Positions 1 to 64,000 of a stretch of 64,000 bases of DNA are shown here, piece by piece. The first letter of the stretch is position 1. Each line of letters opens with the position of its first letter. The position numbers and the translations under genes were made by a program. The stretch comes from Caulobacter segnis ATCC 21756. GTDB taxonomy: Bacteria > Pseudomonadota > Alphaproteobacteria > Caulobacterales > Caulobacteraceae. The notes below the pieces were generated by a model that saw only the letters and a list, made by a program, of their open reading frames with translations, had not been told where the DNA came from and did no database searches. The stretch is taken from assembly GCF_000092285.1 (NCBI RefSeq), contig NC_014100.1, positions 558,001-622,000 of the forward strand, read 5' to 3'.

Positions 1-936
1 CCGACGCCGACCAACCTGTTCCTAGCCGCCCAACCGAATGCGGTGAACAACCCGCTGCTGCCGATGACGGGCCTGGTCACCCAGCCAACGACGAACAACG
101 GCGACACCTTCGCCAAGTCGATCGACAACAGCGGCTTGACCTGGCGCCTCGTGGGACGTTACGCGCCGTCCGACAACGCCAGCCTCTATGTCTCCCACGC
201 CCGGGGGCGCCGCCCGGACGTCATCTCGGCCAACGCGCCGACGACGCCGATGGCCGCCGCGAAGTTCGACGTCGTGGCCGCCGAGACCGTCGACAGCTAC
301 GAGGCCGGCGCCAAGGGCAAGCTGATCGACGGCCGGCTGTATCTGTCCGGCGCGGTGTTCCGCTACGACTACGACAACTTCGCCACCAGCTTCCGCCAGG
401 GCGCCCAGATCGTGACCCTGAACGCCGGCAAGGCCAAGGCGTACGGGTTCGAGGGCGAGGCCCGTCTGCAGGCCGGCGACTACTGGACCCTGTTCACCAC
501 CTACGCCTACAACCATGCCAGGCTGGAAAGCGGAGCGCGCAAGGGCAACCGTTTCCGGCTGTCGCCCGACCAGACCTATTCGGTCGGCGCCGCCTTCAGC
601 CGTGAGGCCCTGGGCGGCAAGCTGACCTTCACGCCGACCTACACCTGGCGCTCGAAGATGTTCTTCGACGACGACAATGATCGGGGCGATCTGTCGAGCT
701 CGGCGCTGTTCCCCGACACCAAGGTCGACGAGTTCCAGAACGCCTACGGTCTGCTGAACGTGCGTGTGGGCTTTGGCGCCGTCGACGAGCGCTGGAAGGT
801 CGAGGCCTTTGTCGAGAACCTCGGCGACGTCCGCTACCTGAAGGACGCGGGCAATGTCGGCGACAGCTTCGGCATTCCGACCTTCATCGCTGGGAAGCCA
901 CGCTTCATGGGCGTAGGTGTCACATTCCGGCATTAG
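1..936 (+). CDS. TonB-dependent receptor, C-terminal part (5' end outside window)
   Basis: The frame is open from base 1, so this is the 3' part (about 311 codons) of a larger gene. What is visible is outer-membrane beta-barrel: alternating aromatic strands, receptor-like phrases such as VDSYEAGAKGKLIDGRLYL, and a 'VEAFVENLGDVRYLKDAG' segment typical of the last strands before the C-terminus of TonB receptors. It ends FMGVGVTFRH, so the usual terminal aromatic is near but not at the end. TonB receptors import scarce substrates across the outer membrane using the proton motive force. The next gene (67 bp downstream, same strand) is a PhoD phosphatase, so a phosphorus-containing substrate is a reasonable inference. 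The plug and TonB box lie outside the window, so the substrate cannot be read. Confidence 0.9.
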   Translation, partial: PTPTNLFLAAQPNAVNNPLLPMTGLVTQPTTNNGDTFAKSIDNSGLTWRLVGRYAPSDNASLYVSHARGRRPDVISANAPTTPMAAAKFDVVAAETVDSYEAGAKGKLIDGRLYLSGAVFRYDYDNFATSFRQGAQIVTLNAGKAKAYGFEGEARLQAGDYWTLFTTYAYNHARLESGARKGNRFRLSPDQTYSVGAAFSREALGGKLTFTPTYTWRSKMFFDDDNDRGDLSSSALFPDTKVDEFQNAYGLLNVRVGFGAVDERWKVEAFVENLGDVRYLKDAGNVGDSFGIPTFIAGKPRFMGVGVTFRH

Positions 937-1002
937 ACGGTGTCGCTCTGGCCGGGCCTGCGCCGCGGCCTGGCTGACAAGCTTACCCGGGGAGAGCGCA
1001 TC

Positions 1003-2706
1003 ATGACGATAGACCGCCGTAAGGTTCTGGGCCTTCTGGGCCTGTCGGGCGCCGCCGCCGGCGAGGCCGCCGCCGCGACCGTAAAGGGCCTGCACGACGG
1101 TCCCGTGCGCTTCGAGCACGGCGTCGCCTCGGGCGATCCGCTGCAGGACCGCGTGATCCTCTGGACCCGCGTGACCGCGCCGGACGCCAAGCTGCCGGTG
1201 GGCGTGCGCTGGGACGTGGCGATCGATCCGGACTTCAAGACCATCGTCCGCCAGGGCCACGCCACCACCGACGCCGGACGCGACCATACGGTCAAGGTCG
1301 ATGTCACGGGCCTGAAGCCTGGAACGGAGTATCACTACCGCTTCCGCGCCAGCCGCGCGGGCGAGGCGGTGGGCGAGGCCGTGATCGGTCGCACGCGGAC
1401 CTTGCCGGCCGGCGCGACCAAGGACGTCGTCCTGGCGGTGACCTCGTGCAGCCTCTATCCGAACGGCTACTTCAACGCCTACGACGCGATCGCCAAGCTG
1501 GCCCGCGTCGACGCGGTGCTGCACCTGGGCGACTACATCTATGAGTACGGCGCCGCGCCCGGCGACTACGGCATGAACTCGCCGACGGCCAAGACGCGCA
1601 GCCCGCTGCCGCCCCACGAGATCGTCACCCTGGCCGACTACCGCCAGCGCCACGCCCAGTACAAGTCGGACCCGATGCTGCAGGCGGCCCACGCCCGCGC
1701 GCCCTGGATCGTCGTCTGGGACGACCACGAGACCGCCAACGACAGCTGGATCGGCGGGGCCGAGAACCATCAACCCAACGAAGGGGACTGGGCCACGCGC
1801 AAGGCCGCGGCGCTCAAGGCCTATTACGAGTGGATGCCGATCCGCGAGGCTGCGGCCGGGACCCTCCCCGAGGCCGCCTGGCGCGACTTCCAGTTCGGCG
1901 ACGTGGCGACGCTACTGATGACCGAGACCCGCCTGACGGGACGGACGGCGGCGCTGGACTACGGGACCGACATGCCGATCGTCGACGGCAAGCCCGACGT
2001 CGCGGCCTTCGTGGCCAAGTGGAAGGATCCGTCGCGCCGCATGATGGGCGTGGATCAGGAGCGGTGGTTGGCCGGTCAGGTCCAGGCCTCGGTCAAGGCG
2101 GGCACGGCCTGGCAGGTGCTGGGCAATCAGGTCGTCATGGCCCGCGTCGCAACGCCCAACCTGAAGACCACGATGGGCGACGAGAAGTTCGCCGCCCTGT
2201 TCGCCCAACTGCCCGACTACGCCAAGGAGCCGGTCGCCCGCTCGGTGAGCATGTCGGCTTACGACATCCCGTCGAACCTGGACGCGTGGGACGGCTATCC
2301 GGCCGATCGCCAGCGAGTCTACGACATCTTCACCGCCGCCAAGGCGCAGCCGATCGTTCTGGCCGGCGACAGCCACATGTTCTGGGTCAACGAGCTGTGG
2401 AACGACGCGGGCGACAAGCGCGTCGCCGCCGAGTTCGGCGCGACCTCGATCACCTCTCCCGGCTATGGCGACATCCTGCCCGGCGCGCCGATCGGCGAGG
2501 CCTTTGTCCAACGCAACAAGGAAGTCCGCTACAGCCACGGCAGCGCCAAGGGCTTCGTCTTGCTGACCCTGGAGCGCGGCAAGGCGACCGGCGAGTTGGT
2601 GACGGTCTCGACGATCCTGGACCCGAAGTACGAGACGAGCGTGCTGAAGCGCTTCGTGGTGACCCCGGCGGCGGACGGCGGCGTCGAAGCGCTGAAGGAG
2701 GGGTAG
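1003..2706 (+). CDS. phoD: PhoD-family alkaline phosphatase/phosphodiesterase, Tat-exported
   Basis: 567 aa. The start is the ATG at 1003, which places a twin-arginine signal (IDRRKVLGLLGLSGAAAG) at the N-terminus; the frame is open further upstream but without signal-peptide character. PhoD landmarks are present in order: GVASGDPLQDRVILWTRV (about 33-50), a Fn3-like domain ending KPGTEYHYRFRA, then the metallophosphatase core with SCSLYPNGYFNAY, LHLGDYIYEYG, WDDHETANDSW and AGDSHMFWVNELW. Family knowledge: PhoD enzymes are Ca/Fe-dependent phosphodiesterases or monoesterases of the periplasm that release phosphate from organic esters. It lies just downstream of a TonB receptor and may be co-transcribed with it, suggesting uptake and hydrolysis of organophosphate. 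Confidence 0.93.
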   Translation: MTIDRRKVLGLLGLSGAAAGEAAAATVKGLHDGPVRFEHGVASGDPLQDRVILWTRVTAPDAKLPVGVRWDVAIDPDFKTIVRQGHATTDAGRDHTVKVDVTGLKPGTEYHYRFRASRAGEAVGEAVIGRTRTLPAGATKDVVLAVTSCSLYPNGYFNAYDAIAKLARVDAVLHLGDYIYEYGAAPGDYGMNSPTAKTRSPLPPHEIVTLADYRQRHAQYKSDPMLQAAHARAPWIVVWDDHETANDSWIGGAENHQPNEGDWATRKAAALKAYYEWMPIREAAAGTLPEAAWRDFQFGDVATLLMTETRLTGRTAALDYGTDMPIVDGKPDVAAFVAKWKDPSRRMMGVDQERWLAGQVQASVKAGTAWQVLGNQVVMARVATPNLKTTMGDEKFAALFAQLPDYAKEPVARSVSMSAYDIPSNLDAWDGYPADRQRVYDIFTAAKAQPIVLAGDSHMFWVNELWNDAGDKRVAAEFGATSITSPGYGDILPGAPIGEAFVQRNKEVRYSHGSAKGFVLLTLERGKATGELVTVSTILDPKYETSVLKRFVVTPAADGGVEALKEG

Positions 2707-2718
2707 GGCTTCTTGTCC

Positions 2719-2858
2719 TTCCTCCCCCATTGGGGGAGGGGGACCGGCGAACGCCGGTGGAGGGGCCCTGTGCGATGGCGACCTCACCGCCGCTACGCGG
2801 ACCCCCTCCGTCTCGCCGCGTATTCGCGGCGATCCACCTCCGCCTAATGGGGAGGAGA
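2719..2858. repeat. Family A intergenic palindromic repeat, copy 1
   Basis: About 140 bp between phoD and the convergent lysE. It opens with CCTCCCCCATTGGGGGAGG and closes with CACCTCCGCCTAATGGGGAG, with inner hairpins such as ACCGGCGAACGCCGGT and CCGCGTATTCGCGG. The same arm-and-inner-hairpin layout recurs near 4.9, 34.1, 36.9, 38.4, 39.9, 52.2, 59.1, 63.15 and 63.7 kb. The position at a convergent gene end would also allow a role in transcription termination. Confidence 0.8.
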
Positions 2859-2867
2859 GAATGTTCC

Positions 2868-3494
2868 TCACCGCCGCTCCAGCGCCAGCTTCAGGCCGAA
2901 CGCCACGAACACGCAGCCGGTCACCCGGTCTAGCCACCGGACCACGACCGGGACGCGCAGCAGGCCGGCGATTGGCACCGTCGCGGCGATCAGGGCCGCG
3001 AACCACAGCAGGCCTTCAACGACGTGGATCAACGTCAGCAGCAGGCCAAAGCGGGCCGGATCGACGCCGGCCGGCATGAACTGGGGCAGGAACGAGACGT
3101 AGAAGACCCCGACCTTGGGATTGAGCAGATTGGTCAGCAGGCCCCGACGCAAGGCGGCGATGGGGCCGGCGTCCACCGGTCTCATTTCACCGGGCTCGAA
3201 CCGATCCCGCGGTTTCAGGATCATCTTGATCCCGGTCCACGCCAGGAAGAGCGCGCCGGTCCACTTGAGGATCGTGAAGGCCATCTCCGAAGCGGTCAGC
3301 AGCGCGCCGACGCCGAAGGACGCCGCCGCGCCCCAGATCAGGCAGCCGATCCCGATCCCGATCGCCGCCCCGGCCGCGCGACGGGGCCCCTCGGCGGCGG
3401 CCGTGCGGATGACGAGCGCGGTGTCCAGTCCCGGCGTCAGGGTCAGCAGGCCCGCCGCCAGGGCAAAGGCGACGAGGGCCTCAGTCGTGGTCAT
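2868..3494 (-). CDS. LysE/RhtB-family amino-acid exporter
   Basis: 208 aa, strongly hydrophobic with about six membrane segments. The family signature near the N-terminus is clear: [20 protein letters not shown] followed by [20 protein letters not shown]. Family members are inner-membrane exporters of amino acids such as lysine or homoserine lactone-like compounds; the substrate here is unknown. The gene overlaps the 3' end of hisI by 14 bp on the same strand, so the two are probably translated from one message. The C-terminus has the usual [17 protein letters not shown] signature before the last helices. Confidence 0.9.
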
Positions 3495-3900
3495 GCAAGG
3501 GCGCGTCCCGCTCGATCAGCTTGCCGTCCTCCAGGACCCGGTAGAAGCACGAGCGGAAGCCGACGTGGCAGGCGCCGCCGTCGCCGCGCGGACGCACCTT
3601 CAGCAGCACGGCGTCCTGGTCGCAGTCGACGCGCAACTCGACGACGTCCTGCAACTGGCCGCTGGTCTCGCCCTTCTTCCAGAGTTCGTTGCGCGAACGG
3701 CTGAAGTAGTGGGCGATGTTCGTGTCGACGGTGAGCTTCAGCGCCTCGTCGTTCATCCAGGCCAGCATCAGGATCTCGCCGGTGTCGGCGTGCTGCGCCA
3801 CCGCCACGACCAGGCCGTCGGCGTTGAAGCGCGGCGAAAGCTCGGCTCCGTGCTCCAGGGCGTGCTTGTCGGGGGCGGTCGGGAAGAGGGGCGTGCTCAT
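3481..3900 (-). CDS. hisI: Phosphoribosyl-AMP cyclohydrolase (histidine biosynthesis)
   Basis: 139 aa, the usual length of the monofunctional cyclohydrolase; there is no fused HisE pyrophosphohydrolase domain. Motifs seen: [29 protein letters not shown], then [15 protein letters not shown], then [11 protein letters not shown] and a Cys-containing segment [13 protein letters not shown]. The paired acidic residues and Cys ligands of the zinc/magnesium site are therefore present. It opens the ring of phosphoribosyl-AMP, the third step of histidine synthesis. Other his genes are not in the window, so the pathway is dispersed. LysE follows with a 14-bp overlap. Confidence 0.95.
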
Positions 3901-3962
3901 GGGCCGACATATGGCGCAGGAGCCGGGTGCGCGCTAGCGTCCCGGGGCTTGCGGGGAGTCGG

Positions 3963-4847
3963 ATGAACCTGAAGGATCGCATCAAGGGCGGGGTGGCGGC
4001 GCTGGACGTCTGGGCCAGGCCCTGGGCGCGGCGTTCGCGTTGGCGCGGCTACGCCTACGAGTTCCTGCTGTTCGGGCTGAAGCAGGCCTGGGCGTGCCTG
4101 TTCGGCGGCCTGATGCTGGCCCTGCTGGTCGGGACCAAGCTCTTCTGGCCCGAACACGCGCCGTTGGCCCGCTACGACTTTCTGGTCATCGCCTCAGTCG
4201 CCATCCAAGGTCTGCTGCTGGCGCTGAAGCTGGAGCGCTGGGACGAGGCGCTGGTCATCTTCATCTTCCACGTCGTCGGCACGGTCATGGAGCTGTTCAA
4301 GACCGCTCACGGTTCGTGGATCTATCCCGAGCCCAGCGTCTTGCGGATCGGCGGCGTGCCGCTGTTCACCGGCTTCATGTACGCGTGTGTCGGCAGCTAC
4401 ATCGCCCGCATCTGGCGGCTCTTCGACGTCACGTTCGTGCGCTACCCGCCGTTCTGGACGACCCACATCCTGGCGGTGCTGATCTATGCGAACTTCTTCA
4501 CGCACCACTATGTGACGGACATCCGCCTGGGCCTGTTCGCCCTGTCGGCGGTGCTGTTCGGCAGGACCTGGTTCCTGTTCACGCCCGACCAGACGCCGCG
4601 CCGCATGCCCATGCTGATGGGCGCGCTCCTGGTGTCGCTGTTCATCTGGTTCGCCGAGAACCTCGGCACCTTCGCCGGGGCCTGGATCTATCCCAGCCAG
4701 GCGGCGGGCTGGCGCATGGTGCCGATCGAGAAGATGGGCGCCTGGTACCTGCTGATGCTGATCAGCTTTGTCTTGGTGACCTTGGTCCACCGCCCGGTGG
4801 ACGCCTGCGTGGCGCGGCTCCGGGAGGGGATCCGGGTGGCGGCTTAG
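3963..4847 (+). CDS. DUF817 integral membrane protein
   Basis: 294 aa. The start at 3963 begins MNLKDRIKGG; an upstream in-frame Met would extend into the hisI promoter region. The protein has about eight hydrophobic helices and the family's recognisable segments: YEFLLFGLKQAWACLFGG, FHVVGTVMELFKTAHGSW, GVPLFTGFMYACVGSYI and WFAENLGTFAGAWIYPSQ. The repeated 'E.(F/N)...GSW.YP' pattern in both halves hints at an internal duplication. The biochemical role of the DUF817 family is not known to me. It is transcribed divergently from hisI and is followed by a family A repeat. Confidence 0.85.
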   Translation: MNLKDRIKGGVAALDVWARPWARRSRWRGYAYEFLLFGLKQAWACLFGGLMLALLVGTKLFWPEHAPLARYDFLVIASVAIQGLLLALKLERWDEALVIFIFHVVGTVMELFKTAHGSWIYPEPSVLRIGGVPLFTGFMYACVGSYIARIWRLFDVTFVRYPPFWTTHILAVLIYANFFTHHYVTDIRLGLFALSAVLFGRTWFLFTPDQTPRRMPMLMGALLVSLFIWFAENLGTFAGAWIYPSQAAGWRMVPIEKMGAWYLLMLISFVLVTLVHRPVDACVARLREGIRVAA

Positions 4848-4854
4848 GGGACAA

Positions 4855-4976
4855 ATCCCCTCCCCGTGGGAGAGGTGTCGGCGTAGCCGACGGAGAGGGG
4901 AGAGGCCGGATCGGCCATGCTTCCCCCTCCGGTCGCCTCGCGACCACCTCCCCCGCTAGGGGGAGGATTTCAAATC
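4855..4976. repeat. Family A intergenic palindromic repeat, copy 2
   Basis: About 120 bp between the convergent DUF817 gene and folE. The arms CCCCTCCCCGTGGGAGAGG and CACCTCCCCCGCTAGGGGGA flank short hairpins (GTCGGCGTAGCCGAC and GGTCGCCTCGCGACC). The right half is inverted relative to the left half, as in the other family A copies. Confidence 0.8.
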
Positions 4977-5612
4977 CTACTTCCTCACCACCAGGTCCAT
5001 GAACCGCTGCTGCAGGACCTTGTCGGTCTTGAAGACGCCGCGGAACTGGGTGGTGATCGTCGAGACGTCGTGGTGGTGGACGCCGCGGGTGCTCATGCAC
5101 TGGTGCTCGGCGTCGATCAGCACGGCCACGCCGGCGGCCGAGAGGTGATCCTCGATGGCGTCGGCGATCTGCATGGTCATGGTCTCCTGGGTCTGGAGAC
5201 GCTTGGCGAAGATCTCGACCAGGCGCGCCAGCTTGGACAGGCCCACGACCTTGCCGGTCGGCATGTAGGCGACCCAGGCCTTGCCCAGGAACGGCGCCAT
5301 GTGGTGCTCGCAGTGGCTCTGCACGTCGATGCCGCGCAGCATGACCATGTCGTCATAGCCCTGCACGTCCTCGAAGGTGCGCGACAGCTCCTTGGCCGGA
5401 TCGCCCTGGTAGCCGGCGAACCATTCCTCGAAGGCGTCGACGACGCGCTTGGGCGTATCGATCAGGCCCTCGCGTTCCGGATTGTCGCCCGCCCAGGCCA
5501 GCAGGGTCCGGACGGCGGCCATGGCTTCCTCGCGGGAGGGGCGCTCGGCGGGTTCAAGATCAAGACCGGCGTCGCTGCCGATCAGGGTTCGCTCGCGGGC
5601 TAGGGCGTCCAT
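4977..5612 (-). CDS. folE: GTP cyclohydrolase I (type IA)
   Basis: 211 aa when started at the ATG at 5612 ([14 protein letters not shown]); the open frame extends further upstream but without family-like sequence. Core motifs: [20 protein letters not shown], the zinc-binding HCEHHMAPF with ligand Cys and His, [22 protein letters not shown], and the C-terminal QCMSTRGV. The enzyme converts GTP to dihydroneopterin triphosphate, the first step of folate synthesis. folB and a pterin-reductase-like SDR lie about 52 kb away near 57.2-58.4 kb, so folate genes are scattered. Confidence 0.96.
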
Positions 5613-5811
5613 GTCAGGGAGGTCTTTCCACGGGCTGAGTTGCGCCAGGACGCCGGTCGTCCTGGAATGACGCGTGCCACCCGTTTCACAGCTACGGTCG
5701 ATGCGTCGCAGCGGACGTATCGTTGGGCGTGGCCCAATCCGTATCCGAAGGATATATGGAGCCGGCTCCGTCCCGGAGCAACCTCTCCTTACGTCACAGC
5801 ACTGCGACCCG

Positions 5812-7203
<1,392 letters not shown>

Positions 7204-7207
7204 TCTG

Positions 7208-7969
7208 ATGACCTTCGAGAAGCAGGTCGTCCTCGTCTCCGGCGCGGGCCGGGGGCTGGGCGCGGCCATCGCGCGGGCCTTCATCGAGAACGGCGCCCAG
7301 GTGGTCGTCAACTATCGCCGCAGCGAAGCTCAGGCCAAGGCGCTGGTCGAGGAGCTTGGCCAGCGCGCGGTGGCCATACAGGCCGACGTCTCCGATCCGT
7401 TGGAGGCGCGTCGCCTGGTCAATGACGCGGCCGAGGCGTTCGGCCATCACGTCACGACGGTAGTCAACAACGCCCTGGGCGACTTCAGCTTCAACGGCGA
7501 CGCGCGCGAGAAAATTCAGACGATCGGCTGGGACGACTTTCTGGGGCAGATGGACGTCGCCCTGCATGGGTCGCTGAACCTAATCCAGGCCGCCGCGCCG
7601 GCGATGGAAGCCGCGGGCTGGGGACGGATCATCAATATCGGCACCAACCTCTTCCAGAACCCGGTGGTGCCCTACCATGACTACACGGCCGCCAAGGCCG
7701 CCCTCCTGTCGCTGACCCGCACCGCGGCCGGCGATCTCGGACCCAGCGGGATCACCGTCAACATGGTCTCGGGCGGGCTTCTACGGGTGACTGACGCCAG
7801 CGCAGCGACCCCCGAGGCGATCTTCGAGCTGATCGCCCAAAGCACGCCCCTGCGCCGCGTCACGACTCCAGCCGAGTTCGCCGACGCGGTTCTGTTCTTC
7901 GCCTCCCCCTGGAGCCGCGCCGTCACCGGCCAGAACCTGGTGGTGGATGGCGGCCTGGTCAGGGATTAA
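7208..7969 (+). CDS. SDR-family oxidoreductase (FabG-like 3-oxoacyl reductase type)
   Basis: 253 aa. It has the classical SDR pattern: nucleotide-binding VLVSGAGRGLGAAIARAF near the N-terminus, VVNNAL in place of NNAG, active-site region IINIGTNLFQNPVVPYHDYTAAKAAL with the YxxxK pair (Y-T-A-A-K), and a C-terminal GQNLVVDGG. The canonical catalytic Ser in the strand before the YxxxK is replaced by Thr/Asn context (INIGTN), which is a small deviation. Substrate unknown. It sits 4 bp after cysS and just before an SRPBCC gene, so it is probably co-transcribed with both. Confidence 0.88.
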   Translation: MTFEKQVVLVSGAGRGLGAAIARAFIENGAQVVVNYRRSEAQAKALVEELGQRAVAIQADVSDPLEARRLVNDAAEAFGHHVTTVVNNALGDFSFNGDAREKIQTIGWDDFLGQMDVALHGSLNLIQAAAPAMEAAGWGRIINIGTNLFQNPVVPYHDYTAAKAALLSLTRTAAGDLGPSGITVNMVSGGLLRVTDASAATPEAIFELIAQSTPLRRVTTPAEFADAVLFFASPWSRAVTGQNLVVDGGLVRD

Positions 7970-7978
7970 GTAGGGCCC

Positions 7979-8440
7979 ATGCAACGCGCCGTCGAACACC
8001 GCATCGGGGTCCAGGCCCCCGCCGAGATCGTCTGGGAGGTCGTCTCGGAATTCGAGACCTGGACCCACTGGAACCCACTCTACCGGCGCGCCGAGGGCCA
8101 GATGAAGATCGGCACGGCGCTTGTGCTGGAGCAGCATCTGCCCGGCGAGGCGCCGCGCGTCATCCAGCCGATCGTGCAGGACTGGGTGCCCTACGAGCAG
8201 CTTCACTGGCGCTCGAGCCGGATCGGCGGGCTGGTCACGGCCATCCGCTATCTCGAGATCGAGAACATGGGCCCGGCCAACGCGACCTTCTCGAACGGCG
8301 AGCTGTTCATGGGCATGCTGGTGCGCCTGGTCAGCCGCGAAGAGCGTCGCAAGCTGAAGACCGCCTTCACGGCCATGGGCGAGGCCGTTCGCGACCGCGC
8401 CGAGGCCCTCTGGTCCGAGCGCGGCGGGGCTCCCATCTAA
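7979..8440 (+). CDS. SRPBCC-family (START-like) domain protein
   Basis: 153 aa. The start IGVQAPAEIVWEVVSEFETWTHWNPLY is the characteristic beginning of SRPBCC/polyketide-cyclase-like folds. The C-terminal helix (SREERRKLKTAFTAMGEAVRDRAEAL) would cap the hydrophobic cavity. Such proteins bind hydrophobic ligands; no ligand can be assigned. The gene sits 9 bp after the SDR stop and 8 bp before the IscU-like gene. That spacing supports one transcript but does not explain the function. Confidence 0.8.
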   Translation: MQRAVEHRIGVQAPAEIVWEVVSEFETWTHWNPLYRRAEGQMKIGTALVLEQHLPGEAPRVIQPIVQDWVPYEQLHWRSSRIGGLVTAIRYLEIENMGPANATFSNGELFMGMLVRLVSREERRKLKTAFTAMGEAVRDRAEALWSERGGAPI

Positions 8441-8448
8441 GGCGCGCC

Positions 8449-8910
8449 ATGATCGACGACCTCTACAGCGCCAAGATCCTGACGCTCGTGGCCAACATGC
8501 CGCGCGCCGGACGCTTGCCCGCGCCCGACGCCAGCAGCGAGAAGGTCGCCAAGCTGTGCGGCAGCAAGATCACGGTCGACGTCGTGGTCGAGGACGGCAA
8601 GGTGGTCGACTTCGCCCAGGACGTCAGCGCCTGCGCGCTGGGGCAGGCGGCCGCCGCGATCCTGGGCCGGAACGTCATCGGGGCCGATCTTTCCGACATC
8701 GAGTTGGCGCGAGACTCGCTTACGGCTATGCTGAAGACGAACGGTTCGCCTCCCGCGGGCCGATTTGCGGAGCTCGCCGTGCTGGAGCCGGTCAAGGACT
8801 ATCCCGCCCGTCACGCCTCGACGCTGCTGGCGTTCGAGGCGACGGTCGAGGCTGTCCGCAAGGCCACAGGCGCCGCCGAAACGCGAACTAGCACCGCCGG
8901 CGCGGCTTGA
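8449..8910 (+). CDS. IscU/NifU-N-like Fe-S scaffold protein lacking the third cysteine
   Basis: 153 aa. The overall pattern follows the IscU/SufU fold: MIDDLYSAKIL, a first cysteine in KLCGSKITVDV (Cys37), a second in VSACALGQAAAAIL (Cys62), and the last motif near PVKDYPARHASTLLAF. In classical scaffolds the last motif carries a third ligand cysteine, but here the aligned position is Ala123 (RHAST). It could be a degenerate scaffold, a carrier, or a sulfur-transfer partner. It belongs to the cysS-led run and precedes yidD-thrS. No isc or suf genes are nearby. Confidence 0.75.
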   Translation: MIDDLYSAKILTLVANMPRAGRLPAPDASSEKVAKLCGSKITVDVVVEDGKVVDFAQDVSACALGQAAAAILGRNVIGADLSDIELARDSLTAMLKTNGSPPAGRFAELAVLEPVKDYPARHASTLLAFEATVEAVRKATGAAETRTSTAGAA

Positions 8911-8926
8911 TCGTCCCGATCAGGGG

Positions 8927-8948
8927 GTTAGTACTTTACTGGACTAAC
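8927..8948. promoter_or_regulatory. Inverted repeat upstream of yidD-thrS
   Basis: GTTAGT (8927-8932) and ACTAAC (8943-8948) form a 6-bp inverted repeat around a 10-bp spacer, 14 bp before the yidD start, in the only real gap (52 bp) of this gene run. It could be an operator or a small leader hairpin; nothing in the sequence decides between them. Confidence 0.3.
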
Positions 8949-8962
8949 AGTCGCGCGCCGGC

Positions 8963-9217
8963 ATGACCCTCTACGAACGCACCGTCGATTTGGGCCTTCG
9001 GGCCTACAAGTTGACGCTCTCGCCTCTCATCGGGCGTCAGTGCCGCTTTACGCCGAGCTGTTCGGAGTACACGGCCGCCGCTCTCAAGGAACATGGCCCG
9101 CTCAAGGGCTCCTGGCTGGGTTTGCGACGGATTTGCCGCTGCAATCCGTTTGGTGGTTCGGGCTATGACCCGCCGCCGCCGCGACACCAGCCACGCAAGT
9201 GGAAATGTGAAGAATGA
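8963..9217 (+). CDS. yidD: Membrane-protein insertion efficiency factor YidD
   Basis: 84 aa. The family core is obvious: [62 protein letters not shown], with the conserved Cys positions (CRFTPSC and CRC). YidD is an amphipathic, inner-face membrane protein that aids YidC-dependent insertion. In many bacteria yidD lies between rnpA and yidC. Here it instead overlaps the start of thrS by 4 bp (ATGA), so the two are translationally coupled. Confidence 0.95.
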
Positions 9218-11190
9218 TCGATCTGGTTTTCCCCGACGGCTCCTCGCGACAGTATCCGGACGGCGCCACGGGCCGCGATGTCGCCGCCGCCATCTCCAAG
9301 TCGCTGGAAAAGAAGGCCCTGCTGATCAAGCTGGACGGCCAGCTGCTGGACCTCGACCGTCCGCTGACGCCCGATCTGCTGGCCGGCGAGCGCAAGTTCG
9401 AGATCCTGACGCGCGAGGCGCCCGAGGCCCTCGACACCATCCGCCACGACACGGCCCACGTGCTGGCCGAGGCGGTGCAGGAGCTGTTCCCGGGCACCCA
9501 GGTGACGATCGGCCCGAACGTCGAAGACGGCTTTTACTACGACTTCGCCCGCGACGAGCCGTTCAGCCTGGACGACCTGGAAAAGATCGAAAAGCGCATG
9601 AAGGAGATCGTCGACCGCGACGAGAAGATCTCGCGCGAGGTCTGGGATCGCGAAGAGGCGATCAAGCACTTCGATGACATCGGCGAGCAGTACAAGGCGC
9701 AGATCATCCGTGACCTGCCCCCGACGGACACGATCACGGTCTATCGCCAGGGGAACTGGAAGGACTTGTGCCGCGGTCCGCACCTGCCCTCGACCAAGCA
9801 TGTCGGCAAGGCCTTCAAGCTGACCAAGCTGGCCGGCGCCTATTGGCGTGGCGACCAGAACAACGCCCAGCTGCAGCGCATCTACGGCACGGCCTGGGCC
9901 TCGGAGGCCGATCTCGACGCCTATCTGAAGCGCATCGAGGAAGCCGAGAAGCGCGATCACCGCAAGCTCGGCAAGACGATGGACCTCTTCCACATCCAGG
10001 AAGAGGGCAAGGGCATGGTGTTCTGGCACCCGAAGGGCTGGGCGCTCTATCGCGTGCTCGAGGACTACATGCGCCGTCGCCTCGACGCGGCCGGCTACAA
10101 GGAGGTGAAGACCCCGCAGATCCTCGACAAGAGCCTGTGGGAGAAGTCGGGCCACGCCGAGAAGTTCGGCCACGCCATGTTCATGTGCGAGAGCGCCGAG
10201 GGCGAGGTCCTGGCGGTCAAGCCGATGAACTGCCCCGGCCACATCCAGATCTTCAACGTCGGCCAGAAGTCCTATCGCGAGCTGCCGCTGCGCATGGCCG
10301 AGTTCGGCGCCTGCCACCGCTACGAGCCGTCGGGCGCCATGCACGGGATCATGCGGGTGCGCGCCTTCACCCAGGACGACGCCCACATTTTCTGCCGCGA
10401 AGAGCAGGTCACGGAGGAAAGCGCCCGGTTCATCGAACTGTTGCGCTCGGTCTATAACGACCTGGGCATGACGCTCGCGGACACCAAGTTCTCGACGCGG
10501 CCCGACCTGCGCGCCGGCACGGACGAGGTCTGGGACAAGGCCGAGTCCGCCCTGTCGGCCGCCGCCGAGGCGGCGGGCGAGACGCTGGTGTTGCAGCCAG
10601 GCGAGGGCGCCTTCTACGGCCCGAAGCTGGAGTTCTCGCTGAAGGACGCCATCGGCCGCGTCTGGCAGTGCGGCACACTGCAACTTGATTTCGTTCTGCC
10701 GGAACGATTGGACGCTGAATACGTTTCGGAGGACGGTTCGAAGAAGCGTCCCGTGATGCTTCACCGTGCGATTTTGGGGTCGTTCGAACGTTTCATCGGC
10801 ATTCTGTTGGAGAACTTCGCGGGCGCTTTGCCCGTGTGGCTGGCGCCGACTCAGGTCGTCGTGGCCACGATCACCTCGGACGCCGACGACTATGCTCGCG
10901 AGGTCGTTGAGACGTTGACGAAACTAGGTATGCGCGCGGAACTGGACCTGCGAAATGAGAAGATCAACTATAAGATTCGCGAGCACAGCCTCGCCAAGGT
11001 GCCAGTGATCGCAGTGGTCGGACGTAAGGAAGCGGAGACGAGGCAGCTGGCCTTGCGTCGCCTAGGCGGCGAAGGGCAGAGCATCCTGTCGCTCGAGGAG
11101 GCCATCTCCGTGCTGACCTCCGACGCCACCCCGCCTGACGTGGCGCGCGCCCGCGCCGCCAAGGCCGTTCCGGAGGCGGTGACCGCCTGA
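9214..11190 (+). CDS. thrS: Threonyl-tRNA synthetase
   Basis: 658 aa. The domains are in the usual order: N-terminal TGS-like domain (to about residue 62), editing domain with [17 protein letters not shown], class II catalytic core with [21 protein letters not shown], the zinc-site KPMNCPGHI, motif 2 [32 protein letters not shown], motif 3 [18 protein letters not shown], and the anticodon-binding domain. It charges tRNA-Thr. The start overlaps yidD and the stop overlaps the next glycosyltransferase by one base. The C-terminal extension after the anticodon domain is Ala-rich. Confidence 0.98.
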
Positions 11191-12116
11191 TGAACAGCAT
11201 TCTCCCGTCCGTCTCGACCCTGACCGCGGGCGCCCGCCCGGCCCGACCGAATGTGTCGGTGGTCATGGTCGTGTACCGGACGGGAGAAGCGTTGGCCGAA
11301 AGCATCAAGCACGTTCTGGCCGAGCCGCTGGTCGACGAGTTCGTCATCGTCGACAACGGCTCGTGCGCGCACGAGCGTGACCTTCTGCGCTCCCTGGCCC
11401 TGACCGAACCGCGGGTGATCCTCAAGCAGGGCCATGGCAACATCGGCTTCGCGCGCGGGGCCAATCTGGGCGCCCAGACCTCGGGGGGCGAGCACATCGT
11501 CTTCCTCAATCCCGACGCCAACCTGCAGCCGGGCTGTGTCGGCGCCCTGGTCACGGCCTTCAAGGGCCAGGCGACCCCGACCATCGTCGGCGCCCGGGTG
11601 CTGAACGTCGATGGCACCGAGCAGCGCGGCGGCCGTCGGGGCGAGGTCACGCCGATCACCACGGTGCTGAGCTTCGGCCAACTGACCCGCCGCTATCCCA
11701 AGCTGGCCGCCTTCGAGATCCATCGCGAGCACGAGCCGTTGCCGCGCGCCCCCGTCCCGATGCCGACCATCTCCGGCGCCTGCTTCGCCATGCGTCGCCG
11801 GGACTTCGAGGCCCTGAACGGCTTCGACGAGGCCTATTTCCTGCACGTCGAGGACATCGACCTGTGCTGGCGCGCGCGCCGGGCGGGCGGCCAGGTGCTG
11901 TTCCAGCCCCAGGCGCGGGTCGTGCACCTGGGCCACACCAGCCTCGAGCACCCGGTGAAGGTGGAGTTCCACAAGGGCGTGGGCCTGACCCGCTACTTCA
12001 TCAAGCGCGCCGACAGCCTTCAGCTCTTCGCCGCCGCCGTCCTGCTGGCCCCGGCCATCATGCTGATGTCGGTGTTCCGCCCGCTGCTGTGGAAAATGAC
12101 CGGCCGGCCGATCTAG
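11190..12116 (+). CDS. Family 2 glycosyltransferase (rhamnosyltransferase-like)
   Basis: 308 aa. The GT-A fold is visible: NVSVVMVVYRTGEALAESI, DEFVIVDNGS, GNIGFARGANLGAQ, a DxD-like FLNPDANLQPG, and the acceptor-side FDEAYFLHVEDIDLCWRARRAGG. The C-terminus has one hydrophobic stretch (AAAVLLAPAIMLMSVF) that may anchor it to the membrane. Similar enzymes add rhamnose or related sugars to cell-surface polysaccharides. The ATG overlaps the thrS stop (TGATG), so it appears to share the thrS transcript. Confidence 0.88.
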   Translation: MNSILPSVSTLTAGARPARPNVSVVMVVYRTGEALAESIKHVLAEPLVDEFVIVDNGSCAHERDLLRSLALTEPRVILKQGHGNIGFARGANLGAQTSGGEHIVFLNPDANLQPGCVGALVTAFKGQATPTIVGARVLNVDGTEQRGGRRGEVTPITTVLSFGQLTRRYPKLAAFEIHREHEPLPRAPVPMPTISGACFAMRRRDFEALNGFDEAYFLHVEDIDLCWRARRAGGQVLFQPQARVVHLGHTSLEHPVKVEFHKGVGLTRYFIKRADSLQLFAAAVLLAPAIMLMSVFRPLLWKMTGRPI

Positions 12117-12134
12117 GCGCGGCCGACAAGAGGA

Positions 12135-12509
12135 CTACATCGGCGCGATCGTCTCGAACCGCAGCCCCTCCGGCCCCTCGATCGAGGTCGGCGCCTGCAG
12201 ATTCCGCGCGGGCAGCAGCGCGCGATAACGCTCATACAGCGCCTTCATGTCCCGACCGGGCTTCGCCGTCAGGCAGAGGTCGTACTCGCCCTCCCGGCCC
12301 CAGGGCCTGCGTTCCAAGCGCGCCACGTCGCGGTCCGCCTTGATCGCCGCCGCAACCTTGTCCGCCAGCGGCCGATCGATGCCGGCGCCATAGCTGCCGA
12401 ACTTGATCGTCACGTCGCAGCGCCCCGCGCCCCCGGGGGAGGCTTCGGGCGTCGCGGCCGCCGCGCAGGCGCTCAAGGAGAGGGCGAGCAGGGCGGCTAG
12501 GCGTGTCAT
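12135..12509 (-). CDS. Small predicted lipoprotein, unknown function
   Basis: 124 aa. It begins MTRLAALLALSLSACAAAATPE, a short signal peptide with a lipobox (LSAC), so it should be lipid-anchored. The mature part (CDVTIKFGSYGAGIDRPLADKVAAAI) has alternating strand and helix character and two Cys that could pair. I do not recognise a family. The start overlaps the stop of the HMG-CoA-lyase-like gene by 4 bp, so it is the last gene of a three-gene minus-strand operon. Confidence 0.75.
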   Translation of the reverse strand: MTRLAALLALSLSACAAAATPEASPGGAGRCDVTIKFGSYGAGIDRPLADKVAAAIKADRDVARLERRPWGREGEYDLCLTAKPGRDMKALYERYRALLPARNLQAPTSIEGPEGLRFETIAPM

Positions 12510-13405
12510 GCGGGGAACCCTCCGGCGCGGGCGAGGGACGAGGCGGGAGCCTTGCCCAGGCGGTCGCTGATCTCGCGGCCGATGGCGATCAGGGCCGCCA
12601 GGTCATAACCGGTCTCGAAGCCGGCGCGTTCCAGCATGTAGACGAGGTCTTCGGTCCCGATATTGCCCGTGGCGGCGGGGGCGAACGGACAGCCGCCCAG
12701 GCCGCCGACCGAGGCGTCCAGCACGTCGACGCCGGCCTCGACGCTGGCGTAGGCGTTGGCCAGGCCGGTGTTGCGGGTGTCGTGGAAATGCATGCGCAGG
12801 CGCGCGTCCGGCGCGGCGGCGCGGACCGCCTCGATCCGCTTGCGCACGGTCCAGGGATCGGCGACGCCGATCGTGTCGGCGATGGCGATCTCCGGCACGC
12901 CCAGGGCGGCGGCCTCGCGAACGATCGCCACGACTTGGTCCTGGCTGACCTCGCCGTCGAAAGGACAGCCGAAGGCGACCGAGATGGTGGCGGTGATCGG
13001 CGGGCCGCCGTCGATCGCCTGCCGCTCGGCGATGGCGGCCAGGGTGTCGATCTGCTGGGCCACCGTGGCGCCCTGGTTGCGGACCCCGAAACCGTCCGAC
13101 GCGCAGACCACGACATTGGCCTCGTCGCAGCCGGTCGAAATGCAGCGCTCCCAACCGCGCAGATTCAGCACGAGACCGATCCGCGAACGGCTCGGATCGG
13201 CGGGCAGGGCGGCCATGATGTCCTCGGCGCCGGCCATCTGCGGGACGCGGGCGGGATTGACGAACGAGACCACCTCGGTGCGCCGCGCGCCGGCGGCTTC
13301 CAGCTTGCCGATCAGGTCCAGCTTCTCGGCGACCGACAGCGAGATCTTCTCGTTCTGCAGGCCGTCGCGCGGCCCGACCTCGACGATTTCGATGAAGCGG
13401 CTCAT
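12506..13405 (-). CDS. Hydroxymethylglutaryl-CoA lyase (HMGL-like)
   Basis: 299 aa. The N-terminus IEIVEVGPRDGLQNEK is the diagnostic start of HMG-CoA lyases, followed by EVVSFVNPARVPQMAGAEDI. A metal site can be inferred from RMHFHDTRNTGLANAY. The active-site Cys loop of the family appears as VGGLGGCPFAPAATGNIGTED. The enzyme cleaves HMG-CoA to acetyl-CoA and acetoacetate in leucine degradation. The other leucine-degradation genes are not adjacent. It overlaps both neighbours by 4 bp. Confidence 0.93.
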   Translation of the reverse strand: MSRFIEIVEVGPRDGLQNEKISLSVAEKLDLIGKLEAAGARRTEVVSFVNPARVPQMAGAEDIMAALPADPSRSRIGLVLNLRGWERCISTGCDEANVVVCASDGFGVRNQGATVAQQIDTLAAIAERQAIDGGPPITATISVAFGCPFDGEVSQDQVVAIVREAAALGVPEIAIADTIGVADPWTVRKRIEAVRAAAPDARLRMHFHDTRNTGLANAYASVEAGVDVLDASVGGLGGCPFAPAATGNIGTEDLVYMLERAGFETGYDLAALIAIGREISDRLGKAPASSLARAGGFPA

Positions 13406-15120
13406 CGCTGCGACTCCTCGGCGGGTTCGGTCGGTTCGACGGCGTCCTCGGCGGGGGGCAGGGGTTCGCCGCGATAGACGGTGAGCCGTTCGCGATCCCC
13501 GTCGGAATAGTTCAGGCCCTCGACGGTCGTCACGGGGCGCGGCGCCAGGCCCAGTTGATCCATGGCGGCGCGGAACGGCTTTTCCTCGCGGCCCTCCACG
13601 ATGGCGGGGCGGCCCTCGGCGATGGCGTCCGCCGCGCCTTCGCCGTCAGTCAGCTGGGTGGTCGTGCCCAGCTGGAAGATCAGGCTAGGTTCGGCGTAGC
13701 CGGTCACGGCCACCGGGCCGGGCGCGCCGGAGCGCGGCGAAAGCCGGGCCTGGTTCAGGGCCTGGGCGAGGTCGCGCGACAGGAAGAGCGGCTCCAGCCG
13801 TGGGATCAGACCGGCGGTCAGGGCGATGTGGGCGGCGATCCCCAGGGCGCCGGCGACGAACAGCGCCCGCACCGCATGACGCCGCGCCACCAGAACCGCC
13901 CCCGCCCCGGCGCTCCCGGCGGCCAGGGCGAAGGCCGCGGCCACGACGGTCCAGCCGAGATCATGGGCGGTTCCGAACTCCTTCTGGCCGTAGATGGCGA
14001 CCGCGGCCAGCAGCGCGCCCATCAGCACCGACAGTCCTCCGCCCAACCAGCGGACGAGCTTACCCAGAGGTTCTCGCACGGCCGCCGCCATCAGCATGGC
14101 CAGGGCCCCATAGGCGGGCAGGGCGTAGTGGACCAGCTTGGTCGGCAGCAGCTCGAACATCAGCCAGGTTGGGACCAGCCAGCACACGGCGAAGCGTACG
14201 CCCGGATCCTTGCGGCGGGTCCACGCAACGGCGAGGCCGGCCGGCAGCAGGACGGTGGCGGGGAACGACAACAGCGGCGAGAGCAGGGCGTGATAGCCGA
14301 ACGGCCCCGCGTGTCCCTCCTGGCCGCCGGCCATCTTGGGGGCCAGGTCGCCGCCGATCGCCGTGCCCCAGAAGGCGCCGTCGGTGGCCACGGTGATCAT
14401 CATCGCCCAGGGCAGCACCACGGCGGCGAACAGGATCAGGCCCCAGGTCCAGCCAAGGTCCTTCATCCACCGCGCCTTGCGGTCCCAGAGGGCGAGAGCC
14501 GCCAACGCCAGGAATACGGTCAGAAGGCCGACGGGCCCCTTGATCAGCGCCGCCAAGGACAGGCCCATCCAGAAGGCGAACTTGGTCAGCTTGCTCGCCG
14601 ACTCGCCTTTCAGCTGGGCGGCGTAGATCCGCGCCAGCGCGCCCATGGCCAGGGTCGTGGTCCCGCAAAGCGCCGCGTCGGTCTTGGCGATGAAGGCTTC
14701 CGACGACAGTAGGAAGGTCGCGCCCAGGATCGAGCCGGCGATCAGTCCCGTGCGGGGATCCAGCAGCGCGGCCGCGCCCCAGGCGCAGGCCGCCGCCGCA
14801 AGCATCGCGCCCAGCAGCGAGGGGATGCGATAGGCCCAGATCCGGCGGTCCTCGGCGTCGGAGAAGGTCTTGACGCTGACCGCCTGCAGCCAGTGGATGC
14901 CGACCGGCTTCTTGAAGCGCGGCTGATCCTGGAACTTGATGACGACGTAGTCGCCGGTCTCCAGCATCTGCGAGGTGGCCTGCGCGAAGCGCGACTCGTC
15001 ACGGTCCAACGGCGGCATGGCCAGCAGGCCGGGCAGTCCGGCGATCAAGGCGACGAGGGCGGCGAACAGAGGGCCGCGCCACCCCCGGCTCCAGTCATCC
15101 AGGCGAGATTCAAGCGTCAT
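13402..15120 (-). CDS. ArnT/PMT-type glycosyltransferase (GT39/GT83-like), integral membrane
   Basis: 572 aa from the ATG at 15120 (MTLESRLDDW); the open frame continues upstream into the neighbour's promoter. It has about 11-12 hydrophobic helices. The periplasmic loop after helix 1 carries the catalytic acidic motif (PPLDRDESRFAQATSQML) and the ArnT-like FKKPVGIHWLQ. Family knowledge: these enzymes move a sugar from a polyprenyl-phosphate donor onto lipid A or protein at the outer face of the inner membrane. Divergent from a DPM1/ArnC-like GT2 (55 bp gap), which would make the donor. Confidence 0.9.
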   Translation of the reverse strand: MTLESRLDDWSRGWRGPLFAALVALIAGLPGLLAMPPLDRDESRFAQATSQMLETGDYVVIKFQDQPRFKKPVGIHWLQAVSVKTFSDAEDRRIWAYRIPSLLGAMLAAAACAWGAAALLDPRTGLIAGSILGATFLLSSEAFIAKTDAALCGTTTLAMGALARIYAAQLKGESASKLTKFAFWMGLSLAALIKGPVGLLTVFLALAALALWDRKARWMKDLGWTWGLILFAAVVLPWAMMITVATDGAFWGTAIGGDLAPKMAGGQEGHAGPFGYHALLSPLLSFPATVLLPAGLAVAWTRRKDPGVRFAVCWLVPTWLMFELLPTKLVHYALPAYGALAMLMAAAVREPLGKLVRWLGGGLSVLMGALLAAVAIYGQKEFGTAHDLGWTVVAAAFALAAGSAGAGAVLVARRHAVRALFVAGALGIAAHIALTAGLIPRLEPLFLSRDLAQALNQARLSPRSGAPGPVAVTGYAEPSLIFQLGTTTQLTDGEGAADAIAEGRPAIVEGREEKPFRAAMDQLGLAPRPVTTVEGLNYSDGDRERLTVYRGEPLPPAEDAVEPTEPAEESQR

Positions 15121-15175
15121 GGCGCCTGGAATAGCACGATCTTTCCCGAAGCAACTTTTGCTGTATGAGGAGGCG

Positions 15176-15913
15176 ATGAACGACATCGTCTCGCCGACGC
15201 CCGATTTCTCCGTCGTCGTCCCCGTTTTCGACGAGGGCGAGGCCGCGCCGAAGCTGGCGCGCGAGATCGCCGCCGCCTTCGCCGGCGAAAACTACGAGAT
15301 GATCTTCATCGACGACGCCAGCCGCGACGACACCAAGGCGCGGCTGATGGCCTTGAAGGCCGAAATTCCGCAGTTGCGCGTGCTGGGTCATCGCAAGAAC
15401 TCGGGCCAGAGCCGCGCCGTGCGCAGCGGCGTCCTGGCCGCTCGCGGCCCGATCGTCATCACCCTCGACGGCGACGGCCAGAACGATCCGGCCGACGCGC
15501 CGCGCCTGGCCAAGGCCTTGGCGGCCGGCCCCGAAACGCTGGCGCTGGTCGGCGGCGAGCGCGTGAAGCGCCAGGACAGCAACGCCAAGCGCTTCGCCTC
15601 CAAGTTCGGAAACGGGGTGCGCAAGCGCCTGCTCAAGGACACCGCCAACGACACCGGCTGCGGGCTGAAGGCGTTCCGCCGCGAGGCCTTCCTGCGCCTG
15701 CCGTACTTCGATCACATCCACCGCTATATCCCGGCCCTGATGCTGCGCGAGGGCTACGAGGTCGCGTTCCAGCCGGTCAATCACCGGCATCGCGAGACGG
15801 GGGTGTCCAAGTACACGAACCTCGGGCGCCTCAAGGCCTCGATCTCCGATCTCCTGGGCGTGATGTGGCTGCAATCGCGGGCCCGCAATCCCCAGGGCGT
15901 CGACGAGGTCTAG
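15176..15913 (+). CDS. Family 2 glycosyltransferase, polyprenyl-phosphate sugar synthase type (DPM1/ArnC-like)
   Basis: 245 aa. Start at 15176, preceded by a good Shine-Dalgarno (GAGGAGG). Motifs: FSVVVPVFDEGEAAPKL, YEMIFIDDASRDDTKARL, the DxD-type VITLDGDGQNDPADAPRL and the late HIHRYIPALMLREGYEVAF-type segment. There are no C-terminal membrane helices, as in soluble or peripheral DPM1-like enzymes. It probably loads a sugar onto undecaprenyl phosphate for the divergent ArnT-like transferase. The sugar is not determinable. Confidence 0.9.
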   Translation: MNDIVSPTPDFSVVVPVFDEGEAAPKLAREIAAAFAGENYEMIFIDDASRDDTKARLMALKAEIPQLRVLGHRKNSGQSRAVRSGVLAARGPIVITLDGDGQNDPADAPRLAKALAAGPETLALVGGERVKRQDSNAKRFASKFGNGVRKRLLKDTANDTGCGLKAFRREAFLRLPYFDHIHRYIPALMLREGYEVAFQPVNHRHRETGVSKYTNLGRLKASISDLLGVMWLQSRARNPQGVDEV

Positions 15914-16019
15914 GCCCGAGGACCCGAGTCGAAAGGTCGCGCCGGCTTCACCCGGCCAGGAAATCCCGTTAGGCCTTAACCACCACGACGCCGGGGGCGC
16001 CGTCGAAGGGGAAAGTTCG

Positions 16020-16439
16020 ATGTTCGCCGCGGTTCCGCTGCTGGCCCTGCCGGTCCTGGTCTACAACCTGATCGTCCTGCTCCTGCCGGGCGGCTTCAAG
16101 GCGGCGGACGCCACCCTGCGCCTGGCCGAGCCGCTCTTCACCATCCGCATGACCTCTGGCGCGGGGTGGGCCGTCAGCCTCTCCGACCTGCTGCTGGCCG
16201 GCGCGCTGGTGGTTCTGTTCGTCGAGCTGCTGAAATCGACCAACAGCAAGCGTCTCGCCATCGTCAATCACTCGCTGTCGATGGTGCTGTTCATCGTTTG
16301 CCTGGTCGAGTTCCTGCTGCTGCCAGCCTTCGCGACCTCGACCTTCTTCCTGCTGGCCCTGATGGTGCTGCTGGACGTGCTGGCCGGCTTTATCGTCACC
16401 ATCGTGGCCGCCCGGCGCGACGTCGACTTCGGGGAATGA
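16020..16439 (+). CDS. Small integral membrane protein, unknown function
   Basis: 139 aa with four predicted membrane helices (about 2-24, 50-72, 84-104 and 106-128) and a short charged C-terminus (RRDVDFGE). No family is recognised. The gene is followed by convergent trmL with a 2-bp gap. The 106 bp upstream contain TTAGGCCTTAACC, and the start is preceded by GAAGGGGAAAG, an acceptable ribosome-binding site. Confidence 0.75.
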   Translation: MFAAVPLLALPVLVYNLIVLLLPGGFKAADATLRLAEPLFTIRMTSGAGWAVSLSDLLLAGALVVLFVELLKSTNSKRLAIVNHSLSMVLFIVCLVEFLLLPAFATSTFFLLALMVLLDVLAGFIVTIVAARRDVDFGE

Positions 16440-16441
16440 GC

Positions 16442-16900
16442 CTATTCCGGAAAGCCGCCGGTCTGCCGGAGCGCCTCGCCCAGGGCCATGGCGGCGGTGG
16501 TCGCCAGGTTCATCGAGCGGGTCTCGGGGCGGATCGGGATAATGATCCGTCCGTGGACGGCGGCGTGGACCTCCTCCGGCGCGCCGCGACTCTCGTTGCC
16601 GAACAGCAGGGTGTCGCCAGGCGCGAACTCAAACCTGTGAAACGGTGTCGCACCCCGGGTCGTGAAGAGCAGCAGCCGTCCGTCAACGCGCTCCGGCGCC
16701 TTAAGGAATGCCCCCCAACTGTCGTGCCGCTTGAGGTGGGCCAGGGGGCCATAATCGAGCGCCGCTCGCTTCAAGCTCTTGTCATCCAAAGGAAAACTGC
16801 AGGGCTCGATGACGTCGAGGCCCACGCCGAAGCAGGCGGACAAACGAATGGCCGCCCCGACGTTTTGGGGAATGCCTGGTTGAAAAAGTGCGATGCGCAT
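16442..16900 (-). CDS. trmL: tRNA (cytidine(34)-2'-O)-methyltransferase TrmL
   Basis: 152 aa from the ATG at 16900; a longer frame runs on upstream but overlaps the petA promoter region. This is the short SPOUT methyltransferase: MRIALFQPGIPQNVGAAIRLSACFG at the start, DTLLFGNESRGAPEEVHAAV in the middle, and the knot motif IPIRPETRSMNLATTAAMALGEALRQ at the end. It methylates the wobble base of certain tRNA-Leu species. Divergent from petA; the 204-bp gap holds both promoters. Confidence 0.95.
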   Translation of the reverse strand: MRIALFQPGIPQNVGAAIRLSACFGVGLDVIEPCSFPLDDKSLKRAALDYGPLAHLKRHDSWGAFLKAPERVDGRLLLFTTRGATPFHRFEFAPGDTLLFGNESRGAPEEVHAAVHGRIIIPIRPETRSMNLATTAAMALGEALRQTGGFPE

Positions 16901-17104
16901 AATAAGCGAACCAACCACAGGGGCAGCAGGGGCTTTGCCACGAATCGAAAGGACTTGCGGACTCCGTCCGCGCGTCCGATACGACGATCCGACCGCTGCC
17001 TTGTGGCGGAGATCCGCTTGCGGGTCGAGCAAGATATGGCGTCGAATGACGCTTCTCCAAGCCGGTCGCTTCCGCGGCCCGGCGGAATCGAAGGGTGACG
17101 TAAG

Positions 17105-17656
17105 GTGGCCGACACCGCCGTGGGCGCAACGACCGAGCCGGAACACGGGAGCGATCCCTCCCGGCGCGACTTCATTCACATCGCCGCGATCGCGGCCGCC
17201 GCCGGCGGCGCCGCGACCCTGGTCTGGCCGTTCATCGACCAGATGAACCCGTCCGCGGACACGCGGGCCCTGGCTTCGACCGAGTTCGACCTGACCAAGG
17301 TCGCCGAGGGCCAGCAGGTCACGATCAAGTGGCGCGGCAAGCCGCTCTTCGTGCGCAACCGCACCAAGGCCGAGATCGCCAAGGCTGTCGCCGACGACAG
17401 CGCGGCGATGAAGGATCCCGCCACCGACGCCTCGCGCGTGAAGCCGGGCAAGGCCCAATGGCTGATCGTCGGCGGCAACTGCACCCACCTGGGCTGCGTG
17501 CCGACCTTCGGCGGCGGCGAGTACGGCGGCTGGTTCTGCCCGTGCCACGGCTCGGTCTACGACACCTCGGGTCGTATCCGTAAGGGCCCCGCGCCCACGA
17601 ACCTGGTGGTTCCGGAATACGCCTTCCTCACCGACACCAAGGTCAAGATCGGCTAA
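17105..17656 (+). CDS. petA: Ubiquinol-cytochrome c reductase, Rieske iron-sulfur subunit
   Basis: 183 aa with a GTG start. The N-terminus carries a twin-arginine element and a membrane anchor ([23 protein letters not shown]). The two cluster motifs are intact: CTHLGC and CPCHGS. It holds the 2Fe-2S centre of the cytochrome bc1 complex and takes electrons from ubiquinol. First gene of petABC; petB follows 5 bp after the stop. Length and order match the alphaproteobacterial fbc/pet operon. Confidence 0.98.
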
Positions 17657-17661
17657 GCGAG

Positions 17662-18948
17662 ATGAGCGGACATTCGACCTATCAACCCAAGACCGGTTTC
17701 GAGCGCTGGCTCGACGCCCGTCTGCCGATCGTGCGTCTGGGCTACGACTCGTTCGTCGACTATCCCACGCCGCGTAACCTGAACTACTGGTGGACGTTCG
17801 GCGGCATCCTGTCGCTGTGCCTGGCCTCCCAGCTGATCACCGGCATCATCCTGGTGATGCACTACACGCCGAGCGCCTCGGGCGCCTTCGCGTCGGTCGA
17901 GCACATCATGCGCGACGTGAACTACGGCTGGCTGATCCGCTACATGCACGCCAACGGCGCGTCGATGTTCTTCATCGCCGTCTACATCCACATGCTGCGC
18001 GGCCTCTACTACGGCTCCTACAAGGCGCCCCGCGAAGTGCTGTGGCTGCTGGGCTGCGTGATCTACCTGCTGATGATGGCGACCGCCTTCATGGGCTACG
18101 TCCTGCCCTGGGGCCAGATGTCGTTCCACGGCGCCGTCGTGATCACCAACCTGTTCGGCGCCCTGCCGCTGGTCGGCGAGAGCATCACCACCTGGCTGTG
18201 GGGCGGCTTCGCGGTCGACAACCCGACCCTGAACCGCTTCTTCTCGCTGCACTACCTGCTGCCCTTCATGATCGCGGGCGTCGTGATCCTGCACATCTGG
18301 GCGCTGCACGTGGTGGGCCAGAACAACCCGACCGGCGTCGAGCCGAAGTCGAAGGCCGACACCCTGCCCTTCACGCCGTACGCGACGGTGAAGGACGGCT
18401 TCGCGATGAGCGTCTTCCTGATCCTCTTCGCCTTCTTCGTCTTCTACATGCCGAACGCCTTGGGCCACGCCGACAACTACATCGAGGCCAACCCGCTGGT
18501 GACGCCGTCGCACATCGTTCCGGAATGGTACTTCCTGCCGTTCTACGCGATCCTGCGCGCCGTGCCGGACAAGCTGATGGGCGTGCTGGCCATGTTCGGC
18601 GCCATCGCCTGCTTGTTCGCCCTGCCTTGGCTGGACACCTCGAAGGTGCGCTCGATGCGCTACCGCCCGACCGCGAAGATCTACTTCGTGTTCTTCCTGG
18701 TGGCCTGCTGCATCCTGGGCGTCTGCGGCGCCAAGCTGCCCGACGATCCGGTGATCCCGCACCTGACCACGTTCCAGCTGATGGGTTCGGACCTGAACAG
18801 CTTCGTGTGGCTCTCGCGCGTCGCCTCGCTCTACTACTTCGCTTTCTTCCTGGTCGTGCTGCCGGTCCTGGGTCTGGTCGAGAAGACCCTGCCCGTGCCG
18901 GACTCGATCGCCTCGCCGGCCCTCTCGGCCGACGCCAAGAAGGGTTGA
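17662..18948 (+). CDS. petB: Cytochrome b subunit of the bc1 complex
   Basis: 428 aa. Full-length cytochrome b with eight membrane segments. The Qo-site signature [11 protein letters not shown] is present, and the heme-binding His pairs lie in [23 protein letters not shown] and in [40 protein letters not shown] is the usual cd1/Qo region. It catalyses ubiquinol oxidation and quinone reduction. petC starts 5 bp downstream. Confidence 0.98.
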
Positions 18949-18953
18949 TCCCG

Positions 18954-19808
18954 ATGCTCCGCAAACTCTCGGTTATCGCGGCGGCGGCGGGTCTCCTGGT
19001 CGCCGGCGCCGCCGGTCCGGCCCTCGCCAATGGCGGCGCGCTGGAAGCCAAGGACGTCCACTGGTCGTTCGAAGGTCCGTTCGGCAAGTTCGACCAAGCC
19101 CAGCTGCAGCGCGGCTTCAAGGTCTATCGCGAGGTCTGCTCGGCCTGCCACTCGCTGAAGCTGGTGGCGTTCCGGAACCTGGGCGACAAGGGCGCTCCGT
19201 TCTATAGCGAGAAGTACCCGAACTCGAACGACAACCCGTGGGTCAAGGCGATCGCCAAGGACTACGAGGTCAATGACATCGACAGCGAGACCGGCGACGC
19301 CATCAAGCGTCCGGCCACCAGCGCCGATCACTTCCCGTCGCCCTTCGCCAACGAAGCCGCGGCCCGTGCGAGCAACGGCGGCGCCCTGCCGCCGGACATG
19401 TCGCTGCTGGCCAAGGCTCGCGAGGCCGGTCCGGACTACATCTACTCGCTGGTGACCGGCTACGCCGAGCCGCCGAAGGGCCTGACGGTCCCGACCGGCG
19501 GTCACTACAACCCGTACTTCCCGGGCGACCTGACCTCGGCCTGGCACGGCGATCACAAGTCTGTCCCGAAGGGCGGCTTCATCGCCATGGCTCCGCCGCT
19601 GAAGGCCGACCTGGTGACGTTCGACGACGGCACCAAGTCGACCCTCGACCAGCAGGCCAAGGACGTCTCGGCCTTCCTGATGTGGGCCGCCGAGCCCAAG
19701 CTGGAAGAGCGCAAGCAGACCGGCTTCGCCGTGCTGATCTACCTCGTCCTGCTGAGCGGCCTGCTGTACGCCAGCTACAAGACGGTGTGGCGCAACGAGT
19801 CGCACTAA
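18954..19808 (+). CDS. petC: Cytochrome c1 subunit of the bc1 complex
   Basis: 284 aa. A signal peptide (KLSVIAAAAGLLVAGAAGPALA) precedes the heme motif CSACH (VYREVCSACHSL). The axial Met is probably in GGFIAMAPPLKADLV. A C-terminal membrane anchor (GFAVLIYLVLLSGLLYASYKTVW) ends the protein. It passes electrons from the Rieske centre to cytochrome c. A strong terminator follows 27 bp after the stop, closing the petABC operon. Confidence 0.98.
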   Translation: MLRKLSVIAAAAGLLVAGAAGPALANGGALEAKDVHWSFEGPFGKFDQAQLQRGFKVYREVCSACHSLKLVAFRNLGDKGAPFYSEKYPNSNDNPWVKAIAKDYEVNDIDSETGDAIKRPATSADHFPSPFANEAAARASNGGALPPDMSLLAKAREAGPDYIYSLVTGYAEPPKGLTVPTGGHYNPYFPGDLTSAWHGDHKSVPKGGFIAMAPPLKADLVTFDDGTKSTLDQQAKDVSAFLMWAAEPKLEERKQTGFAVLIYLVLLSGLLYASYKTVWRNESH

Positions 19809-19835
19809 GCGATTTTCGTTCCGACCTGAAAATGG

Positions 19836-19866
19836 AAAGGCCCGGTGGAAACGCCGGGCCTTTTTC
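19836..19866 (+). terminator. Rho-independent terminator of petABC
   Basis: Stem AAAGGCCCGG / CCGGGCCTTT around a short loop, followed by a T-rich run (TTTTTCTTTT). Placed 27 bp after petC, between petC and the convergent protease-like gene. Confidence 0.9.
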
Positions 19867-19884
19867 TTTTTGGGGCTCGCGGAT

Positions 19885-20664
19885 CTATGGCGCGACCGAC
19901 AGCGTCCGCGCTTCGGCGTCGAGCCTGAGCCGATGACGAGCCCATAAGCCCGTTCCCAGGGTTCCGCTGATCCCCTGGGGGAGATCGTCGGCCAGCGTGG
20001 CGGGGACATTCTCGGCCAGTACGCCGCCGATCGACAGCGCGCGCAGCTTGGCCGGCGCTTGGTGGCGGGCGGCCGGGTTCAGCTTGCCCGTGGCGTTGGC
20101 GTCGCGGGTCGAGAGGCGGGTCATGGCCCTCGAGGCGGTGTCGATCGCGAAGGCGCCGTAGAAGGCGCGCGGGCCGTCGCTGACGCCGGCCGCCACCGTC
20201 GGCAGGCCTTCGATCATCGAGACCGGAAACACCACTTGCCGACTCGGGCGCCAGGGCCGGTCGATGCGAAGCCAACAGCGGGCGAAGTCGATCTCGACGC
20301 TGTGGCCGGCCAGGACGTCCATGCCGATCACTCCGGCGATCGGGGTCACGAAGCCCGCGCCTCGGGCGTCCAGGTCGGCGACCTTCACCGACACCGCCGA
20401 CGCCTTCAGCCCAGCCACCTGGACCGAGGTGGTGATCTCGGGCTCTAGGATCCCCTCCATCTCCGCCTTGGTGTTGTGCAACAAGGTGCGCGGCGCCGAG
20501 AGGTCGATGACGTAATCCCCGGCCATGACCCCGATCACCGCCGGCGCCACCACCGCGCCGTTCTCGAACCAGCAGGATGTTTCGCCCGCCCGAGCTTGCC
20601 CCGCGCAGGCGAGGACCACGGCGAGCGCGACGGGCGGGATCACGGCGGGGGGGCGACGAGGCAT
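19885..20664 (-). CDS. Exported retropepsin-like aspartyl protease homologue, probably degenerate
   Basis: 259 aa with a signal peptide ending near AGQARA. Two lobes resemble retropepsin halves. The first has GDYVIDLSAPRTLL with GVIGMDVLAG, and the second has AFAIDTASRAMTRL with ISGTLGTGLW. In active family members the catalytic triad reads DTG or DSG; here the lobes read DLS and DTA. Catalysis is therefore doubtful and a binding role is possible. It is divergent from the TMEM175-like gene and convergent with petC. Confidence 0.65.
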   Translation of the reverse strand: MPRRPPAVIPPVALAVVLACAGQARAGETSCWFENGAVVAPAVIGVMAGDYVIDLSAPRTLLHNTKAEMEGILEPEITTSVQVAGLKASAVSVKVADLDARGAGFVTPIAGVIGMDVLAGHSVEIDFARCWLRIDRPWRPSRQVVFPVSMIEGLPTVAAGVSDGPRAFYGAFAIDTASRAMTRLSTRDANATGKLNPAARHQAPAKLRALSIGGVLAENVPATLADDLPQGISGTLGTGLWARHRLRLDAEARTLSVAP

Positions 20665-20757
20665 GGCGCCAGCTTAGCTCAGGCATGACCTCCGCGCGAT
20701 GGACTCGACATTCTTGGAGAACGCCGTTCATTCTTGGCCCGGGTAGGAGGGGCGAGC

Positions 20758-21462
20758 ATGGCCGGCGACGAGGCTTCTGATCGCGAAGCGGGCAAGCGGC
20801 TGGACGCGTTCGTCGACGCCGCCTTCGCTTTCGCGGTGTCGCTGCTCATCATCGCTAGCGCGGATCGGACGACCAGCATCGCCGCCCTGTGGGATGCTCT
20901 GGGCCGTATTCCGGCCTCGCTGGGCGCCTTCGCCCTGATCGTCATGTTCTGGCTGGCCTATCGCCAGTTCGGACGGCTCGTACCGCGTCGCGACACGCTG
21001 ACGACCCTGAACGCCCTGGCGATCGTGTTTACCGTGCTGGTCTATGTCTTCCCGCTTCGCATGCTGGTCGAGTCCGGTTTCGTCTGGGCGTCGCGCGGCT
21101 GGCTATCGGGCGCCGAGATGATCCGCACCCTGAGCGACCTCAGAGACCTTTTCCGGATCTACGGGGTCGGTTTCGCGGTCCTGGCGGGGCTGTTCGCTTC
21201 GCTCTACCTGCGGGCTCTGCGCCACCCCGATCGCCTGGGCGTCGCGCCCGCCGATCGGGCGGACGTCCGCGCAAGCTTCGAGATCTGGAGCCTTTCGGGC
21301 GGAGCGGGGCTGTTGTCTGCAGCCTTGACCTTCGGGCCGATGGCGAAGACGCCCTGGCTGCCAGGCCTGGCCTATTGGCTGATCCCGCTGATGATCGCTG
21401 TGCGCCAGCCGATAGGCCGGTGGCTCGCCCGCAAACCCGCGCCTGAAGGAGCCGCGTCATGA
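20758..21462 (+). CDS. TMEM175-family membrane protein (bacterial K+ channel-like)
   Basis: 234 aa from the ATG at 20758, which has AGGAGGGG just upstream. The first helix carries the family's start pattern (KRLDAFVDAAFAFAVSLLII), a variant of the usual RFSDAVFAI. Further helices follow at about 48-68, 80-98, 130-150 and 180-220. Bacterial TMEM175 proteins form potassium-permeable channels of the inner membrane. The last codons overlap the next gene (ATGATG). Confidence 0.75.
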   Translation: MAGDEASDREAGKRLDAFVDAAFAFAVSLLIIASADRTTSIAALWDALGRIPASLGAFALIVMFWLAYRQFGRLVPRRDTLTTLNALAIVFTVLVYVFPLRMLVESGFVWASRGWLSGAEMIRTLSDLRDLFRIYGVGFAVLAGLFASLYLRALRHPDRLGVAPADRADVRASFEIWSLSGGAGLLSAALTFGPMAKTPWLPGLAYWLIPLMIAVRQPIGRWLARKPAPEGAAS

Positions 21463-22028
21463 TGTTGAAGTTAGCGATCGCCTGCGCCCTGGCCCTCTGG
21501 GCCGGCGTCGCCAGCGCCCAGGTCCCGCCGGACGCCGCCGCCCGCCTGGCCGCTCAGGCCGAGGCCATGAAGAAGCTCTCTCGTCTGGACGGAGTCTGGC
21601 GCGGCCCGGCCTGGACGATCACGCCCGGCGGGCGTCGCGAGGTGATCCAGACCGAGCGGATCGGGCCGATGCTGGACGGCGCGATCAAGATTTTGGAAGG
21701 GCGCGGCTACAACCCCGACGGATCGCTCGGCTTCAACGCCTTTGGGGTAATTTCCTTCGAGCCCGATACGGGGGTCTACACGATGCGCTCGCACGCCATG
21801 GGCCGCGCCGGAGACTTCAAGCTCACCCCGACCCCTGACGGCTACGACTGGGAAATCCCATCGGGTCCGGCGACCATCCGCTACAGCGTAGTGATCCGAG
21901 ACGGCGTCTGGCGCGAGGTCGGCGAACGGGTGGTCGAGGGCCGCCCGCCGTTCAGATTCTTCGAAATGACCTTGAGCCGCGTTGGCGACAGCGCTTGGCC
22001 GGCGGCGGGCGCGATCCCGCCGAAATAG
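21459..22028 (+). CDS. Secreted protein of unknown function
   Basis: 189 aa. The N-terminal LKLAIACALALWAGVASAQ is a clear signal peptide. The mature part (LDGVWRGPAWTITPGGRREVIQTERIGPML) is reminiscent of lipocalin-like DUF1579-type barrels, with repeated beta segments. No catalytic motif was seen. It overlaps the TMEM175-like gene by 4 bp, so it is co-translated with it, and it converges with the dienelactone hydrolase pair. Confidence 0.7.
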   Translation: MMLKLAIACALALWAGVASAQVPPDAAARLAAQAEAMKKLSRLDGVWRGPAWTITPGGRREVIQTERIGPMLDGAIKILEGRGYNPDGSLGFNAFGVISFEPDTGVYTMRSHAMGRAGDFKLTPTPDGYDWEIPSGPATIRYSVVIRDGVWREVGERVVEGRPPFRFFEMTLSRVGDSAWPAAGAIPPK

Positions 22029-22048
22029 GGTGGGGCGCCAGACAGGCT

Positions 22049-22726
22049 CTAGGCCTCCCCCTTGCCGCCTCCAGACCGCTGGAACAGTTGGAAGGTCCGT
22101 AGGAGCGCCAAGTGCGCGCTGTCGGCGTGGTGGCCGCTGGGCGCGACGAAGGCGTGGCCGGCTTCGTAGAGATAGATCGGCAGGTCTGGATGGATCTCGC
22201 GAATGGCCTCGATGTCGGCCAGAGGGATCATCGGATCGGTCTTGCCGAAGTGCAGGATGGTCGGCGTCTTCGGCGTCTCGTCCTTGTAGGCGGCGATGTC
22301 ACCGCCATAGAAGGCCGACACGGCGCTGAGGCCTTCGCAGCGGCAGGCGGCCAGCCAGGCCGTCGTGCCGCCATAGCAGAAGCCCATGGCGAACACGGGG
22401 CCTTCCATCGCCTCGATCGCGGTCTGCACCCGGGGCAGGGTCGAGACGCCCCACCCGGTCAGCCGGCCCATCTCCATGCGCGCGTCCAGGATCTCCGGCT
22501 TGGTGTCATGGTCGGGGAAGTCGGCGTCGGCCGCGTCGATCAACGAGGGTGCGATCACCTCGTAGCCTTGCTCGGCCAGCCGGCCCGACAGCTCGCGGAT
22601 ATGCGGGGTGACGCCCCAGATGGCGTGCAGCATGACGACGCCGCCGCGCCGAGCCTCCCGGGCGGGCTCATGCCAGGCGGAGAACGGCGCGCCGCCGCGC
22701 GTGGCCAGGGCGATCTTTTCTCCCAT
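22049..22726 (-). CDS. Dienelactone hydrolase family protein
   Basis: 225 aa from the ATG at 22726. It has the alpha/beta-hydrolase core with the DLH-type Cys nucleophile (AMGFCYGGTTAWL), an Asp in HFGKTDPMIPLADI and a His in EAGHAFVAP. The family hydrolyses dienelactones and other small esters. The start overlaps the stop of the upstream paralogue by ATGA. The two proteins share the same core layout, so the pair is a tandem duplication. Confidence 0.88.
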   Translation of the reverse strand: MGEKIALATRGGAPFSAWHEPAREARRGGVVMLHAIWGVTPHIRELSGRLAEQGYEVIAPSLIDAADADFPDHDTKPEILDARMEMGRLTGWGVSTLPRVQTAIEAMEGPVFAMGFCYGGTTAWLAACRCEGLSAVSAFYGGDIAAYKDETPKTPTILHFGKTDPMIPLADIEAIREIHPDLPIYLYEAGHAFVAPSGHHADSAHLALLRTFQLFQRSGGGKGEA

Positions 22727-23421
22727 CACGAGGCCTCGTGCTGGGCGAAGAACTCGACCGTGCGTTGGCGGGCCAGTTCGGCGTCGGCCAGATCGGAGTC
22801 GGGCCGGCCGTCGTTGTTGAAGCCGTGGCCGCTGGCCTCGTAGACGTGGACCGGAACCTCGGGGTGCGCCGTCCAGATGGCGGCCTTGACCTCCTCGGCG
22901 GGGATGTGGGGGTCCGTGGCGCCCAGGTGGACGATCACGGGCGCGCGGAGGTCGAACTTGGCCATGCCCGCGACGCCGCCGCCATAGTAGCTGGCGGCAG
23001 CCGCGAGGCCTTCGCAGCGCGCCGCCGCCAGCCAAGCCATGGTCCCGCCGTAGCAGTAGCCGACCAGGAACACCGGGCCGCGGTCCTTCAGAAAGTCGAT
23101 GCAGGCCTGGATGTCGCCCATGGCGTTGTCGGGGCCGTTGGCCAGCGCCAGCTCCTTGCCGCGCGCGAAGCCGGCTTCGTCATGCAGGGCCGTGAAGCCT
23201 TTTTCGCCCCGGTCGAACATCGACGGCGCCAGCACCTCGAAGCCACGCGCTGACCAGCGGGCGACGTCCTCGCGGACGTACTGGTCGAGGCCGAAGATCT
23301 CCTGGATCACGATCACCCCGCCCCTCCCACCTTCTTGGGGGCGCGGGCCTTCCGGCTGGGCGTGCAGGGCGGTGAAGCCGAAGCCGTCGTGGGCGGCGGT
23401 CAGGGTGATGATCTCGGCCAT
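22726..23421 (-). CDS. Dienelactone hydrolase family protein
   Basis: 231 aa. Motifs: VIVIQEIFGLDQYVREDVARW, the Cys nucleophile in LVGYCYGGTMAWLAA, Asp in HLGATDPHIPAEEV and His in EASGHGFNND. These are the catalytic Cys-Asp-His of the DLH family. First gene of a two-gene unit; the downstream paralogue (22049-22726) overlaps by 4 bp. A terminator and ychF lie just upstream on the same strand. The substrate is unknown. Confidence 0.9.
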   Translation of the reverse strand: MAEIITLTAAHDGFGFTALHAQPEGPRPQEGGRGGVIVIQEIFGLDQYVREDVARWSARGFEVLAPSMFDRGEKGFTALHDEAGFARGKELALANGPDNAMGDIQACIDFLKDRGPVFLVGYCYGGTMAWLAAARCEGLAAAASYYGGGVAGMAKFDLRAPVIVHLGATDPHIPAEEVKAAIWTAHPEVPVHVYEASGHGFNNDGRPDSDLADAELARQRTVEFFAQHEAS

Positions 23422-23440
23422 ACGCCTACTCCCGAATGAG

Positions 23441-23470
23441 AAACGGCCGGGGCGTCTCCGCTCCGGCCGC
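23441..23470 (-). terminator. Rho-independent terminator after ychF
   Basis: On the minus strand a GC-rich stem (CGGCCGG / CCGGCCG, arms at 23444-23450 and 23463-23469) is followed by TTTCTC. It sits between the ychF stop and the start of the downstream hydrolase. Confidence 0.7.
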
Positions 23471-23485
23471 TGACATCTTGAACGC

Positions 23486-24586
23486 CTAGACGTTGAAGCG
23501 GAAGTGCATCACGTCGCCGTCCTTGACGACGTACTCCTTGCCCTCGGCCCGCATCTTGCCGGCCTCCTTGGCCCCGGCTTCGCCGCCCAGCTTGATGAAG
23601 TCGTCGAAGGCGATGGTCTCGGCGCGGATGTAGCCCTTCTCGAAGTCGGTGTGGATGACGCCGGCCGCCTGCGGGCCGGTGTCGCCGACGTGGATGGTCC
23701 AGGCGCGCGCTTCCTTGGGACCGACGGTGAAGTAGGTCTGCAGGCCCAGCAGCGTGTAGGCCTCGCGGATCAGGCGGTTCAGGCCCGGCTCGGAGAGGCC
23801 CAGGGTCTCGAGGAACTCGGTGCGCTCCTCGGCGTCCAGCAGAGCGATCTCGCTCTCGATCTGGGCCGAGATGACGACGGCCTTGGCGTTGTCGCGGGCG
23901 GCGCGCTCGGCGACCAGGTCGCTGTACTTGTTGCCCTTGTCGGCGCTGCCTTCCTCGACGTTGCAGACATAGAGGGCCGGCAGCGAGGTCAGCAGCTGCA
24001 GCATGTGCCAGGCCTTCTCGTCCTCCTTGTCCACGGTCGCGGCGCGGGCCGGACGGCCCTCGCGCAGCTGGGCCAGGGCCAGGTTGATCAGGCGCAGGGT
24101 GTTGGCGGCTTCCTTGTCGCCGCCCGACTTGGCCTTCTTCTCGATGGCCGGCAGGCGCTTTTCCAGGCTTTCCAGGTCGGCCAGCATCAGCTCCATCTCG
24201 ATGATCTCGAGATCGCTGAGCGGGTCGATGCGGCCCTCGACGTGGGTGATGTCGTCGTCCTCGAAGCAGCGGGCCACGAAGGCGATGGCGTCGCAGTCGC
24301 GGATGTTGGCCAGGAACTGGTTGCCCAGGCCCTCGCCCTTGGACGCGCCGCGCACCAGGCCGGCGATGTCGACGAAGGTGATCCGGGCCGGGATGATCTC
24401 CTTGGAGCCCGCAATCTTGGCCAGGGCTTCCAGGCGCGGCTCTGGCACGGCCACGTCGCCGGTGTTGGGCTCGATGGTGCAGAACGGGTAGTTGGCCGCC
24501 TGGGCCGCCGCCGTCTGGGTCAGAGCGTTGAACAGGGTGGACTTGCCGACGTTGGGCAGGCCGACGATGGCGACTTTCAGGGCCAT
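23486..24586 (-). CDS. ychF: Redox-regulated ATPase YchF (Obg-like)
   Basis: 366 aa, full family length. P-loop GLPNVGKSTLFNAL at the start, the switch region with TFVDIAGLVRGASKGEGLGNQFL, and a base-specificity loop in YVCNVEEG rather than NKxD, which fits ATP preference. A coiled-coil follows (ADLESLEKRLPAIEKKAK) and the TGS domain ends the protein. It binds ribosomes and is linked to stress responses. The 123 bp to the divergent pirin gene holds its promoter. Confidence 0.97.
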   Translation of the reverse strand: MALKVAIVGLPNVGKSTLFNALTQTAAAQAANYPFCTIEPNTGDVAVPEPRLEALAKIAGSKEIIPARITFVDIAGLVRGASKGEGLGNQFLANIRDCDAIAFVARCFEDDDITHVEGRIDPLSDLEIIEMELMLADLESLEKRLPAIEKKAKSGGDKEAANTLRLINLALAQLREGRPARAATVDKEDEKAWHMLQLLTSLPALYVCNVEEGSADKGNKYSDLVAERAARDNAKAVVISAQIESEIALLDAEERTEFLETLGLSEPGLNRLIREAYTLLGLQTYFTVGPKEARAWTIHVGDTGPQAAGVIHTDFEKGYIRAETIAFDDFIKLGGEAGAKEAGKMRAEGKEYVVKDGDVMHFRFNV

Positions 24587-24709
24587 GGAACTCTCATGAA
24601 TTTCGTTGGCGCGCGCTTAGCACGGATGGCCGCGAAAGGCGAACCGACGCGCCCCCCTTGCGCCAACCGCAACAAGATCTGATATCGATCGCCGAGTAAG
24701 GAGCCCGCC

Positions 24710-25555
24710 ATGAGCGTTAGACCCGTCCTGAAGATCGTGAAAGGCCTGCCCGCCTCGGATGGCGCGGGCGTGCGCCTGACCCGCATGCTGGGTACGCCGG
24801 AAGCCCAGATGTTCGACCCCTTCCTGATGCTGGACTGTTTCGACAACGACCAGGCGTCGGACTACATGGGCGGCTTTCCCGACCACCCGCATCGCGGCTT
24901 CGAGACCGTGACCTACATGCTGGAAGGCCGGATGCGCCATAAGGACAACACCGGCCGCGAGGGCGTGATCGGGCCGGGCGGCATCCAGTGGATGCGAGCC
25001 GGCAAGGGCATCGTCCATTCCGAGATGCCCGAGCAGGCCGAGGGCCGGATGCGCGGCTTCCAGCTGTGGGTGAACCTGCCCGCCGAGCTGAAGATGAGCG
25101 CGCCCGGCTATCAGGAGTTCGAGGCCGACAGCATCCCGGTCGAGGCTCGCGACGGCGGGGTTTCGGTCAAGGTGATCTCCGGCGCGACATCTCCTCCCGA
25201 TGGGGGCGCCGGCACGGCGGGCCCGATCGGCGGCGGCGCGGTCGACGCGCTGTACTTCGACGTCGTGCTGCCGGCGGGGACGGTGTTCGAAGAGCCGGTC
25301 GGCGACGATCGCAACGCCATGCTCGCTGTCTACGAGGGCCAGGTTCGCGTCGCCCATGACACGGTGGGCGCGCTGTCGGGCGTCTTCCTCGGGCGGGGCG
25401 ACACGGTCCGTGTCGAGGCGGTCACCGACTCTCGGGTGCTGCTGCTGGCCGGGCGGCCGATCGGTGAGCCGGTCTTCTGGCACGGCCCGTTCGTGATGGA
25501 CACGCGCGAGGGGCTCATGCAGGCGTTCGACGATTTCCAGCGCGGCCGGTTCTAG
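24710..25555 (+). CDS. Pirin-family bicupin protein
   Basis: 281 aa. The N-terminal cupin has the metal-binding pattern DHPHRGFETVTYMLEGRMRHKDN and GGIQWMRAGKGIVHSEMPEQ, giving His and Glu ligands. The second cupin is at about 175-270. Some pirins act as quercetinases and some as transcription-linked cofactors; no activity can be chosen. Transcribed alone, divergent from ychF, and followed by a family B repeat. Confidence 0.93.
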   Translation: MSVRPVLKIVKGLPASDGAGVRLTRMLGTPEAQMFDPFLMLDCFDNDQASDYMGGFPDHPHRGFETVTYMLEGRMRHKDNTGREGVIGPGGIQWMRAGKGIVHSEMPEQAEGRMRGFQLWVNLPAELKMSAPGYQEFEADSIPVEARDGGVSVKVISGATSPPDGGAGTAGPIGGGAVDALYFDVVLPAGTVFEEPVGDDRNAMLAVYEGQVRVAHDTVGALSGVFLGRGDTVRVEAVTDSRVLLLAGRPIGEPVFWHGPFVMDTREGLMQAFDDFQRGRF

Positions 25556-25585
25556 GGGCTGGATTCCATGCCGCTCCAATCCCAG

Positions 25586-25694
25586 TGTCATCCCGGCCGA
25601 AGCGTAGCGTAGAGCCGGGACCCAGGGGCGGCTCGCACGGCGTTCACGCACCCCCTTGGTCCCGGATAGCCTCTGCGAGGCTTCCGGGATGACA
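25586..25694. repeat. Family B intergenic palindromic repeat, copy 1
   Basis: About 109 bp after pirin. The ends TGTCATCCCGG and CCGGGATGACA form the arms, with inner GCCGGGACCCAGGGG. The same ends recur at 42.29-42.39 kb and 61.75-61.85 kb, so this is a second dispersed repeat family distinct from family A. Confidence 0.8.
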
Positions 25695-25738
25695 CGAGAA
25701 TTGGCTTCAGAGATAGCGAGGTCGACTTCGACCGCGCC

Positions 25739-26131
25739 CTAAGCCTGCGACGGTGGGGCGTCCTTCAGCACCTTCTGGACCACCGAGCCCAGTTGGCCCT
25801 CCGAGACCGGCTTGAACAGCACCGCGGCGGGGTGGTGGCTTTCGATGCGTTCCAGCGTCGCCGGCTCGCGTGAGCCGGTGATGAAGATGACCTTCGAGCC
25901 CACCTGCTGGCTGATGTCTTCCGAGGCCTCGATGCCGTCGCGCTCGCCCTGCAGGCGGACGTCCATCAGCACGATGTAGGGCTGGTGCGCGTGCGCCATC
26001 TCCAGCGCGCTGTCGGCGGTCGCGGCCGTGCCGCAGACCTCGAGCCCCATGTCCTCGACATAGATGCGCAGCGTCTCGGTGATGATGAACTCGTCGTCGA
26101 CGATCAGGACGCGGTTGGGGTGCAGCATCAT
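25739..26131 (-). CDS. Single-domain response regulator (receiver only)
   Basis: 130 aa, a stand-alone receiver with no output domain. Residues seen: the acidic pocket VDD (12-13), phospho-acceptor Asp57 (IVLMDVRL), Thr85 (VIFITGS) and Lys107 (AVLFKPV). The loop around Thr85 resembles the receiver of PhyR-type regulators more than OmpR or CheY. The start overlaps the end of the kinase by 4 bp, so it is the third gene of the hydrolase-kinase-receiver operon and probably the kinase's immediate partner. Confidence 0.9.
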   Translation of the reverse strand: MMLHPNRVLIVDDEFIITETLRIYVEDMGLEVCGTAATADSALEMAHAHQPYIVLMDVRLQGERDGIEASEDISQQVGSKVIFITGSREPATLERIESHHPAAVLFKPVSEGQLGSVVQKVLKDAPPSQA

Positions 26132-27213
26132 GCGGTTCTCGGCGCGGGAAGATGGGCTTCCCAGCAGACGCCCTTAGTCTGAATCGCTTCGATGCGCCCG
26201 CCGAGTTGTCGGACGAGCCCATCGACGATGGAAAGTCCGGATGTCCGCTGCTTCTGGAAGCCCTCGGGCAAGCCGACCCCGTTGTCGGCGACGCGCAGCA
26301 AAACCTCGCCATCGTTCGTTGCGCTCAAGCTTACGCTGATTTCGCCCGATCTCCCCGGAAAGGCGTGCTTCAGAGCGTTGGTGGCGAGTTCTGTCACCAG
26401 CAGGCCCAGCGGGACGGCGAAGTCGAGATCGACGGCCAGCGGCGCCACGTCGAGGGCCAGGCTGACGTTCTCGGGCGCGTCGGCTCGCAGATGCGCGATC
26501 AGCTCCTTGAGGAAGGCCCCGACATCGAAGGTCTTGAGGTCCTTCGAGCCCATCAATTGGTGATGCACCAGTCCCAGGGCGAAGACCCGTTTGCGTATCT
26601 CTTCCATCGCGGCCTTGGCGGCGGGGTCGCCCAACTGGCGCGCGCGCATAAACAGAAGCCCGTCGACGACCTGGAGGTTGTTCTTCACCCGGTGGTAGAC
26701 CTCGCGCAGCAGCAGGTCCCGCTGCCCGAGCGCGGCGGTGCGTTCGGCGACCAACTGTTCGAGCCGCTCGTTGGCTTCCCTCAAGGCCCGCTTGGCCAGG
26801 CTCTGCTCGTTGATCTTCTCGACCACGGCCTGACGGGCGGCGATCAGCTCAAGCTCGTAGGCGCGGCGCTCGGGGGCCGAGAACAGCGCGCCATGGCGTC
26901 GATCCGGATTGTCCTGGTCGGGCGTCACGGTCAGCAGCACCGCGCGCGACCTGCCGTCGGCATGATCGAGTTCGAGGAAGATCTCCTCGGCCGCGCCGTC
27001 CGTCAGCAGGGCGTGCTCGACCTTCAACGCGTAGACGAACTGCGACGAGCGGGTGAGCAGGGTCCGGAGGGGGCGACCGACGAGATCGTCGCGAGACAGG
27101 CCGACCATCTTGGCCATCCGAGCGTTCGCCGCCCGGATGATCATGTCGCCGTCGGTTTCGAAGAGGCCTACGGGGGCGGTCTCGGCCAGCCCCCTGTCGT
27201 CGCCAGAGCTCAA
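26128..27213 (-). CDS. PAS-domain sensor histidine kinase, HisKA_2 type
   Basis: 361 aa with the TTG at 27213 as start. This TTG overlaps the stop of the upstream hydrolase (TTGA) and has GGAGA upstream. Upstream in-frame Met codons would give an arginine-rich extension with no domain. Domains: PAS (about 9-105; AETAPVGLFETDGDMIIRAA), a coiled coil (115-165), HisKA_2 with the acceptor His174 in LLREVYHRVKNNLQVV, and HATPase_c with the N box TELATNALKHAF and DNGVGL. No membrane helix, so it is cytoplasmic. HisKA_2 kinases in alphaproteobacteria often feed the general stress response. Confidence 0.9.
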   Translation of the reverse strand: MSSGDDRGLAETAPVGLFETDGDMIIRAANARMAKMVGLSRDDLVGRPLRTLLTRSSQFVYALKVEHALLTDGAAEEIFLELDHADGRSRAVLLTVTPDQDNPDRRHGALFSAPERRAYELELIAARQAVVEKINEQSLAKRALREANERLEQLVAERTAALGQRDLLLREVYHRVKNNLQVVDGLLFMRARQLGDPAAKAAMEEIRKRVFALGLVHHQLMGSKDLKTFDVGAFLKELIAHLRADAPENVSLALDVAPLAVDLDFAVPLGLLVTELATNALKHAFPGRSGEISVSLSATNDGEVLLRVADNGVGLPEGFQKQRTSGLSIVDGLVRQLGGRIEAIQTKGVCWEAHLPAPRTA

Positions 27214-28058
27214 GAGGGCGTCTCCGCCAGGAAACGCTCGATCGCGTCGACCACGACGTCCGGGGCGCTGAGCTGGGGATAGTGTCCCCGCACGTTCATG
27301 ATCTCGAGGCGGGCGCGGGGAATGTGATCGGCCAGAAAGCGCGCCGCGGCCAGCGGAACCACCACGTCGGCCTTGGCCTGGAGGATGGCCGCCGGGACCC
27401 TGCACTCGGAAAGATGCGCGCGATAGTCCGACGTGAACGTCGCCTCCGCGAAACGGCGCGTCAGCTCGGCGTTCTCCCGGCTGAAGCTGAAGACCAGCTC
27501 CTGGGTCAGGGAGGGGTTGTCGGGCTGGTCCATCACCCTGGGGGCCAACGCCCTGGCCCAGCCTTGGAAGTCCAGCTCCATCAGTCCGAGGAAGTCCTCC
27601 ACGTCCTTGGGCTCGAAACCGCCCTCGTAGGAGCCGTCGTTCAGATAGCGCGGCGAGGCGCCGATCATGATCAGCCTGCCGATCCGATCGGTCCGCAGGC
27701 TGGCCAGCAGGGAGATCATCCCCGAGACCGAGTGACCCGCCACGCTGACGTCCCGCAAGTCCAGCGCGTCCAGGATCTCCACCAGGTCATCGGCGTAGCC
27801 CTCCAGCGTCCGGTAGCGATCCGCGTCGTAGTGGGCGAAGTCCGAGGCGCCGGAGCCCATGTGGTCGTAGAGGACCACGCGCCGCTTGGCGGAAAGTTCC
27901 GGGGCCATTTTCCCCCAGATCGTCTGGTCGGTGCCAAAGCCGTGCAGAAGGACAAGCGGCGGCTCGCCGGCGCCTATCTCGCTGATGGCGTGCGCCTTGA
28001 GCATGGCCTCTTCGCGCTCGGAGAAGGCGTGGGCGCGTCTGACGACCTCGTGCGACAA
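27210..28058 (-). CDS. RsbQ-like alpha/beta hydrolase (signalling type)
   Basis: 282 aa. The TTG at 28058 is chosen as start because AGGAGG lies 8 bases upstream; an internal Met at residue 19 is the alternative. Catalytic residues Ser110 (VAGHSVSG), Asp231 (QAKADVVVP) and His259 (NVRGHYPQL) are in place. The phrases HGFGTDQTIWGKMAPE, VVLYDHMGSGASD and RYLNDGSYEGGF follow Bacillus RsbQ and the plant KAI2/D14 group closely. In Bacillus, RsbQ works with the PAS phosphatase RsbP in energy stress. Here the partner gene, overlapping by 4 bp, is a PAS kinase. Confidence 0.9.
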   Translation of the reverse strand: MSHEVVRRAHAFSEREEAMLKAHAISEIGAGEPPLVLLHGFGTDQTIWGKMAPELSAKRRVVLYDHMGSGASDFAHYDADRYRTLEGYADDLVEILDALDLRDVSVAGHSVSGMISLLASLRTDRIGRLIMIGASPRYLNDGSYEGGFEPKDVEDFLGLMELDFQGWARALAPRVMDQPDNPSLTQELVFSFSRENAELTRRFAEATFTSDYRAHLSECRVPAAILQAKADVVVPLAAARFLADHIPRARLEIMNVRGHYPQLSAPDVVVDAIERFLAETPS

Positions 28059-28261
28059 AGCGATCGACCTCCTCTCAAGCGGGAATCGCCGACTTTTCCT
28101 ACACTTTTTGGGCGAATGTCGGGGGAAGTCAATGCAGCCTCAAGCCTAGCAGAACGCCCGGCGCCGCGGCGAATGGGTCAAACGCAGTTTCGCGGATTTA
28201 TATTATAAACAAAGACTTAGGTTATTCTTGTCGAAGGCGTCGCGGGGCCGCCCTTGGTTCC

Positions 28262-29014
28262 CTAGCCGCCGACCGCCGCCGCCGCGAAATCCCGCCAGCG
28301 CTTGGCCTCCTTGCGGAAGTGGCTATGGGTCTTGGCGAGGCGCTTGTCGATTTCGGCCAGCTGAGCGCGGGCCTCGTCCTTGCGGCCTTGGCGGGCCAGG
28401 AAGACGGTGTAGCGCGCGACGCCCTCGAAGCCGGGATAGTGATCGGCGGCCCACCGCAGGGCGGTCTCGGCCTGCTCGTCGCGGGCCAGCGCCTGATAGA
28501 CGCGGCCCAGGGCCAGCATGGTATGGGGCGTGCGACCGGCGTTGGGCGTCTCGCCCAGCTTCTCCAGCAGCGGCAGGGCCTCGGCCGGACGGTTCAGCTC
28601 GATCAGGGCGTTGGCGCGCCCCAGCAGAAGCTGCGGATCATCGGCGTACATCCCCGCCAGGCTGTCGGCGTAGAGCCGCTCGGCCTCGGCGTGCTTGCCA
28701 AGCTCGGTGGCCGCGACGGCCAGGCGGACCCGGTTGGCGACCGTGGGGGCGTCGTCGACGGCCTTGGCGGCCTCGCGGTACTCGCGCTGCGGGTCCAGCG
28801 CCTGGCGGGCGGCGGCGCCGACCGTGCGAGCGGCCTTGCCGCCCATCAGCTCGGGCAGGATCACGGCGACCAGATAGACCACCCCGCCGACCGGCTGGAA
28901 CAGCAGGATGATCCACAGCCAGTACATCTCGCGGTGCGTCCGAACGACATGGACGCACAGAGCGATCGAGAACAGCAGCGACAGGCCGAGCAGCGGCAAC
29001 GGAAGCGAGAACAT
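28262..29014 (-). CDS. Membrane-anchored TPR-repeat protein
   Basis: 250 aa. Two N-terminal hydrophobic helices (about 3-25 and 32-53) precede a cytoplasmic array of TPR-like repeats (AERLYADSLAGMYADDPQLLLGRANALIELNRPAEALPLLEKL and onward). The second helix segment (MYWLWIILLFQPVGGVVYLV) resembles phospholipase-D N-terminal membrane modules. TPRs mediate protein contacts; partner unknown. It lies 31 bp after pth on the same strand. The 203 bp between it and the next gene are AT-rich and probably carry the promoter of the hydrolase-kinase operon. Confidence 0.8.
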   Translation of the reverse strand: MFSLPLPLLGLSLLFSIALCVHVVRTHREMYWLWIILLFQPVGGVVYLVAVILPELMGGKAARTVGAAARQALDPQREYREAAKAVDDAPTVANRVRLAVAATELGKHAEAERLYADSLAGMYADDPQLLLGRANALIELNRPAEALPLLEKLGETPNAGRTPHTMLALGRVYQALARDEQAETALRWAADHYPGFEGVARYTVFLARQGRKDEARAQLAEIDKRLAKTHSHFRKEAKRWRDFAAAAVGG

Positions 29015-29045
29015 GCTGGCGTCTTCTCCCGAGCGGCCGACGGCG

Positions 29046-29666
29046 TCAATCGTCCGTTTTCGAGGGCTTCCTCGGATCGGCCTTGGGCGCGGGGGCCAGG
29101 CGCATGACCTCGGCTTGGTAGCGCTCGTCGTCGCCGACCGCCGCGAAGGGCAGGGCGTCGGCGATGGCGTCCAGCATCGGGTCCAGCCACTGGTGCTCGA
29201 CCTTGTGGAAGTCGCCCAGCACGTAGTGCATCACCGCGTCCTTGTGGCCCGGGTGGCCGACGCCGATCCGACCCCGGCGGAAGGCGTCGCCGACCTGGCT
29301 GGTCACCGAGCGAATGCCGTTGTTGCCTGCCGCCCCGCCGCCGGCCTTCATGCGGAAGCGGCCGGGCGCCATGTCGATCTCGTCGTGGAAGACGATCACG
29401 TCGGCCGGCTTGAGCTTGAAGAATTTCATGGCCTCGCCCACGGCGCGGCCGCTCTCGTTGTAATAGGTCTTGGGCTTGAGCAGCAGCAGCTTCACCGGAC
29501 CGTCCGGCGTGCTGACCTGGCCCTCGCAGGCGAGGCCCTGGAAGCGGGCGCGCCACGGGGCCGTGCCCCACTTCCGCGCCAAGGCGTCGACGGCCATGAA
29601 GCCGACGTTGTGGCGGTTCTTCTCGTACTTGGGCTCGGGATTGCCCAGGCCGGCGAGGATCAGCAT
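29046..29666 (-). CDS. pth: Peptidyl-tRNA hydrolase
   Basis: 206 aa. Pth motifs in order: LILAGLGNPEPKYEKNRHNVGFMAVDAL with the catalytic His, KPKTYYNESGRAVGEAMKFF, VFHDEIDMAPGRFRMKAGGGAAGNNGIRS, and FRRGRIGVGHPG. It releases tRNA from prematurely terminated peptides. rplY lies upstream on the same strand with a terminator between them, so the two are only loosely linked; the pairing of rplY (ctc) with pth is common in bacteria. Confidence 0.97.
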   Translation of the reverse strand: MLILAGLGNPEPKYEKNRHNVGFMAVDALARKWGTAPWRARFQGLACEGQVSTPDGPVKLLLLKPKTYYNESGRAVGEAMKFFKLKPADVIVFHDEIDMAPGRFRMKAGGGAAGNNGIRSVTSQVGDAFRRGRIGVGHPGHKDAVMHYVLGDFHKVEHQWLDPMLDAIADALPFAAVGDDERYQAEVMRLAPAPKADPRKPSKTDD

Positions 29667-29689
29667 CGCGGAGGTCTCGAGGGGACAAA

Positions 29690-29720
29690 CAAAAACGGGC
29701 GGACCCGAAGGTCCGCCCGC
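29690..29720 (-). terminator. Rho-independent terminator after rplY (TTCG tetraloop)
   Basis: Arms CGGGCGGACC (29696-29705) and GGTCCGCCCG (29710-29719) with loop CGAA on the plus strand, i.e. a TTCG tetraloop in the minus-strand transcript, followed there by TTTTT. Placed between rplY and pth. Confidence 0.85.
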
Positions 29721-29754
29721 TCTTTAAATCGGTTCGATCCGAAGACCGAGCGGA

Positions 29755-30354
29755 TTAGGCTTCGGTCGTGGTGTCGCCGGCGTCCGACTGGGAGGCCGAC
29801 GAGGCCTTCAGGGTCGCGATCACGAAGTCGCGGTCCACGGCCGGCTTCACGCCTTCCGGCAGCTTCACTTCCGAGATGCGGATGGTGTCGCCGATGTCGT
29901 GGCTGGCCAGGTCGATGACCAGTTCTTCCGGGATCTTGTCGGCCGGGCAGGCCAGCTCGACGGTGTGACGGATCACTTCCAGCGAGCCGCCCTTCTTCAG
30001 GCCGACCGAGATGTCGTGGTTCTTGAAGTGCACCGGCACTTCGATCTTGATCAGCTGGTGCTCGTCGACGCGGTACAGGTCGAAGTGGACCGGCTCGTCG
30101 GTGACGGGGTGGAACTGGACGGCCTTGGCGATGACCGATTGCTTTTCGTCGCCGTGCTGCAGCGTGACCAGGTGGCCGAGCAGCTTGCCGGTGTACAGCG
30201 ACTTGCGGAATTCGTTGGCGCGCACGGCGATGTTCACCGGGGCCTTGCCGCCGCCGTACAGGACGCCGGGGATCTTGCCTTCGCGGCGGACGGCGCGGGC
30301 GGCGCCGGTGCCGGAACCGTCGCGAACTTCAACGTTCAGAATGATCTCAGCCAT
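29755..30354 (-). CDS. rplY: Ribosomal protein bL25 (Ctc form with TL5 domain)
   Basis: 199 aa, the long CTC/TL5-type form. The N-terminal 5S-rRNA-binding domain begins MAEIILNVEVRDGSGTGAARAVRREGKIPGVLYGGGKAPVNIAV and contains SVIAKAVQFHPVTDEPVHFDLYRV; a C-terminal beta domain follows (VPVHFKNHDISVGLKKGG) and ends in an acidic tail. It binds 5S rRNA in the large subunit. It is preceded by the lipoprotein gene and its terminator, which suggests its own promoter in 30355-30456. Confidence 0.96.
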   Translation of the reverse strand: MAEIILNVEVRDGSGTGAARAVRREGKIPGVLYGGGKAPVNIAVRANEFRKSLYTGKLLGHLVTLQHGDEKQSVIAKAVQFHPVTDEPVHFDLYRVDEHQLIKIEVPVHFKNHDISVGLKKGGSLEVIRHTVELACPADKIPEELVIDLASHDIGDTIRISEVKLPEGVKPAVDRDFVIATLKASSASQSDAGDTTTEA

Positions 30355-30456
30355 GGGACTGTCTTTCTGGAGAGCCGTATGCTCTCCGCTATGACCCAGC
30401 GCCTATGGCCGTATCGCCACGCTCGCCCGGTCGTTTTGGGGTCGCGCTACATACAC

Positions 30457-30489
30457 AAAAGGGCCGGGCGACGCAACGCCCGGCCCTTT
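30457..30489 (-). terminator. Rho-independent terminator after the 30.5-31.6 kb lipoprotein gene
   Basis: A stem of about 12 bp (AAAGGGCCGGGCG / CGCCCGGCCCTTT) with a T run on the minus strand, between the lipoprotein stop (30510) and rplY. Confidence 0.8.
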
Positions 30490-30509
30490 CGGCGTGATCG
30501 CGCGGAAAA

Positions 30510-31562
30510 TCAGCTCTTCTTGGTGGTCGACTTGCGCACGACCTTCTTGGCCTTGGTCTTGACCGTGGTCTCGATCTTCGGGGGCGGCGGCGGTTCGGGC
30601 GGCAGGGCCGCGCCGGCGGCCTTGGCCATGCAGGCGCCGGTGTCCATCAGGATGTGCTGACCCAGGCAGAAGATGTCCTCGTAGTGGGGCTTGGACACCG
30701 CCAGGCACTGATAGAGGTTCAGCTTGGCCATGTTCAGGCACGAGCCGGTAGCCGGGTCGACGCTGAGAGCGTCGATCGAGGTCAGGTTGTTGTCGCCGGC
30801 CGCGCCGAGCGCGGCGAGCGCCGCCACGGCCAGGCCGCGGATCACGACGGGCTGATAGGGCGCGGGTGCGGCGCGCGGGGTCAGGCCCAGGGTCTGGCCG
30901 CCGAGGGAGGCCTGCTGCAGAACCGCGACGTCGGCGCTTTCGGCCAGGGCCGGCGCGGTCGACAGGGTCTTGGCGGAGGCCAGGCGAGCGTCTCGGTCGC
31001 TGACCGAGCTCTTGGACCAGGACGAACGCTGCACGTCGTAGGCGGCCTGCTTCACCGCCTTGCCGGCCACATAGACCTTCAGGCCGTCGCCGCCGAGCTG
31101 GTCGATGATCAGGCCCGCGGCGCTGTCGGCGCCCTTGAACACGGTCGCGTACGAAGGGTTGGAGAAGATGTTGTTGATCATCTCCTGACGCTGGGCGGGA
31201 TGGGCCGCGACTTCGCGCACCGAGGCCACGAAGGTGGGGTCCTGCAAGGCCATGACGGCGGCGTAGGCCACCGCGCCGTTCATCAACGACTTGGGCTCGT
31301 AGGCCGCTCCGACCTTCAGCGAGACCTGGATCTGGTCGCCGTTCTGGAAGGTCGGCGAGATGGCCGCGGCCCGGGCCATGTAGCCGCGGAAGGCGCTGGC
31401 GCGCTCGATGACCTGAGACGACAAGGTGATCGGCGGCGGCGGCGGCGGGGCTTGGACCACCGGCGGCGGCGGTGGCGGCGGGGAGCTACAGGCGGCGACG
31501 ATCGCCGTCAGCGCCACGGCGGTCGTCGCCAGCACGACGCGCGCACGCGAAAAGGAACGCAT
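30510..31562 (-). CDS. Predicted lipoprotein with proline-rich linkers and lysine-rich tail
   Basis: 350 aa. The signal peptide ends at a lipobox (AIVAAC), followed by a poly-Pro stretch (PPPPPPPVVQ), a helical body of about 250 residues with several Ala/Asp-rich helices, four Cys near the end (SCLNM, QCLAV, FCLGQ, ACMAK), a second Pro stretch and a very basic tail (KTKAKKVVRKSTTKKS). This suggests an envelope protein anchored by lipid at one end; a basic tail could bind peptidoglycan, LPS or nucleic acid. No family recognised. A CtrA-like motif lies upstream. Confidence 0.7.
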   Translation of the reverse strand: MRSFSRARVVLATTAVALTAIVAACSSPPPPPPPVVQAPPPPPPITLSSQVIERASAFRGYMARAAAISPTFQNGDQIQVSLKVGAAYEPKSLMNGAVAYAAVMALQDPTFVASVREVAAHPAQRQEMINNIFSNPSYATVFKGADSAAGLIIDQLGGDGLKVYVAGKAVKQAAYDVQRSSWSKSSVSDRDARLASAKTLSTAPALAESADVAVLQQASLGGQTLGLTPRAAPAPYQPVVIRGLAVAALAALGAAGDNNLTSIDALSVDPATGSCLNMAKLNLYQCLAVSKPHYEDIFCLGQHILMDTGACMAKAAGAALPPEPPPPPKIETTVKTKAKKVVRKSTTKKS

Positions 31563-31635
31563 TCTCGAACTTCCCCATCAGGTCTTGGCGGAGCCCATAG
31601 CAGCCTGGGCGGGCGACATTGTGACTGTCGGTCCG

Positions 31636-31650
31636 TTAACCAAGCTTTGA
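31636..31650. promoter_or_regulatory. Candidate CtrA-like site TTAA-N7-TTGA
   Basis: TTAA at 31636 and TTGA at 31647 separated by seven bases, one mismatch from the Caulobacter CtrA consensus TTAA-N7-TTAA, 74 bp upstream of the lipoprotein start. It is short and imperfect, so it may be coincidence. Confidence 0.3.
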
Positions 31651-31724
31651 CAAGCGTGGCCGTGGTTTTGGGTCGTTTTGGCTTGCGCCGGTTAACCACG
31701 ACGGCCGCGATGGGGAAGAAGCTC

Positions 31725-32663
<939 letters not shown>

Positions 32664-32789
32664 GGAGATATCTCGGGATGGGGGCGGCCGATGCGGCGCC
32701 TTCTAGCAGGCGAAGCTCTGGAAACAAGTGTTAACGGCTAGACTTTTTCGATTCCGTGGACGGAGGATCCGCGCCGTGTCGTTCGCGCC

Positions 32790-33578
32790 TCACGCTTCCA
32801 GCATGATCGCCGACAGCAGACGGCCGTAGTCGCCTTCGTTGTTCAGGAAGGCGCGGCGGTTGGAGAAGAACCATTCCTCCTCCGCCCGCGTGTCGCGACC
32901 GACCCATTCGCGACGCTCGACCCCGGCGGTCTCCAGGCGATCCAGAACGAAGGCGGGCAGGTCGAAGAAGCGCTTGTCGTCCGAGACGCCGGGCTTGAAG
33001 AACCGGCCCGAGCCGGGACAGTCGGCCTCGAACTTGTGCAGGAAATCCAGGCCCACCTCGTAGGACTTGGGCCCGATGCAGGGGCCGACGACGCCGGTGA
33101 TGTTGGCCGGGTTCGCGCCCAGCTCGACCATCCGGTCGACGGCGGCCTGGATGACGCCGTCCAGCGCCCCGCGCCAGCCGGCGTGGGCGGCGGCCACGAC
33201 GCGGGCGTCGGGATCGACCAGCAGCACGGGCGCGCAGTCGGCCGCCATCGCGCCGCAGATCACGCCCGGCGTCTTGCTGACCACCGCGTCGCCCTGGGGG
33301 CGCGCGTCGCCCCACGAGCCGTCGGCCGTGATCGCGATGGTCGAATGGATCTGGTAGCAGACGTTCAGATCCTCGGGCCCGCCGCCGAACCAGCGCGCGA
33401 TGCGGGCGCGGTTCTCCTCGACGTCGGCCGGCTCGTCCTGGCTGCCGCGGCCGACATTGAGGCTGGCGTAGATCCCCTTCGAGACCCCGCCTTGGCGCGT
33501 GAAGAAGGCGTGCTTGACGCCCGGCAGGCTGGCCAGCAGCGGCGACTGGACGGTGGGCAGGTCGGGCGTGTGGGTCAT
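32790..33578 (-). CDS. pgeF: Peptidoglycan editing factor PgeF (multicopper/laccase-domain family)
   Basis: 262 aa from the ATG at 33578, which overlaps the stop of midA by ATGA; a longer frame upstream lies within midA. Motifs: PGVKHAFFTRQGGVSKGIYASLNVG, CADCAPVLLVDP-type segment (AADCAPVLLVDPDARVVAAAHAGWRG) with His and Cys metal ligands, and VGPCIGPKSYEVG. Family members were annotated as polyphenol oxidases; PgeF in E. coli corrects L-Ser misincorporated into peptidoglycan precursors. Co-translated with midA. Confidence 0.92.
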   Translation of the reverse strand: MTHTPDLPTVQSPLLASLPGVKHAFFTRQGGVSKGIYASLNVGRGSQDEPADVEENRARIARWFGGGPEDLNVCYQIHSTIAITADGSWGDARPQGDAVVSKTPGVICGAMAADCAPVLLVDPDARVVAAAHAGWRGALDGVIQAAVDRMVELGANPANITGVVGPCIGPKSYEVGLDFLHKFEADCPGSGRFFKPGVSDDKRFFDLPAFVLDRLETAGVERREWVGRDTRAEEEWFFSNRRAFLNNEGDYGRLLSAIMLEA

Positions 33579-34726
33579 GTCGCGTCCTCGAAGAGGGGGG
33601 GCGAAAGATCGGGCGCGCACAGGCACGCCACCTTGAACAGGGTCCCCATCTGCGCCTCGCCGAGCAGACGATCAAGCTGTCTTCCGATCTGGTCGGTCTT
33701 CTCGGGCTGACGGGCCGCGAGCGCCTCGGCGCGGTCGAGGATGCCGAGCGCCACCAGGAACTGGCCTTGCGTCAGGATCGGCCCGGCCTTGGCTCCGGTG
33801 TCGCGCGCGGCGGCTACCACCGACGGGAAGTCGGCCCAGACGGTGAGGTCGGCCAGGCCCGCGGTCTTCAGCGGGTCGACCTTCTGGTGGTTCTGGACGG
33901 CTTGCAGCGTGTCGCCGGCCTCGGGCTCGGCCCGGCCATAGTCGATCAGCAGCGCCGCGCCGCCGTCTGTCACGAGGCGATGGGCGATCTCGGAGGCGAG
34001 GGCCGCCTGGGCGGGAGAGGTCTCGACGACCGCGCCGACTGGGAAATCCTCCCCCTGAGGGGGGAGGTGACGCGAAGCGTCGGAGGGGGAAGAGGCAGGA
34101 CCAGACGAACTTCCCCCTCCGGTCGCTCCGCGACCACCTCCCCCTCTGGGGGGAGGACTTAAACTCCGCAGCCCAAACGCCAGGTCTCCGTCCTCGCCCA
34201 GCCCGATCACCCGCTCGGCCCAGCCGTCCTTCGTCCGGACGAACTGGCGGGCGGGCAGGCAGTCCAGGAGCTCGTTGGCGACCAGGATCATCGGCGCGCC
34301 GCCTGGGACCTCGTCGAGGCGCGAGGCCCAGCGGGGGCGCTCGCCCAGCCGTTCGGCTTGGCGAGCCTTCAGGGGCTGGGAGACCTCGACCAGCCAGACG
34401 TCGGTGGCCGCGAGGAAGTCCGGGGCCAAGCGCGCGGCGCGCAGCAGGTCGCTCATCAGGGCGCCGTCGCCGGGACCCATCTCGACCAGGCGGAACGGGG
34501 CGGGGCGGCCCATGCGGGTCCAGGTCTCGATCACCCAGAGGCCGATCAACTCGCCGAACATCTGGCTGACGAGGGGCGCGGTGATGAAGTCGCCGCTCGC
34601 GCCAAGATCCGGGCGCGTGGCGTAGTAGCCGTCGCGCGGGTCGTGCAGGCAGCGGGTGAAGAACTCTGGCGCGCCGATCGGCCCGTCCTGGGCGATCTGG
34701 GCCTTGAGGCGGTCCAGCAGGCTCAT
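33575..34726 (-). CDS. NDUFAF7/MidA-type SAM-dependent methyltransferase with an in-frame repeat insertion
   Basis: 383 aa. The N-terminal FFTRCLHDPRDGYYATRPDLGASGDFITAPLVSQMFGELIGLWVIETW is the family signature, and the SAM site is VEMGPGDGALMSDLLRAARL. Human NDUFAF7 methylates an arginine of complex I. Residues about 188-228 (PPPRGGGGRGATGGG and onward) are not family-like and correspond exactly to a family A repeat at 34048-34165. The reading frame is kept across it. The gene overlaps pgeF and starts 4 bp after lgt. Confidence 0.88.
   Translation of the reverse strand: MSLLDRLKAQIAQDGPIGAPEFFTRCLHDPRDGYYATRPDLGASGDFITAPLVSQMFGELIGLWVIETWTRMGRPAPFRLVEMGPGDGALMSDLLRAARLAPDFLAATDVWLVEVSQPLKARQAERLGERPRWASRLDEVPGGAPMILVANELLDCLPARQFVRTKDGWAERVIGLGEDGDLAFGLRSLSPPPRGGGGRGATGGGSSSGPASSPSDASRHLPPQGEDFPVGAVVETSPAQAALASEIAHRLVTDGGAALLIDYGRAEPEAGDTLQAVQNHQKVDPLKTAGLADLTVWADFPSVVAAARDTGAKAGPILTQGQFLVALGILDRAEALAARQPEKTDQIGRQLDRLLGEAQMGTLFKVACLCAPDLSPPLFEDAT
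34048..34165. repeat. Family A repeat inside the midA coding sequence
   Basis: Arms CCTCCCCCTGAGGGGGGAGG and CCACCTCCCCCTCTGGGGGG with inner hairpins (GACGCGAAGCGTC and GGTCGCTCCGCGACC), the same layout as intergenic copies at 4.9, 38.4 and 39.9 kb. It adds about 40 Gly/Pro/Ser-rich residues to the methyltransferase without a stop codon. Confidence 0.9.
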
Positions 34727-34730
34727 GCGG

Positions 34731-35621
34731 TCAGGCGGCGGTCTCGACGGGCGCGCGCAGCGAGCGCCACAGCAGCCAGCCGCCGACCAGGATCATCGGC
34801 GCCGACAGCATCATCCCCATGGTCAGGCCCAGCGGGAAGTCGGGCATGCCGATGTCTGGATTGCGCACGTTCTCCAGCGACAGGCGGAACAGGCCATAGG
34901 CCAGCAGGAAGGTCGCGACGATCGCGCCGCGCCGTTGCAGCCACTTCAGCCGATAGATGGCGAGGGCCAGGATCAGGAACAGCAGCAGGCCCTCCAGGCC
35001 AGCCTCGTAGAGCTGGCTGGGATGGCGCGGCAGCTCTCCCGCGGGGCAAATCCCTTGCGGATGGGTGGCGCGGATCGTGTCGTTGCAGAAGATGATCCCC
35101 CACGGACCGTCGGTGACCCGGCCCCACAGCTCGCCATTGATGAAGTTGGCGATGCGGCCGAAGAAGATGCCGATCGGGGCGACGGGCGCGACCAGGTCGC
35201 CCAGCTTCAGCATGTCGATCTTGTTGCGTTGGGCGAACAGGGCGATCGCCGCGCACACGCCCAGGAAGCCGCCGTGGAAGGACATGCCGCCTTCCCAGAT
35301 CTTGAGCACGTCCAAGGGATTGGCCATCAGCCACGTCCGCTGGGCGTCGTTGGGCAGCATGTAGAAGAGGATGTAGCCCAGGCGTCCGCCCAGGATGATG
35401 CCCAGGGTGATCCAGAGCACGAGGTCGTCGATCTGCAGCGGCGTGGCGGTCGGGGTCCGGCCGCCCCACAGGCTGGGCGTCTTCACCAGGCGAACCGCGT
35501 AGCGCCAGCCCAGCAGGATGCCCGCCACATAGGCCAGGGCGTACCAGCGCAGGGCGAGCGGCCCCCACTGCAGGGCCCAGGGGCCGATATGAACCACCGG
35601 ATCAATGTCGGGGAAGATCAC
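34731..35621 (-). CDS. lgt: Prolipoprotein diacylglyceryl transferase
   Basis: 296 aa, GTG start. Seven membrane helices and the Lgt signature GRIANFINGELWGRVTDGPWG are seen, as is the catalytic-arm segment HPSQLYEAGLEGLLLFL. It attaches diacylglycerol to the lipobox Cys of prolipoproteins in the inner membrane; the predicted lipoproteins at 12.1 and 30.5 kb would be substrates. First gene of lgt-midA-pgeF. Upstream lies the tandem 55-bp repeat array. Confidence 0.97.
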   Translation of the reverse strand: MIFPDIDPVVHIGPWALQWGPLALRWYALAYVAGILLGWRYAVRLVKTPSLWGGRTPTATPLQIDDLVLWITLGIILGGRLGYILFYMLPNDAQRTWLMANPLDVLKIWEGGMSFHGGFLGVCAAIALFAQRNKIDMLKLGDLVAPVAPIGIFFGRIANFINGELWGRVTDGPWGIIFCNDTIRATHPQGICPAGELPRHPSQLYEAGLEGLLLFLILALAIYRLKWLQRRGAIVATFLLAYGLFRLSLENVRNPDIGMPDFPLGLTMGMMLSAPMILVGGWLLWRSLRAPVETAA

Positions 35622-35665
35622 GCGCTCGGGCTCCGCTCGGGACAGATCGTCGCACCGTATAAAGC

Positions 35666-35823
35666 GCGTCAGGCGAAAGTGTGAGCGGTTTCGCCGCCCG
35701 GACGCGCGCCTAGCAAAGCCGCGTCAGGCGAAAGTGTGAGCGGTTTCGCCGCTCGGACGCGCGTCTAGGAAGAGCTGGTCAGGCGAAAGTGTGAGCGGTT
35801 TCGAGGCTCCGGCGCGCGCCTAA
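35666..35823. repeat. Three tandem 55-bp-period hairpin repeats between lgt and ubiK
   Basis: Three 48-bp units start at 35666, 35721 and 35776, exactly 55 bp apart. Each contains GGCGAAA-GTGTGAGCGG-TTTCGCC, a 7-bp inverted repeat around a 10-base loop, followed by a GC-rich tail ending in a stop-like TAG or TAA. The third copy has a damaged right arm (TTTCGAG). The array lies in the gap between divergent lgt and ubiK. Confidence 0.92.
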
Positions 35824-35902
35824 GGAGTCGTTGGCTCTTCGCTTTCACCTCTTGTTTCCCATATAAGGAGGGCTCGCCCATCCGCGGGCGCGTGGAAAGC
35901 CG

Positions 35903-36172
35903 ATGCACAGCCAGAACCCGATCCTCGACGAATTCGCCAAGCTGACGCAGGCGGCCATGGGCATCGCCCAGACGGCCGGCGAGGAAGCCAAGTCCGCGAT
36001 GCGGGCTCAGGCGGACCGTCTGGCGGCCGAGTTTGACCTGATCCGCCGCGATGACTTCGAGGCCCTGAAGGCCGAGGTCGCGGCGCTGCGCGAAGAGATC
36101 GCCAGCCTCAAGGCGGCCCCTAAGGAAGCCAAGAAGGCTCCCGCCAAGAAGAGCGCGGCGACGGGCGAATAA
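35903..36172 (+). CDS. ubiK: Ubiquinone biosynthesis accessory factor UbiK (BMFP family)
   Basis: 89 aa. Short helical protein: NPILDEFAKLTQAAMGIAQTAGEEAKSAMRAQADRLAAEFDLIRRDDFEALKAEVAALREEIASL is the BMFP pattern, with an amphipathic N-terminal helix and a C-terminal coiled coil, then a Lys/Ala-rich tail. UbiK helps assemble Ubi enzymes under oxygen. The tail with KKAPAKKSAA is longer than minimal family members. Own promoter presumably in the 80 bp after the repeat array. Confidence 0.9.
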   Translation: MHSQNPILDEFAKLTQAAMGIAQTAGEEAKSAMRAQADRLAAEFDLIRRDDFEALKAEVAALREEIASLKAAPKEAKKAPAKKSAATGE

Positions 36173-36304
36173 CAGGCTTAACAGCTCGCCCCCGGCGTGA
36201 AGCGAGTTGAGACGAACGCCGCGAAGCAGATTACTGTCCCTGGTACGGAAGCGAATCACGGCGGGGCTAACCCCCGCCCGCGCTGACGGGGACGCAGGAT
36301 TCTC

Positions 36305-36811
36305 ATGGACACCCAACCGGAAGAAGACGACGTCCTGATGGCTCTCGATCCCCTCGAGGTGGTCGAACATGTGCTGTCGGCCGAAAACCTGACCTTTGAC
36401 CGCACCGAAGACGGCGACCTGGCCTTCGCGCTGAAAGGCGACTGGAAGGACTACGAGCTGTGGTTCGCCTGGCGGCCCGAGGCCGACTGCCTGCAGCTGT
36501 GCCTGTCGCTGGACCTGCGCGCGTCCAAGACCAAGCGGACCAACGCCTACGAACTTCTGGCCCTGATCAACCAGCGCGTCTGGCTGGGCCACTTCGAGGT
36601 CTGGACCGAGGACGGCGAGGTCGTGTTCCGCCACGCCCTGGCCCTGCCGGCCGGCGAGCGTCCGACCATGGCCCAGGCCGCCTCGATGATCGACGCGGCG
36701 GTGGAGGCGGCCGACCGCTTCTATCCGGCCTTCGACTTCCTGCTGCACGGCGCCAAGACCCCCGACCAGGCGATGGCGGCCTGCATGTTCGAGACGGTGG
36801 GCCAAGCTTAA
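36305..36811 (+). CDS. YbjN domain protein
   Basis: 168 aa. The YbjN-type fold is indicated by DPLEVVEHVLSAENLTFDRTEDGDLAFALKGDWKDYELWFAWRPEADCLQLCLSLDLR, followed by a helical RTNAYELLALINQRVWLGHFEVWTEDGEVVFRHAL. These proteins are type III secretion chaperone-like in fold; bacterial YbjN affects stress tolerance. No signal peptide, so cytoplasmic. Followed by a family A repeat and proC. Confidence 0.85.
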   Translation: MDTQPEEDDVLMALDPLEVVEHVLSAENLTFDRTEDGDLAFALKGDWKDYELWFAWRPEADCLQLCLSLDLRASKTKRTNAYELLALINQRVWLGHFEVWTEDGEVVFRHALALPAGERPTMAQAASMIDAAVEAADRFYPAFDFLLHGAKTPDQAMAACMFETVGQA

Positions 36812-36819
36812 GGCTTTAA

Positions 36820-36968
36820 ATCCTTCTCCCCTTGCGGGAGAAGGTGTCGCGAGGCGACGGATGAGGGGTCGCGCGGCGACCGCCTCTTTGGTTCGCGCTC
36901 GCTGCGCCGAGAGACCCCTCATCCGACCTGCTTCGCAGGCCACCTTCTCCCGCAAGGGGAGAAGGGGT
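36820..36968. repeat. Family A intergenic palindromic repeat, variant copy (AAGGAGAAG-armed)
   Basis: Arms CCTTCTCCCCTTGCGGGAGAAGG and its inverse at the right end differ from the CTCCCCC arms of the other copies but keep the layout, with inner hairpins GTGTCGCGAGGCGAC and CCTGCTTCGCAGG. It lies between ybjN and proC on one strand, so it is in the leader of proC. Confidence 0.7.
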
Positions 36969-36986
36969 GAGATCGAGGTGACGACC

Positions 36987-37769
36987 ATGACCCCCATCCT
37001 CCTCCTCGGCGCCGGGCGCATGGGCGGCGCGCTGGTCCAGGGCTGGCGCGAGGCCGGCGCCTTTGCGACCGCCGACCTGATCGTCCGTGATCCGAACATC
37101 TCCCCCGGCGCCTTCCGGGGCGCGGTGATCAATCCGCCGCTGGAGACGCTCGGCGCGGCCAAGACCGTGCTGCTGGCCGTCAAGCCGCAGATCTGGCGCG
37201 AGGCGGTCAACGACGTGGTCCCGCACCTGGCGCCCGACGCCGTGATCGTCTCGATCGCAGCCGGCGTCCGCGCCGCCGACATCTCCGAAACCTTCGAAGG
37301 CCGGCGCGTGGCGCGGGTGATGCCGACCACCGCCGTCGCCATCGGTCGCGGCGCGGCCAGCCTCTACGCCGAGGACGCCGAGGCCCTGGCCCGCGCCCAG
37401 GCCCTGTTCGAACCCGTCGCGGCGGTCTCGGTCCTACCCAACGAGGACCTGATGCACGCGGCCACCGCCGTCTCGGGCTCGGCCCCTGCCTATCTTTACG
37501 CCTTCGTCGAGGCCCTGGAGGCCGCCGGCGCGGCCCAGGGGCTGGATCCCGCCGAAAGCGCGCGCCTGGCCCGCGCCACGATCATCGGCGCGGCCGCCCT
37601 GATGGAGCAGAGCGGCGAGGAGCCGGCGGAACTCCGCAAGCAGGTCACGTCCCCCGGCGGCACCACGGCCGCGGCGCTGGCGGTGCTGATGGGCGAGGGC
37701 GGGTTTGGGGATCTGTTGCCCAAGGCGCTGGCGGCGGCGGTGGCGCGCTCGAAGGAGCTGGGGGGCTAG
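36987..37769 (+). CDS. proC: Pyrroline-5-carboxylate reductase
   Basis: 260 aa from the ATG at 36987 (MTPILLLGAGRMGGALVQGW); the open frame runs back into the repeat, which is unlikely to be coding. NAD(P) site at the start, LLAVKPQIWREAV in the middle, and the C-terminal signature ELRKQVTSPGGTTAAALAVL with the active-site region. It makes proline from pyrroline-5-carboxylate. Followed by a short CCCTCTCCCTCAGGGAGAGGG hairpin just after the stop. Confidence 0.96.
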   Translation: MTPILLLGAGRMGGALVQGWREAGAFATADLIVRDPNISPGAFRGAVINPPLETLGAAKTVLLAVKPQIWREAVNDVVPHLAPDAVIVSIAAGVRAADISETFEGRRVARVMPTTAVAIGRGAASLYAEDAEALARAQALFEPVAAVSVLPNEDLMHAATAVSGSAPAYLYAFVEALEAAGAAQGLDPAESARLARATIIGAAALMEQSGEEPAELRKQVTSPGGTTAAALAVLMGEGGFGDLLPKALAAAVARSKELGG

Positions 37770-37832
37770 AGAAACCCTCTCCCTCAGGGAGAGGGGTTGT
37801 TTCAGGGCGATCTTCGGCTCATCTGAGTCGGC

Positions 37833-38369
37833 ATGACCGACGACATCCTCGACCGCGCCGCCGACGCCGCCCTGACCCTCGCCGCCGATCAGCCTTGGCC
37901 GACCGTCTCGCTGCGCGATATCGCGGTGAAGGCCGAGATTCCGTTCCCGGACCTCTACACGCGCGCCAAGAGCCGCCTCGCCGTGCTCGCCCGCGTGTCC
38001 GAGCGCTTCGACCGCGCGGCGCTGGCGATCGACTATCCGCAGGGCTCGAACGCCCAGGACCGGCTGTTCGACGCCGTCATGGCCCGGCTCGAGGCGATGG
38101 AGCCGCATCGCACGGCCTTGCTGAACATCGCCAAGGCGCAAGGCGCCGTGATCGCCGCGGCGCGCTTCCCGATGATCGCCCGGGCTCTGCTGGAGGCCGC
38201 CGGCGTTCCCGCCACCCCGCCGCGCCTGCTGGCCATGGCGGTCGTGTGGGGCCGCGTCGTCCAGGTCTGGCGCGAGGATGACGCCGCCCTGAACCGGACC
38301 ATGGCCGAGCTCGACAAGCGCCTGAAGCAGATGGCTCAGCGGCTGGGCATGATCGGAGCGGGGTTTTAG
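37833..38369 (+). CDS. TetR-like / COQ9-like protein
   Basis: 178 aa. The N-terminal half is a TetR-type helix-turn-helix (ADAALTLAADQPWPTVSLRDIAVKAEIPFPDLYTRAKSRLAVLARV). The C-terminal part (VVWGRVVQVWREDDAALNRTMAELDKRLKQMAQRL) resembles the end of COQ9-type proteins, which share the TetR fold. It could therefore be a regulator or a ubiquinone accessory protein; ubiK lies 2 kb upstream. I cannot decide from sequence. It is transcribed in the same direction as proC. Confidence 0.7.
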   Translation: MTDDILDRAADAALTLAADQPWPTVSLRDIAVKAEIPFPDLYTRAKSRLAVLARVSERFDRAALAIDYPQGSNAQDRLFDAVMARLEAMEPHRTALLNIAKAQGAVIAAARFPMIARALLEAAGVPATPPRLLAMAVVWGRVVQVWREDDAALNRTMAELDKRLKQMAQRLGMIGAGF

Positions 38370-38382
38370 GGGAGCGGGCATA

Positions 38383-38506
38383 AATCCTCCCCCTCGCGGG
38401 GGAGGTGGTCCGAAGGACCGGAGGGGGAAGTTCTGCCGACCCCGCCTCTTCCCTCTCCGTCGCCTCTTCGAGCCGACACCTCCCCGCTAGGGGGAGGATT
38501 GGGGAG
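38383..38506. repeat. Family A intergenic palindromic repeat
   Basis: Arms CCTCCCCCTCGCGGGGGAGG and CACCTCCCCGCTAGGGGGAG, inner GTGGTCCGAAGGACC hairpin and AGGGGGAAG segment, between the TetR-like gene and the convergent histidine kinase. Confidence 0.85.
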
Positions 38507-38509
38507 CCC

Positions 38510-39850
38510 CTACCCCGGCAGCCGGATCAGCGCCCGCAAGCCCCCCATCGCCGAGCGCGACAGCATCAGATCGCCGCCCAGGCCGCGCGCCATGTCGCGG
38601 GCGATGGCGAGGCCCAGGCCCACGCCCTTCTCGTTCTGGTTCCGGCTCTCGTCGAGGCGCGAGAAGGGCTTGAAGGCTTCCTCGTAGCGGTCTTCGGGGA
38701 TGCCTGGACCATCGTCGTCGACGGCGATCTCGACGCCCCCGGTCTGGCGGGCGGTGGCCGTGACCTTCACGTGGTCGGCATGGGCGACGCCGTTGTCGAC
38801 CAGATTGGCCAGGGCCCGGCGGAAGGCCAGCGGCCGCACCCGCGCTTCCAGCCCAGCCGCGATCTCGGTCTCGACCACGGCCCCGCCGCGCTCGGCGTCA
38901 GCGACGACGCCCTCGATCAGCTCCGAGAGATCGACCGCCCGCGCCTCCTCGCCGCCCTCGCCGCGGGCGAAGGCCAGGTACTCGTCGATCATGTGCTCCA
39001 TCTCGGCCAGGTCGCCCTTCATCGCCTCCAACTGCTCGCAGGGCTCGGCCATGGCCATTTCCAGCTTCAGGCGCGTCAGTGGCGTGCGCAGGTCGTGGCT
39101 GACGCTGGCCAGCAGGGCGGTGCGCTGCTCGATGTGGCGGACGATACGGGCTCGCATGGCCAGGAAGGCGCGGGCGGCCTTGCGCACCTCGCGCGCCCCG
39201 TGCGGCTTGAAGTCGTGGTCCTCGCCCCGGCCGAAGGCGTCGGCGGCGTCGGCCAAGCGCTCGATGGCCCGCACCTGGTTGCGGATGAACAGGATGGCGA
39301 TCGCCGTCAGCAGCATGGTCGCCACCACCATCCACAGGATGAAGATGTGGCCTTGCGTGGCGTAGGCCCGGTCCCGCAGGGCGTAGATCTGCAGGACCCC
39401 GTCCTTCACCTGCACGCGGATGTCGATATAGGCGGTGTAGCGGGTGGTATCGAACCAGAACGGGTTGTCGAGCCGGTCGTCCAAGGCCTGCTGCAGCGAG
39501 CGGTCCAGCGCCGCGAACAGCGACGGCCTGCGGCTGGTTGGCAGCTTGCGGCCCTTCTGGAAGGCGATCGACAGGGACATCGAGTCCTCGGCCCGCTTGG
39601 CCAGCTTTTCGACGGCGGCGGGGCTGGGGTCGTCCTCGTAGGACTGCACCGCCCAGGCGATGTCGCCGGCCAGGCCTTCGGACAGCTTGCTGGTCACCGA
39701 TTGCCAGTGCGCGTCGAAGAAGGCCCAGGTCACGGCGATCTGCATCACCGCCACCGGCAGGATGATGATCAGCAGGCTTCGCCCGAACAGCGAGGTCGGC
39801 AGCAGGCGCTTCAGCGCGGGCGGGATGTGCAGGCGGGTGGAGAGCGGCAT
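38510..39850 (-). CDS. EnvZ-type membrane sensor histidine kinase
   Basis: 446 aa. Two membrane helices (about 27-46 and 170-190) enclose a periplasmic domain; a HAMP linker follows (ERLADAADAFGRGEDHDFKP). The H box is SVSHDLRTPLTRLKLEMAM, the N box is ALANLVDNGVAHA, and the G box is DDDGPGIPEDRYEEAF then GVGLGLAIARDMA. It belongs with the OmpR-type regulator upstream on the same strand; a family A repeat separates the two genes inside the presumed transcript. Confidence 0.93.
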   Translation of the reverse strand: MPLSTRLHIPPALKRLLPTSLFGRSLLIIILPVAVMQIAVTWAFFDAHWQSVTSKLSEGLAGDIAWAVQSYEDDPSPAAVEKLAKRAEDSMSLSIAFQKGRKLPTSRRPSLFAALDRSLQQALDDRLDNPFWFDTTRYTAYIDIRVQVKDGVLQIYALRDRAYATQGHIFILWMVVATMLLTAIAILFIRNQVRAIERLADAADAFGRGEDHDFKPHGAREVRKAARAFLAMRARIVRHIEQRTALLASVSHDLRTPLTRLKLEMAMAEPCEQLEAMKGDLAEMEHMIDEYLAFARGEGGEEARAVDLSELIEGVVADAERGGAVVETEIAAGLEARVRPLAFRRALANLVDNGVAHADHVKVTATARQTGGVEIAVDDDGPGIPEDRYEEAFKPFSRLDESRNQNEKGVGLGLAIARDMARGLGGDLMLSRSAMGGLRALIRLPG

Positions 39851-39852
39851 CT

Positions 39853-39976
39853 AAATCCTCCCCCCAGCGGGGGAGGTGGCGCGAAGCGCCGGAGGGGGAA
39901 GATGAACCTCCCGCCGCGGGCTGACTTCCCCCACCGTCGCCTTCGGCGACACCTCCCCCGCTGGGGGGAGGATTTT
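39853..39976. repeat. Family A repeat between response regulator and kinase genes
   Basis: Arms CCTCCCCCCAGCGGGGGAGG and CACCTCCCCCGCTGGGGGGA with inner GTGGCGCGAAGCGCC and GTCGCCTTCGGCGAC. It occupies almost all of the gap between the regulator stop (39991) and the kinase start (39850), so the mRNA of this operon would carry its structure. Confidence 0.85.
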
Positions 39977-39990
39977 CGAAAGGCGTCCCA

Positions 39991-40698
39991 TCAATCCGGC
40001 GCCAGCCGATACCCGATCCCGCGCACGGTCTGCAGGTAGCGCGGATTTTTGGGGTCAGGCTCGATCTTGCGGCGCAGGCGGGTAACCTGGACGTCGACGG
40101 CCCGGCCGGTGGCGTCGGCGGTGTCGCGGGCCAGCTCCAGGCGGTCGACGGGGTCGTGGGCCGATCGGGCCAGGCGCCGCATCAGCGTGACCTCGGCCTC
40201 GGTGAGGCGCACCACCTCGCCGTCGCAGGTCAGCTCGCCGCGCTCGGGCTCGAACGTGCAGCGACCCAGGCTGAGCGTGGCGGTCCGCGTCCCCACCGGA
40301 CGGGCGGTCGAGCGGCGCAGGATCGCCTCGATGCGCAGCAGCAGCTCCTGCGGCTCGAACGGCTTGCCCAGATAGTCGTCAACCCCGTTGGACAGGCCCT
40401 CGATCCGGTCGGCGGTCTGGTCGCGGGCGGTCAGCATCAGGATCGGCGTGCGGCCGGCCTCGCCGCCCTTGGCGCGCAGGCGCTTGGTGAACGCCATGCC
40501 GTCCTCGCCCGGCATCATCACGTCCAGCACCATCAGGTCGAAGTCCAGCGCCTCGAACAGCTTGTCGGCGCCCGCCGCGTTCGAGGCGGCGGTGACGCGG
40601 AAGCCGGCTCGGCCCAGGAATTCCTTGATCAGCTTGCGCAGGCGGTCGTCGTCATCGACGACCAGGAGGTGGCGTTCGCGGCGCTCGTCCGGGGTCAT
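39991..40698 (-). CDS. OmpR-family response regulator
   Basis: 235 aa from the ATG at 40698, which has GAGGA eight bases upstream; an earlier ATG at 40716 lies in the tandem repeat. Receiver: LLVVDDDDRLRKLIKEF, phospho-Asp in FDLMVLDVMMPGEDG, Thr in MLTARDQ and Lys in YLGKPF. C-terminal winged helix with LSLGRCTFEPERGELTCDGEVVRLTEAEVTLMRRLARS and VDVQVTRLRRKIEPD. It lies between MarR and the kinase. This order is reminiscent of PetP/PetR of Rhodobacter. Confidence 0.95.
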   Translation of the reverse strand: MTPDERRERHLLVVDDDDRLRKLIKEFLGRAGFRVTAASNAAGADKLFEALDFDLMVLDVMMPGEDGMAFTKRLRAKGGEAGRTPILMLTARDQTADRIEGLSNGVDDYLGKPFEPQELLLRIEAILRRSTARPVGTRTATLSLGRCTFEPERGELTCDGEVVRLTEAEVTLMRRLARSAHDPVDRLELARDTADATGRAVDVQVTRLRRKIEPDPKNPRYLQTVRGIGYRLAPD

Positions 40699-40706
40699 GG
40701 CGCTAT

Positions 40707-40751
40707 CCTCACGCATTCTGGCCTCACGCGTTCCGGCCTCACGCGTTCTGG
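40707..40751. repeat. Three perfect-length 15-bp tandem repeats at the MarR/response regulator junction
   Basis: Units CCTCACGCATTCTGG (40707), CCTCACGCGTTCCGG (40722) and CCTCACGCGTTCTGG (40737) abut exactly. On the coding strand each reads CCAGAACGCGTGAGG or a one-base variant, carrying a Shine-Dalgarno-like GAGG. The MarR stop (40739-40741) is in the first translated unit, and the regulator start follows the last unit by 8 bp. Confidence 0.9.
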
Positions 40752-41245
40752 CGCCGCGCGACGCCCACGCCCTGGCGAGGGCCCGCCAGCGCCGCCAGGA
40801 TTCGCCGGGCGCCGGCCACCCCGTCCAGGCCGCCGGTGCGATAGGCGCGGGCCAGCAGCGCCCGCAGCCGTTCGGCCGTGCGCTGCTCGAAGGCCACGCC
40901 CTCCGTCGTCAGGGTGGCGGGGCGGCGGCGCCCATCCAGCTCGCCCGCGCCGCGTTCGACCAGCCCGGCCTTCTGAAGGTCCGAGAGGGTGCGGCTGGCG
41001 GCCTGCTTGGACAGGCTGGTCAGCTTGGAAAGGTCCTGCACCCCGATGCCCGGCCGGCGGCGCAGCAGGAAGGCCGCGCGCCAGTGCGAGCGGCCCAGCC
41101 CCAGGCTTTCGCTCTCCAGCACGGCGTCCACGGCGGCCCACAGCGAGGCCTCGGCCAGCAGGATCAATTCCAGCCCGCCGTCCAGCTCCTCCTCGCGAAG
41201 GATCAGACGGGGATCGTCCGAACTGGGCGGCAGCGGGGCTATCAT
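40739..41245 (-). CDS. MarR-family transcriptional regulator (PetP-like)
   Basis: 168 aa. The winged helix is clear: ESESLGLGRSHWRAAFLLRRRPGIGVQDLSKLTSLSKQAASRTLSDLQKAGLVERG followed by the wing (RRRPATLTTEGVAF). The N-terminus LILREEELDGGLELILLAEASLW is a dimerisation helix. It is first in the operon MarR, OmpR-type regulator, kinase, as for PetP-PetR. Divergent from ilvE by 80 bp. Ligand unknown. Confidence 0.9.
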   Translation of the reverse strand: MIAPLPPSSDDPRLILREEELDGGLELILLAEASLWAAVDAVLESESLGLGRSHWRAAFLLRRRPGIGVQDLSKLTSLSKQAASRTLSDLQKAGLVERGAGELDGRRRPATLTTEGVAFEQRTAERLRALLARAYRTGGLDGVAGARRILAALAGPRQGVGVARRQNA

Positions 41246-41325
41246 CGCGCGGAGTCCATTTTATTTGACGCGCCCACCCTCGGGGCGTCTAAGGGCCGGG
41301 TTTTCCATAAGGAGGTCTTGGGCCG

Positions 41326-42216
41326 ATGTCTCTGGTTCCCTTCGACGATCGTGATGGTTGGATCTGGCTGGACGGCCAGTTCGTGCCCTGGCGCGAAGCG
41401 AAGGTGCACGTCCTGACCCACGGCCTGCACTACGCCTCGTCCGTCTTCGAGGGCGAGCGGATGTACGGTGGCGAGATTTTCAAGCTGACCGAGCATACCG
41501 AGCGCCTCTTCAAGTCGGCCGAGATCCTCGACTTCAAGATCCCCTACACGGTGGCCGAGATCGACGAGGCCTGCAAGGCGACGGCGGCGAAGAATGGCCT
41601 TAAGGACTGCTATGTTCGCCCGATCGCCTGGCGCGGCAGCGAGATGATCGGCGTCTCGGCGCAGCAGACCAAGATCCACGTCGCCATCGCCGTCTGGGAA
41701 TGGCCCAGCTATTTCGACCCGGCCACCAAGGCCAAGGGCATCCGGCTGACCTGGGCCAAGTACCAGCGTCCGGACCCGAAGACCGCCCCGGTCGCGGCCA
41801 AGGCCGCCGGCCTCTACATGATCTGCACCATCTCCAAGCACGCCGCCGAGAAGGACGGCTACGCGGACGCGATGATGCTGGACTATCGCGGCTATGTGGC
41901 CGAGGCGACCGGCGCCAACGTCTTCTTCGTCAAGGACGGCGTGCTGCACACGCCCAAGCCCGACTGCTTCCTGGACGGCATCACCCGTCGCACGGTGATC
42001 GCCATCGCCAAGGACAAGGGGATCGAGGTCGTCGAACGCCATATCCAGAAGGAAGAGCTCTCGGGCTTTTCCGAGTGCTTCATCGTCGGCACCGCCGCCG
42101 AGGTGACCCCGGTCTCCGAGATCGGCGAGTTCAAGTTCACGCCGGCCAAACTGTCGCTGGACCTGATGGACACCTACGCGGCGCTGGTGCGCGGCCAGGC
42201 GATGGCCGAGGCGTAA
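41326..42216 (+). CDS. ilvE: Branched-chain amino acid aminotransferase
   Basis: 296 aa. Class IV aminotransferase motifs: GLHYASSVFEGERMYGGEIFKLTEH, CYVRPIAWRG, the PLP lysine in VAAKAAGLYMICTISKHAAEKDGYADAMMLDYRGYVAEATGANVFFVKDG, and ECFIVGTAAEVTPVSEIG. It interconverts branched-chain amino acids and keto acids. AAGGAGG lies about 8 bases upstream of the ATG. Terminator follows; it stands alone in transcription. Confidence 0.96.
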   Translation: MSLVPFDDRDGWIWLDGQFVPWREAKVHVLTHGLHYASSVFEGERMYGGEIFKLTEHTERLFKSAEILDFKIPYTVAEIDEACKATAAKNGLKDCYVRPIAWRGSEMIGVSAQQTKIHVAIAVWEWPSYFDPATKAKGIRLTWAKYQRPDPKTAPVAAKAAGLYMICTISKHAAEKDGYADAMMLDYRGYVAEATGANVFFVKDGVLHTPKPDCFLDGITRRTVIAIAKDKGIEVVERHIQKEELSGFSECFIVGTAAEVTPVSEIGEFKFTPAKLSLDLMDTYAALVRGQAMAEA

Positions 42217-42243
42217 GGTCTCGTCTCTTCGCTAAAAGACATG

Positions 42244-42275
42244 ACGCCGCCCGGAGCGATCCGGGCGGCGTTTTT
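42244..42275 (+). terminator. Rho-independent terminator of ilvE
   Basis: Stem ACGCCGCCCGG / CCGGGCGGCGT with loop AGCGAT, then TTTTT. The same CGCCGCCCGG-AGCGAT stem reappears at 52.1 kb after a TonB receptor gene. Confidence 0.9.
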
Positions 42276-42291
42276 CATGGCGTTCATCTCT

Positions 42292-42390
42292 CGTCATCCC
42301 GGCCGTAGCGAAGCGGAGCGCCGGGACCCAGGGGCGACCACGGTGCGCCGGCCCCTGGGTCCCGGGTCGGCTATGCCGCCCGGGATGACG
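42292..42390. repeat. Family B intergenic palindromic repeat, copy 2
   Basis: About 99 bp after ilvE with ends CGTCATCCCGG and CCGGGATGACG and inner CCGGGACCCAGGGGC. Matches copies at 25.6 and 61.75 kb. Confidence 0.85.
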
Positions 42391-42478
42391 ACGGGTTGTT
42401 CCAAGGATGAGTGGCGGTGAGAGCGTTCCCAGAAATCCGGGGGTGACTCCCAGCCAACTTCGCCTTACCTTTCCTCCG

Positions 42479-42562
42479 ATGACCCTCGCCGCCAGCCACA
42501 CGCTGTTTTGGTATTTTAGCTATCCGACGCCTCTGGCGCCGGGAGGGTTTCGTTCGGCCTGA
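42479..42562 (+). CDS. Putative leader peptide of the DAHP synthase attenuator
   Basis: 27 codons, ATG at 42479 to TGA at 42560-42562. The centre encodes Leu-Phe-Trp-Tyr-Phe-Ser-Tyr (codons at 42503-42523), an unusually aromatic run, and a further Phe at 42548. No Shine-Dalgarno precedes the ATG, so it would need leaderless translation or the in-frame GTG at 42443. A terminator hairpin lies 30 bp after its stop and DAHP synthase begins 101 bp after the stop. This fits ribosome-mediated attenuation by aromatic amino acids. Confidence 0.65.
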   Translation: MTLAASHTLFWYFSYPTPLAPGGFRSA

Positions 42563-42622
42563 GATCAGGGCCATTCAAGAACACCTTCACCAGCCGCCAG
42601 GGGACCCCCGGGCGGCTTTTTT
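42530..42622 (+). promoter_or_regulatory. Attenuator: antiterminator and terminator upstream of DAHP synthase
   Basis: Terminator arms AGCCGCC (42592-42598) and GGCGGCT (42611-42617), with an inner GGGG/CCCC extension, followed by six T. An alternative pairing exists: CCTCTGGCG (42530-42538) with CGCCAGGGG (42595-42603), nine pairs with one G-U, which would break the terminator. The left strand lies just after the aromatic codons, as expected if ribosome position chooses the structure. A small hairpin (CCTG/CAGG) covers the leader stop. Confidence 0.65.
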
Positions 42623-42662
42623 GATGGCCGCCGGACCTTCCCAGATTTCTCCGGAGCCATCC

Positions 42663-43754
42663 ATGCCGTCTTCCACCGCCCATATCGTCTCGCTGCCCGT
42701 CCCGACCGACGACCTGCGGATCGAGAAACTCCAGACCCTCAGCCCGCCCGCCCGGGTGATCGGCGAGGCGCCCGCCACCTCGTCGGTGGCCGAGGTCGTC
42801 GGCGCCGGTCGCCGCGCCGTGCACGAGATCCTGCAGGGGCGCGACGATCGCCTGGCGGTGGTGATCGGGCCGTGCTCGATCCACGACCCCAAGGCCGCCC
42901 TGGAGTACGCCCACCGCTTGGCGGCCGAGCGCGAGCGTCACGCCGGCGAGCTGGAGATCATCATGCGGGTCTACTTCGAAAAGCCCCGCACCACGGTCGG
43001 CTGGAAGGGCCTGATCAACGACCCGGACCTGGACGGCGGCTTCCGCATCAACGAGGGCCTGCGCCTGGCGCGCCGGGTGCTGCTGGACGTCAGCGCCCAG
43101 GGCCTGCCGGCCGCCTGCGAGTTCCTGGACGTGACCACGCCGCAGTACATCGCCGACCTCGTGGCCTGGGGCGCGATCGGCGCGCGCACGACCGAAAGCC
43201 AGATCCACCGCGAGATGGCGTCTGGCCTGTCGTGCCCGGTCGGCTTCAAGAACGGCACCAACGGCGACGTGAAGGTGGCGGTCGACGCGGTGATGGCCGC
43301 CAGCCAGCCGCACCATTTCCTGGCCGTGACCAAGGAGGGTCGCGCCGCCATCGCCACCACCACCGGCAACGCCGACTGCCACCTGGTGCTGCGGGGCGGC
43401 AAGACCCCGAACTACGACGCCGCCAGCGTCGCGGCCGCCGCCGAGGTCCTCAAGAAAGCCGGCCTGCCCGAGCGGATCATGGTCGACGTCAGCCACGCCA
43501 ACAGCGGCAAGAACCACGAGAACCAGCCCGCGGTGGTCGCCGACGTTTGCGCCCAGGTGGCGACGGGCGCCTCGCCGATCATGGGCGTGATGATCGAGAG
43601 CCACCTCGTCGCCGGCCGCCAGGAAATCGTTCCCGGCAAGCCCCTGACCTACGGCCAGTCGGTCACCGACGCCTGCGTCGACTGGGAGACCTCGGTCCGG
43701 ATGCTCGACGACCTGGCGGCGGCGGTGCGGGCCGGTCGCGCGGCGCGGCGCTAG
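42663..43754 (+). CDS. 3-deoxy-7-phosphoheptulonate (DAHP) synthase, class I AroG-like
   Basis: 363 aa from the ATG at 42663 (MPSSTAHIVSLPVPT). Motifs: VVIGPCSIHDPKAALEYA, IIMRVYFEKPRTTVGWKGLINDP, PAACEFLDVTTPQYIADLVAWGAIGARTTESQIHREMASGLSCPVGFKNGTNGD, and MVDVSHANSGKNHENQ. This is the first enzyme of the shikimate pathway, joining PEP and erythrose-4-phosphate. An apparent aromatic attenuator stands upstream. Which of the E. coli isoenzyme types (Phe-, Tyr- or Trp-sensitive) it matches in feedback was not decided. Confidence 0.95.
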   Translation: MPSSTAHIVSLPVPTDDLRIEKLQTLSPPARVIGEAPATSSVAEVVGAGRRAVHEILQGRDDRLAVVIGPCSIHDPKAALEYAHRLAAERERHAGELEIIMRVYFEKPRTTVGWKGLINDPDLDGGFRINEGLRLARRVLLDVSAQGLPAACEFLDVTTPQYIADLVAWGAIGARTTESQIHREMASGLSCPVGFKNGTNGDVKVAVDAVMAASQPHHFLAVTKEGRAAIATTTGNADCHLVLRGGKTPNYDAASVAAAAEVLKKAGLPERIMVDVSHANSGKNHENQPAVVADVCAQVATGASPIMGVMIESHLVAGRQEIVPGKPLTYGQSVTDACVDWETSVRMLDDLAAAVRAGRAARR

Positions 43755-43776
43755 CGGAGGCGCGCCGTCTCTCCCT

Positions 43777-43804
43777 CTATCCCGCCCTGAAGGGGGCGGG
43801 ATAG
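43777..43804 (+). terminator. Hairpin after DAHP synthase
   Basis: CTATCCCGCCC / GGGCGGGATAG arms of about 11 bp around a short loop (43788-43793), 23 bp after the stop. There is no T run, so it may be a transcript end stabiliser or rho-assisted site rather than a classical terminator. Confidence 0.5.
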
Positions 43805-43906
43805 ACCGTGCGGCGATGCCTCCGCCGAGCGCCACGAGCCGCCAGGGTGACCGCACGCCGCAGGAACGATCCGCGCCTCCAATCGCGAATCGTTCGCATT
43901 TAAATT

Positions 43907-43925
43907 TGATATTGGTTCTCATTCT
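43907..43925. promoter_or_regulatory. Candidate Fur box upstream of the siderophore receptor
   Basis: TGATATTGGTTCTCATTCT resembles the Fur consensus GATAATGATAATCATTATC with the typical GATAnTGnTTCTCATT core, 43 bp upstream of the GTG start of the TonB receptor gene. It lies in the AT-richer part of the gap, where the promoter would be. Confidence 0.55.
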
Positions 43926-43967
43926 CTGTAGAGCGGCCGTCCAGGTTGATCGCTACGGAGTCGGGTT

Positions 43968-46118
43968 GTGGGTATGGGTAGAGTGTCGGCGGTCGCCATG
44001 GCGACGCTGATCAGCGTCGCGGGCCTGGGCGGGCTTGGCTTTGCCTGGGCGGACGAGGCGCCGACGGCGTCATCCGAAGACGAGCCGGATCTGACGATCA
44101 TCATCACCGCCCGCGCTCGCCAGCTCTACCGCGCCCAGGAGACCACCAGCGGCAAGCTGGAGACCCCGCCGTTGGAGTCCAGCCTCAACATCCAGGTTCT
44201 GAACGAGGAGCTGATCCGCGACCAGGGCGCGCGCGACGCCCAGGACCTCTATCGCAACATCGCCGGCGTCAGCCTGTTCTCCTATGCCGGCGTCACCGCT
44301 CGGGGCTTCCGTCAGGAGGAGATCTTCTTCGACGGCCTTCGCGGCGACCCCTATGTCGCCTTTTCGGTGCCGCAGCTGTTCAATGTCGAGCGACTGGAGT
44401 TCCTGAAGGGGCCGGCCGGCATGCTTTATGGCCCCGGCGCGCCGGGCGGACTGTTCAACTACATCACCAAGACGCCCAAGAACGAGTTCTCGGCGCGGGC
44501 CACGGCGGTGGTCGGGACCGAGGCGCGCAAGGGTGGCTCGGTCGAGGTCGAGGGCTTCCTGCCGGGCGACAAGGCTCCGGCCACGCGGCTGGGCGTATTC
44601 TACGAGGATCGCAACACTCCCCGCCGCAACTCCGGCAGTGAGGTGCTGATCCTGGACGGCGGGATCAAGACCGATCTCGGCCCGGCCGCCCTGACGCTGC
44701 AGGCCACCCGCTACGAGCAGAACCTGCAGGGCAACCGCCTGCGCGGCGTGCCAACCGACAATCTGGGCAATTTTCTCGCCGACCGGCGCTGGAACCACAA
44801 CGAGAAGAGCGATTTCCTCGACCTGACGGCCAACGTGCTGCAGGCGCGCGTGGCATGGCCGGTCAGTGAAAACCTGACCGTCGATGCGGGGCTGCGCTAC
44901 TCGAAAAGCGTGGAGCGCCAGCAGTATCACGAGCCGCGCGGCCTGACCGACAGCAACCGTGACGGCGTGCTGGACCTGTCACGCCGCGAGTTCCGCGATC
45001 AGGAGCGCGATCTGGAGCAATTGAGCTTCGGCGCCAACGCCATCTGGTCGCGCGACTTCGGCGCGGTGCGCAATCGCGTCCTGGTCGGCGTCGACGCCTA
45101 TCGCAGCGAACTGATCAACAACAACCGGCCCTCTCTGCTGGGCGGCTTCACCGCGGTGGCGGGACTGCCGGCGCCGCTGAGTCTGACCAATCCGGTCTAC
45201 GGCGTCACGGACCCCAAGACCTATAACCTCAAACCCCGCGTGCGCACTTCGGCCATTCAAGAGCGGTCCGGCGCGTACCTGCTGGAAGAGGCCACGATCG
45301 GCCAATTCATCGCCACCGCCGGCGTGCGTTTCGACCGCTATGAGGACCAGTCCGACGCCAGCACCTTCGAGGATGAGAAGGCGACTTGGCGCGCGGGTCT
45401 GGTCTGGCGCGCGCGTCCCGACGTTTCGGTCTACGGCCAGTGGGCTCAGAGCTATGAGCCGCAGAGCGTGTCTAGTCAGGACCCGCGGGCGGGCGGGCCC
45501 TTCGCCCCGACCGACGGCGAGATCCTGGAAGGCGGCGTCAAGACCGAGCTGCTGGGCGGGCGCCTGCAGTCCACCATGGCCATCTATAGGATCGTCCGTG
45601 GCAATATGCTGCAGAGCGATCCGCGCGGCGACGTCGACGGGGACGGCATCGACGATCTGGTCGCGTTCGGCGAGGTGACCAGCAAGGGCGTCGAGTTCGA
45701 CCTGGCCGCCGACCTGACCAACAACTGGGTGCTGACCGGCTCCTACGCCTACAACGACACCCGCATCACCAAGACCAACGGCGCGACGGTGATCACCAAC
45801 AGCGTCGGCGACCGCTTCGCCAACGCGCCCAAGCACAAGGCCGGCTTCTGGACCCGCTACCAGTTCCCCAAGCTTGGCCTGGCCCTGGCCCTGGGCGGCG
45901 ACTACGTCGATGTCCGCACCTCGATCAGCGGCCAGAAGGTGCGTCCCTACACCGTGTTCGACGCCTCGGTGATCTACAAGTTCGGGCCGTGGTCGACGCT
46001 GCTGCGCGTCGACAACCTGCTGGATAAGACCTACGCCGCTTCCGGCTTCATCGACCGCACGGGCCACTTCCCCGGCGAGCCGCGGTCGGTGTTCCTGGAG
46101 GTGTCGCGGGAGTGGTGA
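43968..46118 (+). CDS. TonB-dependent siderophore receptor
   Basis: 716 aa. The GTG at 43968 is preferred as start because GGAG lies 7 bases upstream. A signal peptide (VAMATLISVAGLGGLGFAWA) is followed by a TonB-box-like DLTIIITARA, then the plug (NIQVLNEELIRDQGARDAQDLYRNIAGV, FFDGLRGDPYV, GPAGMLYGPGAPGGLFNYITKTP), and a 22-strand-size barrel ending VFLEVSREW. The plug wording matches ferric-siderophore receptors of the FhuE/FoxA group. A PepSY protein follows with overlapping start, and a Fur-like box precedes it, so the pair is an iron-uptake unit. Confidence 0.93.
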   Translation: MGMGRVSAVAMATLISVAGLGGLGFAWADEAPTASSEDEPDLTIIITARARQLYRAQETTSGKLETPPLESSLNIQVLNEELIRDQGARDAQDLYRNIAGVSLFSYAGVTARGFRQEEIFFDGLRGDPYVAFSVPQLFNVERLEFLKGPAGMLYGPGAPGGLFNYITKTPKNEFSARATAVVGTEARKGGSVEVEGFLPGDKAPATRLGVFYEDRNTPRRNSGSEVLILDGGIKTDLGPAALTLQATRYEQNLQGNRLRGVPTDNLGNFLADRRWNHNEKSDFLDLTANVLQARVAWPVSENLTVDAGLRYSKSVERQQYHEPRGLTDSNRDGVLDLSRREFRDQERDLEQLSFGANAIWSRDFGAVRNRVLVGVDAYRSELINNNRPSLLGGFTAVAGLPAPLSLTNPVYGVTDPKTYNLKPRVRTSAIQERSGAYLLEEATIGQFIATAGVRFDRYEDQSDASTFEDEKATWRAGLVWRARPDVSVYGQWAQSYEPQSVSSQDPRAGGPFAPTDGEILEGGVKTELLGGRLQSTMAIYRIVRGNMLQSDPRGDVDGDGIDDLVAFGEVTSKGVEFDLAADLTNNWVLTGSYAYNDTRITKTNGATVITNSVGDRFANAPKHKAGFWTRYQFPKLGLALALGGDYVDVRTSISGQKVRPYTVFDASVIYKFGPWSTLLRVDNLLDKTYAASGFIDRTGHFPGEPRSVFLEVSREW

Positions 46119-47353
46119 GCGTCGAGCGCGCCCAGACGGCGGCGGCGCCTCGGCGCGCCGCCAAGCCGAAGGCCTCGCGCCTGTGGTGGAGCGTCCACCA
46201 GTGGGTGGGGCTGAAGCTGTCGATCCTGATGGGCTTCGTCTTCCTGACGGGGACGATCGCGGTGTTCAGTCACGAGATCGACTGGGCGTTGCGGCCCGCC
46301 CTGCGCGTCGATCCAGCGACGGTCCACGGTCCCATCGCCTGGTCGGCGGCGGCTCGCAATGTCGCGGCCCTGCACCCCGACGCCAGGATCCTTCTGCTGG
46401 ACGAGCCCATTGACCGGGGCTTCGCCCTGACCGCGACGATCCAGAAGCCGGACGGCGCCCGCGCCTTCGTGTATCTGCACCCCTCGACGGGGGCGGTGCG
46501 GGGCGAGGGCCCGTGGGTCGGCGCCCATCGCGTCCTGCGCAACATGCACCGCCACCTGAACCTGCCCACCCCGATCGGGGTGCCGATCGTCTCGGCCTTG
46601 TCGATCCTGCTGCTGATCAGCGTCGGCACGTCCTTCGTGGTCTACAAGAAGTGGTGGCGGGGCTTCTTCAAGCCGGTGCGCTGGCGCGACGCCCGCACGG
46701 CCATGGGCGATCTGCACCGCCTGGCGGGATTGTGGAGTCTGTGGTTCGCGGCCCTGATCGGCGCGACGGGCCTTTGGTACCTGGCCGAGAGCACCGTGGC
46801 CAAGGCCCCGCCCTCGCCGCGCGCCAAGGTCGCCGCCGTCAAGCTGGACACCCGGGAGCTGGCCGATCGGCTGGAGACCAATCTCAACGCGGCTCGAACC
46901 GCCTATCCCGGCCTGCGCGTTCAGCGCATCGCCTTTCCGGCTGGCAAGGTGGGCGCCTTCCAGTTCGCGGGGCAATACAAGGCGGTTCTCGTGCGGGAAC
47001 GGGCCAACATGGCGTGGACCAACCCCGCCACCGGCGCCGTCGTGCTGTTGACCGACGGGCGAGAATTGACCGTTCACCAACGCATCTCCGAAATGGCCGA
47101 TCCGCTGCATTTCGGCACGTTTGGCGGGGTTTGGACCAAGCTGATCTGGTTTGCCTTCGGCCTCGTCCTGACCGCGCTGGCCGTATCGGGCGTGGCGATC
47201 TACGCCTTGCGGCTCTCGCGCGAAGGGCGGGCGTGGGCCGTTTGGACGACGGCGTGGCGCGGCATGGGCGTCTGGCGCTGGCCCGCCCTGGCCGGGATCG
47301 GCGTCGCTCTGGCCCTGCTGCCGGCGTTGTTCCTCGCGGCGGGCGGCGACTAG
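46112..47353 (+). CDS. PepSY-associated TM helix protein (siderophore/iron reductase-like)
   Basis: 413 aa; GTG start at 46112 or 46115, overlapping the receptor stop. Membrane helices at about 30-55 (KLSILMGFVFLTGTIAVF), 150-170, 200-220, 345-370 and 388-410. It carries PepSY features: HRHLNLPTPIGVPIVSALSILLLI, WWRGFFKPVRWRD and the MGDLHRLAGLWSLWFAALIGATGLWYLAE segment with paired His. Such proteins sit next to siderophore receptors and probably reduce or handle ferric siderophore in the inner membrane. Transcribed with the receptor. Confidence 0.88.
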   Translation: MVSVERAQTAAAPRRAAKPKASRLWWSVHQWVGLKLSILMGFVFLTGTIAVFSHEIDWALRPALRVDPATVHGPIAWSAAARNVAALHPDARILLLDEPIDRGFALTATIQKPDGARAFVYLHPSTGAVRGEGPWVGAHRVLRNMHRHLNLPTPIGVPIVSALSILLLISVGTSFVVYKKWWRGFFKPVRWRDARTAMGDLHRLAGLWSLWFAALIGATGLWYLAESTVAKAPPSPRAKVAAVKLDTRELADRLETNLNAARTAYPGLRVQRIAFPAGKVGAFQFAGQYKAVLVRERANMAWTNPATGAVVLLTDGRELTVHQRISEMADPLHFGTFGGVWTKLIWFAFGLVLTALAVSGVAIYALRLSREGRAWAVWTTAWRGMGVWRWPALAGIGVALALLPALFLAAGGD

Positions 47354-47366
47354 GCGCCAAAAGGGG

Positions 47367-49157
47367 TTATTGGCCTTGGCCCGCCGCCATTACCGCCGCC
47401 ACCTCCGCTCGCGCCATGGCGATGTCGCGCAGGAAGGTCTCGGAGCGGTGCTCGGCGGCGTAGATGACCTCGCCCGACTGCAGGCCGGCCTCGGCGGCGC
47501 TGAGCGAGTGGCTGCCGCAGATCCAGCGGCTGTCGGCGTAGTCGCGGCCGCGCGCGTAGAGGGCGTCGGCGCGCGAGGGGACGACCTCGGCCAGGATCAT
47601 GGCGACGTGACCGCCGAAGGCCGAATGGCCGGACGGGTAGTCGGGATTGGCGGTCAGGTCGGGGCGCTTGGGCTCGCAGACCGGCGCGGAGTCCTTGCCG
47701 ACATAGGGCCGCTTGGTCCCCCAGAAGGACTTGGCGACGCCGACCACCGAGCGATCGTCGCCGGCGCGCTCCAGCAGGGCTGAGAGGATCGGGGCGTTCT
47801 GGGCGGTGAGCTTGACGCCCAGGGCCTTTTCGAAGTGGCCGAAGGCGGGGCCGCTGACGTCCGCCGTGGCCTCGGCCCAGCGCGCCGGGTCCTTGTCCTT
47901 GATCGCGCGGCTTTGGTCGAAGATCGCCGCGTCGGCGATCGCGCGGGGCGAACCGGGCTGGGGCGGGGCGGCCAGGATCTTGGTCAGGTCCGGACGCGCC
48001 TCGGGCGCCAGGTAGCCGCGCATCGGCGCGCCGGGCAGGGCCTCGATGGCGAGGTTGTCGCAAGCCTTGGGCTCGCGCACCGGATTGCAGACCGCGACGT
48101 CGCCGCCGGTCAGCCGCACGGTGTAGCCGCCCGGAAAGCGCGGATCGGGCCAGATGTAGTCGGTCGAGACGTACTGGGCGCCGCTGGTGAACGCGGCGGT
48201 GCGGCGGGTGACGTCGTTGCGGCGCGCCTCCCAGGTGTCGGCGTCAGCGCGGGTGCGCACGATAAAGCCGGCCTTCACGGCGGCGGCGATGCGGTCCTTC
48301 TGCGCGACCGGATCGTTCAGCGTCAGATAGGCGGCGGCGGGCGAGGCCTCGTCGGTGTTGACGAACATCGCCCGGCCTTCGAGCGAGGCGCGCTTGCCCC
48401 GATAGATCGCGACCTTGGCGGGGCCTTCGTCGAGGGCGAAGAACACCTTGCCGCGGGCCTGGCCGATCTTGGGCCAACCCCCAGCCAGGACCGCCTCTCG
48501 CAGGGTCTTGGCCTTGCCCTGGACCTGGTCCGGCGTGACCAGGCGATCATCGCCGAACACCGAGCGGATCTCGGCGTCGAAGGCGTCGAATAGGCTTTCC
48601 GTGAAGGGCAGGGGCTTCACGCCGCCCGGCACGGTCGCCTCGCCCTCCTTGGCGTTGATCATGATCAGGATCGGCGCGTGGTCGCGGTGCGCGTCCGACC
48701 AGGCGCGGACTTCCTTCAGGCACGCGACGAAGGTCACGCACGAGACGCGGAAGTCGACGTCGGTCATGTGCATGGTCTTGAAGCCCGGCTTAGCCAGGGC
48801 GGCGGCCATCTCGGGCGGCAGGGCCGTGCCCTGTCCAAAGACGGTGAGCGGCTTGGCGTAGCGGCCGCCCTCGGGGTCGGCGACGACGTCCAGCTCTAGC
48901 TGGCGGGCGCCGGCGTCCAGCTGCTCGGCGAGGCGACGGTGACCGTAGTCGACGCCCAGCGCGGCCTGGCCGCGCGCGGCGACCATGGCCGCCATCTCGT
49001 CCGCCGGAATGGCCTGCTTGTAGGAGTTGTGCGTGCCCACGGCCATCAGGTCGTTCATCGGCAGCGCGTCCATCCGCTGACGAACGCAGGACGCGCTCTC
49101 GTCGGAAGCGGGGCAGGGGGCGGCGACGACGGCCAGGGCGGCGAGCAGATTCAGCAT
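47367..49157 (-). CDS. Fusion of Ca2+-dependent phosphoinositide phospholipase C domain and PAP2/class A acid phosphatase domain
   Basis: 596 aa with a short signal peptide (MLNLLAALAVVAAPCPA), so exported. Residues about 30-350 are PI-PLC-C1-like: VGTHNSYKQAIP (His43), HRRLAEQLDAGARQLELDV, FKTMHMTDVDF (His130) and ILIMINAKEG. Residues about 400-596 are a class A phosphatase: Lys476-x6-Arg483-Pro484, PSGH (508-511), and SRWICGSH (Ser543-Arg544 to His550). The Asp that normally follows the last His by four positions is Ala554. Convergent with PepSY, divergent from a large TonB receptor. Confidence 0.85.
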   Translation of the reverse strand: MLNLLAALAVVAAPCPASDESASCVRQRMDALPMNDLMAVGTHNSYKQAIPADEMAAMVAARGQAALGVDYGHRRLAEQLDAGARQLELDVVADPEGGRYAKPLTVFGQGTALPPEMAAALAKPGFKTMHMTDVDFRVSCVTFVACLKEVRAWSDAHRDHAPILIMINAKEGEATVPGGVKPLPFTESLFDAFDAEIRSVFGDDRLVTPDQVQGKAKTLREAVLAGGWPKIGQARGKVFFALDEGPAKVAIYRGKRASLEGRAMFVNTDEASPAAAYLTLNDPVAQKDRIAAAVKAGFIVRTRADADTWEARRNDVTRRTAAFTSGAQYVSTDYIWPDPRFPGGYTVRLTGGDVAVCNPVREPKACDNLAIEALPGAPMRGYLAPEARPDLTKILAAPPQPGSPRAIADAAIFDQSRAIKDKDPARWAEATADVSGPAFGHFEKALGVKLTAQNAPILSALLERAGDDRSVVGVAKSFWGTKRPYVGKDSAPVCEPKRPDLTANPDYPSGHSAFGGHVAMILAEVVPSRADALYARGRDYADSRWICGSHSLSAAEAGLQSGEVIYAAEHRSETFLRDIAMARAEVAAVMAAGQGQ

Positions 49158-49360
49158 GAGCGGACTCCGAAACAGAGCGTCGCCATACCGCTAGCACATG
49201 ACGGTTTGACGTCGCGGCTCTCCGGAAATCGCGGTCTCGTCATCAAGCTTTAAAGAAACCGAGACGCTCTCGTCATCGAGACCCCCTAACGCCGCGACTA
49301 ACCGTCGGCGCCCAAATTGTGGCGGCTCTCTCCCGACGGAATAAGTTTGGGGATCTCACA
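49158..49360. promoter_or_regulatory. Divergent promoter region with two TCTCGTCATC repeats
   Basis: 203 bp between the phospholipase/phosphatase gene and the large TonB receptor. Identical 10-mers TCTCGTCATC occur at 49235-49244 and 49268-49277, 33 bp apart (about three helical turns). They could be half-sites of a shared regulator. The 5' part also contains an AAGCTTTAAAG stretch. Confidence 0.35.
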
Positions 49361-52081
49361 ATGTCTCGCACCAAGATCGCGCTCCTGGCGGGCGCGGCTC
49401 AACTCGTCATGGCCACGTTCGCGCCGGCCGCCTTCGCCCGGGTCGAAGACCCCGCGCCCGCCGCCGAGCCGGCGGATTCGGTCGACGCCGTCGTCGTCAC
49501 CGGCTTCCGCAAGTCGCTGGGCGCCGCCCGCGAGGCCAAGCGCTCCAGCGCCATCGTCACCGACGTGATCGTCGCCGAGGACATGGCCAAGTTCCCTGAC
49601 CTGAACCTCGCCGAGTCGCTGCAGCGCCTGCCCGGCGTGGCCATCAACCGCGAAGGCGGCGAGGGCCGTCGCGTCTCGCTGCGGGGCCTGGGTCCCGACT
49701 TCACCCGCGTCCAACTGAACGGCATGGAAGTGCTGGGCAACGTCGACTCGCCGATGGACAGCCGCGGCCAGACCTCGCGCGACCGCGCCTTCGACTTCAA
49801 CATCTTCGCCTCTGACCTGTTCTCGAAGGTCGACGTGCGCAAGTCGTTCTCGGCCGAGCAGGACGAAGGCGGCATGGCTGGCACTGTCGGCCTCTACACG
49901 GCCAAGCCGTTCGACTATTCCGGGACCAAGGCGGCTCTGTCGATGCAGGGCGGCACCAACAGCGCCACCAAGGACTTCCAGCCGCGCGGCGCGGCCATGA
50001 TCAGCAAGAACTGGGACGACAAGTTCGGCGCCCTCTTCTCGGTCGCCTACTCCAAGCGCAAGACCGAGGAGCAGGGCTACAACACCTATGGCGCCGGCAC
50101 CCAGAAGGCCGTCGCGGCCAACGTGGTCAAGCTGAGCGCCGCCGATGCGGCCAAGGCGACCAACGGCGAACTGATCTTCCAGCGCGGCAACCGCCTGTCG
50201 GTCTGGGATTCCAACCAGGAGCGCCTGGGCCTGACCGCCGCGCTGCAATGGCGTCCGGTCGAGAACGTCACCCTGACCCTCGACGCCCTGCACGGCAAGT
50301 TCACCAACGACCGCTCGGAACTGCACCTGGCCACCCGCGCCAGCGTCGGCTCGACCATCCTGGGCGCGGCCACGCCGCACTCGGGCAACCTGGTCAGCGC
50401 GCCGCCGGTGCTGAACGCGATCGAGTACGATAAGTACAATTCGATCGTCTACGCCGACGTCGACAACACCGTCTTCGCCACCGAGACGCGTCGCCAGGAA
50501 ACCAAGAACACCTTCGACCAGCTGGTCCTGACCGGCGAATGGAAGGTCACCGACAAGCTGACGATCGACGGCCACATCGGCCGCGAGAAGTCCGACTACG
50601 ACATTCCGATCTCGGACAAGTTCTACACCGAGGCGTTCGGCGGCCTGATCACCGACTATCGCGGCGACACGGGCAAGAACACCTACAAGTGGGACACCAC
50701 CGACGCGAACAACTACCGCGCCCACGAGATCGACTTCTCGGCCACCTATCAGACCACCGAGCTGAACAACGCCGAGCTGAACGGCGCCTACGCGTTCAAT
50801 GACGACTTCACCCTGAAGGGCGGCGTGTCGTATCGCGGCTTCGAGAACTCGGGCTTCACCCAAGCCAATGACGACGTGAACAAGACGGCCTGGGAAAAGG
50901 GCACGCTGGACGACCGCCTCGACGGCGTCACCAAGGTGTTCAGCCAGCACCACGACCAGTCGTGGATCATCGTCGACTGGGACAAGGCGCTGTCGAAGTG
51001 GGGCGTGACCCGCACGCTGTTGGCGCCCAAGGGCATCTACGCGGTCAAGGAAGACACCAACGCCGGCTATCTGCAGCTGGACTGGAAGACCGAATTCCTG
51101 GGCCGTCCGCTGCGCGGCAACACCGGCCTGCGCGCCTATGAGACCGAACTGAAGTCCTCGGGCGTCATGTCGGTCAAGGGCGTCAACACCCCGACCGAGG
51201 CCAAGAAGAAGTACTCGGGCGTCCTGCCGGCCCTGAACGCGGTGCTGGAGGTCTCCGATCAGTTCCAGATCCGCATGGCCGCCGCCAAGAACATCAACCG
51301 CCCGGCCCTGGGCGCCTACGCCATGAACGGCTCGATCAGCGTCGACGGCTCGACCGTCACGGTGTCGACCGGCAACCCGAACCTGGATCCCTACAAGTCG
51401 AACGAGTTCGACCTGTCGGCCGAGTGGTACTTCGGCAGCGTCGGCATGCTGACCGCCGGCGTGTTCCACAAGGACATCGACGGCCTGGTCTCCAGCCAGA
51501 CGACAACCAACGTCACCTACGCCAGCACCGGCCTTGCCGAAGGCCTCTATCCGGGCGTGACGGGCTCGACGATCGTGGCGTCGTACACCCGCCAGGTGAA
51601 CAACACCTCGGCCAAGCTGACGGGTCTGGAGCTGTCGGCCCAGAGCGACTTCTTCTTCCTGCCGGGCGTGCTCAAGCACATGGGCGCGGTGGCCAACCTG
51701 ACCCTGATCGACTCGTCGACGACCAACCTGGTCAACGGCAAGCCGCAGAAGACCGACATCTTCGGTCTGTCGGACGTCAACGCCAACGCCACGCTGTACT
51801 ACGAGACCGCCAAGTGGGGCGGCCGCGTCTCGGCCAACTACCGTTCGGACTATCTGATCGACAGCGGCGCGTTCAACGCCACGACCTATGTCGACGCGGC
51901 GGCCTTCTACCAGCTGACGCCGAGCATCCGCCTGTCGCTCGACGCGATCAACCTGACCAACGAGCGCGAAGAGCAGGTCAACAGCTTCAACAACGGCTTT
52001 GGCCAGACCGGCGCCCGCCGCCTGTGGAACTTCACCACTAGCGGCCGCACCGTGTTCGTGGGGGCCAACATCCAGTTCTAA
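49361..52081 (+). CDS. TonB-dependent receptor (Xanthomonas/Caulobacter type)
   Basis: 906 aa from the ATG at 49361 (MSRTKIALLAGAAQLVMATF); a longer frame begins at 49319. Signal peptide to about residue 27, then a TonB-box-like DAVVVTGFRKSL, plug with MAKFPDLNLAESLQRLPGVAINREGGEGRRVSLRGLGPDFTRVQLNGMEVL, and a large barrel ending VFVGANIQF with the C-terminal Phe. The plug wording is that of the TonB receptors abundant in Caulobacter and Xanthomonas, many for carbohydrates. Divergent from the phospholipase/phosphatase gene, which suggests a possible phospholipid- or inositol-derived substrate. Confidence 0.94.
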   Translation: MSRTKIALLAGAAQLVMATFAPAAFARVEDPAPAAEPADSVDAVVVTGFRKSLGAAREAKRSSAIVTDVIVAEDMAKFPDLNLAESLQRLPGVAINREGGEGRRVSLRGLGPDFTRVQLNGMEVLGNVDSPMDSRGQTSRDRAFDFNIFASDLFSKVDVRKSFSAEQDEGGMAGTVGLYTAKPFDYSGTKAALSMQGGTNSATKDFQPRGAAMISKNWDDKFGALFSVAYSKRKTEEQGYNTYGAGTQKAVAANVVKLSAADAAKATNGELIFQRGNRLSVWDSNQERLGLTAALQWRPVENVTLTLDALHGKFTNDRSELHLATRASVGSTILGAATPHSGNLVSAPPVLNAIEYDKYNSIVYADVDNTVFATETRRQETKNTFDQLVLTGEWKVTDKLTIDGHIGREKSDYDIPISDKFYTEAFGGLITDYRGDTGKNTYKWDTTDANNYRAHEIDFSATYQTTELNNAELNGAYAFNDDFTLKGGVSYRGFENSGFTQANDDVNKTAWEKGTLDDRLDGVTKVFSQHHDQSWIIVDWDKALSKWGVTRTLLAPKGIYAVKEDTNAGYLQLDWKTEFLGRPLRGNTGLRAYETELKSSGVMSVKGVNTPTEAKKKYSGVLPALNAVLEVSDQFQIRMAAAKNINRPALGAYAMNGSISVDGSTVTVSTGNPNLDPYKSNEFDLSAEWYFGSVGMLTAGVFHKDIDGLVSSQTTTNVTYASTGLAEGLYPGVTGSTIVASYTRQVNNTSAKLTGLELSAQSDFFFLPGVLKHMGAVANLTLIDSSTTNLVNGKPQKTDIFGLSDVNANATLYYETAKWGGRVSANYRSDYLIDSGAFNATTYVDAAAFYQLTPSIRLSLDAINLTNEREEQVNSFNNGFGQTGARRLWNFTTSGRTVFVGANIQF

Positions 52082-52104
52082 GGACTGGGACTAGACACGA
52101 AGAC

Positions 52105-52136
52105 GCCGCCCGGGAGCGATCCCGGGCGGCTTTTTT
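52105..52136 (+). terminator. Rho-independent terminator of the 49.4-52.1 kb TonB receptor
   Basis: Stem GCCGCCCGGG / CCCGGGCGGC with loop AGCGAT and six T. Same stem core as the ilvE terminator at 42.2 kb. Confidence 0.92.
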
Positions 52137-52149
52137 GTCTGGGCGATGA

Positions 52150-52276
52150 TCAGCGTCCCCTCCGGCCCTCCGGGCCACCTCCCCCGCAGGCGGGGGAGGA
52201 TGGGTGTTCCTCCTCACCCGAGAAACGGGGGAGGTGGCGCGCGGCGTAGCCGCGTGACGGAGGGGGCGTCCGCTAA
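52150..52276. repeat. Family A intergenic palindromic repeat
   Basis: Contains CACCTCCCCCGCAGGCGGGG and GAAACGGGGGAGGTGGCGCG with inner GGCCCTCCGGGCC and CGGCGTAGCCG, between the TonB receptor terminator and the convergent ahpF. Confidence 0.8.
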
Positions 52277-52278
52277 CC

Positions 52279-53862
52279 CTACGCCGCGACCTGCGACGCC
52301 TCGGCCGGCAGGCGGATCAGGTAGTCGAAGGCCGAGAGCGAGGCCTTGGCGCCTTCGCCCATGGCGATGATGATCTGCTTGTACGGGGCGGTGGTCGCGT
52401 CGCCGGCGGCGAACACGCCGGGGATCGACGTCTCGCCGCGATAATCGACCTCGATCTCGCCACGCGGGGTCAGGGCCACGCCCGAGTCCTTCAGCCACTC
52501 GGTGTTGGGCACCAGGCCGATCTGCACGAACACGCCTTCGAGGTCGACGCGGTGGACGGCGTCGCCATTGCGGTCCTTGTAGGACAGGCCGTTCACGCGG
52601 GCGCCGTCGCCGTGGATCTCGGTCGTCATGGCCGAGGTGACGATCTTGACGTTCGGCAGGCTGGCCAATTTCCGTTGGAGCACGGCGTCGGCGCGCAGCT
52701 GGCTGTCGAACTCGATCAGCGTCACGTGCGCCACGATGCCGGCCAGGTCGATGGCCGCCTCGACGCCGCTGTTGCCGCCGCCGATCACCGCCACGCGCTT
52801 GCCCTTGAACAGCGGGCCGTCGCAGTGCGGGCAGTAGGCCACGCCCTTGTTCTTGTACTCGGCCTCGCCGGGCACGTTGACGTTCCGCCAGCGGGCGCCG
52901 GTCGACAGGATCACGCTCTTGGACTTCAGGCTGGCGCCGTTCTCGAGCTTGATCTCGATCAGGCCGCCCGGGGTCTTGGCCGGAACCAGGCCCACGGCCT
53001 TCTGCAGGTTCATCACGTCGACTTCGTAGTCCTTGACGTGCTGCTCCAGCGCCGAGGCCAGCTTCGGGCCTTCGGTGTGCGAGACCGAGATGAAGTTCTC
53101 GATGTCCATGGTGTCCAGCACCTGGCCGCCGAAGCGCTCGGCCGCGACGCCGGTGCGAATGCCCTTGCGGGCGGCGTAGATGGCCGCGGCCGCGCCGGCG
53201 GGACCGCCGCCGATGACCAGCACCTCGAAGGCGTCCTTGGCCTTGATCTTCTCGGCCATGCGGTCGGCGGCGCCGGTGTCCAGCTTGGCCAGGATCTGTT
53301 CGACGTCCATGCGGCCCTGGCCGAACGGCTGGCCGTTCAGCAGGATGGTCGGCACGGCCATCACCTGGCGTTCCTCGACCTCGGCCTTGAAGAAGGCGCC
53401 GTCGATGGCGACGTGGCGGATGCGCGGGTTCAGGGCGCTCATCGTGTTCAGCGCCTGCACCACGTCGGGGCAGTTCTGGCACGACTGCGAGAAATAGGTC
53501 TCGAAGCGGTAGTCGCCGTCTAGGCCCTTGATGCGCTCGATCACCTCGGCGTCGAGGCGCGGCGGGTGACCGCCGACGTGCAGCAGGGCCAGCACCAGCG
53601 AGGTGAACTCGTGGCCCAGCGGCAGGCCGGCGAAGCGCACGTCAGCGTCGCCCGCGGCGCGCGTAATGGCGAACGACGGCTTGCGTTCGTTGTCGCCGGC
53701 CAGGTTCAGGCTGACCTTGTCCGAGGTGGCGACGATGTCTTCCAGCAGCGCCTTCATCTCGGCCGAGCCGGAAGAGTCGTCCAGAGACGCGACCAGTTCG
53801 ATCGGCTGGCGCAGGTTCTGCAGATAGGTGGTCAGCTGGGTCTTCAGACCGGCGTCCAGCAT
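52279..53862 (-). CDS. ahpF: Alkyl hydroperoxide reductase subunit F
   Basis: 527 aa. N-terminal double-thioredoxin part with the Cxx[16 protein letters not shown] site [19 protein letters not shown], redox-active [12 protein letters not shown], and NAD site [22 protein letters not shown] end motif [32 protein letters not shown]. It passes electrons from NADH to AhpC. ahpC lies upstream on the same strand with 128 bp between, which contain two hairpins. Confidence 0.97.
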
Positions 53863-53990
53863 GATGGGCTCCCTGGTGGGTTGGGGAGTGGAAAGGGCGT
53901 TCGATTGTCGGGGAGAACGATCGAACGCGGCGTACGATCGAGAAATCGCGTCGCCGACCCGAGCGGCCGGCGACGCGGGTAGCTCAGGTG
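53863..53990 (-). promoter_or_regulatory. ahpC-ahpF intergenic region with two hairpins
   Basis: Two inverted repeats are visible: GCGTTCGAT / ATCGAACGC (about 53900-53935) and GCGTCGCCG / CGGCGACGC (about 53949-53977). Neither has a T run, so they may stabilise or process the mRNA between ahpC and ahpF or end most ahpC transcripts, leading to more AhpC than AhpF. Confidence 0.5.
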
Positions 53991-54554
53991 TTAGATCTTG
54001 CCGACGAGGTCGAGCGAGGGGGCCAGGGTCTTTTCACCCTCTTCCCACTTGGCCGGGCAGACTTCGCCCGGGTGCGAGGCCACGTACTGGGCGGCCTTGA
54101 CCTTGCGGAGCAGTTCGGCGGCGTTGCGGCCGATGCCTTCGGCGGTGACTTCCAGGAACTGGATGACGCCTTGCGGGTCGACCAGGAAGGTGCCGCGATC
54201 GGCGAGGCCGATGCCCGGACGCATGATGTCGAAGTTGTTGGTCACCAGGCCCGACGGGTCGCCGATCATGGTGTACTTGATCTTGCCGATGGCCGGCGAG
54301 CTGTCGTGCCAGGCCTTGTGCGAGAAGTGCGTGTCGGTCGAGACCGAGTAGATCTCAACGCCCAGCTTCTGGAACGTGTCGTAGTTGTCGGCCAGGTCTT
54401 CCAGCTCGGTCGGGCAAACGAAGGTGAAGTCGGCCGGGTAGAAGAAGAAGATCGACCACTTGCCCTTCACGTCGGTATCGCTGACCGTGACGAACTTGCC
54501 GTCCTTGAAGGCCTGGGCGGTGAAGGGTTTGATCTCGGTGTTGATCAGCGACAT
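53991..54554 (-). CDS. ahpC: Alkyl hydroperoxide reductase subunit C (peroxiredoxin)
   Basis: 187 aa. Peroxidatic Cys in [18 protein letters not shown] and resolving Cys in [11 protein letters not shown]; the family's [10 protein letters not shown] is present. It reduces H2O2 and organic peroxides with electrons from AhpF. Paired with ahpF on the same strand. The 411 bp upstream hold its promoter; an OxyR site could not be defined by eye. Confidence 0.98.
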
Positions 54555-54965
54555 GGGGCGCTCCGTTGAATGGATGCGCAGTCTTTAAGGCTCGGCTGAT
54601 GATCGAGCAAATTGATAAATCTTCTGGACGGGATAGAGCGCCTCTATGGGGCGTTCCCGGCGGTCTGGGCGGCGGCGAGGACCTCGCCGCCGCCGCGCCG
54701 GCGGGCATGCCGTATGCGGACGGTCCGTGACGGGAAGGGCGGTCCGTCCCCTCGGCGAGCTAGCTCGCCGCCGCCTTCCCAATGTCGCGCGGATCACCCC
54801 CAGATGATCCGACCGTCGCGCCGACTCCGCGCCTCCCCAGACGCGGGCGCCGCCAGGGGCGCAAGTGATTGAAGCAGCGCGCCGAGGTCGAGAGGCGAGG
54901 CCCCCTCCGGTCGTCTCGCCAGGGCGGACGACCTTCGGGTGGGCGCCTTGGGCGAGCGGGCGCCT
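54555..54965. other. 411-bp gene-free region with two palindromes
   Basis: No convincing gene found. The ahpC promoter should lie near 54560-54630, which is AT-richer (AAATTGATAAATC). Further on are an inverted repeat with 13-bp arms around one base (54668-54680 / 54682-54694) and a perfect 16-bp palindrome GGCGAGCTAGCTCGCC (54754-54769). Open frames across it are low-complexity Arg/Pro-rich and look like GC shadows. Confidence 0.6.
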
Positions 54966-55364
54966 CTAAATCAGCCAGCTTTGCGGGCGCGGATAGGCCT
55001 CGCCACGCGACAGGTAGTAGATGCCGGCGATGCAGCGGGCGATGAACCACAGGCTGATACCGCCCATGATGACGCCGCCGAGCATCAGCATCGGGATGCC
55101 GATCAGCACCAGGCTCAGCGGAATGCCGATCAGGAACATGGCCAGGCCCAGCAGGAAGCCGGCGATCGACAGCCAGAAGCTGCGGATGGCGAAGGTGAAG
55201 TGGCTCTCGTTGATAGGGCCGGCGGCGTCGCGGCTGACATAGGCCACGATCAGGCCGACGATGAAGGTCAGGCCGTTGGTGAAGCCCAGCAGGTACAGGC
55301 CGTAGACGACGGCCGGCAGCAGCTTGTCCTCTTCGGCGCGCGGGGTGACGATGGTGTCGGTCAT
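54966..55364 (-). CDS. DUF4870-like small membrane protein
   Basis: 132 aa with three hydrophobic segments (GLYLLGFTNGLTFIVGLIVAYV, LGLAMFLIGIPLSLVLIGIPMLMLGGVIMGGISLWFIA). Pattern: a short N-tail (EEDKLLPAVVYGLYLLG), HFTFAIRSFWLS and a terminal PRPQSWL. It closely mirrors the next gene (RDxKMLPGIGYALL, HYEFQIRTFWLG, PTPKSWML), so the two are paralogues. 2 bp separate them; function unknown. Confidence 0.8.
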   Translation of the reverse strand: MTDTIVTPRAEEDKLLPAVVYGLYLLGFTNGLTFIVGLIVAYVSRDAAGPINESHFTFAIRSFWLSIAGFLLGLAMFLIGIPLSLVLIGIPMLMLGGVIMGGISLWFIARCIAGIYYLSRGEAYPRPQSWLI

Positions 55365-55366
55365 GG

Positions 55367-55738
55367 TTACAGCATCCAGCTCTTGGGCGTGGGATAGGGT
55401 TGGTTCTTAAACAGGTTGGACAGGCCGATGATCCCTCGGACGATGATCCACAGGCCGACCGCGACCATCAGGACCACGCCGACGCCGATCACGGTCAGCA
55501 GGCCGGAGACCACGGCGAACAGCAGGCCCAGCCAGAAGGTCCGGATCTGGAATTCGTAGTGGCTGGCCAGCCATTCGGGCGCGTCCTTGCGGCTGATATA
55601 GGCCAGGATCACGGCGATGACGCAGGTGAGGCCGCCGCTCGGCGGGCCCGCGATCAGCAAGGCGTAGCCGATGCCGGGAAGCATCTTGTCGTCCTGCAGC
55701 CGAGGCGGGACGGCGGGGTCTAAGGTGGGGTCTGACAC
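55367..55738 (-). CDS. DUF4870-like small membrane protein (paralogue)
   Basis: 123 aa from the GTG at 55738 (VSDPTLDPAVPPRLQDDKMLPG), chosen because its N-tail then matches the neighbouring paralogue; an ATG at 55816 would add an arginine-rich stretch. Membrane segments: AGPPSGGLTCVIAVILAYI, LLFAVVSGLLTVIGVGVVLMVAVGLWIIVRGIIG. Tandem duplicate of 54966-55364, 2 bp apart, probably one transcript. Confidence 0.75.
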   Translation of the reverse strand: MSDPTLDPAVPPRLQDDKMLPGIGYALLIAGPPSGGLTCVIAVILAYISRKDAPEWLASHYEFQIRTFWLGLLFAVVSGLLTVIGVGVVLMVAVGLWIIVRGIIGLSNLFKNQPYPTPKSWML

Positions 55739-55967
55739 GGTTTTGAGCCTAGAGATATCGTCGTTGGCCCAACGATCGCGCCGACGGGGGCGGGATGCAA
55801 ATGAAGGTGGCGTCATGACGCCGTTTTCACCTTCCCGGTGAACATTACGAAAAAGTCATGTTCTTCGAACTCATCCGGTCGGGCCGCTTCGGCGTACCGC
55901 ATGGTGACCGCGCGCCGTCGACTTTCTCCCCACCCATCTCCCCCCAATTCGATGGAAGGTTCCAAAG

Positions 55968-56504
55968 ATGATGCGTTCGATCCTGCGCCGCACCGCGGTG
56001 CTGGCGCTCGCCGCCACGGCTGTGTCCACCCCCGCCTTCGCCGACCACCACGGCGCCAAGCCCAACATCGTCGGCGTCGCCGCCGGCAATGCGGACTTCT
56101 CGACCCTGGTCACGGCGGTCAAGGCCGCCGGGCTCGTCGACACCCTGTCGGGCGCCGGCCCGTTCACGGTGTTCGCCCCGACCAACGCCGCCTTCGGCAA
56201 GCTGCCGGCCGGCACGGTCGAGACCCTGGTCAAGCCTGAGAACAAGGCGACCCTGACCAAGATCCTCACCTGCCACGTCGTGGCCGGCAAGGTGGTCGCC
56301 AAGGACCTGCTGGCGGCCATCACGGCCAATGGCGGGGCCTACACGATCAAGACCGTCGGCGGCTGCCAGTTCAAGGCGGCGGTCGAGGGCGGCAAGGTCG
56401 TGATCACCGACGAGAAGGGCGGCAAGAGCACCGTCGCCGCCACCGACGTCGGGGCCAGCAACGGCGTGATCCACGTGATCGACAGCGTGCTGATGCCGCG
56501 CTGA
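55968..56504 (+). CDS. Exported fasciclin (FAS1) domain protein
   Basis: 178 aa with a signal peptide ([20 protein letters not shown]). One FAS1 domain: the H1-like [20 protein letters not shown] and the H2-like [13 protein letters not shown] are both present, and [22 protein letters not shown] opens the domain. FAS1 proteins act in adhesion or matrix interactions, secreted or periplasmic. Single gene, with a strong terminator 35 bp after the stop. Confidence 0.93.
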
Positions 56505-56538
56505 TCGAGACGTCTCTTTCCCTCCGCTTACCTGCGCA

Positions 56539-56570
56539 CGCCCCGGCCGATGGTCGGGGCGTTTTCTTTT
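56539..56570 (+). terminator. Rho-independent terminator of the fasciclin gene
   Basis: Stem CGCCCCGGCC / GGTCGGGGCG with a three-base loop, then TTTTCTTTT. Convergent DUF2244 gene ends 5 bp after it. Confidence 0.9.
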
Positions 56571-56574
56571 GGCG

Positions 56575-57123
56575 TCAGGGCAGCAGGTCGGCGGGCGGAT
56601 CGTGCGGGTCGAAGGCGCGACCGGCGCCGATCCAGGGCAGGGCCGCCGTCAGCAGCAGGAGCACGAAGACCATGCGCGCGGTCATGTCGACGCCCACGGC
56701 GGCCATGCCCGCGCTCAGCGAGAAGACCAGGGTCGCCGCCGCGCCAAAGGCGGTCAGGGCGATCATGCCGGTCAGCGCCGCCCGCGCCTCGAGCCGTGCG
56801 ACGCCGAAGCGGGCCCGGGGCGAGAGATCCGCACCCACGGCCGCCACGGCCCGCGCCAGGGTCGAGAAGCTGGGCAGCCGGTCCTCGAACCGGCCGGGCG
56901 CCTGATAGCTCTGCGAGACGATGACGATCCGCCGCCGGCCGAAGGTCAGCAGCAGGCTGCGTCGGCGACCGTCTGGGCCCACGGCCAGGCGGTAGCGGGT
57001 CAGGCCGGTGAGCGGAAACTGACGCTGGGCCTTGCCGCGCGTCTCCACCAGGGTCCCGGCCTCCAGCGTCCAGACCGTCTCGGGCTGGAGGGGAGAGAGC
57101 CGGGCGCCGTGGCGGATGCTCAT
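56575..57123 (-). CDS. DUF2244 domain protein
   Basis: 182 aa with two membrane helices (about 114-136 and 140-162; TGMIALTAFGAAATLVFSLSAGMAAVGVDMT). The N-terminal part (DRLPSFSTLARAVAAVG and RLAVGPDGRRRSLLLTFGRRRIVIVSQSY) is a cytoplasmic beta-rich region typical of DUF2244. Function unknown. Downstream of folB on the same strand with a hairpin repeat in between. Confidence 0.75.
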   Translation of the reverse strand: MSIRHGARLSPLQPETVWTLEAGTLVETRGKAQRQFPLTGLTRYRLAVGPDGRRRSLLLTFGRRRIVIVSQSYQAPGRFEDRLPSFSTLARAVAAVGADLSPRARFGVARLEARAALTGMIALTAFGAAATLVFSLSAGMAAVGVDMTARMVFVLLLLTAALPWIGAGRAFDPHDPPADLLP

Positions 57124-57155
57124 CGGGCTTTCCTTAAGTTGGAACGCGTTCGAGC

Positions 57156-57192
57156 GGTTTAACCGCGCACACTTAAACCTAACGCGTTCTAG
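57156..57192. repeat. Single-copy hairpin of the 35.7-kb family, with compensatory arms
   Basis: GGTTTAA (57156-57162), loop CCGCGCACAC (57163-57172), TTAAACC (57173-57179), then TAACGCGTTCTAG. Read in reverse, the 35.7-kb copies are GGCGAAA-CCGCTCACAC-TTTCGCC. Loop and length are kept while the arms differ yet stay complementary. The CTAG end supplies the folB stop codon. Confidence 0.75.
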
Positions 57193-57605
57193 GCCCGGAC
57201 GGCGGTGATCTCGACCCCGGCGGCGGCGGCGTGCGGGGCGAGCGCCAGGGGCTTTTCGACCCGCACGCGGGCGCGGGTGACGCGCGGGTCGGTGAAGCAG
57301 GCCTGGGCCAGGCGCTCGGCGAAGGTCTCGACCAGGTCGATATGACCCTCGGCGACGATGGCGCGGGCGGCCTCGCCGACCATTTCGTAGTTCACGGTGT
57401 CGGGTAGGCGCTCGCAGTGGCTGGCGGCCACGTCCAGCTCGACATCGACGACCAGCGGCTGCATGCGGCCATGCTCGTGGTCATAGACGCCGATCTGGGC
57501 CTCGACCTTCAGGCCGCGCACGAAGACCTTGGTCACGATCACGCGCGCGAGGTCCTTGGCCAGATCCTGGGCGGGAGCGGTGTCGGGGAGCGGAGCTGCG
57601 GCCAA
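57189..57605 (-). CDS. folB: Dihydroneopterin aldolase
   Basis: 138 aa. FolB pattern: VFVRGLKVEAQIGVYDHEHGRMQPLVVDVELDV, then NYEMVGEAARAIVAEGHIDLVETFAERLAQACF and VEKPLALAPHAAAAGVE. It cleaves dihydroneopterin in folate synthesis. The stop codon lies within the hairpin repeat. An SDR with pterin-reductase features follows upstream, 16 bp away, on the same strand. Confidence 0.94.
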   Translation of the reverse strand: MAAAPLPDTAPAQDLAKDLARVIVTKVFVRGLKVEAQIGVYDHEHGRMQPLVVDVELDVAASHCERLPDTVNYEMVGEAARAIVAEGHIDLVETFAERLAQACFTDPRVTRARVRVEKPLALAPHAAAAGVEITAVRA

Positions 57606-57621
57606 GGGGCGGCCTCTCTGG

Positions 57622-58377
57622 TTACGGAGCGACGATGTCGGGCGTCTTCCAGCCCAGGTGCTGGCCGCCGTCCACGGCGATCATCTGGCCCGTGACCGAC
57701 GTGGCGTCAATGAGATAGCGCAGCGCGGCGGCGACCTCTTCGGGCGTGGCGCGGCGTTGCAACAGCACGCCGGCGGCCTCGGCCTCGAACTCGCCGGGTG
57801 CCTGGTGGACCGACGGCAGCACCGGTCCGGGGCCGATGGCGTTGACCCGGATCCGCGGCGCCAGGGCCTGGGCCAGGGTCTGGGTCGCCCACCACAGGCC
57901 CGCCTTCGACAGGCTGTAGCTGAAGAACTGCGGGTTGGGCCGCCAGACGCGCTGGTCGACGATGTTGACCACCAGGCCCGTCCGATCCGCCGGCAGGGCG
58001 GCGGCGAAGGCTTCGGCCAGCACCAGCGGCGCGCGCAGGTTGGTTTCGAGGTGGAGGTCCCAGGTTGGGCGGGACAGGTCGCCCACGCGGTCGTCCTCGA
58101 AGGCCGAGGCGCTGTTGACCAGCAGGGTGACGGGGCCGAGCGCGTCGGTCGCCTGGGCGATCAGGCTGGCGGTCTCGGCTTCTTGGGAAAGGTCTGCGCG
58201 GACCAGGGCGGCGCGCGCGCCCAGCGCCCGCACGTCGGCGGCCGTCTCTTCGGCCTCGTCGGTCGAGGCGCGGCAGTGGATGGCGACGTCGTAGCCGGCG
58301 CGGGCGGCCTCAAGGGCCAGGGCCCGGCCGATCCGACGCCCCGCGCCGGTGACCAGGGCCGCGCCGCGCGCGCTCAT
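57622..58377 (-). CDS. SDR-family reductase, FolM/PTR1-like
   Basis: 251 aa from the ATG at 58377 (MSARGAALVTGAGRRIGRALALEAARAG). SDR cofactor motif at the start, NSASAFEDD in place of NNAS, the active-site Asp-containing IVDQRVWRPNPQFFSYSLSKAGLW with YxxxK, and the end GQMIAVDGGQHLGW. The GRRIGRA and VDQR wording is typical of the pteridine-reductase/FolM group. With folB 16 bp downstream, reduction of dihydropterins is plausible. Confidence 0.88.
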   Translation of the reverse strand: MSARGAALVTGAGRRIGRALALEAARAGYDVAIHCRASTDEAEETAADVRALGARAALVRADLSQEAETASLIAQATDALGPVTLLVNSASAFEDDRVGDLSRPTWDLHLETNLRAPLVLAEAFAAALPADRTGLVVNIVDQRVWRPNPQFFSYSLSKAGLWWATQTLAQALAPRIRVNAIGPGPVLPSVHQAPGEFEAEAAGVLLQRRATPEEVAAALRYLIDATSVTGQMIAVDGGQHLGWKTPDIVAP

Positions 58378-58385
58378 CGTCGGGC

Positions 58386-58466
58386 TCAGTCGATGCGGCC
58401 GAACTCGGACAGGTTCAGCGTGCAGACGATGGCCAGGAAGATGGCGATGACGAGGATCGCGAGCAT
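58386..58466 (-). CDS. 26-aa single-helix membrane peptide
   Basis: ATG at 58466, preceded at 7 bases by GGAG; stop at 58386. The peptide is almost all one hydrophobic helix (LAILVIAIFLAIVCTLNL) with a charged C-terminus (SEFGRID). It lies 8 bp upstream of the folM-like gene on the same strand. A good ribosome-binding site and a clean helix favour a real small membrane protein, though at 26 codons chance cannot be excluded. Confidence 0.6.
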   Translation of the reverse strand: MLAILVIAIFLAIVCTLNLSEFGRID

Positions 58467-58556
58467 GGCGCGGCTCCGAGAGAGAAAGACGTTGGGGTTC
58501 GGCTTTAGCGGTCGCGGGGACTGACCGCAAGCGCGGCGCGCGCTACTACCTAAGCC

Positions 58557-59027
58557 ATGCTCTGGCGCCGCCGCATCGAACCGTTCACGAGACCCCTGGT
58601 CTACGCCTTCTTCCGCTTCAAGCGGGGACTGACCCTGGGCGTGCGGGCGGTGGTGACGGACGAAGCCGGCAAGGTCCTGCTGCTGCAGCACACCTATGTC
58701 CACGGCTGGTACCTGCCCGGCGGCGGGGTCGAGCGCGGCGAGACGGCCGAGCTGGCCGTGGTCCGCGAACTGCAGGAGGAGGCCGGCGTTCGCGCCCTGT
58801 CGCGTCCCCGCCTGGTCAGCGCCCACAGCAACGAGGTCCTGCACCCCGGCGACCACGTCCTGGTCTACCGGATCGAGGCCTGGGAGACCTGCGCCTCCAA
58901 CGCCGCCGGCGAGATCCACGCGGTCGGCTGGTTCGACCCCCACGACCTGCCGGAGGAAACCACGCGCGCCACCCGCCGCCGCATCGCCGAGGCGCTGCAT
59001 GGGGAAGAGCCGGACGCGATGTGGTGA
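58557..59027 (+). CDS. Nudix hydrolase
   Basis: 156 aa. The Nudix box is complete: GGGVERGETAELAVVRELQEEAGV, positioned after WYLPGGG. Family members hydrolyse nucleoside diphosphates linked to another moiety; substrate unknown. The start MLWRRRIEPFTRPLVYAFFRFKRGLTLGVRAVV is basic. Divergent from the 26-aa peptide gene and followed by a family A repeat. Confidence 0.93.
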   Translation: MLWRRRIEPFTRPLVYAFFRFKRGLTLGVRAVVTDEAGKVLLLQHTYVHGWYLPGGGVERGETAELAVVRELQEEAGVRALSRPRLVSAHSNEVLHPGDHVLVYRIEAWETCASNAAGEIHAVGWFDPHDLPEETTRATRRRIAEALHGEEPDAMW

Positions 59028-59033
59028 CGCGCC

Positions 59034-59165
59034 CCTAGCGCCCCCTCCGTCTCGTCGCCTCGCGGCGCCGATCCGCCTCCCCCGTTGCACGGGGGAGGAT
59101 GCCGTCATCCTCACCCGCGAAGCGGGGGAGGTGGCGCGATGCGTAGCATCGTGACGGAGGGGGCG
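59034..59165. repeat. Family A intergenic palindromic repeat
   Basis: Contains CGCCCCCTCCGTCTCGTCGC and CGAAGCGGGGGAGGTGGCGC with inner CGTCGCCTCGCGGCG-type hairpins and GCGATGCGTAGCATCGTGAC, between the Nudix gene and the aldehyde dehydrogenase promoter. Confidence 0.8.
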
Positions 59166-59273
59166 CTCGTTACCCCCTTCACACCTGATCGCCGATCACA
59201 TTAAATGCTTGTTTGAAACCGTCCGCCGTTTCTTCCAACGAGAGCGGGCGATCCCAACGGGCAGGAGAACGTC

Positions 59274-60713
59274 ATGCGTGACTACACCAAGTTCTACATC
59301 GACGGCGCCTGGGTCGATCCCGCCCAGCAGAAGACCCTGGACGTCATCAACCCGGCCACCGAGGCCGTGGCCGGCGTGATCTCGATGGGGTCGGCCGCCG
59401 ACGTCGACAAGGCCGTGCGCGCCGCCCGCAAGGCGTTCGCGACCTTCTCCCAGACCAGCCGCGAGGAGCGGATCGACCTGCTCGAGCGGATCATCGCCGA
59501 GTACCAGAAGCGCTTCGAGGACATGGCCAAGGCCATCACCGAGGAGATGGGCGCCCCCGCCTGGCTGGCCCAGCGCGCCCAGGCGGCCATGGGCATCGGC
59601 CACGTCCAGACGGCGATGGCCGTGCTCAAGGACTACAAGTTCGAGGAAGACCGCGGCACGACCCGCATCGTCAAGGAGCCGATCGGCGTCTGCGCCTTCA
59701 TCACGCCGTGGAACTGGCCGGTGAACCAGATCGCCTGCAAGGTCGGTCCGGCCCTGGCCACCGGCTGCACCATGGTGCTGAAGCCCTCGGAAATCGCGCC
59801 GTTCAGCGGCTACATCTGGACCGAGATCCTGCACGCCGCCGGCGTTCCGGCCGGGGTCTTCAACCTGGTCAACGGCGACGGTCCCACGGTCGGCGCGGCG
59901 CTCTCCAGCCATCCTGAAGTCGACATGGTCTCGTTCACCGGCTCGACCCGCGCCGGGATCGAGGTGGCCAAGAACGCCGCCCCGACCGTCAAGCGCGTCC
60001 ACCAGGAGCTGGGCGGCAAGAGCCCCAACATCATCCTCGACGACGCCGACTTCCAGAAGGCCGTCGGCGGCGGCGTGGCCTCGGTGATGCTGAACTCGGG
60101 CCAGTCGTGCAACGCCCCGACCCGCATGCTGGTCCCCGGCAAGCGCATGGACGAGGTGATCGCCATCGCCAAGGCCGCCGCCGAGGCCCACACGGTCGGC
60201 GACCCGAACGGCAACCACAAGATGGGCCCGGTCGTCTCCGAGACCCAGTGGAACAAGATCCAGGGCCTGATCCAGAAAGGGATCGACGAGGGCGCCACCC
60301 TGGTCACCGGCGGCCCCGGCCGTCCCGAGGGCCTGGACAAGGGCTACTATGTGAAGCCCACCGTCTTCGCCAACGTCACCAACGACATGACCATCGCCAA
60401 GGAGGAGATCTTCGGCCCGGTGGTCTCGATCCTGGGCTACGACACGGTCGAGGAAGCCGTCACCGTCGGCAACGACACCGAGTACGGCCTGGCGGCCTAT
60501 GTCTCGGGCGGCGACCAGGGCGAGGTCCGGAAAGTGGCTTCGAAGCTGCGCGCCGGCCAGGTGAACCTGAACGGCGCCAGCCCCGACCTGATGGCCCCGT
60601 TCGGCGGCTACAAAATGAGCGGCAACGGCCGCGAGTGGGGCGACCACGCGTTCGGCGAGTTCCTGGAGACCAAGGCGATCCTCGGCTACTCGGCGAAGGT
60701 GGCGGCGGAGTAG
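59274..60713 (+). CDS. NAD(P)-dependent aldehyde dehydrogenase
   Basis: 479 aa. ALDH core: cofactor segment FITPWNWPVNQIACKVGPALATGC and KPSEIAPF, VSFTGSTRAGIEVA, catalytic Glu in QELGGKSPNIILDD and the catalytic Cys in NSGQSCNAPTRML, then EEIFGPVVSILGY. It oxidises aldehydes to acids; the substrate is not set by sequence alone. The 108 bp before the ATG contains AAATGCTTGTTTGAAACCG, a likely promoter area, with CAGGAG just before the ATG. Confidence 0.95.
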   Translation: MRDYTKFYIDGAWVDPAQQKTLDVINPATEAVAGVISMGSAADVDKAVRAARKAFATFSQTSREERIDLLERIIAEYQKRFEDMAKAITEEMGAPAWLAQRAQAAMGIGHVQTAMAVLKDYKFEEDRGTTRIVKEPIGVCAFITPWNWPVNQIACKVGPALATGCTMVLKPSEIAPFSGYIWTEILHAAGVPAGVFNLVNGDGPTVGAALSSHPEVDMVSFTGSTRAGIEVAKNAAPTVKRVHQELGGKSPNIILDDADFQKAVGGGVASVMLNSGQSCNAPTRMLVPGKRMDEVIAIAKAAAEAHTVGDPNGNHKMGPVVSETQWNKIQGLIQKGIDEGATLVTGGPGRPEGLDKGYYVKPTVFANVTNDMTIAKEEIFGPVVSILGYDTVEEAVTVGNDTEYGLAAYVSGGDQGEVRKVASKLRAGQVNLNGASPDLMAPFGGYKMSGNGREWGDHAFGEFLETKAILGYSAKVAAE

Positions 60714-60746
60714 GGGGCTGGCTCTGCGCTAGCGGGAATTGGAGAG

Positions 60747-60773
60747 GGCGGGGCCGGGAGGCTCCGCCTTTTT
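60747..60773 (+). terminator. Rho-independent terminator of the aldehyde dehydrogenase gene
   Basis: Stem GGCGGGGCC / GGCTCCGCC (one G-T wobble) with a short loop, then TTTTTCTATT. The next gene converges on it. Confidence 0.8.
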
Positions 60774-61487
60774 CTATTGAGGTTCTCTTTCCGCCCCGTC
60801 GTCTTCAGTCTCTTCGGAAGTTTCAATTCTACGCCGGGCAGCGATCATGCCGGGAAGCGAGAAAAGGTAGCGTAGAACGGCGTCGACAAAGTCATGCGCA
60901 GCCTGAGCATCATCAGTATTGCATCCATCGAGATCATGAGCGCCGTCATTTCCAATAACGCGAACTTCGTGGGCCCACTCGGCTAAGCTAAGCGGTATTT
61001 CATGATCTGATGCTAACTTATCGACCTTCTTGTAGAGGTCACCTTTTAAGTCGGGAAATCGAATCTTTAGGCCGAGATCAAGTGCGCGCCGAAACATTGT
61101 GGCTGCGGGTTCTTCGCACCCTGGTAGGGCCAAATTTGTCTCACCTTGTACAAAGGCTTTTTCGACAGATTTTGGGAGAAATTCAGGTATCCTTGGCGGC
61201 TGAACTCTAGGCCAAAATTCAAGCAAATCCCATAATAGATTGGGGAGGGAATCGTGGGCCTTGGGAAGGCTTTCCACTATCGCTGAAACGCTGTGGCCGG
61301 ATAGATTTTTTTTATACTGTATTGTAGCTGAGGCGGTTTTTTGGCAGTTTGGACACTCAAGTCCTATGCTAACGATAGGTTTCGCAACTTCTGTGTTTGG
61401 CAAGTATGGGCGTGGTTTCCCCCCAATAATCGCAAAGCCTACCTTTGCTGTTGTGCAATGAGGGCAGTCGTGGATGAGAACGGCCAT
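60774..61487 (-). CDS. DUF4145 protein with N-terminal zinc ribbon, low GC
   Basis: 237 aa. Four Cys form a zinc ribbon (Cys8-x2-Cys11 and Cys45-x2-Cys48). The C-terminal half (ATMFRRALDLGLKIRF ... DKLASDHEIPLSLAEWAHEVRVIGNDGAHD) is the DUF4145 pattern. DUF4145 domains are often found with restriction-modification and other defence genes. Base composition is visibly AT-richer than the neighbours (AATTTTGGCCTAG, TTTTTTTATACTG), so acquisition by transfer is likely. No partner genes flank it. Confidence 0.85.
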   Translation of the reverse strand: MAVLIHDCPHCTTAKVGFAIIGGKPRPYLPNTEVAKPIVSIGLECPNCQKTASATIQYKKNLSGHSVSAIVESLPKAHDSLPNLLWDLLEFWPRVQPPRIPEFLPKSVEKAFVQGETNLALPGCEEPAATMFRRALDLGLKIRFPDLKGDLYKKVDKLASDHEIPLSLAEWAHEVRVIGNDGAHDLDGCNTDDAQAAHDFVDAVLRYLFSLPGMIAARRRIETSEETEDDGAEREPQ

Positions 61488-61555
61488 ATTTGCTCCAGAA
61501 ATTCATTGGTTCAAACACGAACTTGCAGCGCCGGGCCCACTAGGGTCAGACCCAA

Positions 61556-61696
61556 CCTTACATCTCTTGGAGGCAGCAGCGTGCCGGACTGACCAGGTCA
61601 GTCAAGGACCGCCCTCTGGGCGGCCGCTCCGCGGCGGCGAAGCCGTCCTTGAGTGACCTGGACAGCCCGGCGATCGTCTCGCCGTGAGATGTAAGG
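61556..61696. repeat. 141-bp imperfect-palindromic element
   Basis: Outer arms CCTTACATCTC (61556-61566) and GAGATGTAAGG (61686-61696) are exact inverted repeats. Inner arms of 27 bp (61583-61609 and 61645-61671) pair with three mismatches. A further hairpin CGCCC-TCT-GGGCG (61610-61622) sits at the tip. Shape resembles a small non-autonomous mobile element (MITE-like) or a structured RNA. It adjoins the low-GC gene. Confidence 0.75.
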
Positions 61697-61745
61697 ATGG
61701 CTCCCTTCCCGGGCGGGAAGGGGTCTCAACACACCCAAACACCCT

Positions 61746-61849
61746 CGTCATCCCGGCCGTAGCGCGCGGCGCGGAGAGCCGGGACCCAGGGGCCGCCGCC
61801 CCGCCGTTCGCCCCTGGGTCCCGGGTCGGCTTCGCCGCCCGGGATGACG
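61746..61849. repeat. Family B intergenic palindromic repeat, copy 3
   Basis: Ends CGTCATCCCGG and CCGGGATGACG, inner GCCGGGACCCAGGGGCC; same as the 25.6 and 42.3 kb copies. It follows the palindromic element and precedes the next gene. Confidence 0.85.
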
Positions 61850-61862
61850 ACAGGTTTGAGGT

Positions 61863-62375
61863 CTAGTTCATGCTTTCGGGCGGCGGCGGAACCGGCGAGG
61901 GGAGGGGCACGTCCTGGTCGGCATAGGCCGTCATCATGGTCCCCTTCTTGATCGAGACGTCCTTGCCCTTGATGAACGGAGCGGCAGGCCAGAACAGGAT
62001 CACGGTCGCCACCGTGGCCCCGACGCGGGTCTCGCCCTTGGCGCCCTTGTTGGCGCGCAGCCGGACGCGGTCGTCGCCGACCTTCAGGTACAGCAGCCGG
62101 ATATTCAGCTTGCCGTTCTTGCCCAGCATGCCGTTGTCGCGCGCCTCGACCACCTCGCCGACGCCGCGATAGCCGGCGCGCAGCACCGTGCCGTCGGACA
62201 GCTTGACGTCGTCGTCCAGGCTGATCGTGAAGCGGTCGCCCTCCTGGGCGGTCGAGCTGGAGAGCGCGTCCTCCACTCGGATCTGGAACTCGGTTCCCTC
62301 GGAAACGACAGGCCCGGCGAAGGCAGGGCTAGCCAGCAGGGCCGTGACGAGGCCCAGAGCCGTGATGGTCTTCAT
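61863..62375 (-). CDS. Exported protein of unknown function
   Basis: 170 aa from the ATG at 62375 (MKTITALGLVTALLASPAFAG, a signal peptide), with GGGGGA about 9 bases upstream; a start at 62393 is less likely. The mature part is strand-rich (RFTISLDDDVKLSDGTVLRAGYRGVGEVVEARDNG) and ends with a Pro-rich tail (VPLPSPVPPPPESMN). No family is recognised. Single gene facing the DUF3606 genes on the other strand. Confidence 0.75.
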   Translation of the reverse strand: MKTITALGLVTALLASPAFAGPVVSEGTEFQIRVEDALSSSTAQEGDRFTISLDDDVKLSDGTVLRAGYRGVGEVVEARDNGMLGKNGKLNIRLLYLKVGDDRVRLRANKGAKGETRVGATVATVILFWPAAPFIKGKDVSIKKGTMMTAYADQDVPLPSPVPPPPESMN

Positions 62376-62506
62376 GTCAGTGTATCCCCCCAAAGTTGCG
62401 GGGGAGGCTATGGCCTAGCTATCCGGGCGTCCAGGCCTGGCGTATGCGGTCTTGGGTATCGCGCGGGCCCCTCCCTCTCCTTACGGAAGAGGGATATGAT
62501 CCCCCC

Positions 62507-62686
62507 ATGACCTCAGACGCCCCGCCCCTCGAAGCCCCGCCCGAAGAGACCCCGATGCAGCGCGCGCTGCGGCTCAAGCAGGCGGCGCTGGATGGGCGGC
62601 CCAAGCCGCCGCGGGGCGGCAAGTTCCAGCGCCAGCAGGCGGCGCGGGTCGCGACGGGCGCGTCCAAGCCGTGGATGAGCCGCTGA
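62507..62686 (+). CDS. Small basic protein, unknown
   Basis: 59 aa. It is proline- and arginine-rich (PMQRALRLKQAALDGRPKPPRGGKFQRQQAARVATGAS). The ATG at 62507 lies 22 bp after TTACGGAAGAGGG. The stop overlaps the next DUF3606 gene by one base (TGATG), which argues for a real translated gene. Probable nucleic-acid or protein interaction by charge only; no family recognised. Confidence 0.65.
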   Translation: MTSDAPPLEAPPEETPMQRALRLKQAALDGRPKPPRGGKFQRQQAARVATGASKPWMSR

Positions 62687-62868
62687 TGGCCGGCCTCAAG
62701 GACAAGCGCGGCTTCATCGACAAGGACCGCCTGGATCTCTCCGAGCGCCAGGCCGTCGAGTACTGGATGAAGCGCTGGGGCGTGACCCGCGAGCAGATCA
62801 CCGCCGCCCACCGCAAGGTCGGCAAGATGACCAAGGACATCGCCGCCGAGCTCGGCAAGAAGCGCTGA
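62686..62868 (+). CDS. DUF3606 small protein
   Basis: 60 aa from the ATG at 62686 (MAGLKDKRGFIDKDRLDLSER). The core DRLDLSERQAVEYWMKRWGVTREQITAAHRKVGKM is the DUF3606 pattern. The function of DUF3606 is unknown to me. Its start overlaps the stop of the small basic protein, so they are co-translated. Confidence 0.85.
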   Translation: MAGLKDKRGFIDKDRLDLSERQAVEYWMKRWGVTREQITAAHRKVGKMTKDIAAELGKKR

Positions 62869-62925
62869 GGCGCGAGGCGGAACTCCTGGGTCTCTCACGG
62901 CTTCGACTCCGTGAAGGAGACCGCC

Positions 62926-63099
62926 ATGTCCGACGACCACCCCCATCCCGCCACCCCTCGGATCGACGTCCGGGAGCCGGAGGCGGTGCGCTACTGGACC
63001 GAGATGCTGGGCGTCACCGAGGAAGTCCTGAACGAAGCCGTCGACCATGCCGGGTCCGGCGAGGAAGAGGTGCGGAAGTATATCGGCAGCCATAGCTGA
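62926..63099 (+). CDS. DUF3606 small protein (second copy)
   Basis: 57 aa from the ATG at 62926 with GAAGGAGA shortly before. The core EPEAVRYWTEMLGVTEEVLNEAVDHAGSGEEEVRKYIG follows the DUF3606 layout more loosely, with an acidic surface (the neighbouring copy is basic). The opposite charge of the two neighbours is notable. 57 bp after the first copy, same strand. Confidence 0.8.
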   Translation: MSDDHPHPATPRIDVREPEAVRYWTEMLGVTEEVLNEAVDHAGSGEEEVRKYIGSHS

Positions 63100-63107
63100 A
63101 GCGCCGC

Positions 63108-63216
63108 GGGCCCCCACCTGACCACGCTCCGCGTGGTCGTCCGCCCCCGGAGGGGGCGGAAGGAAGCGCCCTTCTTCCCCCTCCGGGGGAGGAGCGCGTC
63201 AGCGCGGAGGGGGCAA
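63108..63216. repeat. Family A-like palindromic repeat
   Basis: Contains GACCACGCTCCGCGTGGTC, CCGCCCCCGGAGGGGGCGG and CCCCCTCCGGGGGAGGAGCG, a compact variant with the same kind of inner hairpins. It starts right after the DUF3606 gene. Confidence 0.7.
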
Positions 63217-63640
63217 GTACGAGCATTCGCGGCGCTCCATCATCCGCGTATCCGGAATAGAACCGAACGATTTCAAGCACTTCCCACTTTTACACGCCGC
63301 TGGATCATCCGCGTTGAATCGCCGCCCATACTTGTCCTCACCCGATGGCTTGGAAGGGACGTCCGGCCGGCGATCGTGACGGCTGTCGGGGGTGGTCGAG
63401 CGGGATCTAGGTTCGGGCTGAAATCGCCCGGACGGTCCGGGGACCGGGTCGCCAGCCCGGCCCGCCCGCCGGGGGCCTCTTTCGGAAGCGGGTTAAAACC
63501 CCGCGCGTCGAGGGCTCACCGGATAACGATCGCGCGGAGCGTCGGGCTTCGTCGAAACGGTATTACTCAATCTTCTCCGGACGGACGTCCGGCGCTCCGC
63601 GTCCCCTTCCTAACCTTCAGCGGCAAGCCGCGTGAAGCCG
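63217..63640. other. 424-bp unexplained non-coding region
   Basis: No open frame with coding character. It is AT-richer than its surroundings in the first 120 bp and contains several possible hairpins: GGTCCGGGGACCGGGTC, GCGGGTTAAAACCCCGC (63493-63509, a 5-bp stem with a 7-base loop like a tRNA T-arm), and CGGACGGACGTCCG. It could hold a small RNA or a promoter. I could not match tmRNA, RNase P, 6S or SRP RNA features. Confidence 0.4.
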
Positions 63641-63783
63641 ATCCCTCATGTTCCCTCCCCCTTGATGGGGGAGGGTAGGGTGGGGGTGAAAACGGCGATC
63701 GAGGCCGCGCGCCACCGCCACCTCACCAGTCACCCCATCCCCAACCCTTCCCCATCAAGGGGAAGGGAGAGCGGAGGTGACAT
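63640..63783. repeat. Family A-like palindromic repeat
   Basis: Contains CTCCCCCTTGATGGGGGAG at the left and TTCCCCATCAAGGGGAAGG at the right, the latter being a near inverted copy. It precedes the methyltransferase gene. Confidence 0.75.
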
Positions 63784-63855
63784 AACGCCGCTCTTTCACC
63801 CCCTTGCCGCCGCACCGTCCCCGGCCCACCGTGGGCTGACTCGGGGAGGGCACGG

Positions 63856-64000
63856 ATGAACGAGGACTGGAGCGCCGGCTATGTGGTCGAGACGGGCTAC
63901 ACCTATGGCGCCTATCCGGAGCTGAACCCGGTCCGGGCGGCCTTTCCGCTGCTGCTGAAGGGCCTGCGGGCGCCGAAGATCGAGACGGCTTGCGAGCTGG
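63856..64000 (+). CDS. SAM-dependent methyltransferase with regulatory domain, N-terminal part
   Basis: The start ATG at 63856 begins MNEDWSAGYVVETGYTYGAYPELNPVRAAFPLLLKGLRAPKIETACELG and continues past the window end. The phrase GYVVETGYTYGAYPELNPVR is the characteristic opening of class I methyltransferases with a methyltransferase regulatory domain. GGGGAGGG lies shortly upstream of the ATG. Only 48 codons are visible, so the substrate and length are unknown. Confidence 0.8.
   Translation, partial: MNEDWSAGYVVETGYTYGAYPELNPVRAAFPLLLKGLRAPKIETACEL

Follow-up and report, generated by a model that had tools for sequence, protein, structure and literature searches.

A probable ribosome-mediated attenuator of the class-I DAHP synthase gene in Caulobacter segnis and related bacteria

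The locus in Caulobacter segnis

The window analyzed here is a stretch of 64,000 nucleotides from Caulobacter segnis ATCC 21756, and its forward strand carries, at 42663–43754, a gene for a class-I 3-deoxy-7-phosphoheptulonate (DAHP) synthase of the AroG/AroFGH type. The assignment comes from profile matches: the protein scores 525.8 bits against TIGR00034 (cut-off 173.2) and 541.9 bits against NF006723 AroG, which is under that model's cut-off of 568. The start codon is ATG 42663, as had been predicted, and a Shine-Dalgarno-like GGAG is seen by eye just 5′ of it, at 42653–42656 on the forward strand. A class-II DAHP synthase is also encoded elsewhere in this genome (G000:C1:3207778-3209094, locus L180), so the attenuated class-I gene is probably its second, adjustable DAHP synthase. 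By eye, a short reading frame that includes three aromatic codons lies before the class-II gene. A second DAHP_synth_1 match in the genome, at 2.08 Mb, may be kdsA.

Upstream of the class-I gene, a leader ORF on the forward strand (42479–42562) runs for 27 codons from ATG 42479 to the stop at 42560–42562, exactly where the original prediction had located it, and encodes the peptide MTLAASHTLFWYFSYPTPLAPGGFRSA. The putative control codons, examined below through codon counts by position, are UUU UGG UAU UUU AGC UAU (Phe Trp Tyr Phe Ser Tyr) at 42506–42523 on the same strand. An ATG-started ORF of 10–40 codons with at least five aromatic codons in six appeared in 1 of 5000 dinucleotide shuffles of 42443–42663. 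A long GC-rich inverted repeat, noted by eye at 42324–42364 between the terminator of the preceding aminotransferase gene and the leader promoter, looks like a dispersed intergenic repeat.

The leader ORF is followed on the forward strand by an intrinsic terminator with six T at 42592–42622 (arms 42592–42602 and 42607–42617), and the region 42590–42624 folds at −20.0 kcal/mol. A simple terminator scan missed this terminator and listed another hairpin, at 42530–42546 on the forward strand. Segment 3 (42592–42604, forward strand) is common to the terminator (3:4) and to a putative antiterminator (2:3), whose other strand, segment 2 (42529–42543, core 42530–42538), lies in the same orientation within the leader ORF. 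The alternative helix pairs CCTCTGGCG (42530–42538) with CGCCAGGGG (42595–42603) through nine pairs, one of them G-U, and the longer 2:3 duplex reaches −21.4 kcal/mol. The predicted antiterminator thus uses the 5′ arm of the terminator, and the two structures would be mutually exclusive.

Distribution of the leader and its gene

Conservation in relatives was the test on which the original prediction was to stand or fall, and the aromatic codons, the terminator and the antiterminator strand are all kept before class-I DAHP synthase genes well beyond the genus. Among 61 genomes, of which 37 belong to the genus (counting that of the window) and 24 to other families of the order, a protein search (E ≤ 1e-50) found the class-I gene in 19, all in the genus, and the leader core is present at all 19 loci. 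Leader DNA was detected in 37 of 75 genus genomes (E ≤ 1e-3) and is nearly full length in 36 of these. In 18 of the 37 genus genomes, some of which are incomplete, neither the class-I gene nor a leader of full length is present, as if gene and leader had been gained or lost together, like a cassette. Elsewhere in two genus genomes, short stretches match the leader's terminator portion (G001:C5:124371-124405 and G089:C299:93-130).

A codon pattern for Phe-Trp-Tyr-Phe-Ser-Tyr-Pro, with third bases free and serine held to AGY, matched 78 stretches in a species-genome collection. At 63 of them an in-frame ATG lies 21–27 nt upstream and a class-I DAHP synthase downstream; these loci come from Caulobacter, Devosia, Inquilinus, Novosphingobium, Sphingobium and some metagenome-assembled genomes. 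The remaining 15 were dropped as chance (no DAHP synthase; records of other phyla).

The class-I gene is patchy across the class, occurring in 14 of 385 sampled genomes (E ≤ 1e-40). A covariance model of the leader gave 14 strong matches in this sample, in the same 14 genomes as the gene; these score at least 60.8 bits and the other 371 genomes at most 29.7 bits, in a search run with Infernal's stricter filters, which lose weak matches. Thirteen of the 14 leaders had been built into the model; the leader of genome G284 (L187), on a separate contig and left out of the model, was found at E 2.9e-25. With three mismatches allowed, the codon pattern found 38 places in the class, of which 30 were retrieved. 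Among these, one is the window's own and three of the 29 others examined precede a DAHP synthase (26 of the 30 loci were dropped), and this pattern therefore reaches only four of the 14 gene-bearing genomes.

In a sample of 398 genomes of the phylum, the leader model matches 43 (E ≤ 1e-6), including 20 that do not belong to the class, and 41 of the matches lie before a class-I DAHP synthase and two before pheA. Apart from the window's own locus and that of genome G458, whose class-I gene had come up in the protein search of the class, the matches before DAHP synthase make up 39 later loci, 21 from Alphaproteobacteria (one Caulobacter leader was already in the first set) and 18 from other classes; two of these leaders, L236 (with a GTG start) and L246, were picked by hand. 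The first set consists of 138 loci that reduce to 88 distinct leaders, after one locus (L168) was dropped as its contig begins between leader and gene. All leader counts given here are inflated by the relatedness of the sequences.

Several variants were noted along the way. The two matches before pheA-like genes, L250 and L251, are Phe-rich leaders from other classes, and by eye the pheA-like protein of L250 continues into a DAHP-synthase-like domain. Two leaders from one genus (L159 and L161) have an aromatic block in a different arrangement and retain the terminator and the GGCG segment, and the L161 leader has two aromatic codons only. Outside the Alphaproteobacteria, the leaders of one family (f217: L238, L239, L241, L243, L244 and L246) encode a peptide that starts M-S/T/A-A-K-F/L-Y-F-Y-F-F, with Trp missing in some of them.

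Leader start, RNA pairing and the waiting ribosome

A −35-like element, GTGACT (42443–42448), and a −10-like element, TACCTT (42466–42471), 7 nt 5′ of the leader ATG, lie on the forward strand, although a sigma-70 consensus scan of the window listed no promoter at the leader. Their spacing recurs in most of the 87 leaders with enough upstream sequence: GAC starts 34 nt 5′ of the leader ATG in 55 and 33 nt in 16, and TA begins 13, 12 or 11 nt before the ATG in 59, 17 and 13, respectively, the TA counts not being exclusive. One box-spacing scan had a tie-break that favored a spacer of 7, and the scan used to count TA and GAC had none. There is no Shine-Dalgarno sequence 5′ of the window's leader ORF, and similar 4-mers precede three of the 88 leaders, one of the 21 later alphaproteobacterial leaders and none of the 18 from other classes. 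The missing Shine-Dalgarno sequence and the −10-like box at a fixed distance from the ATG lend support to the suggestion that the leader is translated leaderless, and the RNA is predicted to start at or next to the A of the leader ATG. In C. crescentus, 375 mRNAs are leaderless (PMC4117421). By eye, three leaders from other classes (L238, L239 and L241) have no −10-like box at the usual distance, so leaderlessness is not family-wide.

A terminator was detected 3′ of all 88 leaders. Across 45 aligned leaders, 14 cells of the terminator are altered on both sides, and the covariation score of 0.116 was matched by none of 500 shuffles; the numbers of pairs and pair types are unremarkable, reached by 418 and 488 of the 500. 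This covariation and the fold back the terminator in the position originally given. In the same alignment, the antiterminator pairs are present in 91% of cells vs. 18–64% in slid controls. The antiterminator core is nearly invariant, with one compensated pair, in two sequences, and its covariation score was equaled by 106 of 500 shuffles. In pairing energy, the duplex between leader and segment 3 is stronger than in dinucleotide shuffles in 43 of the 45 leaders (mean z −1.8) and in 34 of 37 later leaders outside the model (mean z −2.27 for the alphaproteobacterial ones and for those of other classes alike).

The GGCG of segment 2 is invariant in the 45 aligned leaders and absent from that place in two of the 37 later ones. 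This core is read in another frame in four of the 88 leaders and in two of the 35 later leaders where it is present, and thus it is the RNA, not the peptide, that is conserved at segment 2. The consensus fold of the leaders contains the terminator alone. A possible local hairpin 1:2 (42524–42543, forward strand; median −12 kcal/mol across leaders) was considered as a selected protector element, but dinucleotide shuffles fold just as stably (mean z −0.01, with 23 of 45 leaders below 0), and it is therefore not claimed. Known attenuators do not all need such a protector or pause hairpin.

The effect of a ribosome was modeled by folding truncated transcripts with a ribosome placed on the leader, for the 88 leaders and for 37 later ones. 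With the ribosome at the last aromatic codon, 2:3 pairing exceeds 0.5 in 92% of the 88 leaders, falling to 52% at +1 and 11% at +2. The 2:3 helix is open to form in 35, 24, 15 and 6 of the 37 later leaders at 0, +1, +2 and +3. Pairing lasts longer in the 20 later alphaproteobacterial leaders (17 at +1 and 10 at +2), an edge about one codon later, while in the 17 from other classes the helix is open in seven at +1 and five at +2. A footprint of 9 or 15 nt ahead shifts the model's edge by one codon. Segment 2 would thus stay free while the ribosome waits at the last aromatic codon or at any codon before it, with the control codons placed such that a stalled ribosome leaves the antiterminator strand available; the model agrees, to about that codon, with the proposal that the alternative helix lies where a stalled ribosome could control the terminator. 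At equilibrium, the median 2:3 pairing is 0.88 without a ribosome and 0.55 with one at the stop codon. Termination when amino acids are plentiful must therefore rest on timing, because 2:3 can pair at equilibrium without a stalled ribosome.

Comparison of these loci establishes the leader, its terminator, the complementarity that makes up the antiterminator, the geometry of these parts and their association with the gene. The original prediction of an aromatic attenuator before DAHP synthase draws support from conservation, from terminator covariation and from the antiterminator energies, and the leader very likely controls transcription of the class-I DAHP synthase gene by ribosome-mediated attenuation. 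From this arrangement we infer the start of transcription, translation and stalling, the response to starvation and the sign and size of regulation, as follows. Transcription would begin at or next to the leader ATG, and a ribosome would load at the leaderless 5′ end to make the 27-codon peptide. When aminoacylated tRNA-Phe or tRNA-Tyr (here also tRNA-Trp) is short, the ribosome would wait at 42506–42523 and leave segment 2 open to the emerging segment 3. Pairing of 2 with 3 would block the terminator, and the gene would be transcribed. In times of plenty, the ribosome would run over segment 2, the 3:4 terminator would form and transcription would stop, releasing a leader RNA some 144 nt long.

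Codon choice, alternatives and related systems

Phe and Tyr codons each occur in all 88 leaders and at all 39 later loci, which holds by construction for leaders found with the codon pattern and not for those found by protein search, where both are likewise present in all. The original prediction had the leader sensing all three aromatic amino acids. Trp codons are present in 19 of 19 protein-search leaders within the genus but in only 11 of 21 outside it; the overall figure of 78 of 88 is inflated because the pattern required Trp, and Trp occurs at 34 of the 39 later loci. Sensing of all three thus stands as a proposal for the Caulobacter version and fails as a family feature, since Trp is not conserved in the family.

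Phe codons in the leaders are strongly biased to UUU (194 of 222 vs. 28 of 475 in the downstream genes). Searches by DNA similarity and by model favor kept codons; the protein-search set is free of that bias, and its 21 leaders have UUU at 40 of 44 core Phe codons vs. 17 of 118 in their genes. In the model-found set, Phe codons end in G or C at 3 of 35 alphaproteobacterial positions (97 of 102 in genes) and at 10 of 64 from other classes (95 of 100 in genes), and the GC-ending share of other leader codons stays at 0.83 and 0.73, respectively. The bias belongs to the core, where UUU makes up 173 of 178 Phe codons vs. 13 of 30 upstream of it (40 of 44 vs. 4 of 10 in the protein-search set). A general Tyr codon bias is not claimed, because it is absent in later alphaproteobacterial leaders (27 of 50 GC-ending vs. 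43 of 80 in genes); the corresponding figures are 35 of 194 vs. 218 of 324 in the first set, where the bias is strong, and a moderate 24 of 39 vs. 84 of 97 in other classes. As a separate observation, leaders use UUG for Leu more often than the downstream genes do (57 of 203 vs. 112 of 2133); in many relatives this codon lies, by eye, shortly 5′ of the stop, in the part (42551–42562) where the window's leader has Ser.

RNA structure was considered as the cause of the UUU bias. Changing the third bases to C leaves 2:3 pairing at 0.891 vs. 0.891 and gives a core accessibility of 0.59 vs. 0.63 in the native sequence, higher in the native form in 58 of 88 leaders by fold only. Since the C-ending variants fold nearly alike, structure is a possible but poor explanation. 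Codon bias in attenuator leaders has been explained by selective charging of isoacceptors (PMC1183508). Among 52 tRNA matches in the window's genome, all of them inside the scanned stretches, Phe, Tyr and Trp have a single tRNA each (anticodons GAA, GTA and CCA), so isoacceptor charging cannot explain UUU here, as the single tRNA-Phe reads both UUU and UUC. Where one G-anticodon tRNA serves both codons, NNC is decoded faster than NNU (PMC4046918). The decoding speed of the wobble codon UUU itself would then set the switch, and in Caulobacter a single leader would serve as an OR gate, answering a shortage of Phe, Tyr or Trp. We put forward only tentatively, as somewhat less than an even chance, the full picture of a Pseudomonadota-wide attenuator that travels with the class-I gene, is tuned by UUU decoding speed and in Caulobacter answers Phe, Tyr and Trp as an OR gate. 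The same genome also holds an unusual tRNA-like gene with anticodon TTA, which ARAGORN labels "tRNA-Stop" (G000:C1:4576233-4576318, locus L298).

Other readings of the leader differ widely in probability. It is possible, though rather doubtful, that the attenuator answers Phe and perhaps Tyr only, with Trp as a passenger and tRNA-Phe, perhaps tRNA-Tyr, as the signal. Trp is absent from 10 of the 21 protein-search leaders outside the genus and from five of the 39 later loci, and Phe and Tyr never are; the strongest codon bias sits on Phe, and the Phe-Tyr-Phe leader of C. glutamicum answers Phe alone (PMC11802643). Against this, the genus keeps the Trp codon without exception in its protein-search leaders, and a ribosome waiting at that codon leaves segment 2 free in the model; all Devosia leaders have Trp too, but they were found by a pattern that requires it. 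An unlikely reading is that the leader RNA or peptide acts in trans, in the manner of rnTrpL and peTrpL of S. meliloti, besides or instead of attenuation. The terminated RNA would be a small leaderless mRNA similar to rnTrpL (PMC7298713), and Caulobacter, Devosia and other genera share the peptide core F-W-Y-F-S-Y-P, but the peptide varies between families, and what conservation tracks is codons and RNA pairing (the UUU bias, the GGCG in shifted frames) rather than the peptide alone.

That a small-molecule riboswitch or a protein-bound attenuator operates here, the ORF being incidental, appears very improbable: the nucleotides are strongly conserved, which speaks for it, but the conserved part is a reading frame coding for the product amino acids, the leader has no Rfam match and the consensus fold is limited to the terminator. 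Coincidence, in which the ordinary terminator of the upstream gene adjoins a chance ORF, has a negligible likelihood and nothing in its favor beyond the GC-rich sequence. Conservation across classes and the 1 in 5000 chance estimate contradict it, and the upstream aminotransferase gene is followed by a hairpin and T run of its own, seen by eye near 42244–42277, where the simple terminator scan places a hairpin on the reverse strand only.

Neshat et al. reportedly described, in 2014, the aroR leader before aroF of C. glutamicum. This system combines a Phe-Tyr-Phe peptide 5′ of a DAHP synthase gene with ribosome-mediated attenuation, as proposed here (PMC11802643; PMC4046766), and attenuation of a DAHP synthase gene is thus not unprecedented. 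Compared by description, aroR differs in being actinobacterial, in that Tyr limitation had no effect and in that no Trp is mentioned for it. The trpL attenuator of S. meliloti resembles the window's leader in its alphaproteobacterial host, its leaderless ORF at the RNA 5′ end and its use of transcription attenuation, but has Trp codons and controls trpE(G) (PMC7298713; PMC10117765). Before Acholeplasma aroF, the uORFC-13-1 motif also combines a predicted Phe-coding uORF with a terminator, but, compared by description, it has a predicted ribosome-binding site and belongs to another phylum (PMC8632094). Attenuation was proposed for aroF of Shewanella and E. coli (PMC2659441, citing Camakaris 1980). 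In two Vibrio, database predictions place putative attenuators 5′ of aroA-tyrA (PMC1173090). The Shewanella and Vibrio proposals likewise concern attenuation of gammaproteobacterial DAHP synthase genes, as predictions only, and, compared by description, the passages on them describe no leader peptide of the present type.

The pheA attenuator (Rfam Phe_leader, RF01859) has a Phe-rich leader and follows the same logic, and our leader model also picks up two leaders of pheA (E 2.0e-7 and 2.9e-7); it differs in its gene and in that the DAHP synthase leaders add Tyr and often Trp codons. RF01859 matches the pheA locus L250 (79 bits) and falls below its cut-off at L251 (31 bits); it gave no match in the window stretch, in seven loci at the gathering score or in 11 DAHP synthase loci at E ≤ 0.5. 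No Rfam family matches any DAHP synthase leader tested. Among the matches listed from the open-access literature, no description of the present leader family was found, and the best-listed ones contain none of the leader peptide strings; the terms sought are absent from PMC2965389, and in PMC10117765 such terms do not concern DAHP synthase. Related bacteria have leaders like that of C. segnis, and neither Rfam nor the open-access papers searched describe them.

With one tRNA for both codons, isoacceptor theory predicts no difference between UUU and UUC, and single-base changes between them would separate isoacceptor charging from the decoding-speed account. More broadly, alpha- and other proteobacteria with this gene probably use the leader to control the first step into aromatic amino-acid synthesis.
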